From Apostichopus japonicus (Eukaryota > Echinodermata > Holothuroidea > Aspidochirotida > Stichopodidae), in contig NC_092570.1 of the NCBI RefSeq assembly GCF_037975245.1, forward strand, positions 7,049,001 to 7,113,000: 64,000 bases of DNA, given 5' to 3'. Below are positions 1-64,000 of this stretch, in pieces. Made by a program: the position numbers and the translations under genes. The notes beneath the pieces are model-generated. The model was not told where the DNA came from and ran no database searches. It saw only the letters and a program-made list of their open reading frames with translations. Each line of letters opens with the position of its first letter. The first letter of the stretch is position 1.

Positions 1-2683
1 TTCCAGGGAACCACATTTATTTTATTGTTTTCACTAAAATACACAGACACAGGTTTTTGATCATTTATTAATATGTGAATAGATGAAGGATTAATTAATG
101 AAGTTATTGATAAGAAATTTGTTCAAGTTATGATTAGTTTAAGGTCCCAAATGTCTTTTTAACCAAAGTGAACTTAATGTTCTTTAAAGTTTCACATCTT
201 TCTTTTCAGTACATGTAAATCTTGTGCTTGTCAAAGCAGCATATTATTTTCTTGCAAAATGTATTTTATTAATTTTAGGTCAGAGGGACATTCAAAGGCA
301 GGAAGCCTTTTCACCATATTCACAGTGCAATTTTATCTCTCGATTCTTTAAATCTTTGCTCGTGTTAGTCGTATTATAAATGGAAGTCTTTCAGACTTCA
401 CTTCAAACTTCAAGGAATTTTCCTTTTCCCTCCCCACTTTTCCGGACTTTTCCCATTTTCCAGACTGTGTGGTAACTATGACCAGAACACTAAAGCAATA
501 TGCTGATCTGATTTTACCAGTTGTGAGAAATTGCAGAAAATGACCCCAACCACATCGATTGTATTAGTACAGACATGGTTTGAAGCACCTAACTACGTAT
601 TTCAGGGTTATTCACGAAGAAACCAGAAAGGAAATCACAAAGCCAGTTGGCTATCATTCATATGAGAGCATTTTTAAATGTGAAACTTCACACAAAGATT
701 TTCAAAGTTTGACCTTTAACCTCAACAGAAAGGAGTAGTTGTAGTACTTACTAGGTGACTGCACACCAAATATGACATTTATACCAGATTTACTTTTGAG
801 TTATTATGGTTCATGAGATTTTCAGAATTTTGACTTGTTTACCTCAAATTACCTTTAACTTCCACAAAATAAGTAAAAATGACAGCAATGTGCATGAAAC
901 AGACGATTTGAAGTAGCTTCAGTAAGTTAATTCTTCTAGTGAAGAAGTACATCAGATGAGTGTGAGATAAGTTCAATCACCTGCGGTCACCATTCTTGGA
1001 AAAAAAGTTGACACCTTTTGAGAAATTTCTGCAAAACAACAGGCTGCTTTAATATGTGTAACATATCAGCATTCTACATAACAACTACAACAACAACTCA
1101 ACAATAAAAATGACAGAAAATTTTTTTTTTAAAATCTTGGCACAAATCTCAGCATCATGTTGGAAAAATTTGAGGAAAGACACGTAACCGAAATATGCAC
1201 CGAAACCAATTTGAAATTTTTTTTTTCTCCAATTTTTATAATTTTCATGTACATTTTTTATACTCTACTAAGTTACTTGAATACCAAGTAAACATTTTGA
1301 CTGTAAAGCACACATTTTACGATTACGATTTTACGTGTTTACGATTAATGCACAAAAATGTACAATTTCTAACCAGAAATTTAGGTGATATACAACATTA
1401 ACACTATTACTTACACTTGCAAACCATAATGCAGTTGTTGACACAATTATGATGATAGTTTTGTTTATTGAACATATCCATAACCTACGAATCAATTTCA
1501 CCGAGTTGAGGGGTCACCATATTTGTTAGTTTGAAAATGGGGCAGTGCAGCTCGCATCTAACTGACAACTCAGTACTAACTTGTTTTTACCGTACGGTCA
1601 ATTACACATTATATCTAACGTTACTAAAGTACTAATATTGCAAAATAGCTACAGAACGTTATGTAAGCACTTGTGGCAGCTATGTCACTCACGTTACACA
1701 GTTTTTTCCCAGCAAGCTAGTGGAGAAATGTTAAGCGGCGGTCAATCGTCTGTGTGTGTGTGTGTGTTGAAAACAATAACATCGTGTTTCCAAAATGGTT
1801 ACATATTAAAGTGTAATGCACGTAACTGGCTAGAATCAAATACAATGAAATGAACATATTTTTTCCCCTACCAAATGTAACAAAAGTTCATGAGGAAATA
1901 ATCTCTACTCAACGAACTAAAAATATGACTTTCAGAACACATGAGTAAGAAGGTGTACATAAATGGTCAAAGTTTGATATTCAAAGTAATATTTAGTATT
2001 AATAAATGTCAAGTAACTAATTACTACAATTACCACAAATATAAACACTTCAAAAAAATATTGCACAGAAAGTGTGATCCCTATCTACTACACAGCAAGA
2101 TAGATTTTATATACACTTATATATTAATCATATCTACGAATACACAGTCACCACGGCAACGAGGGATTATTGGTTAAACATTTGATTTCAGATTAAAACG
2201 TACGTTTCTACCCAAGAAGGTAAGTGTAATTTAGGGAGGAAGCAGCTGGAAAATTCCTCTTTCCTACCAAAACCATCCGTAGAATTCATAAACAATAATA
2301 ATACAATGTCAATATTTAAGGTTTGAACATTTTGAACATACGTAGCATGAAATGCCAAAAACCGGCATTTCAATCTTCGTGATGCCCGCCGGACTTACAA
2401 GTACATTCTCCTTGTCCCTATCAACAGCAGTACAAGGAGAACATAGTACTTCCCATCTTTCAGGTTTGCTCTATCATCTCTATCCTGCTCTACTTATTCC
2501 CTAGAGAACATTCTCTCTATCTCACCTTTTACCTTTAAGTACTCCCTCCTGCCATACCTCGGCACCAAAAAGTTGTAAATTTTCAGAGAGACTTGACCTC
2601 TGTATGACCCACATTGGTTAGTCATCCAAACAAATTGAGCAAGTCGACCAAAAGTACTGTTGTGTAAAATGGTTGCCTATACA
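1..2683. other. Intergenic DNA, no gene recognised
   Basis: Both strands were read; only short AT-rich open frames without family resemblance occur. A short TG run lies near 1750-1767. Positions about 700-870 hold two diverged units of a roughly 120-130 bp sequence with a TTTGACCTTTAACCTC-like core, resembling the repeat at 61.6-61.9 kb. Nothing else could be supported. Confidence 0.6.
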
Positions 2684-2880
2684 CAGGGATGCCAACCTCT
2701 GAACTCAGAAAACTGTACTCACAGACCCAAAAAACTGTATTTTGCCATACAAAACTGTATTTTTGCCTGTATTTTTGCCTATATTTTTGCCTATACACAG
2801 GGATGCCAACCTCTGAACTCAGAAAACTGTACTCACAGACCCAAAAAACTGTATTTTGCCATACAAAACTGTATTTTTAA
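2676..2880. repeat. Direct tandem duplication (114-bp period)
   Basis: Two nearly identical copies of a segment containing the 13-bp transposon terminus and the ACTGTATTTTGCC motif sit head to tail, separated by short TATTTTTGCC repeats. The duplication creates long spurious open frames on the plus strand, which I do not treat as genes. Confidence 0.85.
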
Positions 2881-4810
2881 TACGATGCCTTATTTGACTT
2901 GTAACTCTAAACCGAGGGTTTAAACTGACTTGTTTTTAAGTTTATGAGTTAAAAAATCTGTTATGCAGAATTGATACATCATGATTATAACATCTTATAA
3001 TGTGTACAATTGATGAAACTTACAAACATAGTGTTGTAATATACTACAGTAAATACTTCTCTTATTATATTCCATTGTGGCCTTTTTGCACTTCTGCAGG
3101 AGTTCCCAATTTAGTTCTCGTTTGTAACAGGGAACCCCTGGGTCTTAGGCTCTTAGGTATCCTTTTGTAGGCCTATGTACCAAATTACCTCTGGAGTTTC
3201 TCGGAAAGAAACCTTTTTTTTTTTTTTTACAAATTTCCAAAATACGAAAATATGACATCCTACCTAGTCAGCACTGTGCTAAGCGAATGGCCTAGCCACC
3301 TCGACGTGTATGTCACCTGTTCATGGCTTGAAATTGGCTATGAATAGTTACTCAAAATATCCATCTCAAAAAGCATCTCAGACAAACCATCCATCTTCAA
3401 TCTTTACCAAAGTGTAAACTTTAACTACATATTGCCTACATTCCGACATTATTGTGTACTTATTTTCAGTATTATACCGTTTATGAACAAATAGAAATGT
3501 TACGAACTTGAAGTTAAACATACCTATTCGTTACCTATTTAACTCCATTCAAGTTCAATTAGAAAATGTAAGCTGAGGCCAATCAAACTGAAAAGCAAAT
3601 TGTACCATCGTAACTTGTTTAAAATTACTCTAGAATGTTACCAAATTGATGTAAAGAATTAATAACAACTAGAAACTACTCCAATATAAAAAACAACATT
3701 CCCTCTTTAAGACATAGCACATACCTTCCAAACAAATGCCGATATCCAGCAAATTGAAAGTTGTAAACTAAGCTACGCCTTTTTTTTTTTTTTTTTGGCA
3801 AACCGATGGTTAGGCTACATTTCCCATTGAATTAGTGTGGTTGTTAGGCTAACATGTGGTCGAAGATTGCAGTTTCCATGGATATTTTTATTTTTTATTT
3901 GCGACACAACTAGAGCGAATTAACAGATGGCTAGGTTTGATTTCCATGTTGACTTAGTGTGAAGTAAGGCTACCATGTGGTCGGAGATTTGTGGGGATTT
4001 TAGGTTATTGTCCCGGTGATTCTGCTTCAAATTTGTTGCGGGATTGTGAGAACTGTTTGCGCGATTCGCGCTGCAACTGCAAACCTAGGTAGCTAAAGCA
4101 AACGCATGTCACAATTAATTTTACACAGACACCTGATATAACGAGGGCGATTTTCTTATATTTCTCTTCTTTTTCGCACCCGTAATTGTGCTTTAGGAGG
4201 GCTTTTTTAGCACTTGCGAGGGCGAATCGTTCATCGCCACCCGCTTATTTCCAACCCTGTCCAGCACATTCGTTAATTCGCGAAATTGGTATTGTTACCA
4301 TGCTTACTGTGCCGAGAAATATGAAGTCACGAACCACGAGGGAAGCAAAATTGGCGACCCTGGCAGCCTAATTTGATGAAATTACATCGTGAAAGACGTA
4401 TAGAGGGTGTCATTATTTTAATATTTCGTAGTAAAAGAACAAACCTTATACATAAGTTGATATTTTCAACTTCCATATGTTTTTGAATAATGATATTTTC
4501 ACCCTTCCATATGTTTTTGAATAATCGGTATGACATAACTGGTATTCCACGTAATTGTTCCGATTATGCAATAATCGTACCGATTCCGATTCCGATTCAG
4601 TTAATCGTTTGAACACTAATTATAACCCTAAGATTGGCATTAGTCTCATTTAGCAGCCGCCAGTCGTTTATTTTTTGTACTTATTTTTGATAATGGAAAA
4701 TCGCATTTTTGATAATGGAAAATCGTATTTTTTTAGAACAAAACGTAAAACCGTATTTTTGACAATTTTCCGTACAAAATACGGCAAAATCGTACTAGTT
4801 GGCATCCCTG
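2684..4810. mobile_element. hAT-like non-autonomous DNA transposon, about 2.0-2.1 kb
   Basis: The left end CAGGGATGCCAAC (2684-2696, repeated at 2798-2810) is matched by its exact inverse GTTGGCATCCCTG at 4798-4810. A CAG-starting terminal inverted repeat is typical of the hAT superfamily. The left terminus is duplicated in tandem with a 114-bp period, so the real left end may be either copy. Subterminal CTGTATTTT / CGTATTTTT motifs repeat at both ends. No convincing 8-bp target duplication was found, perhaps because of the end duplication. The interior has no transposase frame; the 61-codon frame near 4186 resembles nothing I know. Confidence 0.6.
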
Positions 4811-5825
4811 CATACAGCTCATACATCCCACAGAAATAACTAGTACGTATAAATGTGAAAACTATTCCACAGCGTGTTGAATATGTTACTGAAATTCAGT
4901 TAACTTCAACCCCATGTGAGACAAACAGACTATTGAGTGACCTTATATTAATCATGTGTTGTTAATGCCTTTTTGGAAATCCTTACTTTAAAAATTATTT
5001 GGGGGGAGGGGAACATGCCCCCCTCCATCCTGTCCCTACCACCAGGATCAGTGGCTCTACAAAAAATATAAAACCATATTTTGAATTTTCATAATGCTAA
5101 TGATTAGGAAAACAATTTTTAATCAGATGAGATAGGTGTAGAAACATTTCCCTGATATTTAGCAGTTTTGCCTTGTATTACGCTACAGATGGAACGGATA
5201 AAATATAAATCAATATAAATAAAGGTAGCACAGTCCCAACCTCAGAATGGCTAAGAAGCCCTTCTTTTGAAACCGTATGCAAAACAAAAACTTATCAATA
5301 GACAAAATTATGCCAAAACTTAGTTAAGATTTCCCAACCACACGAAATATAAAATAGGGACAGATTTTGGGTAAATTGGAATGAAATTAGTAGAACTGAT
5401 CAATTTTTGCACAAATTACACTGAATTTGTTCTAAACGTACAAGAAATGGAGCTAAAGGTACCCTTCTCATGATGATACAGAAATGAAAGGAGGGTAGAA
5501 AATGAAACAAATATTGTAAAAACAGAAATGTATCCAAAATTAATTTAAAGAAAAATTATACTATATATGAGTATTGGTAATAGTAAGGAACTGATAAGTC
5601 ATTGACATGGAATCCAGTGAACTAAAAAGAATTGTCCAATGCATGGCAAGGAAAAACCACAGACAATATTTGGCACATATATATCGGGGTGTAAAGATTT
5701 TTGATCATATCTTATACTTCTTGAGATGTGCTACTACAAGCATCGACAAAATAAAGCAGTTTCTCAGAGGAAACAACATTAACCAGTTCTTAAGATTAAA
5801 TGTTATTTATGGTGATGAGCAATGT
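4811..5825. other. Intergenic DNA, nothing recognised
   Basis: AT-rich sequence between the hAT-like element and the CCCT satellite. No coding similarity, RNA gene or clear repeat was seen on either strand. Confidence 0.5.
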
Positions 5826-5946
5826 GTCCTCCCTACCAATCCCCTCCCTCCCTACCCATCCCCTCCCTCCCTACCCATCCCCTCCCTCCCTACCCATCCC
5901 CTCCCTACCCATCCCCTCCCTCCCTACCCATCCCCTCCCCCACCCA
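5826..5946. repeat. CCCTCCCTACCCAT-type tandem repeat
   Basis: A run of about 120 bp made of CCCTCCCTACCCATC-like units, almost pure pyrimidine on the plus strand. It explains the proline/serine-rich open frames here (period repeats PSLPTHPLP), which are not genes. The other strand is G-rich and could form G-quadruplexes. Confidence 0.9.
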
Positions 5947-7187
5947 CCCAAAATAATGAAAGTTGAAGAAGGGAAGAGGAAGAAAGAATGGTTCAGAAAG
6001 TAACAGAAATTGAAAGAGCCTCATTTGTATACTGAATATCTGATTAGTACTGGCGATCCGGGATTTAATATTTATATTTTTGATATTTTTAATGTAATAA
6101 ATAATAATAAGCAGGAAATGAAAATCAAAAATTGTAAACGATTACGGCTAATAGTCTTAAATTTCTCCTTGAGTTACCCTCGGTTTTATACCTAAATTAC
6201 CATAGGTACTTGCTGGTGCAAACCTAAGTGAAATTTTCACTATTCCTCTATCATGAAATATTATATCTTGCAAAAATTAAATGGTCGATAAGGTCATATA
6301 TGTGGGGAAAAAAAATCCTCAGCCTTTGGGACCTTTATTAATATGAATGATGGATCAAAGATAACAGGTATTTTATTCTGATCATAGATCATTGGAAGAA
6401 TATTATGATTATTTTTTTTATCAAGATAATGGGATGTTCAAGTTATATAAAGGTGATTTCTTATGGGTTGTAATATTTCAATCTAATTCGGTCGTAGTAT
6501 TTCAATCTAATCGGGTAAAGTAGGCATTTTCGAAGAAGAAAAGATCTGAAACATTCAGAACCCTTTCATATGGTTCAAGTTTGATCAAACAGAAAATCTA
6601 GAATGGAACCATCATATTATTCACTATTGCGACAATCACTGGGTGAGACATTCAAAAAATATCAAGGATCATTCATATCGTCAAGGAAACCGCTCGGTTG
6701 TGGAAAGTAAGCATGCTTTGTAACAAATTCAATTTATGCCAAAATACTCTTTAACACTGAGAATTTGAGGCATAAAAATGTAGCATAAAATAAAAGAAAT
6801 CGGTACAAAACCATCCCCAATGTATACCAGGCTGGGTTTGCTTTGTCAGTCTCTAGATCTGTGCATCTAAGTATTTGCATATAAAATAAAAGCAGAATAA
6901 TAGAAAGGATGCCAGCTGTAAAATATGGTAGCATCACAAATCTTTTAACGCAAAATTTGGTTTCTCTCTACGAAGTTCTGAAATGTAGTCGTATCATGAC
7001 AGACACCCCCCCCCCCCTCCCACCAAAAGTACTGTAAACACTGGCTGACTTATCCTGACAACCCTGTTAATATTTGGATCATGAATGTTAAATGCCTCAC
7101 GATGCAGAAGCCAAAAGTTATGACTTGATTGATTGTTACCCTAATGGGTAATAAAGAAACAACTGGTAAAGTCCCTCAATAATGACA
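5947..7187. other. Intergenic DNA with a poly(C) tract
   Basis: AT-rich sequence with no gene. A 12-C run lies at 7006-7017. Nothing else could be supported. Confidence 0.5.
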
Positions 7188-7195
7188 GTGTTATA

Positions 7196-7638
7196 ATAAT
7201 AATAATAATAACAGAGATTTATAATGCGCACATATCCACCCTACAGGGTGCTCAAGGCGCAACAACAGTTCATATAAAGCGCAAGTACACACTTTAGTCT
7301 CAGTGCGCTGATTATTATTAACCCCTGGTCATTGGTAACTTGTCACACCCACACACCAAAGTGTGCACAATTCAATCAATCTCTCCTGGGGCACCACAGT
7401 GCACCACAACCACGTGTCCCCCGGGGGACTTCCCATAGGATGCAGCCACAAACCGGCGCAAACAACTATATTTACAAGTTACCTCGCAGGTCCCCATTTA
7501 TACACCTGGGTGAAGAGAGGCAATGGAGATAAAGCGCCTTGCCCAAGGACACAACGCAATGATCTGGCCAGGGCTCGAACCTGTAATCCTTAGATCACAA
7601 GTCCACTGCCTTAACCACTTGACCACAACGCCCTCAAC
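7196..7638 (-). mobile_element. tRNA-derived SINE with intact target-site duplication
   Basis: Read on the minus strand, the element begins at 7638 with a tRNA-like head: an A-box-like TGGTCAAGTGG and a B-box GGTTCGAGCCC, both typical internal RNA polymerase III promoter elements. A body containing CCTTGGGCAAGGCGCTTTA follows, and the tail is an ATT/TTA repeat (7193-7211 on the plus strand). The 8-mer GTGTTATA occurs at both flanks (7188-7195 and 7639-7646), a good target-site duplication, so the boundaries are well supported. The body resembles widespread marine-invertebrate SINEs, but I do not assign a named family. Confidence 0.82.
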
Positions 7639-7646
7639 GTGTTATA

Positions 7647-9330
7647 GTTAGTACTATAGTAGTGGTCCCTGATACAGTAACTATTAAAATACATTAAAAT
7701 ACACAAGTTGCCATAAACAGTTTAAAAAAATTAAAAATAGATTTACAAACTTGGCAGCACTGTTTTTATCAGTTAAAAATGAATCTTGTTAATAGCCTTC
7801 TGCAATTTTTTTCAATTACAGTACTTTCATGCATTTGCCACATAGCTTATAGATAGGTTGATAGTTTCAACTTTGTGCCCCAATTCTGATATTCAAATAA
7901 GACTTGACAATATACATCGGCTACCAGAGTGATATTTCAGGCTTTGGTGGAGATTTTCTTGGATAATTTTGGCAAAGGTTACACACTTTTGCACAATTGT
8001 TGACATATGTATGTGACCTACATTTTCTATTTCAAGAGTATTCTTGAAGGCAGAAACTCCGGGCTCCATACCCAGTCATTTCGCTTTAATATTCTGGTCT
8101 TGTTCAAATTCCCGAGAGCAAGAAACCAGAGTTTCATAGTAGAAAATCAAGAGTGATGAGTTATTCCTTTACTTATCCATTTCTTTTTTAAATTTTTTTA
8201 AATTAAATTTCTGGAACAAAGTGTACATTACTCCACATTCTCAGCGTCTTTGGACGGAAACGAAAAGTCACTTACGTAACTTCATTGTGGTGAATATTGG
8301 CTACTTTTTGCGAAGATATTTAGAATCTGTTTTTCACTGCTCTATTTATATACCTAGTAGTATATATGAAGACACTTTAACTTGTATTCAAGATGATGGT
8401 CTCACACTATTAAACACATATTATATACAACCCAGCTACACACGTCAGGGTGAGCTGAATCTTGGACAGAGAGACGACTAACAGATTTGTATTTTTTATT
8501 TTTATCGGTGCAACATTTAAGCAACATTTGTTCCCACTATGTATTTCAAACCGCTGTCGGCCTGAAAAGGACTTATCTACACTGTAACAATGTAAGCATC
8601 TTCACACAATGTTATTAACAGATTGTACACATGTATTAAAGAAACACAACTACATGTTCATCGCTTCTAAATACTCAAGGACGAATGTAGACCGACTGCA
8701 AACCGGAAAGGATTCGATACCAGTGCATCCGTCCGTCCACAACATCCAATGCCAATGAAGAGGAGACATTCACCAAATATTTTACCTTTGCAACAACATG
8801 TAAAAGCCACGAGAAACGGGTAGAATACAGAGGGAAAGCTGCGAGGATGACCATCAAAACTTCGGCATCTACTGGTCAATATTTGACAAAGTCAAGATTT
8901 CTTCCGTGGTGGAGAGGAGGAAGCAGACCTCAAACATCGCATGATGACATCACACGACAGTCAGGTGATAGCTGGTCATGGACCTGACAGAGAAATAGAA
9001 AATGGAAATTCTGTTATTAATATCTGAGAAAATATACCATGTAATATAAACATGTATGTAATGCCAGGGAAAAGGAGACATTCATTGTGGAGACAACCAG
9101 GTAGAACATCACCTAACTAACCTTGATCTGAGAAGCATTAACGGTAACTTATATTTGCTTTCCATGTATCACCATCTTCAGTTGCTATATTGAAATTATC
9201 CTACAAAGTGTTTGCCCTTTACAGGACCTTATGAGGAAACTATTGCTACATGATAAAATTTTGGGTGTAATCAGATGTACATTTAGATTATGAATGTACA
9301 CACTGACTTTTTCCTACATAACAAAACTTT
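7647..9330. other. Intergenic DNA downstream of SPRYD7
   Basis: No gene recognised on either strand. Part of this stretch may be SPRYD7 3' UTR if distal polyadenylation is used, but nothing in the sequence shows this. Confidence 0.45.
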
Positions 9331-9603
9331 ATGGGGTGTCCCAGTTTGGAAAGAAGGGAACCTGAGGAATGCCAGAAAGGCAAAAATATGATTTATGCAT
9401 GGAGCCCTCTAATCTATTTCTTGAATTATCGACAACCTGGTGATACCTTACTCCACTGTTACAGAATAGGCAAAATACCTTACCACTCCATCTGTAAGTT
9501 TCAAAATAGTCCACAACAGCCCTGGCCACCGAGAATGTCGAAAGTAATGTACATAACATGACTACAAATGTTCAAATTACATCAACTTTGTGGGACACTC
9601 CAT
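9331..9603. mobile_element. Short inverted-terminal-repeat element, mariner-like MITE candidate
   Basis: ATGGGGTGTCCCAG at the left end and the inverse of ATGGAGTGTCCCAC at the right end (9592-9603) form imperfect inverted termini about 270 bp apart. GTGTCCCA-type termini are reminiscent of Tc1/mariner elements. A TA lies at the left junction but not cleanly at the right. The open frames on both strands inside it show no transposase motifs. Confidence 0.5.
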
Positions 9604-9612
9604 TTGGTTGTA

Positions 9613-9618
9613 TTTAAT
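9613..9618 (-). promoter_or_regulatory. SPRYD7: Candidate polyadenylation signal of SPRYD7 (ATTAAA)
   Basis: ATTAAA on the minus strand about 220 bp beyond the SPRYD7 stop codon. It is a plausible signal chosen by position only; other signals could be used. Confidence 0.3.
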
Positions 9619-9835
9619 CGTTAATAACTCACTTATTTGGAGTCATTAAATGGTTGGAACCCTTCGAAGAACATTGGAAAAGAATCCAAATATGGGTGAA
9701 ATAGACATGGCTTGATCAACATTGTGTAAGGTTCCTATATTACCCAATGCAAACTGTTATAAAATGTTCTCACTTCTCACAGAACATTAGGATTGAAACT
9801 TAACTGTCGTAATACTCACCAGACAACAACACATT

Positions 9836-12800
9836 TCAGAGCAAAGATTTCTCTATCATGATTTTGTCAAAGTTGTTTGGCGGAACGTGATAGAACTCGC
9901 TGAATTGGATGTCTAATATCGCGCTATCATCGACTATAGGGAAAAATGATAAGAAAGGAACAGTGAACTAACTCTTCCAAAAAAAAATGAAATTTAAACA
10001 GATTATATAGTAGCCTGTTTGATATTATAAATAGTAATGGTTTTCAATGCCTTCAATGCATTGACAGGATGCAATACTGTGTGTCTCCACTGTCAACCAT
10101 GTCTCTTACTGTCTGAAGACAAATAGTCAGCTTTTCCTATAAAACTACAGTTTAGTGGTCACAATATTCAAGCAATATTCAAGCAGCTAACTTAAGAGAA
10201 GTACAACAATGTGAACCCCTCGTTTGGAAGCAAATTATTCTACAAACAGCTATGTGAGATATCACCAATGATGTGCAGCGATTTGTCCAACATCTGTTTC
10301 TAATTTTTTATTCTTTTAAGTTTTTTTCCTAAATGCAACAGACCAAGAATACATTTGTGTGTGCACGTTAGAGATAACAGAACTAAATGCATTTACGCAG
10401 CTGTTTTGCATTTTATTCGTCAATTTACGGCAATCTTACTGAATATTGATCAATGTAAGATTTACAATTAAACAATAAGACATCCTTCTATATCTTCTCA
10501 CCAAATGACTGCATTAGAGAGTCATTATTACATCAATAATTTACATTCATATTTGTCACCCAGACACTTTTCATCTTTAATAGTGTACTAGTCTTTACTC
10601 AAATGTAACAAGCAAAATTAAGAAATTTCTAATTTCAAGTTGGAAATGAAATGTAATTCATTTAACAGAGCTCGAACAACTACCTGATCTGGCTTAATTA
10701 TCTGTAAGTTGTTTATGTAAGGGGAGGAGGGGGTGGGGGAGAGGCGGTAGTTTAAAAGAAGGGAAGTGGGATCACTTACCGTACAACGCAGGGTAGAGAG
10801 TTCCTTTGATACCAGTGACTGGACTCTGTAATGATTCGCCATTCTTGTAAAAATTCAGCTCTATGTGGTCATAAGTTACCCCCTATGTATCAAAAAAGGA
10901 AACAGAAGCTTGTTCAAGTACGAAAGCAAAATTTTAATCAACTTTGGACTCTTCAAAAGAAATACATGGATTGTTAAGGGGTTCAATATTGATAACATTC
11001 TACTTGCTCGGACTGTTATAAACACCTCCATCTAGGCTTTAGCAATATTTTTTGAGGGCGAATGATTTCGCCCTGTTATCGTTTCACTACAGGTTCCATA
11101 ATTAGACAAAGATTATTGTACCTTGCTGTCACAGTGTGACAGGAACACCAAAACTGCCAGACATTGTATCCATCCAATTAATAGAAAAATAAATTAACTA
11201 GAACATACAGGCTTTTTCCATAAACAAGATCCTTGATATAACAACTGATCCAATGAGATGGTAAATCAATTTGTCACTAACAAATGTTAAACAAAGCTAT
11301 ATCATACAAGTTTATGTGAATAGACACCTAGTGCTCAAGTTACATGAGAATATTCTAAGATGGGTAGAAATGTAATGGCTACTCCATGATATACATGTTA
11401 ACTACTGGGAATCACTTTATCAGAAATACAAACCAGTATGTCGCCCTCTTGAACTTCTATCCCCAGTTTTCGAATGCATTCCGACCCATGGTAGAGGGCG
11501 CCATCTGATCGAAGCATCCAGCATTCCGCGTCGGCTTGGTTGAAGCCCAGTGGTACTTTATTCAAATCAATCTTTCGAGTCGCTAGACCGATTCCCCAGA
11601 TTCCTGACGAGAAAAGAATGATGGGAAGAATAACAACATCAACAACAACAACAAATCTTTACTCTACAGGAATGGGTTTTTAAAGAGGTTAATGGAAGTT
11701 CCATGGACAAAAATGCAATTCTTTCAGCAAAATAGATTATCCAACGAGATCCAAGTATTGTTATGTGAACCCAGTATGACTAAGGCCTGTTTAATTACGA
11801 ATAGAAGACTAGATAGTATCAAAACTACAAATGATGTATATAGTTGAGAAGATGCTGACTGGTAATAACTGCTAAAAAACTTACCTGTGGATTGCACTTT
11901 CATTTCAAAGTAAGCTTTGTCTTGTACTAATGGAGCATTGGCAAGAGCGCCCCCAGTACCACATATTCTCCTCCCAGTCTTGACAATGACCACATCATTT
12001 CCTGCATTTGATGATACAAGGAAATCAAAAAAAATTATTGCACTAAAATCTGAGAAAAGTATACAACATGGTACAAAAATTGATTACTTGATTTGTTTTA
12101 GATCTCCAAAGATACAATATTAGGCAAGAGAGTCGTACCGGTTTACTGTGTACAGATCAGAAGCAATTAAGGAAAGCAGGCTTCACTGCCTTGCACATTC
12201 TCCCTCCCTCCATCCATCCTCCCTCTGTCCTGCATCCTCTGTCCCTCCACCCTGCATCCTCCCTCCCTCCCTCATCCTTCCTCTGGCCTCACCTTACCCT
12301 GGAACCTTTACACAGCTTTTGGGGATACTGTCTTGGATGTCATCAATCATTGAAACTTCAATGCAGCGTAAATATGCAAATATTCAATTTACCACTTTCT
12401 ATTTCCGGCAATGAATATATAACAAAGCTTACCTTAAAATGTTCACACTGCCATATGAGTCATTAAGTAGTTCAACTTTTCCTATTCCAGCTTTCCTCAC
12501 CACCCACTCACATATATTCAACGCAAGCCTTAACATTCTTTGAGGGAGACAAAGTAACATTGGTTTGGAGCAAAGAGGCAGACTGTTACCAAAATCTCAC
12601 TAAACCATCAGGAGATGGAGCTTAAGCTTTTTGCAGGGTAACGCTGGTAGGGTGCTCAAGTCTGAGGTCTTTAAGGGCCTGCCCATAACCGACTAGTGCG
12701 AGATTGTGGGAATTATTTTACACTAGATCAAATATCTGTTGAGGGGATTGACTGATGTGTAGGTTATTTATGTCTATTTACTGGACTGTTTGGGTCAGAT

Positions 12801-15682
12801 TTATGATTTCAATAAGACTACTCTTTGACTTGAAATGGAAGCAAAGGCATTTAGTAATGATGGACATATTATGTATAGTACATCAATATGAACATCCCCT
12901 GCGCCTTCCCCTACAGGCTACGACAACTCCCACCAATCATAGATATATATGCAACTAACATAGTTTGATGTTACACATTTCATACATCACTATGCACAGT
13001 GTATTATATGTCATGTTACACACAGTTATGGTAGACCTCGCTGACAAACCATACCCACACACTGAGGAGTCTGAGGTCCACATGGAGTACTAAAAAGCTA
13101 GTAGTTTGCATTAAATGTACACTTGCAAGGTAAATCTGTTTTACTTGCTGGAGGTTTGAAACTACAAATTGAAGCAAACAAGTATCTATATAACCCTGAT
13201 AAACAGAAAATTTGCAAAAAAATTCAGATTATTGATGTACACAAGTTTTAAGTTGAAGCCTATTTGAAGGAAGTTATAGAAGTAGCTAAAAAGGAAACAT
13301 GTTCAACATGTATATATCCTCCTGCTGTATAACTTGCCTTTCCTTGAAGCTTAAATCCTTGGTTTTAAGAAAGATGCCCAAGAATGTAAACCAAACAACT
13401 TCATCCACACACATCTCCATCCCAATCCTTATAGGTGAAATCCTATAACACTGAAGCAGTTCCATCCAGAATGAACTCTAGACAATTCAATGCTATAACC
13501 TAACTCCTAATAACCACATGACTGCAATGAGGTTTCATTAAAAAATGCCCTCAATTAGCACAATAATAAGTCCTTGTTGAATATTCTATGTGTATAAATA
13601 TTCAACAACTGCACAATAGTATCTTTGCCCATACCACCTGTTCCTAGTATGATGAACTATGCAAACCCAATTCATCATCCACAGCTTAGCCAAAATTCTT
13701 AGCCCATTCAATGTAACTACTTTGCACTCCATACCCCTTTGTTGCAAAATACATGTAGACATATAGCTACCTGTATTATAGTAACAGTATAAGTTTTAAG
13801 TGTATGTATCACTGTATCTGAACTGTTCAGCTCAGAGAATGGTGAGGCTGACTGCTTCTTGGCTGTGATTATATCCATACATGTAACAGTAATTCTGCAC
13901 TAGACATAACACTGATCACAGTCTCAGTAAGAGAAATCTGGTGCTGATCGTGTATTACAGACCTGTCAACCTGTTTGACCCCAAAATAGGGAGAATAACA
14001 TTTTTCAGGGCCAAAAAACCAGGGGAAAATAGGGAGGTTGGTAATTTTCAACTGAAATTACTCCTAAATAAATAGTCTACAGTACCGCTCATGTATAACT
14101 GGACATTAAAAAACCGGGAGAATAGAATATGAAACCGGGAGGCTGGGAGATTCGAGTAAAACCGGGAGTATCTCAGTAAAACTGGGAGAGTTGACAGGTC
14201 TGGTACACAGAACTTGTTATGGGGTATTATGTTGTTGTCGGGAATGGGTGGGGGGTTTGGCCAAAGTTGTATCATGGATCACAAAGGGGGCAAAGAGCCA
14301 AAGAACACCTAATGAAAATATAGATAAGAATTCTCTTCAAGGACAATAACTTACAAATTCTAAACCAGTTGGTTGTAAAACTGGTTGTCACCATTAACAT
14401 ACTAACAATATAGTAATCTAATGGACATACACTAATGTACACTGTGTACTGCATAATGCAGACAGACTAATCATATGGCTAACATTCTTTCCAAACCTTG
14501 CAAACAACAAGTGACTAATTGTTCTAACTGTCCTGAGCATTGCCTTACCCTGAGAAGACAATGATTTCAATTGGTTGACATATATAATAATCACCCAACC
14601 TATAAATGCCTAGTCCTACATAAAACATACTGTAATCATGTGCAAAAAGTATGCACTTTCATTAACAGTTGATAAAGTAGATGAATAGGTCATTGACCTT
14701 GATACAAAACTGTGCATCTTCAATTCTTTTAACTTGAAGTGAATGCCAGTTTGTCAAATTCTTGTCAGGTAAAATTAGGCTTAATGTTACAGTACATCAG
14801 TCCATGTCCCATTCATAGCTGGTTGTTTTATTTTAGAATATACCATTCCATAATAGGTTGGCATCAAGTTTAACAATGGTAAAAGGGTAGGGATTAATAA
14901 TAATATAAATAATCTTAATCCACTAAACTACAATTGATTCTGGATGTGAATTGTTTTCTCAAATAACTTGAGAGCGCCAAAACAACGCCTGTTTTAGATT
15001 GTACACGAATAAAAAACTGCCCAGGCTACTTAATAGAATGTTTCGATTGGTGACGAATGGGACATGATCCTAGAAATCAAATAGTTCTTGAAACCCAAGA
15101 AATCCTCACATTGTTTTATATTCAGAGGGTTTAGGCCTGTGTGATACAAGAACATCATGAGCAGGGTCATATTTGAGTGTCTCAAAGTAGCCTTAGGGTA
15201 ATATTAGCCTATCAATTAGGCTTATCCAGGCCTTTAATAATAGCCTAGGCCTACAGTATATGAATTTCATAGGTGCAAGACATGACAACATCCCCTGTAT
15301 CATCCTATGGTAGCGCTTATGCTTAATAGTAAGGTCGAAGGTTACTAGTTTATTATTGAGCATAGGCCTATAGTGGTGTATTATTAACCTGGAACTCAAG
15401 CTGTAAGATATTGGTAAATTTATTACAGCGGAGTAAAGCTAGAATCGGCAGTGTTACTGTTAGCCTAACATTAGACCCTGTGTAAGGCCTAACGTTACAA
15501 ATCGACTAAGAGTAGCATTGACGGAATATCGACTAATTAGCTGGCAACATCTTACCCATATGATTGGTGTCTAAGCAAACGACTGGAATTTCTTTGAGGG
15601 GGATGTGGCCAGTACCAAATCCTACCCTCCATGGACAGCAACGACACCTAAGGCAGCAGAAACAGCCCGACATTTTATCCAT
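9836..15682 (-). CDS. SPRYD7: SPRY domain-containing protein 7 (5 exons, 204 aa)
   Basis: Coding exons on the minus strand: 15556-15682, 11885-12001, 11434-11603, 10780-10882, 9836-9933. All have GT-AG borders and compatible phases, giving a 204-residue protein (human about 196). Seen in the sequence: a cysteine-rich N-terminus with seven Cys between residues 7 and 17, then GTGHIPLKEIPVVCLDTNHMG, VVIVKTGRRICGTGG, IWGIGLATRKIDLNKVPLG, SDGALYHGSE, VTYDHIELNFYKNG and DDSAILDIQFSEFY. These match vertebrate SPRYD7 (CLLD6) almost block for block. The protein is essentially one SPRY domain, a beta-sandwich usually used for protein binding; its molecular partner is not known. A second in-frame ATG three codons downstream could serve as start. 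Intron 1 is about 3.6 kb. It is transcribed in the same direction as ARMC3, whose 3' end lies about 2 kb upstream of the SPRYD7 start. Confidence 0.95.
12191..12295. repeat. Pyrimidine-rich CCTCCATCC/CCCTG tandem repeat
   Basis: Degenerate repeats of CTCCCTCC and CCTGCATCC in SPRYD7 intron 1. They produce spurious proline/serine-rich frames. Confidence 0.7.
12372..12510 (-). repeat. Dispersed repeat, inverted copy of 15985-16126
   Basis: The block running through ATTCAATTTACCACTTTC, GGCAATGAATATATAAC, AAGCTTACCTT and GCCATATGAGTCATTAAGTA recurs as its reverse complement at about 15985-16126 with a modest number of differences. The family is not identified. Confidence 0.8.
13958..14202. mobile_element. 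hAT-like MITE, 245 bp, perfect 13-bp terminal inverted repeats
   Basis: CAGACCTGTCAAC at 13958-13970 and its exact inverse at 14190-14202. The interior carries repeated CCGGGAG/ACTGGGAGA units. CAG-type termini suggest the hAT superfamily. It lies in intron 1 of SPRYD7. The flanking 8-mers differ, so no target-site duplication is claimed. Confidence 0.65.
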
Positions 15683-16915
15683 TGGCTGTGTTAATTAAAT
15701 TTCGGTGACTCATAAATTTTCGCTGAAAGGATACTGAGCCGATAATGTACATTCGGGTGTACGTATATGTACAAACCCCTTTCGGCGATCGTAAATAACA
15801 GAAATATGAATATGCAATCTCAGGAAAGAAAAACAACCAATCAAAAAAGTTTTCTTTATGGGGTTTCGCTTACTAAACGGTTGCTCATATGGGAGTTGAC
15901 AAGAGAAGAATGGAAGGTTCACTAGATCTTTCTGGTAAACATTTTCTAGCCTAGATGATAAAATTATAACTACCAGATACAAGAACAGGGAAACAGCAGG
16001 GTGGTGAAGAAAGTTGGGATCTAGGAAAAGTTGAAATACTTAATGACTCATATGGCAGTGTGCACATTTTAAAGGTAAGCTTTGTTATATATTCATTACC
16101 AGAAAAAGAAAGTGGTAAATTGAATTCACATAGCATCATGCTGTATCATGGGGAGGTACCATATGCCCCTCTCCTTGAGAAAGTTTGGTACGATCTGGGG
16201 TGTTTAGTTGGAAATAGGTGTTATATTTTGCAACTTTTGAAAGTAATTTATGTTCAAGAATGTTCCAATTATCATTTCCTTAATTAATGTCATTTTCCTT
16301 CTTTTTTTCTCTCCAATTCTTTGGTAACCCTCTGAATGCTTTTAGCAACCACTAATAGGTCGGACCCTCACTTTGAATACCAGGGTTATAGAGGATGGGA
16401 ATAGCTATTAAAAGCAGTCTTCAAGAAGATGAACTTCAAGAGGATACTACTGTAATACACAACCTGAAGCAGTCATTCATTGAAAATCATCCCTGAAGGT
16501 TAGTTCACAATAATACCCTTAATTTGTTTCTCTTCCCATAATTATGGTGCATACTTTATTACTTGATTTTTGTGATTTCATTTGTGCCATACTACCTGCA
16601 TTGGTGTGATCCTATCATAATAAGTGCCTATTCTAATACAAGAGATTTGATGAAACATGTGAACAAGGACTGTACAGAAGCTGAAACACAAATGGTATAC
16701 TTCGCTATTAGCATCTTTAATGTATCCATTCAAAAATCCCTTTATAGAGAGCCTTTATTGATATTATTCTGAAATGTTTTTCTTTTCTTGCTTCCATTTG
16801 TCAACAACTGTCCATCATTTTGCAAGAGTCTGACAAAGTGCAGAGAAGCAAGACCACCATGTGAAACTTATTTTTAAAACTTACATCCAATAATAAAATA
16901 CAATAACATAAATAA
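15683..16915. other. SPRYD7 upstream region and ARMC3 3' flank
   Basis: This intergenic interval separates the SPRYD7 start codon from the ARMC3 3' end. It holds the likely SPRYD7 promoter, without a clear TATA box, and the repeat copy at 15985-16126. Several AGCCTA/AGGCCTAACGTTA motifs lie nearby, on the gene side at 15120-15500. No gene was recognised. Confidence 0.5.
15985..16126 (+). repeat. Dispersed repeat, partner of 12372-12510
   Basis: Near-identical in inverse orientation to 12372-12510. The two copies flank exon 1 and most of intron 1 of SPRYD7. Small open frames on the antisense strand share the peptide FSGNEYITKLT with the other copy, but no protein family is recognised. Confidence 0.8.
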
Positions 16916-16937
16916 AAAGCATTTGTTGGAATATTAC

Positions 16938-16943
16938 TTTATT
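16938..16943 (-). promoter_or_regulatory. ARMC3: Candidate polyadenylation signal of ARMC3 (AATAAA)
   Basis: AATAAA on the minus strand about 720 bp after the ARMC3 stop codon, the most convincing canonical signal I noted downstream. It would give a 3' UTR of about 0.75 kb. Confidence 0.4.
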
Positions 16944-17664
16944 TCAAGTTTCCCAATTCTCTACAACACACGTATCTACATATTGAGGTTTTAAGTCGTT
17001 ACATTATTATACAGGTCAAGGAAACAAAACCAGAAGAGATGAGGGTTTACATAACTATATACTCACAACCAAACAAATGATTTTGCTAAAGGAACCCTTC
17101 CCCTCCCTTCCTCTTTTCACCTCACTAAATACCTTCCTCCCCCCCCCCCTCTCCTTCGTCTCTAAGGTAGAGTCTGTGTTCGCTTACACTTTCCCTGTCA
17201 AGAGCAGTAATATTACCACAGCATCTCAATCAGCATCAATGAATTACATTGAAATTGTAACTATTAGCTAATTAGATAACTAACGGTAACCAATAAAAGT
17301 AAAGCTGGATCAATACTCGTTAGGTCTGGTAAGATAACTGCAAACTAGCAAACTGAATGCAGATAGCTTCTTTTCAGGGTATTCTTACAAGAAACCACAA
17401 GATAGCAAAAAGAGAACATGTCACACAATTATAAATATGAAAACATCACAACAATTGAGGCACAAAATCACTTTTGGTATATTTCTCTAATGAATGTTAC
17501 ACTAATGTTTCTCCACACTTCTTAAAAACAATGTTTCCCAAAATATTGAAATATGGTTGATGTTTTGTGATCTTGTCCAGTTTATCTGATTCCCAAAGTT
17601 GTCCATGTTTTTTTCCTTCAGTCTTCAGGCAGCTTTAATTAATCTTGTGTTGATGCTTGTTTCT

Positions 17665-20600
17665 TCATATTTTCTGGTAATTGATGGCATCTGGTGAATC
17701 GGATAGAAACAGACTCCCTGGATGATGGATCAAATCTACGATGAACGGTTTTGGAGGAAACCTTGGTAACTCGGGCTGTAATAATAGATGGAAGAAAATA
17801 AGCGATTCAGAATGAGTCAACATACATTTATTGATGAATAGAAGATTAGCAAAGACGAAATATGAATGAGCTACTAATTATAAATCTAAGTACAAGTTTT
17901 ATATTTGTTTGTTGTAATACTGAGGGTTTAAGCAGATCAAGGAGTGGGGACAGCTGTGAGACAGGTAGCTGTTGTGTGACATCACAGATTATTGTTTAAT
18001 CCATTCTTCTAAGTCCACAAAATGATTTTCAATGGTTTTTTACCCTTGGATGACATTCAAAACTCTTTTTCCTCCAATTATTCTTCAATGAATTGTAAAC
18101 ATTCCATTTGAAGCAATAAACGTCTTAGGATTTCCCATCGAGTTTGATTGTGCTGCATCTGAGAAACTAACCTTATGATCTGTGAACTAGACTACATAGT
18201 CCAGTCACTTTAACTGATGGACCACACTACTTTTTTCAAAGGTCATTTCTCAAAATTTAAAAAAAGTGTTATAAAATTCCAACCTGGACTGATAGCAATG
18301 TGTGTTTTTAATGGTCTACATTGATCAAATTCAATGTTGTGCCTAAAGTTATCCTCTCATACAAGAGAACCCCATCTCGATATGTTTGTCCCTAACTTTA
18401 GATTATGGTTGATTGCATGTAACCTAATTCGGCTAAAATCTTCCACAACTCCAGGAAGTGTATCACATAAGGTGGTCTATGATGTCATTATGGTAGATGA
18501 ACATCAAAAGCATGACATTTCTCAATTTCTTAAATTTTAATTTTAAAAATTTTAAAAATTTTAAAAATTTTAAAAATTTTAAAAATTAAAATTTTTTTTT
18601 TTTTTTTTACATTTTTTACATATTTTAAATTTTCTCAATTTCTTGTTAATTTATCCTTGAAATGAAATACATTTGGAAGTTTGCTTAACTCCATTACCAT
18701 GATGACATCATTCACCTTGCTGTTGCCATGTTGTGCATGTCACAAAATATCTCTACAATTGTGACCAGACTCTATCTGGTGAACACCACAAGCTGTCTGA
18801 TGCAAAGCATGATTTATTGACTATAAAATAATGATCATAATAAAGTTTCCAAATTCACACATAATTACAATGACAGGAACAACAAAAATTATGCTGGCAA
18901 TTAAAAACGATAGAATTTGGATGGAAATGAGATACTTACGTTGTCATCGTCATCTGTTAAGAGTACTTCGTTCCACGCTCTGTTGTACTCTCCTCTCACT
19001 AATGTGCACGCAAGACCGATCCTGTCTGCTAACACCTAAAAGAATCATGATAAGAAATTACGGATTACTTCTCTCACTTGTCTCCATATTGAATAATTAT
19101 GGTACTTTAAAAGCAACAGGTAAAGACCATCAAAAATGATATCATTTACTAAAGGAAATTGATCCCAGTCCACCTATTTTAGATGTGTCCCACAAGATCA
19201 ATTTTCTGTCCCCCCGCCACCCCCCACCCCAGCCACCGCCCAAGGTTTAGAGTTACCGTTTTTGTCTACCTTTCAGAGTAGTGCTCTGTGGTGTGAAACC
19301 CTATGATATTACCACCAAATTAATTTTATGTCACCCCACCCTCCAAACCCCACTCCTATGGCATAGTGATACTGTTGTCAGGTACCTTGAAGAGTAGTGC
19401 TGTGACAGTGGATCCCTCAGTCTATTCCCACTGGATTAGTCATCACACCCCTCTCCCCCCCCCAACTCCCCCCTCCATCTTAGCATAGTGTTATTGTTGT
19501 CAGATTACCGTAAGGAGTAGTGCTCTGTGATAGTGGATCCCTCAGTCCACTGATACTAGATTAATTTCACGTCCCTATCCCCCTCCCTTCCATCTTATCA
19601 TAGTGATATTGTTATCATATACCTTATATAGTAGTGCTCTGTGGTAGTGGACCCATAAGTCTATTCACACTAGATCAATGTCACACCCCTATCCCCCTCC
19701 CTTCCATCTTATCATAGTATTAGTGTATTCAGTTACCTTATATAGTAGTGCTCTGTGATAGTGGATCCCGCGGTCTATCCTGCCGATCGGAATGATGTTA
19801 TTCTTCAACTCGTACTTCAGCTGACTAATGGATAACTCGTAGCTGAAATTTGAAAGCTGCCCTCGCTCGATACTGCCTCCCATTTTCTGACTGACAAATC
19901 TGACGAAAAAGGGAAACGGTAAATGATCATAAGATGAATCCTTACAACAGGTTTACCTGCGACCGTACCTGTTTGCTAAAACTGACAGTGGCAACTACCG
20001 TGAGAGTGAATAGTGACAATTTTCTCTTCAACTGTCACCAGTAGTGTCTAACGAAGCAACTATTACTTCATATGAAACACTACTTCAACCATATCTATGA
20101 TCAATAGGATGACAGCCTAGCCATCTATTAAAATCCACATCTATTAAACCCACATCTATTAAACCCACATCTATATAAGACCCACATCTATTAAAATCCA
20201 CATTGCACTCTGAAATACTCTATATTTCCAACCCATGCTGTTTTACAAACTGAAATTACACTTCTAAAATGTAGTTATAAACTCTAAAATGATTTGAAGT
20301 TGTTAAATCAACCCAAACATGACATCAGGTGATTAGATTATATATAAAGTGTGATGTCAAAGGTCATTTGAGAACAAAACTCCACACAGTTAGCACAGAT
20401 ATGGGGAAATAATTTATCCAGTTTCACATTGCAAAATGCTACACAAAATGGTAAAATTTGCTATAAATATCACTATTCTTGTACACAGGAACCACAGTAT
20501 TTACAAAGAGACAGAAACCAGAACATCCAAAACAGCTACACAAAATTTGAAACACTGAGTTATTCCCTGTGATAGTGTTAACTGAGCAGTGTTTGGGGGG

Positions 20601-23600
20601 TGGGGATGGGGAATGGCATGTTATATACCACATACATATCTATACCATTAAATCTATATCCTGACATGATAGTGTCCTGCAGTTCATTGTTTGCTGAAAA
20701 TTTATCTTCATATTTAGGTCAATAACCAACATCCCAATTTAGCAAGTTTTGAAACCATGAAGATGCAAATCTTTTAAAAACTGGTTAAATATTATGAATA
20801 ATGCATCTGGCAACAAACAGAGTTAGTATAAATGTCATCATGTGCAATTTGAACTGAAAGTGAAAATCAATTTATCCACCGAGGAAAATAAAAATTCTTC
20901 AAATAAGTTTGCAAGTTAGTTAAACCTTTCTAAAAAGGAGGAGAACAATAACAACCAAGCAAAAATTCCAGATTTATCATATTTTAAGACAAAATCATAA
21001 CCAATAATATTACAATATAAATATAGCAATAAATATTATAATAAATTTTTCTTTGAAAAGACCACACCTACTATGACCCACTCCCTGATATAAGGCATTG
21101 TTGACATGGTTACACTATGTTTACATTCAAGCAACCATATCTCAAGTTAGGAACCAGATCTTTGAGATTTTGGGGCTTTCAACCAAACCAGTATAAGCCA
21201 TTTTGCTCTCTTTCTCCCTGTATGCGTGTAGCATTGTCTACCACCCTGATGTTAATTCCTTTTCAACTTTTCCTCACAGAAAGTCAACTTACTGTGCCAG
21301 ACAAATGACCTGTTCCTTGGTGGTCGGTAGCGGGTGTATTTCATCTGTGACGGCGTTGACGTACTCTTCTAGTTTGGAGTCCGACTGCGGTTCATACGGT
21401 GACTGTTGCTGTGACAACAGTGCCTGCTGCTCGGCTAATCTGTCCGCCTCTAATCTCTCCCGTAACTCTCGTTCTTCCCGCTCTCTCTTCGTCTCTCTTT
21501 TGCTGATAAAAAAATTGAAACCAAATAACAACTTCAAAAGGATTTAAAGATGTTGAATAAAACCTTTTGAGACAAAACAAACTGATATATTGAGATAGAA
21601 TCTGTCAGTGACTAATGTAGATATAGATTACCCGAATTAAATTATCTAACCTCTCCTCACCCACCATCTCCACACTTACCTCTCTCTCTCTCTCTATCCA
21701 AAGAAGAAAAAAGAAAAAAAGTATCCTAAGAAAGATCCTATTATATCCATCAGTCATTTCTATGCAAACTTTAATGCATAAATGGATGGAACTTGAAGGA
21801 ATTCTTCTTTGCAGGCGAGCAAATTAAATACATTCAATAAAATAAACAACAGAGAAATAATGTCATCAAATTATCTTTCCCTTTTGCCTTGTAATGGATA
21901 CTTTTTTGTTACATTCACTTTGCTAAGCAAGATTAGAAACTAGACCAGGTTTCCCTTATCGATGAGAAACATCACAAAATCTTTCCGGTCATTTCAACTT
22001 GGACACAGAGGACAAGTTTTATATGCCTGACTTGTAATGACTGACTTACAAAGTGTGACTTGATACAATCAACAATGACTTGATACATCTGACTATGTAT
22101 CACTTATTAGTGATTTGTATGAACTTTTAACATTGCCAATGTTTTCAATTGATAATTCTTCCCTTGACAACTTTACAAACTTTCAATACTTCAGAGACTA
22201 TATTATTTGGTTTATAATTGATACAAAAAGTAGTAAACAGCATTTCATTTAAAGGAAGGTGTGGACTTGGGTTGGTGAAAGGGGTTGTGCGGTGCAAGAG
22301 GTATTCCTGAATCCTACCTTTTTACAGAGGACTTTGAAGGTCTCATACTCGTTTTGGAATCCACTCTGATATCGCCATCGGAAGGAATGGTTGGGACTGG
22401 AGTTACCGTAGGGCTGCTGTTGATTCAAAAAGAGGAAAAATGGATCAGTAACGATATAAGCTTACATCAGCAAAAGAGAAAGTACAGAGTTTATATCAGT
22501 ATCAGTGACACAAAACATTGCCCGGGCCATCGGCTTACAAGTTTGCATTCTTAACTACAATTCAAGTTATGAGAGCACTGTTATGTATGAACATGACACG
22601 GGTGTTGTCATGACAACAGGGGCTAATGGTATAAATGAGCTACAAAACATGTGTCCTTTAGCTTTACCTACTATGGACTTATTCTTACCTTCTTGGCACT
22701 CCACAATTAACCAGTATGGCAGCTTTAGCTTTACCTACTATGGATCTATTCTTACCTTCTTGGCACTCAACAGTTAACCAGTATGACAGCTTTAGCTTGA
22801 CCTACTATGGACCAATTCTTACCTTCTTGGCACTCCACAGTTAACCAGTATGCCAGCTTTAGCTTTACCTACTATGGACTAATTCTTACCTTCTTGGCAC
22901 TCAACAGTTAACCAGTATGACAGCTTTAGCTTGACCTACTATGGACTATTTCTTACCTTCTTGGCACTCCACAGTTCACCAGTATGACTGTTTTAGCTTT
23001 ACCTACTATGGACTAATTCTTACCCTCTTAGCACTCCGCAGTTAACCAGTAACACAGCCTTAGCCTTACCTATTATGGACTAATTCTTACCCTCTTGGCA
23101 CTCCACGGTCAACCAGTATGACAGCTTTAGTTTACCTACTATGGACTAATTCTTACCTTCTTGGCACTCCACAGTTAACAAGTATGACAGGTCTCTTTTG
23201 GTTCACTTCCCTCTTGCTCAGTTCTTCGAGGGTTTGAAACTTTTCATCCGGTCGGATCTATATCAAAGGAATCAAGAAATTTTACAGAATGACATCTCTT
23301 ACTACGGATGAAAAGCAGATAGACAAACATAACATTCAGTTGGGAGATTTGAAAATGCAGTCGGGGAATATTTTGATTGCTCCTCTGAGATCAGATTGCT
23401 CTTCCATACATAGGTTCATGACTTTATGAAAAGGCTTTGAAGAATCGTGCACAAAGAAACGTCTCATGCCGGTAATCTGACCTAGTTTCCAATGAGAACA
23501 GAAGTGTTAGACACCACCATCGATCCCAGAAAATACACACACAGCTTGCTACCGTCGGTAATTACACACTGGTGTACAGTCAATACATGCAGCTATGGTC

Positions 23601-26600
23601 AATAACCCCAACACAGTGTACATAACAGCGATGAACATCTCAGGTCTATATAAAAGATAGCAAGGTATCACGTTTCATTACTGTCTGCATTTTGTAGCGA
23701 CAAGAAGAAAACTTCACTTGCAAGCAACGGACAGTTAACCTATTCAGATGGTGCCACTCGGTTTGGGGCGAATCTTGATCGCCTTTAAATGGAGAATTTA
23801 TAAATTGGCCTCTCCCTCCTCCCCCCCCCCCCATCTCGAAATCCTGTGCACATCACTGGAATGAGCCACAAAGTGCTCGTAACATTGAGACTACTCTTTC
23901 ATCCTGTTTCCATCAGCTTAATCCAAATTCAACATTTTGACTCCTCCTACCTTGCCAGCATCGTAGAATCCATCTGATATGATGTCCGTGACTGCCAGCT
24001 GTCCGGTCAGACTGTACTTGGCAGAGAGCATATTATCCAACAACCTCTCCAGGGCTGCCTCGCTGAAACTGTTCTGTCTGGTCGCTGATTGCTGGATCTC
24101 CTTCAGGACATCTAGACCACTGAACACACAGGAAATAATGGCAAATAGTAATATAAGTTATTTAATTTACCTAAATTAATCCATTGTTAGTCCAAACGTT
24201 GCATATTTTTCACAGGATGGGAACATTTCCTCATTTCTGACCAGGTCATGTATGACAGTGGTCCACAACCTTTAGTCCTAGACCCAGAAATTTCCATGGG
24301 GTCTGAGCCATGACCCACCAGACCCCCACTCCTCAGAATCAATGCTCAGAATACATGAAAGCTAGCTTGGAGTATGGACTTGTCGGCAAAATTCTGAAAA
24401 CTTTAGATAAATTATATGACACCTGGAAAATTTCCAGTAACCCATTGAAAATTGGGGCCTTCTTTTGGACCACATCCTTTGGAACCCATCAATCTACAAT
24501 TACTCAAGTACTCAATATTCTAATTTGTTAAATTAAGTCCCACCAAATTTATGTAGTGTTGTTTGGTTTGCTTGAAAACACCTCTAGATTTTATGGAATA
24601 ATTTCATATTTTCTAGTGCAATTTGGTGGACTAAAGGAACAAATTTACATACATTAAAATTACACTCGCTTTCCTTCAATAATTTAGCATGATACGACAT
24701 GAATGTGGCATATTCTATGCAAAACATTCATTAAGAGCCATCTTGTCCAATAAACAGCCAGTTGGGACAATTTCCTAATGCTAATACCTCTCTAAACTGT
24801 ACTCCAAAATCATGCACTCAAAGCACTGGTATTGTCAGTACAAACAGTTCCTAACCTTGATCTGATAGAAACATGATATTCATACTGCTCCTACTGACAA
24901 TACGAGTGCTTTGAAGTGGGACAGAACACTACAGTATAGAACAAGTTGTTTCAACTGGGTGCAATAAAAAATATTCAAGACATGCATATTCATAGCTCAA
25001 ATGACTAACAAAGCCACTGATATCAATTTTAATGTTAGGCTAGAAAGCCTAAACAGACTAGATTAGGAGACAGTCCTTACAAGTTTCTAATATACAACCG
25101 AACCATCAAAACAAAAAACATTACCCAAGCTTGCAGAATTCTGTAGCTGTGAGTGAGTCGTTGGCACAGACAACAATTGCCCAGGATGCTGCTCTCCGAA
25201 CCTCCTGGTTACCGGATTCCAGAAGCTTTAGGAGAGGAGGCAGACCACCTAGACCTCTCAACTAAACACAACAAGCATTAGAAGACAAAAAAATAATAAT
25301 AATAATCATCAGTCCTTTTTTGACAAAATTTTAATTCAAACAGAGAGAAATTGTAACTTAAAATACAAACTTTATCTATTGCATGCATATCTTTAAGGAA
25401 CTTTCCGAGAGTGTGTGTACCACTGTCCAGTGTAGATGATAAGTATAACACTAAACATTGAGGGAGACCAGGCATAGTAGTTCAAGCTGCAGGAGGATAT
25501 ATTTTCATTTGTCATTTGTTAATTATCAACTCCCAGGCAATCCAAACAACATTGGAAAAGCAAATTATTTTGTTAAATTTTGTGATATTTTGTTAACTTA
25601 TATTTGTTAACTTATATTTTGTTTTTTGTTATATTTTGTTATATTTTTATCTTTTGTTATTATATTTTTGTTATATTTTGTTAACTTATATTAACTTATA
25701 TTTTGTTGACTTATATTTTGTTAAATTCTCTTCCCTAAAGAGTCTTCCTCAGTCGGAGTTCAAAGTCATTCTTCGCACTCCAAGTTAAAAGTGTCTGCCC
25801 ATTTAAAGTAAATATGCAGGCGATTTCCCCTTTTTGAAAATAAGCCAGCACCCACTGAATTTGCATCAACATTGAATAAACATTGAATATTCATGATCAG
25901 CTGACAGGACACCAAAGTTGACTTTGGTGGTGCAAAGCTTTTTTTCAATTTCCTCATTAAATACAAGGTCTATAAAGGTTATTTCTAACAACAACTCTGA
26001 TTGGTTGATATTAGAATAATAGGCATTTGTAAAATAACCCACCTGATTCCTCGTATCTACATCACAAACAAAAGAGGCGAGAGCTATGGCAGCCTTAGTC
26101 TGTACCGTAGTGTTACTGTTGGTGGACGGAAAATAAGGAACATTTTCATGTGAATCGGATATTATGGATTCAGTCTAGAGCTTAAAGCTTTTAATACCAA
26201 ACCATCAATCTTAAAGAAAACAAATTACATATACATTGCATACTTGAGAAAATTTATTCAGTTAATTTTTTTCAAGGATGATTTCAGGCAACAATTTAAG
26301 TATTGATATGAAAATTGCAGGCAAAAGTTTCTGAATCTATTTTATATTCAATGATATTGTTTAGATGATCTCTCTTGAGTTGAACAATGTCTTGAATGCT
26401 CCTTTAAAGCAAATCTGAGGGTGCCACTGGATCTATTTAATAATAAATATAATAATAAATATTTTATTTTAACTTTTGAGGACAGCCAATAAAGAATGTC
26501 ACAATCAATCAATTTGGTTGACAAAGTTTTTGCATTTTAAATTACAGACACTAATATTAGTGGAAGATTCTTAAGCCTTATATTATATAGAGCCAAGTAC

Positions 26601-29600
26601 GTAAAAAAAAAAATTAAATTAAATTTAAATTTAAATTTTTTTAAACTTAATTTTTTTTTAAATTTAAAGAAATAGTATGCATATATAGGAAAATTGCAAA
26701 TAACATGACCATCACTAACAAACCTTGAGTGCAGTGGATCAATTAAAGCCCCAACAACTCCTTTCTTCTGTATATCCGCTCTCAAAATCTCGTCCGTCGC
26801 CATGTTAGTCAGAACCTGTGCTGCATTAGCCTGAGTGGCCTCTCTGGTGGAACTGAGCAGGCCAATCAGGGGTTCCACTCCGTTCCTATCTCCGATCTCT
26901 ACGCTGTTTTGTACCTGGCCAGAGGTGAGGTTAGCCAGGGCCAAGGACGAAGACTCGGCTACGTCCAGGTTATCACTGTTCAGAAGCTTGATGAGAGGGA
27001 CGATGCCGTCTTCCAGAGAAAAGTGTTAAAAGGAGAAATAAATTTGTACAAAAAGAGCAGAAACGTATTTATAATAAAGGAGAGGAATATATTTCGCAAG
27101 CGGATTTTTATCCGGAAAGTACTTACAGATTCGTTCGATAATAATCCGACTATTTAACGCAGAAATAATGAATAACGTCATCACTTAATGGTTATTATAC
27201 TGGAATTATCGTTACGATCATGAGAACTGTTAGCATTAGCACCATCAGGAGGTCAAAAACTTGTCTGTGTTGTAATTAAATGCTTGTTGATCGGTGGTTT
27301 CGTTTGTAATCATATTTATTGATTTCTTTTTAACAGTCACGTATAAAGCATGTATTTTGAATATGCAAACAATACTAATGCAGATGTATACACAATATAC
27401 CAAAACTCTAGCAGTTAACATTTATTCATCGCATTCCATACTGTTTGTGTATTGTTTGTCAAGTTATATGAACCATTAGAATATATATAATATATGATGT
27501 ATAAGATATAAGATATTATATACAATATATAATATATATATATAATAGATGATAAAGATATTTGTGGATCTGCATCACTGACATATGTCACATCTTAACT
27601 CATTGCTCAGAAAAATAACAACCAAAGTCCCCTTTTTATTCCCACCCCCTGGTCGATCACAAACCCCCCCCCCCCGGTCCAACATGCCTGGCTACCTACC
27701 AAACTCGGCAATGACACTCCTTGAGGCTGCAGTCTCTGCCATGATAGCCAGTGCCTGGGCAGCGGAGGCCTGGACGTCCTGGCTGTCCGATTCAAGCAGG
27801 ACAATTAACGTCCTCTCTCCTTCCTGCTCGTGAAATATCTTGCAATTCTCACCTGACCGGAAAGGAAAATTGTGTTATCACGAGTAAATACCTTTAAGTC
27901 AGCGCACAAATTAAAAAAAACAAAAAAACAATGCATCAATGTTCACTAAGAAATAAATAAAATCACAGCCTGTGAAAACTAACAGTTAAAAAATCAAAGG
28001 CAAAATCTCTGTACTAGCTCTTCCCGCCTCCGTCCTCTTACCCCCTCCCCCAACTCTGTGCCACCTCCAATCCTAATCCATGAAAGAAACAACAAGATAA
28101 GTCAAAACCATCTTAATTATTCTTCTTATAATGGATCATGTGATTAAATTTAAAGGGTGTGAAGACTCGCGCATCTAATGCCGGTAATTTGACCTAGTTT
28201 CGAATGAGGTGTAACAGAAGTGTTAAACACCACCATCGATCCCAGAAAAATACACACACAGCTTGCTACCGTTGGTAATTAGACACTAGTGTACTGTCAG
28301 TACATACAGCTGCGGTCAATACCCACAGCACAGTATACAAACCATACAGCGATGGACCTCTCAGGTCCAGCTAAAGATAACAATTAAGGAATCACATTTC
28401 ATTACTGTCTGCATTTTGTAGCGACACAAACAAAACGTCACTTGCAAGCAACAGAAAGTTAACTTTTTCAGATGGCCGCACGCGGTTTGGGGCGAGTCTT
28501 CAATGCCTTTAAAGGCCATAAGGATTATAGCAAAATTTTCTTACCATTTCTGGCCGCTCTGGCAATTGCCTTGGCAGAGTTCATCTGGATTTCAGGGATC
28601 GTAGATTCGGCTGCGAATGTCAGCAACTTTTGTAGCCCTCCTGTACTCTGTATCAATTCTAAACTTTCTATGTCTTCCAGGCAATTGGATAGAACAAGAA
28701 GGGCATGGACGTGAAGTTCTTCAAACTCCTGTATCGAAAAAGGAAAAGATGGATTTCATTTCATTTGAAAATACAACATCACATATATATGCAAGTAGAG
28801 AAATGAATAATCAGAGAATGAAATTTCCTGAATGAAAATAGTGAAATTGAAGAACCAACCCTTCTTGAAATTCGTAACTTGAGTCAGTGCTCCCAAAGCT
28901 TGACCTACTCTCAAAATATTGATGTTCTCTGACTTTTTAATGGAGGGGTGGGGGGGGGTGAGAGGGAGGCCTGCAGGGAGGGAAATGAAATCAGGTACTT
29001 AATATTGTTTAATTGAAGCAACCTCCAGAAGGAATGTTGCATGTACCAATATTTACTGCTCCAGAAGAGAGAGAATAAACTGAATATGTGGTTACCAAGT
29101 ATATATTTTAAAGGAAGCCATGGGGATGTCCCACAGCAAGAAGAGTTAGTATGCCAATGCTCCATACACCTACTAGGCAGGAAACAGCATGTCATGCAAT
29201 TGGTCATTTTAGTACATGGAGCTTTCCTTTATAACACTCCACATCACAATACAACCCCCCCCCACCTCATTCCCCCATCCCTGTCCCAATAAAAAGGAGA
29301 TATGATAACTTACTTTAGTTCCAACAAACTCCAACAGCTTTTCTAGTCCCTCCAACTCTCTGAGGGTTTCTCTGTTGTCTGGGTCCTGGGTGCACAGAAT
29401 CAGACTCTTGAGGGCCAGCTCCTGTATCACCGGGTACTCTGACTTCAGAAGATCTAACAGAGGCTCAAGGCCTTGAACATTTCTGCAAAAAAAAAGAGTA
29501 AAATTTTCAGGAAATGTTAAGAAATTTTCAAAATAACTCAACCAGCTGCTTGATATTCAGGGATGAGCCTGGGTTAAAAAAAAATCACGGAACTTTGCAA

Positions 29601-32600
29601 AATTTGCGGTATAGGCTCCAGTTTGCGTATGCTACAGTGTTTTAGGATAATAGTTTTTATCCTCGAGGCAGAAAAGAAATCACAGATATTCCGCTAATTC
29701 GAGGAAAAGCTCATGCCTGATATTCCATTAAAATCAATTCTTTTTGATAACTGCAACTTTTTTCTTAGGGAAATTTGAGAAATACTTTGTCTCCATTTTA
29801 CACATATAAATTTGTATTAGTTATTAACTATATATGAAGAGAAGTGGAGAAGAGTAAATGACAGATACTAACCAGCTACTTTAAATTAATTAATTAGTTA
29901 ATTTGACTCCTTTGATCCCTCTGGACAATTGGAAGACAACTGAGACTGTCTGATAGATATTACCTCTCTAAACTTTTGGCAGTTACAACAGACTACAGTT
30001 TTGGGTGTATAACACATACAGACATGTCTCTCAAAGTAAACATTCATCCTAGTTCCAATCACATTTCCGATAGTAACACAATCTTGTCATACAGTTCTTG
30101 CTTACAACTTATGTTTGGAAATTCTAGCTCACTAGCAGGGCTTCGAATGGTTAAAATAATGAGGGAGGTAATATTGAGTATTAAAAAGTTACACTAAAAA
30201 AAAAGAGCATACAATGGGAGGGGAGGTGTGAGTTTGAAGTGATGAGAAGGGGTTGGCTAGGGGGGGAGAAGGCTTAGGCATGAAGTAGAAATGACTACAA
30301 TTATTTGAAAGGAGCAAAATAAATAAATTTAAAAAATATTTTTTTTAAAAACGATCTTCACAGACCTGATAGCGATTCGACATTGATAATCTTCCAGGAG
30401 TAATAAGATGGCTTGAGTGACATTCTTTACGACATCAGGGTCCGGATCGGAGAGCAGATTAATCAGATGTGATAGGCCGTCTAGAGAGAGTATCTGGATC
30501 TTACTGGTGTACTCATGGGCCATACTGGATAGAGATAAGGTACTGAACTCATGGACTAAGGTCTCCTCTGTATTTAGATTTAAAAAGAAGAATATTAGTG
30601 ACTGATTGTTGACAAATGCAGAGTTGAAAAGTTGTATAATTTTCTTAGTTTTATAGCATAGTCCCCATTCCCACTCTAAAGGAAAATGTATGGTTGATTC
30701 CAAACAAGGCAAGGCAAGGGATGGGGGTGGAGGGATGAAAAAATGTCCAAAAATGATGTCCAGTGGTAAGTGGCCACTATATTTTCTGTTTGTTACAAGT
30801 TTCTATTTGTGCCAAAATTGTATCATCTTTAACAAACAGAAGTATTTACTGACAGAATCATATCATCCATCTTGCAATTAAACATATTCTGTCGAAACAA
30901 ATTCTGAATAGGTATCAATCGTACATGGAAAACTTTTTATAGTGATATGCATAGAACAGTCGGTAAGAGCACTGGATTATCCAATGGAGATAAATTGGTC
31001 CAATTCCAGTGCATAATTTATTTTTCCAATTTCCAAGGGTTGTTTTACAATTTCTTAATAAATTTTCATTTTACCCTGTAATCTGAATTTTTTAAGATAA
31101 TGTTGCTAATATGTTTTAGCATGAGACAGATAATTGGCTACAGCATGAAATAAATGTCTGAAAAGAAAGAGAACCAGCTCTCACCTTCCGGCCCTAAGAG
31201 TTTGATCAAGTTCGGCAGGCAGTCGGATTTACGGAGGGCTCTCCGAACATCGGCTAAGATGAGATGAAAATATCACAAATCATTCTGAAGTTGCCCATGA
31301 CATATACCTTCTACGGAGGAATTTTTGAATTTTTTTTTTGTCCTTCTAAATTTCCCATCAAAATACCATAAAAGAACATATGAGCCAAATAGTTTGCTAA
31401 TAACAATATTGTAAGAATTACCAATGAAAGAAATGGGTCATAGCGTACTTTCTGTTTGTTTTTAGGATACTGGGTTAAAATGTTTTAGGAAATCCTCTTT
31501 CCTTGCACTTTGTCCCTTAGTCTTTCTTAAGGGTGTGGGGTGAGTGAAACAGAAAGCTAGATTGCAAGCATGAGAAAACCTTAACCTGTGCTATGAATGC
31601 AGATTGTCGATAATTGACGGTCAAAGTCTTTCATACCAACCAATATGTAAACTGTCATTCATAAATAATCCCCAAAACATTCACTTGACATTAGCAATGA
31701 GGCCTCTAGCGAAATTGAACCTTTTTATTAGGAATGCACTGATATTACCTTGACCTTGAATTGACATCATATTGATAGCAACTTTCCCCATTTGCATTTG
31801 GAATTGAAGGGGAAAAAATGAGTCAAACAAAGAGGTAATCATAGAACTTTGAGGGAATTTGTAAACAACACACATTCAGCAACTTACGATGAGTAGAGAG
31901 AACTCCTAACACCATCACAGAATTTCTTCGGACAGTTTTCTCCTCTGAAGTGATATGTTTCAAGAGACGTTCTACAGCTCCTAACTCTAGTAGCATTGCC
32001 CTATTTTCATCACCTGCAAAAACCAAAAACAATAAACATTGTAACAAAACAAAGTATTGCTGCATCCAACCATGATGATGACAAAAGAATTTTTATCTAT
32101 AAAAAAGTTTATGTTTAATAATAATTGTAAGCAACATGCTTTTGATATCAGATGGCATAACTGGAAATATTTATTTGAAGTTTAATGATAAATTTGTTGT
32201 TGTTGATCATATTGACTAATGATCATATGTATATGTTATTATGAATTGTACATTGTTTGGACTCTTGATGGAATGATAATCAAAAATATAAAAATAAATA
32301 AAAATGATGATGACAAAAGTTATTTTGTCCAATCCCAAGTAACTACATTATCTTCAAAACTCACTCCCCAAATCATCTACTACACACAAAAAAAGAAATC
32401 CATTATCTTATATTGATTTTGTTGTAAAGATAAAACAAATATAGCTTTCCAGGAAACTTAATTTTTAAGCTAATTTGAAGTGAAACTAAATAGAAACTAC
32501 AACCTGCTAGTTATTGTCTAATTCCATCCAAAATTGTCTCCACTGATCTGCAAAATACTTTGTTTATTCCTTAGATATTACAAAATGCTAAAAAAAAGCT

Positions 32601-33627
32601 TTTCAGGTTGAGTTTTATCAATTTTACATGTCAAATATACTTTAATCCACTAGTATGGCTGGTCATATTTTAATCTGCCATGATTTTGTCATTATTAATG
32701 ATATCTGGGAGACATAACTATATGAACTGACTGGAATCATTAATTCCTTGATAATTATTTTTCACTTTGTAAACAAAATTTCTGAGGGAAACAAATGTCT
32801 GATTAAATGCCATCTTAAATGAGAGGAATACTTGCAGGGTTTGCAATACTTTCAAACTCATGACTAAACAAACGCAAAAAGCTGCTTTAACGTTATCGAT
32901 AAAACTTACATTTTTCTGCAAATTTGTAGAGTGCTTCACAAGCTTTGATGAGTATTTCATCTTCAGGGCTATCAAGCATCAACACAACTGTTTGAGCTTT
33001 CTTACTTTCGACTGCTAGTGGATCAAACTGAAAGAAAATGAACAGAAGCAACATTCATATTGCAGTAACTTCATCTTGTTAATTTTATCTACAAGATTTT
33101 TTTTGTTTGTGTCCGTGTAAGTGTGTGTGTGTATGTGTTAAATTAATCTGTTTGGTGCTTCATTTAACTCATAAACATTTAATAACAAATTATAAGCAAC
33201 ATTCACATTGTAATAACTTCTTCTTGTTAATTTTCTCAATGTTTTTTTTGTGTGTTTGTGTGTGTCCGTATTAAATTCCTCTGTTTGGTGCTTCATTTAA
33301 CTCATAAACATTTGATAAGAAAAATCCAAAAAGTTCAACGCTATTTTGAAAAGTTGTCTTTGATTAAAGCAAGTTTTGAGGTTCATCAAAATTTCAATGG
33401 CACAACATTTTATGCATTTAGGGCAAAAACCAGTGCTAAAATATTAAAGGACTCTTTGAAATCTTGGTGGCTCAACACTAATTCGAAAAAAAAAATTAAG
33501 TAGATTGCTGAAAACATGAAATAAAATATGTAAAAGAAACTATTTTGGAAAAAACTGTAGAAGAATCATAAAAACTTACGACATCTTTCGGAGGGGCCTC
33601 TGCTTCCTTCTTGACTTTCTTTCCCAT
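17665..33627 (-). CDS. ARMC3: Armadillo repeat-containing protein 3 (18 coding exons, 837 aa)
   Basis: Minus-strand exons: 33580-33627, 32910-33027, 31888-32013, 31185-31253, 30366-30567, 29314-29482, 28545-28728, 27700-27852, 26724-27009, 26043-26115, 25125-25261, 23951-24119, 23157-23257, 22318-22416, 21293-21502, 19737-19899, 18940-19035, 17665-17775. Phases match at every junction, giving 837 residues (human 872). Residues about 17-555 form serial armadillo repeats, with blocks such as EYTSKIQILSLDGLSHLINLL, EPLLDLLKSEYPVIQELALK and ALANLTSGQ aligning with human ARMC3. Residues about 579-680 form a low-complexity then charged linker (KRETKREREERELRERLEA). Residues about 700-801 form the EDR1-type domain (MGGSIERGQLSNFSYELSIS, NNIIPIGRIDRGIHYHRALL, ADRIGLACTLVRGEYNRAWN), followed by a PFIVDLIHHPGSL tail. 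In animals ARMC3 is a testis/cilia-associated protein needed for sperm motility; its biochemical role is unsettled. A 5' UTR acceptor is likely at 33666, so the true first exon probably lies further upstream. Introns 12, 13 and 16 hold unusual repeats, described separately. Confidence 0.95.
18535..18640. repeat. AATTTTAAA / poly(T) low-complexity tract
   Basis: Repeated AATTTTAAA units followed by a run of about 18 T, in the terminal intron of ARMC3. Confidence 0.85.
19247..19785 (-). repeat. Tandem array of ARMC3 exon-16 3' end plus 5' splice site
   Basis: Five units in the minus-strand sense, with the GTAGTGCTCTGTG core at 19278, 19394, 19517, 19631 and 19745 (spacing 116, 123, 114, 114). 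The last unit is the genuine end of exon 16 (donor at 19736/19735). Each unit repeats the exon-derived TATCACAGAGCACTACT-like stretch followed by a potential GTA-type donor, then a C-rich spacer. In the plus-strand reading each spacer contains a CCCC-rich block and a CATAGTGATATTG-like block. Confidence 0.88.
20125..20205. repeat. ATCTATTAAA-CCCAC short tandem repeat
   Basis: Five degenerate units of CCACATCTATTAAA in ARMC3 intron 15. Confidence 0.75.
22655..23190 (-). repeat. 67-bp minisatellite built from ARMC3 exon-13 end and donor
   Basis: Eight units, with TTACC at 22686, 22753, 22820, 22887, 22954, 23021, 23088 and 23154 (spacing 67 bp, last step 66). The last unit is the real 3' end of exon 13 with its donor. 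On the minus strand each unit reads through about 34 nt of exon-like sequence (CTGTCATACTGGTTAACTG, GAGTGCCAAGAAG), then GTAAGA, then about 27 nt of intron. All eight keep the GTAAGA donor core. The 67-bp period is not a multiple of three, and the frame after the real donor reads TAA at once. Confidence 0.95.
23429..23788 (+). mobile_element. TTAA-type MITE, copy A (diverged)
   Basis: About 360 bp closely matching copies B and C, with imperfect inverted ends (AAAGGCTTTGAAGAATCG and the inverse of GGCGAATCTTGATCGCCTTT). The interior contains ATGCCGGTAAT, CACCACCATCGATCCCAGAA, CACAGCTTGCTACCGTCGG and ATTACTGTCTGCATTTTGTA. It lies in ARMC3 intron 12, about 160 bp downstream of the exon 12 donor and 170 bp upstream of exon 13. 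The left TTAA is degraded to TGAA. Confidence 0.85.
24252..24500. mobile_element. Possible degraded hAT-type fragment
   Basis: CAGTGGTCCACAACCTTTAG resembles the outer end of some hAT elements, and TTTTGGACCACATCC about 220 bp away is loosely inverse. No target duplication or perfect repeat was found, so this is a weak call. It lies in ARMC3 intron 11. Confidence 0.25.
25560..25735. repeat. TATTTTGTTA-type low-complexity repeat
   Basis: Irregular repeats of TTATATTTTGTTA over about 175 bp in ARMC3 intron 10. Confidence 0.85.
27475..27552. repeat. AT-rich TATATAA microsatellite
   Basis: Alternating ATATATAATATATGATG-type sequence in ARMC3 intron 8. Confidence 0.8.
28149..28512 (+). mobile_element. 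TTAA-type MITE, copy B (intact ends)
   Basis: Bounded by TTAA at 28149-28152 and 28509-28512. Terminal repeats AAAGGGTGTGAAGACTCGC and the inverse of GGCGAGTCTTCAATGCCTTT. The interior matches copies A and C. It lies in ARMC3 intron 7 and its right end is only about 32 bp from the exon 7 donor at 28544. TTAA target sites are used by piggyBac and Kolobok elements; the A/G-rich terminus looks more like Kolobok, but this is inference. Confidence 0.9.
33048..33320. repeat. 148-bp tandem duplication with TG tracts, ARMC3 intron 1
   Basis: Two units beginning GCAACATTCATATTG (33048) and GCAACATTCACATTG (33196), each containing a GT-rich microsatellite and ending CTTCATTTAACTCATAAACA. The first unit starts about 20 bp upstream of the exon 2 acceptor. 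Confidence 0.88.
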
Positions 33628-35911
33628 GATTCAAACACTATGAATATTCAACACTTCTAAGTTAGTCTGATGAGAAAGTAAAGAAGAATAAAATTTCAAA
33701 GGATACTGTGAAGCCTACATATGATACTTTCTGTGCAACGATGACGACAATGATTATGAATTTGGTTGAGCAAGGCAAACACATTGCTCAAGTGTTCTGA
33801 TAGACACATGCATCACTGTTATAATATTTCACTAGTCTCATACATCACACAGTGAATGACAATGAGTAATGCATGGTGACAAATGTCAATCTCTATGATT
33901 TTCCTTTGTGATATGCTTTTCTCATCCAATTATGTGATTTCCTTGAAAGTTCTAGCTGCCAAATTGAGGTACAGTTTCCTTAACTGTAAACAGGCCTTCA
34001 ATTTGATTGCAATTTTTTACTATCTACTAACTAAACAGCGACAGTCGGCATCATTCATAGGCCGATCAACAAGTAATAATTCATATTTTTCTGATTCATG
34101 AGCAATCACCAATTATATATTTAACTACAAACCAATACTAAATGGTTAAGTGACATGCTGTAGTGTCTTTTCATAATTTCATTTCAATAGTCCAAAGGTT
34201 TTTCTAACTTTAGTTCAAAATAATACCTTGATTGCAATACAATAGTTCTTATGACATCACAGGGGACAGCAAAAAAGCTCCATAAAAATTAAGTTCTGCA
34301 CAAGATACAGTACATATGGAAACTTTTGAGAGCACAGTAAATCAGTGCTTACAACAGACCATAACAGAATTTCAGAGAAAAGTTACTGAAAGGAGGCTGC
34401 TACAATTTCACATTGTAATAAGACGATGAAAATGTTATTCCCCCCCCCCCCCAAAATATTTGTATATGCTACGTATATCATGCGTACTCTTTGTGCTCTA
34501 TGAACAATTTTATAATGGCTACAGACTGGTAATTAAGGCTAGCCTTAGTTAGCCTAGGCCAATATTAGTCTTAATACTGGCAGTAGGCCAAATAGATTTT
34601 GATATTAGTTAGGTAAAAGAAAACGCCAATAGAAGACTGGTATAGTAAAGGCTTCATAATTGACGCACCTTCAAATATAACTAGCAACGACACAGCAGGC
34701 CACCTAAACTTTTTGCAGTCAAGCAGAATAACATATTTCATGAGTTTGAATCTGTTTCAGCTATTTTGCTGACTAATTGCTGAAATTGTTTTTTTTAAGC
34801 TTTTAACACCCTCCCCACAGTTTTGCACATATTGTGGGCAATTGGAAATCTTACACCCTAAAAATAACCAACATTACCTCAATATGATACCACTATACTC
34901 TCTGGAACCTGACCTGTCTGAGCTTAGAGTCTCAGAGCATATCAAACAGCATCCAAAGTCAATGGATGTATACTACGGCCTACACTACAGTTAGTTTATT
35001 GACGATGTGTCAATTTAGGGGTAAGAAAGAACTTGACATGGCAGACATTTTGTGATCAAATTTCTGCTCAATTGTATGGTGCATAAGCACAGAACTTTAA
35101 ATATTTTGAGATCATTACATTTCTGAGGAACTACACATTTGAAAAACACATACAGTTGAGTGATTTGGATTTTTCCTTGATAGACATCATTGATCAAATC
35201 CTTAAGTGCGTAAATTATAAGCCCACCATGCTACTCAATGCCAGTCAGAATTAGTGAAGGATCCTCAACCCGAGTAGGCCTATCTTGCATACTGTTCAGA
35301 GCTACAAACGTACCGAGCAAATTGCATTTTGGCGCATACATATTTTTTGTTATGTTTTTTTTAATTTCCCCATCCGATTACACATCCCTAGCCTACATAA
35401 CTTTGCAGTGCCCGGCATAAGTGTACAGTACTAGGCCTAAGCAGTAATACTAGTCTACCTAGGCCTAATAATACTTAATAGGCCTACACACAGTGCAGCT
35501 TTTAAATATTAACAACAGAAAAACGCAACAAAGATTTCTTAAGAAACTAGCTGTTCCTACCAAGTTTTCTTAGGTTACTTCAACACAAATGACAGGAGGT
35601 TAATCACCTTACACTATCACTAGCCTAACGTTAGGCCATGTAAAGTTGTGTGAACAGATGAGTACTTGGACGCACTAATTCCTGGGCATGTTGTTTACAC
35701 CTGTTGCTACGGCCGGAAAGTAACTATTATTTTTGTTGCATCCTGAAACTTAATTGGTAAGCTTTCATCAGCAAATTGATAATCAAAATTTAAAAATGTA
35801 ATTAATATTTCATTAAAATATTAACTTTTAACGAAAATAACATGATTTTGTTTCTCAAATGTAATTTAAGTTTCTACGATTAAATTACAATCTTGTATCT
35901 GCCTAATCAAA
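33628..35911. promoter_or_regulatory. ARMC3-SDHAF2 head-to-head intergenic/promoter region
   Basis: ARMC3 (minus strand) and SDHAF2 (plus strand) start codons are 2.3 kb apart. A likely ARMC3 5' UTR acceptor lies at 33666, so its transcription start may be close to SDHAF2. Near 35700 there is an RFX-half-site-like GTTGCTAC (35703-35710) next to an ETS/GABP-like CCGGAAA (35713-35719). RFX sites suit ciliary genes and ETS sites suit nuclear genes for mitochondrial proteins, so a shared promoter is plausible. A 12-C run is at 34441-34452, and AGGCCTA motifs cluster at 34540-35660. No coding gene was recognised. Confidence 0.5.
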
Positions 35912-37894
35912 ATGGCAGCCTCCGTTGCCCGACTACTTCCTAAAGTAAGTCGTGATGGCTTTCACCTATTTCCTGGCACTTATTCGGTAAGCTGACTTTC
36001 CGTGTTATGTAAATGAAATTTGAAAGATGTATATGTATCTTTTTTGGGGTATATTTCTTTCATGTTCTTTATAGCTCAATATAGGTGGTATATGACAACA
36101 GTACGTTGTCTTTCTATCTGTCCGTAGCCTAACATATAGAGAAGGTGTACTAATAATAGCCTAGCTATCCATAATTACGTAACTTCGAAACGACAATGAT
36201 AATTGATCAAAACATTGTAGAGAAATGTTGGAAAAAGACCTGTAACTCTATTGCAAGCAAGTTATATGAACTTAGGTGAGAACTCAGGAGGAGAATCGTG
36301 CAAGGGTGGAGAGTATGCATAGCCATGGGGTTGTGTGACATAATTTAATTTAAATCCACTTTTCAAATTACAGAGCACATGCACAAATAGACCAATATCA
36401 GTACAGTATGTATTTCAGGGGTGAGATAGTGAAGTTCACTTTTTCTGTACAATGTTTTTATTAATATAAATATTAATAGGACGGGTTAAAATGTGATTCC
36501 GCAAGATGGGTGTTCTATCCTCTTTCTGCGGTTTAATACCATGTAGATTATAAATTTATCAGTGAATCTATTTAAAAAATAAGGCCTAGTTGTCACAATG
36601 TATTGCGGTAATATACAAAGCTAGACTATCATGTTTCAGTATAATTAAGTACTAGAAATATCAGTGATAGCTTGAAAGCATGGTAAATGTATTTAAATCT
36701 CTTCCAGCTTTTATGCTTAGAAATTATGACCTACATCACATATCTTCAGCCATTGTGTATATGGTTGTTAACAGTCATTTTCATGTCGAAATTGAGACTT
36801 CATTTTGTTCTGTTTTTCTTTACTGACAGCTAGTGCGAAAGGAGGCCGTATTCACGTGCAAAGTCAGATGGTTATCGGATGAAGTAAAAGAACCTCCGAT
36901 ACCAGACTGGGAGAAGCCAAAAAATGAATCAGCTGAATTGACGAAAGCTAGACTGGTGTATCAGAGCAGGAAGAGAGGCATGTCAGAAAATGGACTTATT
37001 TTAAGGTGAGGACAGATTTTAAAATTTACTTGTTTGCAAAATTTTGCTTTTTCTTCTTTATGACAAATTTTAAGTTGGTCACATTTTGTTTGAGATATAT
37101 CTTCAATTCTATAATTCATCAGAATCTCTATCATATTGTAAAGATACATGTTTTTCTTTCTGTTGTTTCTTCAGCAACTTTGCTAATAGGTTCTTGAGTA
37201 CATTCACAGAGGATCAGTTGCATCAGTATGACCTCCTTATTAACAAACCAAATAATGACTGGGATATATTCAATTGGGCAACAGGTTTGTACTCTTCCTT
37301 AAAAGTTCATAGACACCTATGAACAAAAATAAAAATAGCTGCAATTCCTGTTCAAATCCATCCAAGACTGAACATTTTACAACTCTTTTTTAATTCTAGT
37401 TTAATTTATGAATCAGCATCAGTAATTATGCACATTTCTGATGTAAAGGGAGGCAAGATTGACAGGAATTTTCTCCTTGAAGCTTTTGTATGCACATTAG
37501 GTTAAGCAAAGCTATTTCTACTGAGAAAGTGCCAGAGATACTGTATGATAAACTGACTTATATTTTTTAAACATAGTCTATTATGAACTGGTGGCTGTAA
37601 TGTAACTGCACAACAGTGTATTCCAGTGCTCAACTCTCTTGCATTGTGTAAAAAAACAAGCTTCAAAACTAGCAGCTTTCCTTTGCACTTTCTCATGTTT
37701 TACAATTTAATACATGTATATATTCCACAACAATTTTCAAAATTAATCACAAACTGTCACACTTTCCTCTCCTCACAGGTAATAAACCGACACCCCCAGA
37801 GTATGACAATGAGATGATGAAATTGCTGAAAGAATTTGTTAGTAATCCAAATATGGAATCCAGAATCAGACAGCCGGATTTGCAAGAGAAGTAA
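35912..37894 (+). CDS. SDHAF2: Succinate dehydrogenase assembly factor 2 (4 exons, 144 aa)
   Basis: Plus-strand exons: 35912-35944, 36830-37005, 37175-37284, 37779-37894, with GT-AG borders and compatible phases. The product has 144 residues (human 166, the difference being in the presequence). It promotes covalent attachment of FAD to the SDHA subunit of mitochondrial complex II. Seen: a short basic N-terminus (MAASVARLLPK, then LVRKEAVFTCKVRWL) fitting a matrix-targeting peptide; the family signature ARLVYQSRKRGMSENG with the invariant RKRG at residues 58-61, whose Gly corresponds to the human residue mutated in hereditary paraganglioma (G78); then FTEDQLHQYDLLINKPNNDW and DIFNWATGNKPTP. 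The C-terminal RIRQPDLQEK matches the family's RLRAPDLE region. A possible AATAAA lies at 38885-38890; if used, MITE copy C would be inside the 3' UTR. Confidence 0.95.
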
Positions 37895-38309
37895 TCAAAG
37901 CTTGGAATTGGAAGTTAAAACCATTGTATGAAGTTTCATTCTTAAAATACACACCTGGCAGATAGAGGTTGTCATCAGCTTGATGTAACAAATACTAACC
38001 ATTTCCTTTGTCTTTTGAAGTATCATAATGCATTAAGGATGAAGCATGTCTAGCATCAAATATTAGAAGGGCTTTGGTTGGGCCGTTCATGTGGCTCTTG
38101 GGATTAACGAGAAATGGTTATCTTGTCTGTCTGTCTTTAACTGCTGGATCGAATGTGACCCTACTCACTGCTGCATCCTGGATTGTTTTAATTTGTCCTC
38201 AATGCAATCATATAAAGAAGAGACGGTGTGCACAGACAAGAAATTTCAACAGTTTTAAGGGTAGCTAATAGCAACTATCTTTAAACATCATAATTACAAT
38301 AGTATTACC

Positions 38310-38671
38310 TTAAAGGCAAGAAGACTAGCCCAAAGTGCAGCCGTCTGATAAAGTTAACTTTCCATTGTTTGCAAGTGAAGTGTTTTGGTGTCACTACAAA
38401 ATGCAGACAGTAATGAAACGTGATACCTTGTTATCTTTAGCTGGACCTGAGATGTCCATCGCTGTATCATTTGTACACTGTGCTGTGGGTATCGACCGCT
38501 GCTGTATGTACTGACTGTACACTAGTGTCTAATTACCGACGGTAGCAAGCTGTGTGTGTATATCTGGGATCGATGGTGATGTCTTACACTTCTGTTGCAC
38601 CTCATTCGAAACTAGGTGAGATTACCGGCATTAGACGTTTCTTTTTTTTTGCGAGTCTTCACACCCTTTAA
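38310..38671 (-). mobile_element. TTAA-type MITE, copy C (intact, inverted)
   Basis: Bounded by TTAA at 38310-38313 and 38668-38671, about 362 bp. In minus-strand reading it has the same termini and interior as copies A and B. It sits about 415 bp beyond the SDHAF2 stop codon, possibly in the 3' UTR. Confidence 0.9.
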
Positions 38672-41600
38672 GATTCTGGTCTATCATAAAATACTGAAAG
38701 ACTTGGGCTGTTCAGTTGGGGGTGTTTATGTGATGCTTTGGATTTACAAAAATATATACCTTTGCAGCCTGCCATTAGCTGCCAACTTTACTGTTGCATT
38801 ATTACAATATTGTGTCCTAGCTGCAATCATATAGGGTGATGGTGGGATCGGTTTTACAATTTATATTTTCATATGCAAGGAAATAATAAAAAAATAGATA
38901 AAAGGAATAGTTAATGGTTCTCTTTAACCATCACAATTATTCCCTCAGTGGAGAAATGTCATTCATTCCCCCAGTGTACTTCAAAAACTTGGACTTGAGT
39001 TGAATCAATCAATGGGAATTTTGTATAGCCATCCATCATATACCTCCATTATTAAGTATTATCAAACTAACATTTGGTCTTGGAAGTCATTTTTGAAATT
39101 AGTGCACAAACCCAACATGTAAAGATTGATATTGCTATCTATATGATAAAATACAGAGTATATTTGAAAGTTTCTCCAAGTGTGATTTCTTTCTTTACCA
39201 CATGTGAAACATCAAAGTATCAATTAATCGCTACTTCGTCTCCTAAGTCTATAGCAAGAATGAGTATGAATTGCCCTACATAAAATTGTTTGCATAAAAT
39301 TTGCTGATCGGCACTTCGATGGTATTACTTTAGAAGTCTTTGTTTAGCAACAAAGTTTTGACCTCAAGGCTTCATCAGAATTTTGATTGATGTACATTTT
39401 CTTTATGTGGCACCACAGACACCCACTGAGAACCTGCTGAGTGAATTGTGTGAAGTAACCAAAGACAATAAATGCAACAACTATAAGTCTAGCACAAGAC
39501 AAAGTCATTAAAGGAGTGTTAGCTCAGTGGTTAACGCCAGTGCCTTTCAATAATAAGGTCCCCAGTTCGAGTCACTCCCAGATTAATATATGTCGTCCAG
39601 TTACAGAGTTGTTGAAAATTGACAATTTATAATCATGGACGTTAATTTTGAATCTAAGAGACTGACTTGGGTCAGCTTGCGGCTTTGATAAGCCAATGAG
39701 GCTTCTTCACGAGTTCCTGCTTGCAGGAGGATCTAAAATACATACATACATTCTAACAGTGGGTCACAATATTTTGGGGGCTTTCCTAGATATTTCTTAG
39801 GTATATGCATTTGTGGGATGAAAGAAGAAAGTTTGTGTCTGAATCAGTTATGGGGAATCCTGCAGGAATTGGGAGAATGAATAAGTGGAAAGAGGATGGT
39901 GTGGTGGAGGGGTTAGAGGTGGGTAACAGAACGGTTGGTTGTAGGGGGTGGGGGGGGGTTAGGAGTATACAGAATGTACAATTCATGGGAAAAGCCTTTA
40001 AAAGCGGTAAACGATGATAACCAAGAAGAAGAGAGGAAAAAACATTTAAATAATAAAGGCAGGTTTATATTTAAAATCACAAAGGATTATAGGGTATTAT
40101 AACAAGTTTACCAACACCAAACTATAATCACAAAGGTTCAATACTAAAACAGAGGAACATGTAACAATTGAGTTTTTAACATGAAAGAGTAAGGGAACAG
40201 TTTTGACGATATCTTAACGTGAACATATTTAAAAGATGTTTGCATCAAATTATATAAAATCTCACATTAAGGAAATTAATAGGATCATAAAAGGGTCCCC
40301 CTTTAATCCTCTTTTTCTGTGCATTTCCCAATTTTCTGTAATTCATATATTTGGGGTCCAAATATCTGTTTACAAGGAGGGGAGAGGGGAGGAACAATTT
40401 GAGATTTTCACATCTGTTCCAGGGGTTTTTGAAGGAAACAATAGATAAAGTTTGGAACTGAATGTGTCCCATCAAGATAATCAATACAGGTGATACCAGA
40501 AAATATTAAATTTTCAAAAGAACCTTGTTTTCCCACTGTAACCTTGATTTCTTGGCTTCCACCAAGAGCGCTAAATAATAATGTAAATAAGATGAATATT
40601 CAGATATGAAAGGTCAAAAAAAAAAGGAAATTAATAAGAGAAAAGTACTATAACTAGCTGCTGAAGTTCTCAAGTGGCAAGTCCAAAATGATTTACTAAC
40701 TAACATAAGTAAGAGTTGAAAGGTATGGACGTACTACACTAGTACCAGACTACTAGACTAGCCTGTTAACTTAATATTATGATGCATACCTATATACAGT
40801 AGCTTGGACTTAATTCATAATGCCTCTGTTGGTGCTTGGAGAATAAATGCTTGTCCAGTCCATCAGATCACTTGCATAAAATACCACTTTTAACACCATC
40901 TTCAATGACAGAGGCACAACATTGGTCATATCCCTTCATTCCCAATAATGGGGACAAATTGCATCTATTGATGGGTTGGACAATGCTAGGTCAAGTCTAT
41001 CAGATCCCTTGTGTCAAAATACCCTGTAACAACCAGGTGATCGCTAAGGGAGGTGCAAAAGTGGTCCTCCTACTCCCAGTTCACCACACACAGACACCCA
41101 CATTCGCTAACATGCTGAATAAAAGGAATTTCGTGTAGGCTTGGAAAATGCTAGTGCATCAGATCTCTTATGTAAAATACCGCTAAACACCAACAGATCA
41201 CCCAGGTGAGTGTGTAATATGAATAACGAGACTCTCCCACAAGGGAACAATGATTAAGCTAAACATGCCAAATTGTGTCCAAGCATAGAAGTGACCAGAG
41301 ACGTGACAAAAAGCTTGCAGTTTAAGCAGCCTTTGTGTATTTAATACTAAAAAGAAAACATAATATTGCATGAACCCTACATAAAGAACATTCATGGAAA
41401 ATGGTTCAAGGTGTACATCAGTAAATTCCAGTATTTATGATTTTTGCACTCGTGCAAATATTTTTTTGTTTCTCATCAATTACTAGTACTTTACGTTGGC
41501 CAATGAACTCTAGCTACATCCAATACCGAGAGAAAAGTTTTGAATTTGAAAGTCTCTCATTTTCAACAAAAAGAAAAGAAACAAATCTTTTCTAATTTAA

Positions 41601-42037
41601 CGTTTTTTTACAGATCTGCCAAAAGAATTTACAAAGAGATCATGAAAGTTGACTCATCTCGGATCCCCTCTTATTAACAATGAATATTTACATGATGTTA
41701 AGCAAACATGCCAGGCAATTGCAAATTTTTACAAACTAATTAAATTAGATTCCTCCTCGAAGTACAAGAAAGAAAAAGCGATCAGCTATTAAGAAAAAAA
41801 AATCATTAAAAAAAAATAACAAAAGATATAATAAGCTGAGCTTTGTCTGCGTATTTTTAATTAACATAAACTGTACTGACACCAATTAACAAATTTAATC
41901 AAAGTTAAGATAGAAAATTGTTTCGTTAATTTTGATACACCGTATGTAAAACTGATATTCCAATAACAATGAAATTTTAGTGACAAAATGTCTAGTTCTT
42001 TTTTCGTTTTTCCTTCTTCCATGTCAATTTGCACCGT
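38672..42037. other. SDHAF2-ACSL convergent intergenic region
   Basis: Contains the SINE at 39513-39755 and the 3' flanks of both genes. A possible ATTAAA signal for ACSL lies at 41856-41861 on the minus strand, about 180 bp past its stop. No other gene was recognised. Confidence 0.5.
39513..39755 (+). mobile_element. tRNA-derived SINE with ATAC-repeat tail
   Basis: The head GGAGTGTTAGCTCAGTGG carries a good A box and AGTTCGAGTC a B box. GGAGTG at the 5' end pairs with CACTCC at 39574-39579, as an acceptor stem would. It is followed by a unique body of about 150 bp and an ATACATACATAC tail. The cloverleaf is imperfect (T arm eroded), so it is a SINE and not a working tRNA gene. The head is unrelated to that of the SINE at 7.2-7.6 kb. 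Confidence 0.78.
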
Positions 42038-55498
<13,461 letters not shown>

Positions 55499-55562
55499 TT
55501 TGAAGGTGCGTAGGGCAAGATGCCACTCAGCTGCTAACAATGTTTAAGGACTTCTCTCCCTC

Positions 55563-58500
55563 CTACAAGATAAACAAGAAAGAAATGATGAAGAAAATGA
55601 GTGTGTGTATTAAACATACTACAAACATTGAAATATATGAACTTGAAAGTTGAAATAACTCTGGAAAAAAATCACCCCTTAAATACCAACTACTTACTCT
55701 TCATCTACATCAATCATTAAAAGTTAACCACACATAAATAAATTCACATAAAAATATGATATGAATTCACTGTCAATAAACAGTTCCTTTTTACTGTAGC
55801 TCACAGAAACCCTCTTCAGTCGTGTATATCCTGCTGACTGTTTCACTTTCTACTGAACAAGGTGAAAAGGTAAATTCCCATTTCCCAATAAGCATTATGA
55901 CATTTCTCTCCTAGTGAATCCTACAGCTTTTTCACATAGAGCTCTACTTTGCCTACCAGAGTTGAGTTTTAATTAGTATTCTGTGTCCTTTCTCGTTTTT
56001 GTTATGCCTCATCAGAATAGGAGAGGTTGTTGGCATTTGGAAATTAACTAAGGGTATCCGTAGATAGAATCAGAAGTCTCGACCAAATCTCCATTGACTT
56101 AAGTGTGTCGATAACTGTATACGTCGCTGCATACATGCCCGCGCACAAAGGTGTATAATAAACGTTGTACTGTTTGAACATATGTTGCAATTGGAATGGA
56201 CGATATCATTGTGAATCATCAGTATTATATCTTTGCTTCCGTTATTGAAGTTTTCTGTTTATTTTGCAACTGTCGAGATTCGATGCCAAATAAAAACTTC
56301 ACGTTTGCATGTAGTAACGTTGGGGATATAACCAGGCACCATTTACTAACTGTCGCCTAGTTACATGTTTCAGAGACAAACCAGACGCAAAATCTTTGAG
56401 ACCAGGGGGTACAATAAAAAACCTGGCGCTTGCTAAACGTACTACTTGTAGGCGTACCACATTGAGTAGAGGAAGCCTGTTGTCTTTGGTAGAGATCAAT
56501 GTGAATGTTGAATACAAGAAAAGTTTTGATCTCAGTCATCAGCTGCCAATATGTATACATATATTGTTTGTCATATCTCAATGTTTTTTTCTGGACTTTG
56601 AAGTATGTTGTTCAGCCTGGCTATACCCTACAGCCTAGAATGTCACATTCACATTATAAGAGTATTCTCGTAGCATCGTCGAAACCACACTGCGGTTTTA
56701 CTTTGTGGTTACTATATATATTTGTATACCTCAACCTGTATGATTATTGTACAGTATATAAGATATGAGACCTTGAAAAAGAGGAAGCTAAGATCCAACA
56801 AACTGTAATGCCAGAGTTTACAATTTACAAGCCACTTTTCCTTTCCGTGTTCCTCCTTCAATTGAATTCTCAAATTCCAGGAAGGCTCAAGATCACTTTC
56901 ACTTCAGTGATCAACAAAAACTAGAGAGGTGAAGCATTGTTGACTTGGATTCCACAGACATGCCAATGATGTCACTATATATATATATATATCTACATAC
57001 ACAGTAGCTCCTAATTATCATCTATCTTACTATAGTGGCCTTCAAGTGAGTAACTGGTCTTAAAAAGTTTAAGGAGTAACTTGAGTTTACATTGAGTTCA
57101 TTTCCAAAATATAAATAGTGCAATGGAACATTTAAAACTTTCCAAGGATGTGGAGGAGGAAGGAAGAGGGAAAGCTCTTATCAACAGTACGTCACCCACT
57201 CCCATCCCACCCCCCCCCCACTGGCCCCCTCCTTCTCAAAAGGCAAATGGCAAGGAATAAAGGCAAAAAGAATTTACAGATAAAAGGAAAAAAAAGAGAA
57301 AGACAACAGTTTTAATGGCTCTTTGCCACATTGCCATGGAAGTTGGAACCATTTGCTGTAACCCTAGTATGCAGAAATGCAACTTTAAGTGTCAGGATAC
57401 ATTTTGTATAGACCTGTGTAAACTTCAAAATAAACATTTGAAGCTACATAATTTGGTGTATACATAATACAGATATTGATATAGGAATTTTGGGATGATC
57501 AAAAACGAATGTTTCTGCTTAGAAAAAGTGTAATTTTTATGATAATACATCTTCAAACTTTTGCACAACAATTAATTGGCTATTCTGTGTAAGTTTTGCA
57601 TTTGCTACATAAGACAAATCAATCCCTGCCTTATTTATATCCTCTTCTTCTTTCAATTTATTCTTATATTTTAATTTTCCTTTTTATGTCTTTTTTTTTA
57701 GTAAAAATTGTGTTTCATCCAAGGTTCAAATTACTGTACTACAGTAGTCTGCTCATAATAACTTAATACTCTGCAATATCCCATTTTCTTTGTGGAACAG
57801 GGGAAGGGCATGGGGGTCCTGGGGGAGGGGGTGGGAGTGCTCAAAGTAGCCCATTGTCAGTCATCCTTTGAGGACTATTGACTTGATATATCACCTGATG
57901 GCATGATTTTTTTTTTTTTGTTGTTGGTAGATTTGACAAAAGCACCTTGACATCTTAAGACAGTGATTCATGTTTTCATGTCATCAAGAGATTTATGGAT
58001 GACAGTGATCGATATAAGAAAAAAGGTGCAAATATATTACAATGGGACAAAAAGGTTACAAGTTCACTATAATAAATAGACAGAAGATGGAGACAACAAT
58101 GGATAAACAGGATCATTAAAACTAGTTTGGAAGTAAACTTCCAACACTGTATGGAGACTGAAATACACTTACAGTCTATGTCTTTGTCAAAGTGACCTTG
58201 ACATTCCTATCTGCCAGATCTTCTAGAGTCACCACATGTGTAAAAGACCTTCCTATCACCTGATTACCATACTAGTTAGTTAGCATTCTTAGGTAAGCAT
58301 TCTTATCCAGGGGTTGCCTCTAGGGTAAACATACATGTTCATTACATAATTAGTAATTCTATATAACTTTATGAGTATTCACATCAGGATCATGCAGCTA
58401 CTGTTAAATTGGTCTTTAAAACAAAATTCAACTTTATGAAACAATTTATATGATGGGTACATTCACGAACATTGCTTATTAATTTGTTCATTGACGGAAT

Positions 58501-59068
58501 ATATGTTGTTCTTTAATATTGACTGAGCGCTATACCACCAGAGTGAGGTGAGGCTTCCATATTTGAAAAAGCAGAAATATCAAGGACATAGTTATGATAT
58601 ATGCAGCTAGCAGCTGTCATGCATGTACTATTTATATTGTTATATTGCGAAAAATATATATATACAAACACATACATATATGCTGGTACAGCAGCATGCC
58701 AGCAGAGTTTGAACCGTGTCACATGGGCACTAAACATGGATGGTTCATAAATAAATTATGGAAGTTCCTTTCCACTAAAGCTACTGTCAGAACCAGGGAT
58801 CTGTTGTTTATTCAAACACAGACCATTTATGTGAACTGAAAAGCTAGATTGAATGTTGCTGACTTGCTGTCCAATGTCTACATTAAATTGGAAAATGTGA
58901 AATAATTAGGATTTGTGATCAAGTTATAAACACAGATAATCCAGAATTACATTAATGTTGAGGGAGCTCCCTGTGAGGAGAAATTACTCCGGAATCATCT
59001 CATCCGGACCACCTTACCCCCTTCCCTCTCTTCCCCCTAAAAAACTTGTTTCAAATTTCAATGATATA
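55563..59068. other. Upstream intron/5' region of ACSL, no coding gene
   Basis: An acceptor-like site at 55562 implies at least one upstream non-coding exon of ACSL in or beyond this stretch; its position could not be fixed. A poly(C) run lies at 57210-57219 and an AT microsatellite near 56978-56992. Open frames here show no family features. Confidence 0.45.
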
Positions 59069-59575
59069 CAGAGCTCCCAACTGACCCGCAATTCGCGGGT
59101 TGGACCCGCATTCTAACACCCAAACCCGCTGACCCGTGCAAGCGTCTGAAAAACCCGCATTGTAATTGTCAAGTAAACATAAAAAAAAATTGCAACAAAT
59201 TTTGACTTACAGTAGCAACAATCACTTCTTTAGCATTTAGCATAATCGAGTATAAAACCTCCTTTACAGCATCATTTGAACCTCAAATTAGCCTGTACTG
59301 TATATTTCTTTCCATTGGGGCGAGCAGCAACATTTTCATGCCACGGGAAAGAATGAGTTATCACCTACTATTCAATTTATTGATGTTACACACAAAAAAT
59401 GCATATTTCTCAGAAAATTTTGGGTGACAAAAGCCTTTCTAAGTGCCACCATTTTACATGTACAGTAGGCATCACCAGGATTCCAAAAAAATTCAAAAGG
59501 GGAGGAAGACACCCCCTCCCCTTATACCCCTCCCCCAGGACGGCCCAGCATTTGCCTTCTCAAGAGTTGGGAGCT
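59069..59575. mobile_element. hAT-like element, about 0.5 kb, with near-perfect target duplication
   Basis: AGCTCCCAACT (left, preceded by CAG) and its inverse AGTTGGGAGCT (right, 59565-59575). The left flank ATGATATA (59061-59068) and right flank ATGGATATA (59576-59584) differ by one inserted base, consistent with an 8-bp target-site duplication. No transposase frame. Confidence 0.65.
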
Positions 59576-61615
59576 ATGGATATAATTCTATAATCTAAAT
59601 ACTCCAACATTCACCATTAGTCGTCAGTAATACGTACCATGGCATACAGTACCAACATGCATCTATACTAAGTATATACTGTACTAGCATTACACACATA
59701 CAGTATAACTCTGTGAAAATGACCTTCTCCAATTGGCTGCAGGGACATGCATAGTAATATATTAGTCACACTACTCACAAGTTGTTACTCCTGTTGTATT
59801 TGATGCTATGTATGCCCCATGGATTTAGTGAAGAAAACAATTATCTGTTTTTCATCGCTGGCTTCCCTAGACTCCCCAAAATAACAATTTAATGCCAGTA
59901 GCATAATTCTAGTAGCATAATTCTAAGTATAAGGATTTTCAAATTTTAATATATATGATTATGGAGAATAAAAGAATCCCTAGAGGTAAATGGCTCTAGA
60001 GTGCTTTTCACAACCAGCTGACTGAAACAGTAATCAGAAATGTTGTACCCTGGTTCATGTCGCTCATAAAAGGGCATTCAAGATGATTAAATACAATTTC
60101 GTTTCAAATTCTTAATTATCAATTATATACCAAGCTCTGCAAACTGTGATTAAAAGAATGTGCTCAATATTTAACCTTAAAAAATTAAAACACACACACA
60201 CAAACAAACACACTCAAAAGTGAAAATATACCGTATTGGTTTGATTAATGTGCAATTTGTCTCAGAAGCTCTTTAATTTGCCTTTTATTCATTTAAAGTA
60301 ATTTTAATCATGCAACAATTTTGGGGCCAATTCTGAATACCTTTGAGCCTCAAGTCTCAAAGGAAATGTTAGACAGACACTTCACGGAAATCCTTTTAGA
60401 TCCTTTTAAAAGTTAGTTTCCTGCTAAGGCTTTAAAACAGAAAGCGAAGTGTGTGAAATTCTGGGAAGAGCAGTGTAATCCATGGTGCTAATTCTTGAAA
60501 CGGTATTTTATATTGTACTGTATCAAATCCACTGCAACAAACCGTCTACAGGTGCATTAATATCCTCAAAGTCATTTTCAATTCACTATGTGTATCCATG
60601 ATCTATGAAAGTTGCTATTCTGCAATCTTCCTCTTTAGGAACAGACCATTTGAACCTTCTGTATATAACAGAACACAATTCGATGGCATGTTTGATCTGT
60701 AATGTTTACAAGTTGATTACTGTGGTTCGTTTATTGACTTTTGTTGGCAGTATTATCCCAGGTACGTACTGCTGCACAAGTAGCCTACTGTTTTACCTGA
60801 TATATATAAGAGATGCCATTTTGTACAATAGGATTTTGTCGATGAGTGTTTGCAGTGAGACAGATAAATCCAAACATTCATTTGAAATGCTCAATTTGAC
60901 CAAAACGCCATTTGGCTTTGTAAATATTTACCATATAAATTGCTCAATATTCAAAACAACTATCTGACTAATGTAGACCAAGTGAGTTAAACTTGTCCAA
61001 GAATTAGGTGAGAACCAGAAAAGATCAGAGATTCCACCTCTCATTTGTAGCGCTCCCATGTGGGTATCAACACTTTAATTCACTGGTAAGAACTTAACAG
61101 TATAAATGTTTTCTTCCAAAGTGTTTCAATATGCAGAAAGAACATGTGGAATATGGATACATGTATGACGAAGGCATTTTCATTTACCAATTTTGAGCTA
61201 GCAAATCAGTTCCGCCACCAACCATCCCTTTAATTATTGTTAATTAATGCATGAGAGTTTCATGACATTGTTGATACACTGTGAAATATTTTCTCAACCT
61301 TAACCAAAGCCAAAGTCATGTAATGTAAATCACAGAAAAAATGGCAAATTTTTTGCACCATTTGAGATAACCTGTCAACCCCTTGAAGCTCAGAGGGTGA
61401 AAACTGATAACCTTGGCACCATTGAGTGCACATGTTTAAAGCAAGACTATCAACTCTTTGAAGCAAATCTCATATCCTGGATGACTGCATTTTTTTTGGA
61501 AGACCCATAGAGCCCCTTCACAAAACTAGACTGAACTGAATTTGACCAAACTATGTTCACCAAAAGAAAATTGTAGCAATAGAGAATTTACAGATTAATT
61601 AGCTTTAATTTTGGA
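59576..61615. other. Non-coding DNA upstream of ACSL
   Basis: AT-rich sequence with a CA run near 60190-60202. The 120-codon frame at 60605-60967 has no recognisable domain and is probably chance. Confidence 0.45.
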
Positions 61616-61619
61616 GTTA

Positions 61620-61890
61620 CCATGTATACAAGATTTTCAGACTTGTTGACCGCAAATGACCTTTGACCTCCACCAATTTCACTAGGGTTCTTGTACTTAC
61701 CAAGCTGGCTCTGTATACCATGTATGAAGTTGAACAAAGATTTACGTTTACAAAGTTTTAAGACTTTGACCTCTGTTGACCCCAAATGATCATTGAACTT
61801 TACAGAAAAGAAAAGGGTTCTTGTACTTAGTAAGACAGATCCACATACCAAGCATGAAGTTAATCCACCATGAACTTTTTTAGTTACAGT
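61620..61890. repeat. About 130-bp tandem repeat with GTTGACCCCAAATGA core
   Basis: Two units aligned by GGGTTCTTGTACTTA at 61685 and 61815 (period 130), each with TTGACCTCTGTTGACC- and CCATGTATGAAGTT-like blocks. A related, more diverged pair is at about 700-870. Confidence 0.8.
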
Positions 61891-64000
61891 TTTTACAACG
61901 CACCCCATCAACATGGCATACGTACAGTAGTCTACGTAGAATCCTTCTGCCTCTGGCGAGGAACCAAAAACGCAGACTTTTCCTAGGCTAAACTATCTTA
62001 CTTTTTGTTCTTCTTATCAATTGCATTTTTTGTTGCCTTAAACATGTGTGTACCACTTCAGTTTAGTGGGTAAAAAGTATGTTGAGCATTGCAAAGTGTA
62101 TCAAAGAATCACTATATACTTGTTTCAGTTCATTTTTCATAACCTGTAGTTTAATGTCACAGTTCAAAGCACTATCTTAAGAGAATAAGCAGAATGACTA
62201 CATGTATATTTGTAACTTATTTGCATCATCAATATCAATATGATTGCTTTGTTGCATGACATGGAAGTACCATTATAGGGTAGTACTACTAAGTACTATC
62301 ATTAGAAAATTGGACGGATTGGTTGCTAATGAAACAAATTAGATTGGTCTCACTCTCCACTGCTGAGATGTAGAAGAGTTTCACTTTATTGCAACGTGCA
62401 TTGCACAATAGTCTATGATGTCATACATGAAAAACATCAATAAGTGGGTTTGTTTGTCTTAAAAATTGAAATGATTATATAGTAAATAATCTTGCAGAAT
62501 AATTTCAAATATTTGTGTGAGGGATTATTATATTTTGTTGATAAAGTATCATTTTTAAAGTGATTTATTCAAAATTACAGTTTATTCAGTTCTAGAGGGG
62601 TTCTCATTGCAGCTCAGTGAAAATAATTTCACACAAAGACGGTCTGAACTCTAATATTGGTGTTCTTGTATCACATCAAACATTATTGCACATTGTACCT
62701 ACATACCAAATATATGCAAATTTTCCTCCTTTAAATCTAAACAATGGAACAAGCTATCAAGACTGGGGTTGGACCAAACTGTTTCATGTTGTTTTATATC
62801 TCAGGACTTTTTTCATACCAATTCAAGAATGGCATAAATTTATATAAACTACATTCAATAATAAATATTCAATTTACCATTTCGTCAGTGCTCATGGCCT
62901 AATTGAAAAACCTGAATGCAGAGATTGAAAACATTGACAATTTAATTTTAAAAAAAATTTCTACGATCTCTATGTTGTGAACAGGGACAGAGAAATTTGT
63001 AAAAAGAATTCTAACAGACTGCAAACAAGGATTTAGAATTGTGCCAAAAGATCAATCCACTAATTTCGAAGGAAGAACATGACATTGAATCTTCACTTGT
63101 ATGCATGTACTATACATCAAATAAATAATTATCAGTGGGCACCTTAATCATTTAACGTCATATATTAACAGGTATTCCAAAAAATTTCTACAAGATTTCT
63201 ACAACCTCTCATATCAACATGTAAGTTACGAACAAAACTAAAAATTTCTTAACAGAGAAATGCAGTCTGCATTTTGGACCGGAGATGAGTGGGATGGGAT
63301 TTCTACAAGCAACGAAAAAGCTTCGAGTCGAAACCTTACATATCGAAAGAAGGAATGATTTTCATTACAACTTTGATTCCTTTTTTTCCGCTGTTCTCTA
63401 ATCTGAGTTTTATGTTTCTCTTCCCTATGTTTTGTAACTTTGTGATTGTACTAGTTATACTGTCATAAGTTGCAAACGGTTTAGGCTAACTTTTATTTTA
63501 ATGAAGGTCTGTGGATTGAAATGTTGGTCATAAAATGGCAACAGTAAACAGAAGCAAATGATATTGAACTTCTACAGCAAGTAAATAAAAAAAGGTAAAT
63601 TGCCAGAAAATCAGCCAAATGGAAACATCTTCAAACTTACAACAGGAGAAGAAAAAACCATGCAAGATAGGTTGTAACATTAATTTTATTCTTATAGATT
63701 AATTGAAAATGCAATTCTCATTCAATTTGTTTACAATGATCTAGAATTTGGGAACTTAATTTTCAAATCAATGTCTACAAAGTATTAAGGTCTTAGGACA
63801 CAAGAAACATAATGTAATGTTAATAAAAGCTAGTAATTGTAGAAGAAAAATGTGACAAATATGTATATTAACAAACAGACTATAATTTCACAAGTTCTTT
63901 TCATTCAACTATGACTGAACATAAAGTTAATGACAAAAGAAGATACCGTTTTTACAGGCTTAACATTGAATTTGAATACATGCAGTCTACATAATTTATT
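61891..64000. other. Non-coding DNA to window end
   Basis: AT-rich, with no gene, RNA or clear repeat that I can support on either strand. Confidence 0.45.

Follow-up and report, generated by a model that had tools for sequence, protein, structure and literature searches.

Eight tandem copies of the end of an exon and its 5′ splice site lie in an intron of the ARMC3 gene, within the window analysed here (the whole 64,000-nucleotide stretch of DNA, numbered from its first base). This repeat, which we call array 1, is most likely a tolerated side effect of DNA duplication, not a switch. In the features tested it fits the description of the 'mirages', minisatellite-like duplications of exon/intron boundaries reported in amphioxus globin genes and named after work on Adh3 (PMC3087553, available text). 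We put at roughly three in four the probability that array 1 is such a mirage, that is, a tolerated tandem duplication whose authentic first donor is still used. Its copied donors are intact, use of any of the extra ones would meet a stop codon at once, and two further exon/intron boundaries nearby are duplicated as well. The features of array 1 and its exon are as follows (a slash marks a splice junction):

22655 to 23190, minus strand: array 1, eight tandem units of 66-67 bp, each with 34 nt of exon-like sequence and then 32-33 nt of intron-like sequence that opens with the donor
23157 to 23257, minus strand: ARMC3 exon with array 1, 101 nt, acceptor ATAG/ATC
23151 to 23156, minus strand: authentic donor GTAAGA; TAA is read at once if unspliced
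22683 to 23090, minus strand: seven extra donors GTAAGA, +1 at 23090 through 22688
23064 to 23069, minus strand: second donor-like site in unit 2, TAG/GTAAGG, score 5.8
21293 to 21502, minus strand: next modelled ARMC3 exon, beginning C + KRETKREREERELRERLEAD..., in-frame join; the joined protein matches PF14381

The ARMC3 label holds because Pfam matches to Arm repeats (PF00514, E = 9.6e-32) and to EDR1_CTR1_ARMC3_pept (PF14381, E = 2e-27) were obtained from the two gene halves, each joined separately, and the domain order that ARMC3 requires, Arm repeats followed by the EDR1/CTR1/ARMC3 peptidase-like domain, is present. Comparison of the C-terminal half with the PDB gave no convincing relative (three matches, E about 0.8). 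Nine ARMC3 exons were located upstream of the exon bearing array 1, which an earlier sequence-only reading had numbered exon 13. The tail of this 101-nt exon reads CCAAGAAG/GTAAGA with two codon bases left over at its end, and the exon joins in frame to the one starting at 21502 through the codon AG/C.

Tandem Repeats Finder places array 1 at 22656-23190 (period 67, 8.0 copies, 89% matches, score 872), in agreement with the eight tandem copies of exon end and donor described by the sequence-only reading. As that reading also had it, the repeat covers the final 34 nt of the exon: it starts at base 23190, 34 nt before the coding exon ends, and runs down to 22655. The unit length of 67 bp that it gave is correct for the array, with the exception of unit 1, which is one base short at 66 nt. 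Likewise, its donor coordinate of 23157 is sound as the last exon base, but the GT itself begins at 23156. Array 1 is not a chance pattern, because two block-shuffled copies of the window yielded zero local repeat pairs at the threshold used.

Every aligned unit keeps the donor, with G/GTAAGA in 8/8 and the +1 G at 23156, 23090, 23023, 22956, 22889, 22822, 22755 and 22688. The junction is AAG/GTAAGA in six units and AGG/GTAAGA in units 2 and 3, where the second base before the junction is G instead of A. Scored with a human donor weight matrix, six of these donors reach 6.0 and two reach 4.7, at least the 99th percentile of all minus-strand GTs and inside the range of the 20 other modelled donors in the window (-0.4 to 8.6). 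The seven distal donors all score 6.0 or 4.7; the seven extra donors that the sequence-only reading placed downstream of the real one are confirmed, and they are strong. Sites matching the additional TAG/GTAAGG of unit 2 are weak in the other seven units (-2.0 to 1.2). The exon reads IRPDEKFQTLEELSKREVNQKRPVILVNCGVPR followed by AG, and reading past the first donor gives G TAA; since skipping the first donor leaves the frame AG G TAA, every distal donor leads to the same immediate stop, again as had been predicted. Pairwise identity among the units is 85-96%. It is 88-96% among units 4-8, only 85-90% when units 2 and 3 are compared with the other units, and 96% between the exon unit and unit 5.

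The intron just upstream of the array-1 exon also holds one copy (23430-23789) of a dispersed repeat of ~340-360 bp that looks like a transposable element. Further copies lie at 28150-28512 and 38310-38671, with a part at 44135-44211; the three long copies are 84-85% identical, and the short part near 44 kb 94-96%.

The sequence-only reading had held that ordinary drift should erode donor cores and that the retention of all eight therefore needs explaining, an argument that loses its force once the unit is considered as a whole. Across the array-1 units, 44/67 aligned columns are invariant, and a preset group of six columns would show no variation at all with P = 0.07. The invariant run that contains the donor spans 8 columns, a length equalled in 55% of column shuffles, and other invariant stretches of the unit include GAGTGC and TCCATA. 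In the non-coding copies u2-u8, divergence is 0.119 per site in the exon-like part and 0.095 in the intron-like part (permutation p = 0.74). Donor conservation beyond drift in array 1 is thus not significant and its exon-like part is not slower, by a test whose low power (seven copies, ~10% diverged) makes it compatible with weak selection. Among the 23 variable columns, 18 are private to single units and five are common to two units; two of the shared-column pairs join units two apart (u5/u7 and u4/u6), consistent with duplication of two units as one block. Array 1 looks like ordinary repeat turnover, because its donor columns are unexceptional, its exon-like part is not slower, columns are shared between units and unit 5 is so similar to the exon unit. 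The plain alternative that the sequence-only reading had itself offered, age plus homogenisation, is the best fit, with donor columns that are not significantly better kept than the rest. An RNA structure that masks the donors was considered and dropped, since the predicted fold of the exon with array 1 is not unusual (z = -0.88; 5/20 shuffles fold at least as well).

A second boundary array lies further along ARMC3 and derives from a later exon:

19737 to 19899, minus strand: later ARMC3 exon, founder of array 2, tail ...ELKNNIIPIGRIDRGIHYHRALLYK/gtaact
19177 to 19769, minus strand: array 2, five units of exon tail + donor, the first four 113-125 bp; the far end of the fifth is approximate

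Tandem Repeats Finder gives just 19470-19778 for array 2, the wider limits coming from further repeat comparison. Its donors are GTAACT, GTATAT, GTAATC, GTACCT and GTAGAC, with GT kept in 5/5 and the remaining donor bases decayed. Identity to the exon copy drops with distance from the exon, from 83% in v2 through 75% and 60% to 53% in v5. The decay of the donor cores in array 2 is as expected without selection; retention of GT in 5/5 at 53-83% identity is something that a selective reading would also predict. In a first test on the non-coding copies, the exon-derived part seemed better kept (p = 0.0006 for v2-v5, 0.004 for v2-v4), and with a G-rich tract set aside these values became 0.037 and 0.061. 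Measured against the adjacent intron part, the exon part showed no difference (p = 0.15 for v2-v5, 0.50 for v2-v4); against the intron tail, p was 0.022 and 0.007, respectively. Circular shifts did as well as the exon part in 13/94 and 9/94 cases. For the exon-derived part of array 2, selection is unproven.

The third duplicated boundary is an acceptor and belongs to a neighbouring gene, an acyl-CoA ligase (Pfam AMP-binding, E = 2e-68) that we take to be ACSL-like:

47621 to 47816, minus strand: ACSL-like exon with duplicated acceptor, first exon base 47816, TTTCAG/CCCTGG
48158 to 48195, minus strand: intronic copy of the ACSL-like acceptor and exon start, 36/38 nt identical to 47799-47836

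There are two copies only, and the intronic one stands 359 bp upstream of the true acceptor. A 17-nt block precedes it; at the true site the same block is ~45 nt further off. Other genes in the window are a succinate dehydrogenase flavinator (Pfam Sdh5, E = 1.8e-17) and a gene piece that is presumably SPRYD7-like, for which there was no Pfam match.

These three cases stand out sharply among the splice junctions of the window. Each of 52 modelled junctions, comprising 45 plus seven (ACSL_1, ACSL_6 and five SDHAF2 junctions), was compared with 900 nt of adjoining intron-side sequence; the set rests on modelled exons, and further exons of neighbouring genes may be missing from it. Duplication was found at 3/52, all within 30 kb of one another and two of them in ARMC3. 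The Smith-Waterman scores were 36 for the array-1 donor, 31 for the ARMC3 donor at 19736 and 30 for the ACSL-like acceptor at 47816, with the other 49 at or below 13. After a low-complexity filter, the window contains eight local direct repeats and its two shuffled copies none. Three of the eight cover a junction (P = 0.08 for random placement against 49 junctions), and P is 0.012 when a junction has to lie within 60 nt of a repeat edge, a requirement chosen once the data had been seen. In all three duplicated junctions the copied stretch has its edge 18-34 nt inside the exon. That tandem duplication in this genome favours splice junctions, with the boundary (for example, through transcription or splicing structures) seeding the repeats, is a conceivable but doubtful extension of this pattern. 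Were repeats seeded in that way, they would form a permanent reserve from which spare donors, poison stops and new introns could be drawn.

The window also contains other repeats. A diverged direct repeat at 61644-61861 (spacing 130, 72%) carries a donor-like TTGGTAAGTAC on the minus strand and has no tie to a known exon. A 114-bp unit present 1.8 times at 2673-2878, not near modelled exons, has 100% identity; this duplication is very recent. An inverted pair of 127 bp (15999-16125 and 12382-12505, 91% identical) lies outside modelled exons.

Published mirages offer the closest parallel to these arrays. In amphioxus Adh3 and the globin genes BflGb6 and BflGb9, as well as in TnC and PGBD5, tandem units likewise span a boundary and carry copied AG or GT signals. 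The available text of PMC3087553 describes units of 10-160 bp, cases at both 5′ and 3′ boundaries, copied AG/GT signals, and unit numbers that differ between haplotypes with attendant length instability. In lancelet PGBD5, repeats of 60 and 108 bp occur at splice sites, with splicing that was predicted rather than measured, and the same source cites Adh and TnC as further lancelet cases (PMC3902484, available text). The unit length falls inside the published range, and donor and acceptor versions both occur in the window, as they do among mirages. Here the boundary-spanning units are those of arrays 1 and 2, the splice signals are copied in 8/8 units of array 1 and as GT in 5/5 units of array 2, and turnover of units is seen in array 1, where the closeness of units 4-8 relative to units 2 and 3 resembles the concerted change of mirages. 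ARMC3 and ACSL-like genes are not among the published cases found, and the present arrangement combines a pair of donor arrays in a single gene with a two-copy acceptor in a neighbour. The published mirages that we found come from amphioxus only. The window has 36.3% G+C with a CpG observed/expected ratio of 0.44; the G+C content of Branchiostoma is about 41%.

The amphioxus huntingtin gene also has tandem repeats, and the available text of that report mentions no boundary repeats (PMC2206037). Neither a boundary array in ARMC3 nor a genome-wide survey of mirages appeared among the matches listed from titles and abstracts of the open-licence literature, which is weak evidence of absence. An exact search with a 24-base pattern from the array-1 unit found nothing in IMG/VR or in GTDB contigs, collections that are not meant for animals, and a search of Rfam gave no match at the gathering score. 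Of 22 places in IMG/VR that ARMC3 exon peptides matched, a single one could be confirmed, along just 14 residues. It lies within a 520-aa open frame on a 6-kb contig of 67% G+C whose translation has no other visible likeness, and it was set aside as a chance match.

Array 1 would have arisen through tandem duplication of a stretch made up of the final 34 nt of the exon, the 5′ splice site and ~33 nt of the intron. The duplicated stretch would then have been amplified to eight units, and slippage or unequal exchange has probably turned the array over since. The first donor, at 23156, is most likely still the one that the spliceosome chooses, because the normal 101-nt exon results when the exon is defined from the acceptor at 23257. 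The extra donors would be tolerated, and at most a small share of transcripts would stop at once and enter nonsense-mediated decay. On this account array 1 probably lacks a function. Boundary repeats have also been proposed as seeds of intron gain (PMC3087553, available text), and gain by tandem duplication is described for ATP2A1, fission yeast and potato RdRp (PMC4974935, available text). Array 1 shares with those cases a tandem copy bearing the splice signals of its parent, but here the copies sit within an intron that already exists, there is no sign of a new one and, by inspection, the array-1 units are without a pyrimidine tract for an acceptor.

The same eight intact and strong GTAAGA motifs might instead form a regulated poison exon or decoy, in which the extra donors hold U1 snRNP or divert splicing towards a stop and decay and thereby tune ARMC3 output. 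A stop more than 50-55 nt before a junction usually triggers nonsense-mediated decay, and by this rule the TAA right after the exon, ~62 nt ahead of the nearest distal junction, would be distant enough for decay. Recognised poison exons and tandem alternative donors coupled to nonsense-mediated decay share this premature stop from a distal donor, whereas the array-1 copies are tandem repeats. Nor need intronic arrays be inert, because the C. elegans intronic minisatellite CeRep25B has been statistically associated with multiple, complex alternative splicing decisions, in a study that, in its available text, is not about copied donors (PMC4039745). We nonetheless judge regulation of this kind quite improbable. 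The donor conservation on which it leans is not significant, array 2 in the same gene has decayed donors, and duplication of an acceptor in the unrelated ACSL-like gene fits a sequence process better than regulation of ARMC3. Mirages in amphioxus Adh3 and globin genes are, moreover, reported as spliced regularly, as suggested by Adh3 data and globin RT-PCR (PMC3087553, available text).

An unregulated leak, in which several donors are used weakly, the aberrant transcripts are destroyed and a mild burden is kept by drift, is improbable as well and would be a shade of the tolerated-duplication account rather than a separate mechanism. It draws on the distal donor scores, which by the human matrix lie within the range of the other modelled donors, on the suggestion that boundary copies could act as cryptic sites (PMC3087553, available text), and on human reporters in which the sequence between competing donors alters the choice between them (PMC1877881, available text); the regular splicing seen by RT-PCR in amphioxus globin genes argues against it. 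That the assembler expanded or scrambled the copy number seems extremely improbable, even though arrays are error-prone in drafts and repeat numbers are reported to vary between assemblies or haplotypes (PMC3902484 and PMC3087553, available text). The 18/23 variable columns private to single units indicate that the copies are not machine-made duplicates, and the pattern recurs at two further junctions that have diverged to different extents.

Overall, the claim of regulation for array 1 does not stand on present evidence, and tolerated tandem duplication is the preferred reading. Eight near-equal donors in a row are a natural test of correct donor choice by the spliceosome. The three cases lie within 30 kb, two in ARMC3, and differ in divergence; they form a small series in which the less diverged array keeps intact donors, whereas the more diverged array has decayed donors. 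If the host is not a lancelet, mirages would extend to another branch.
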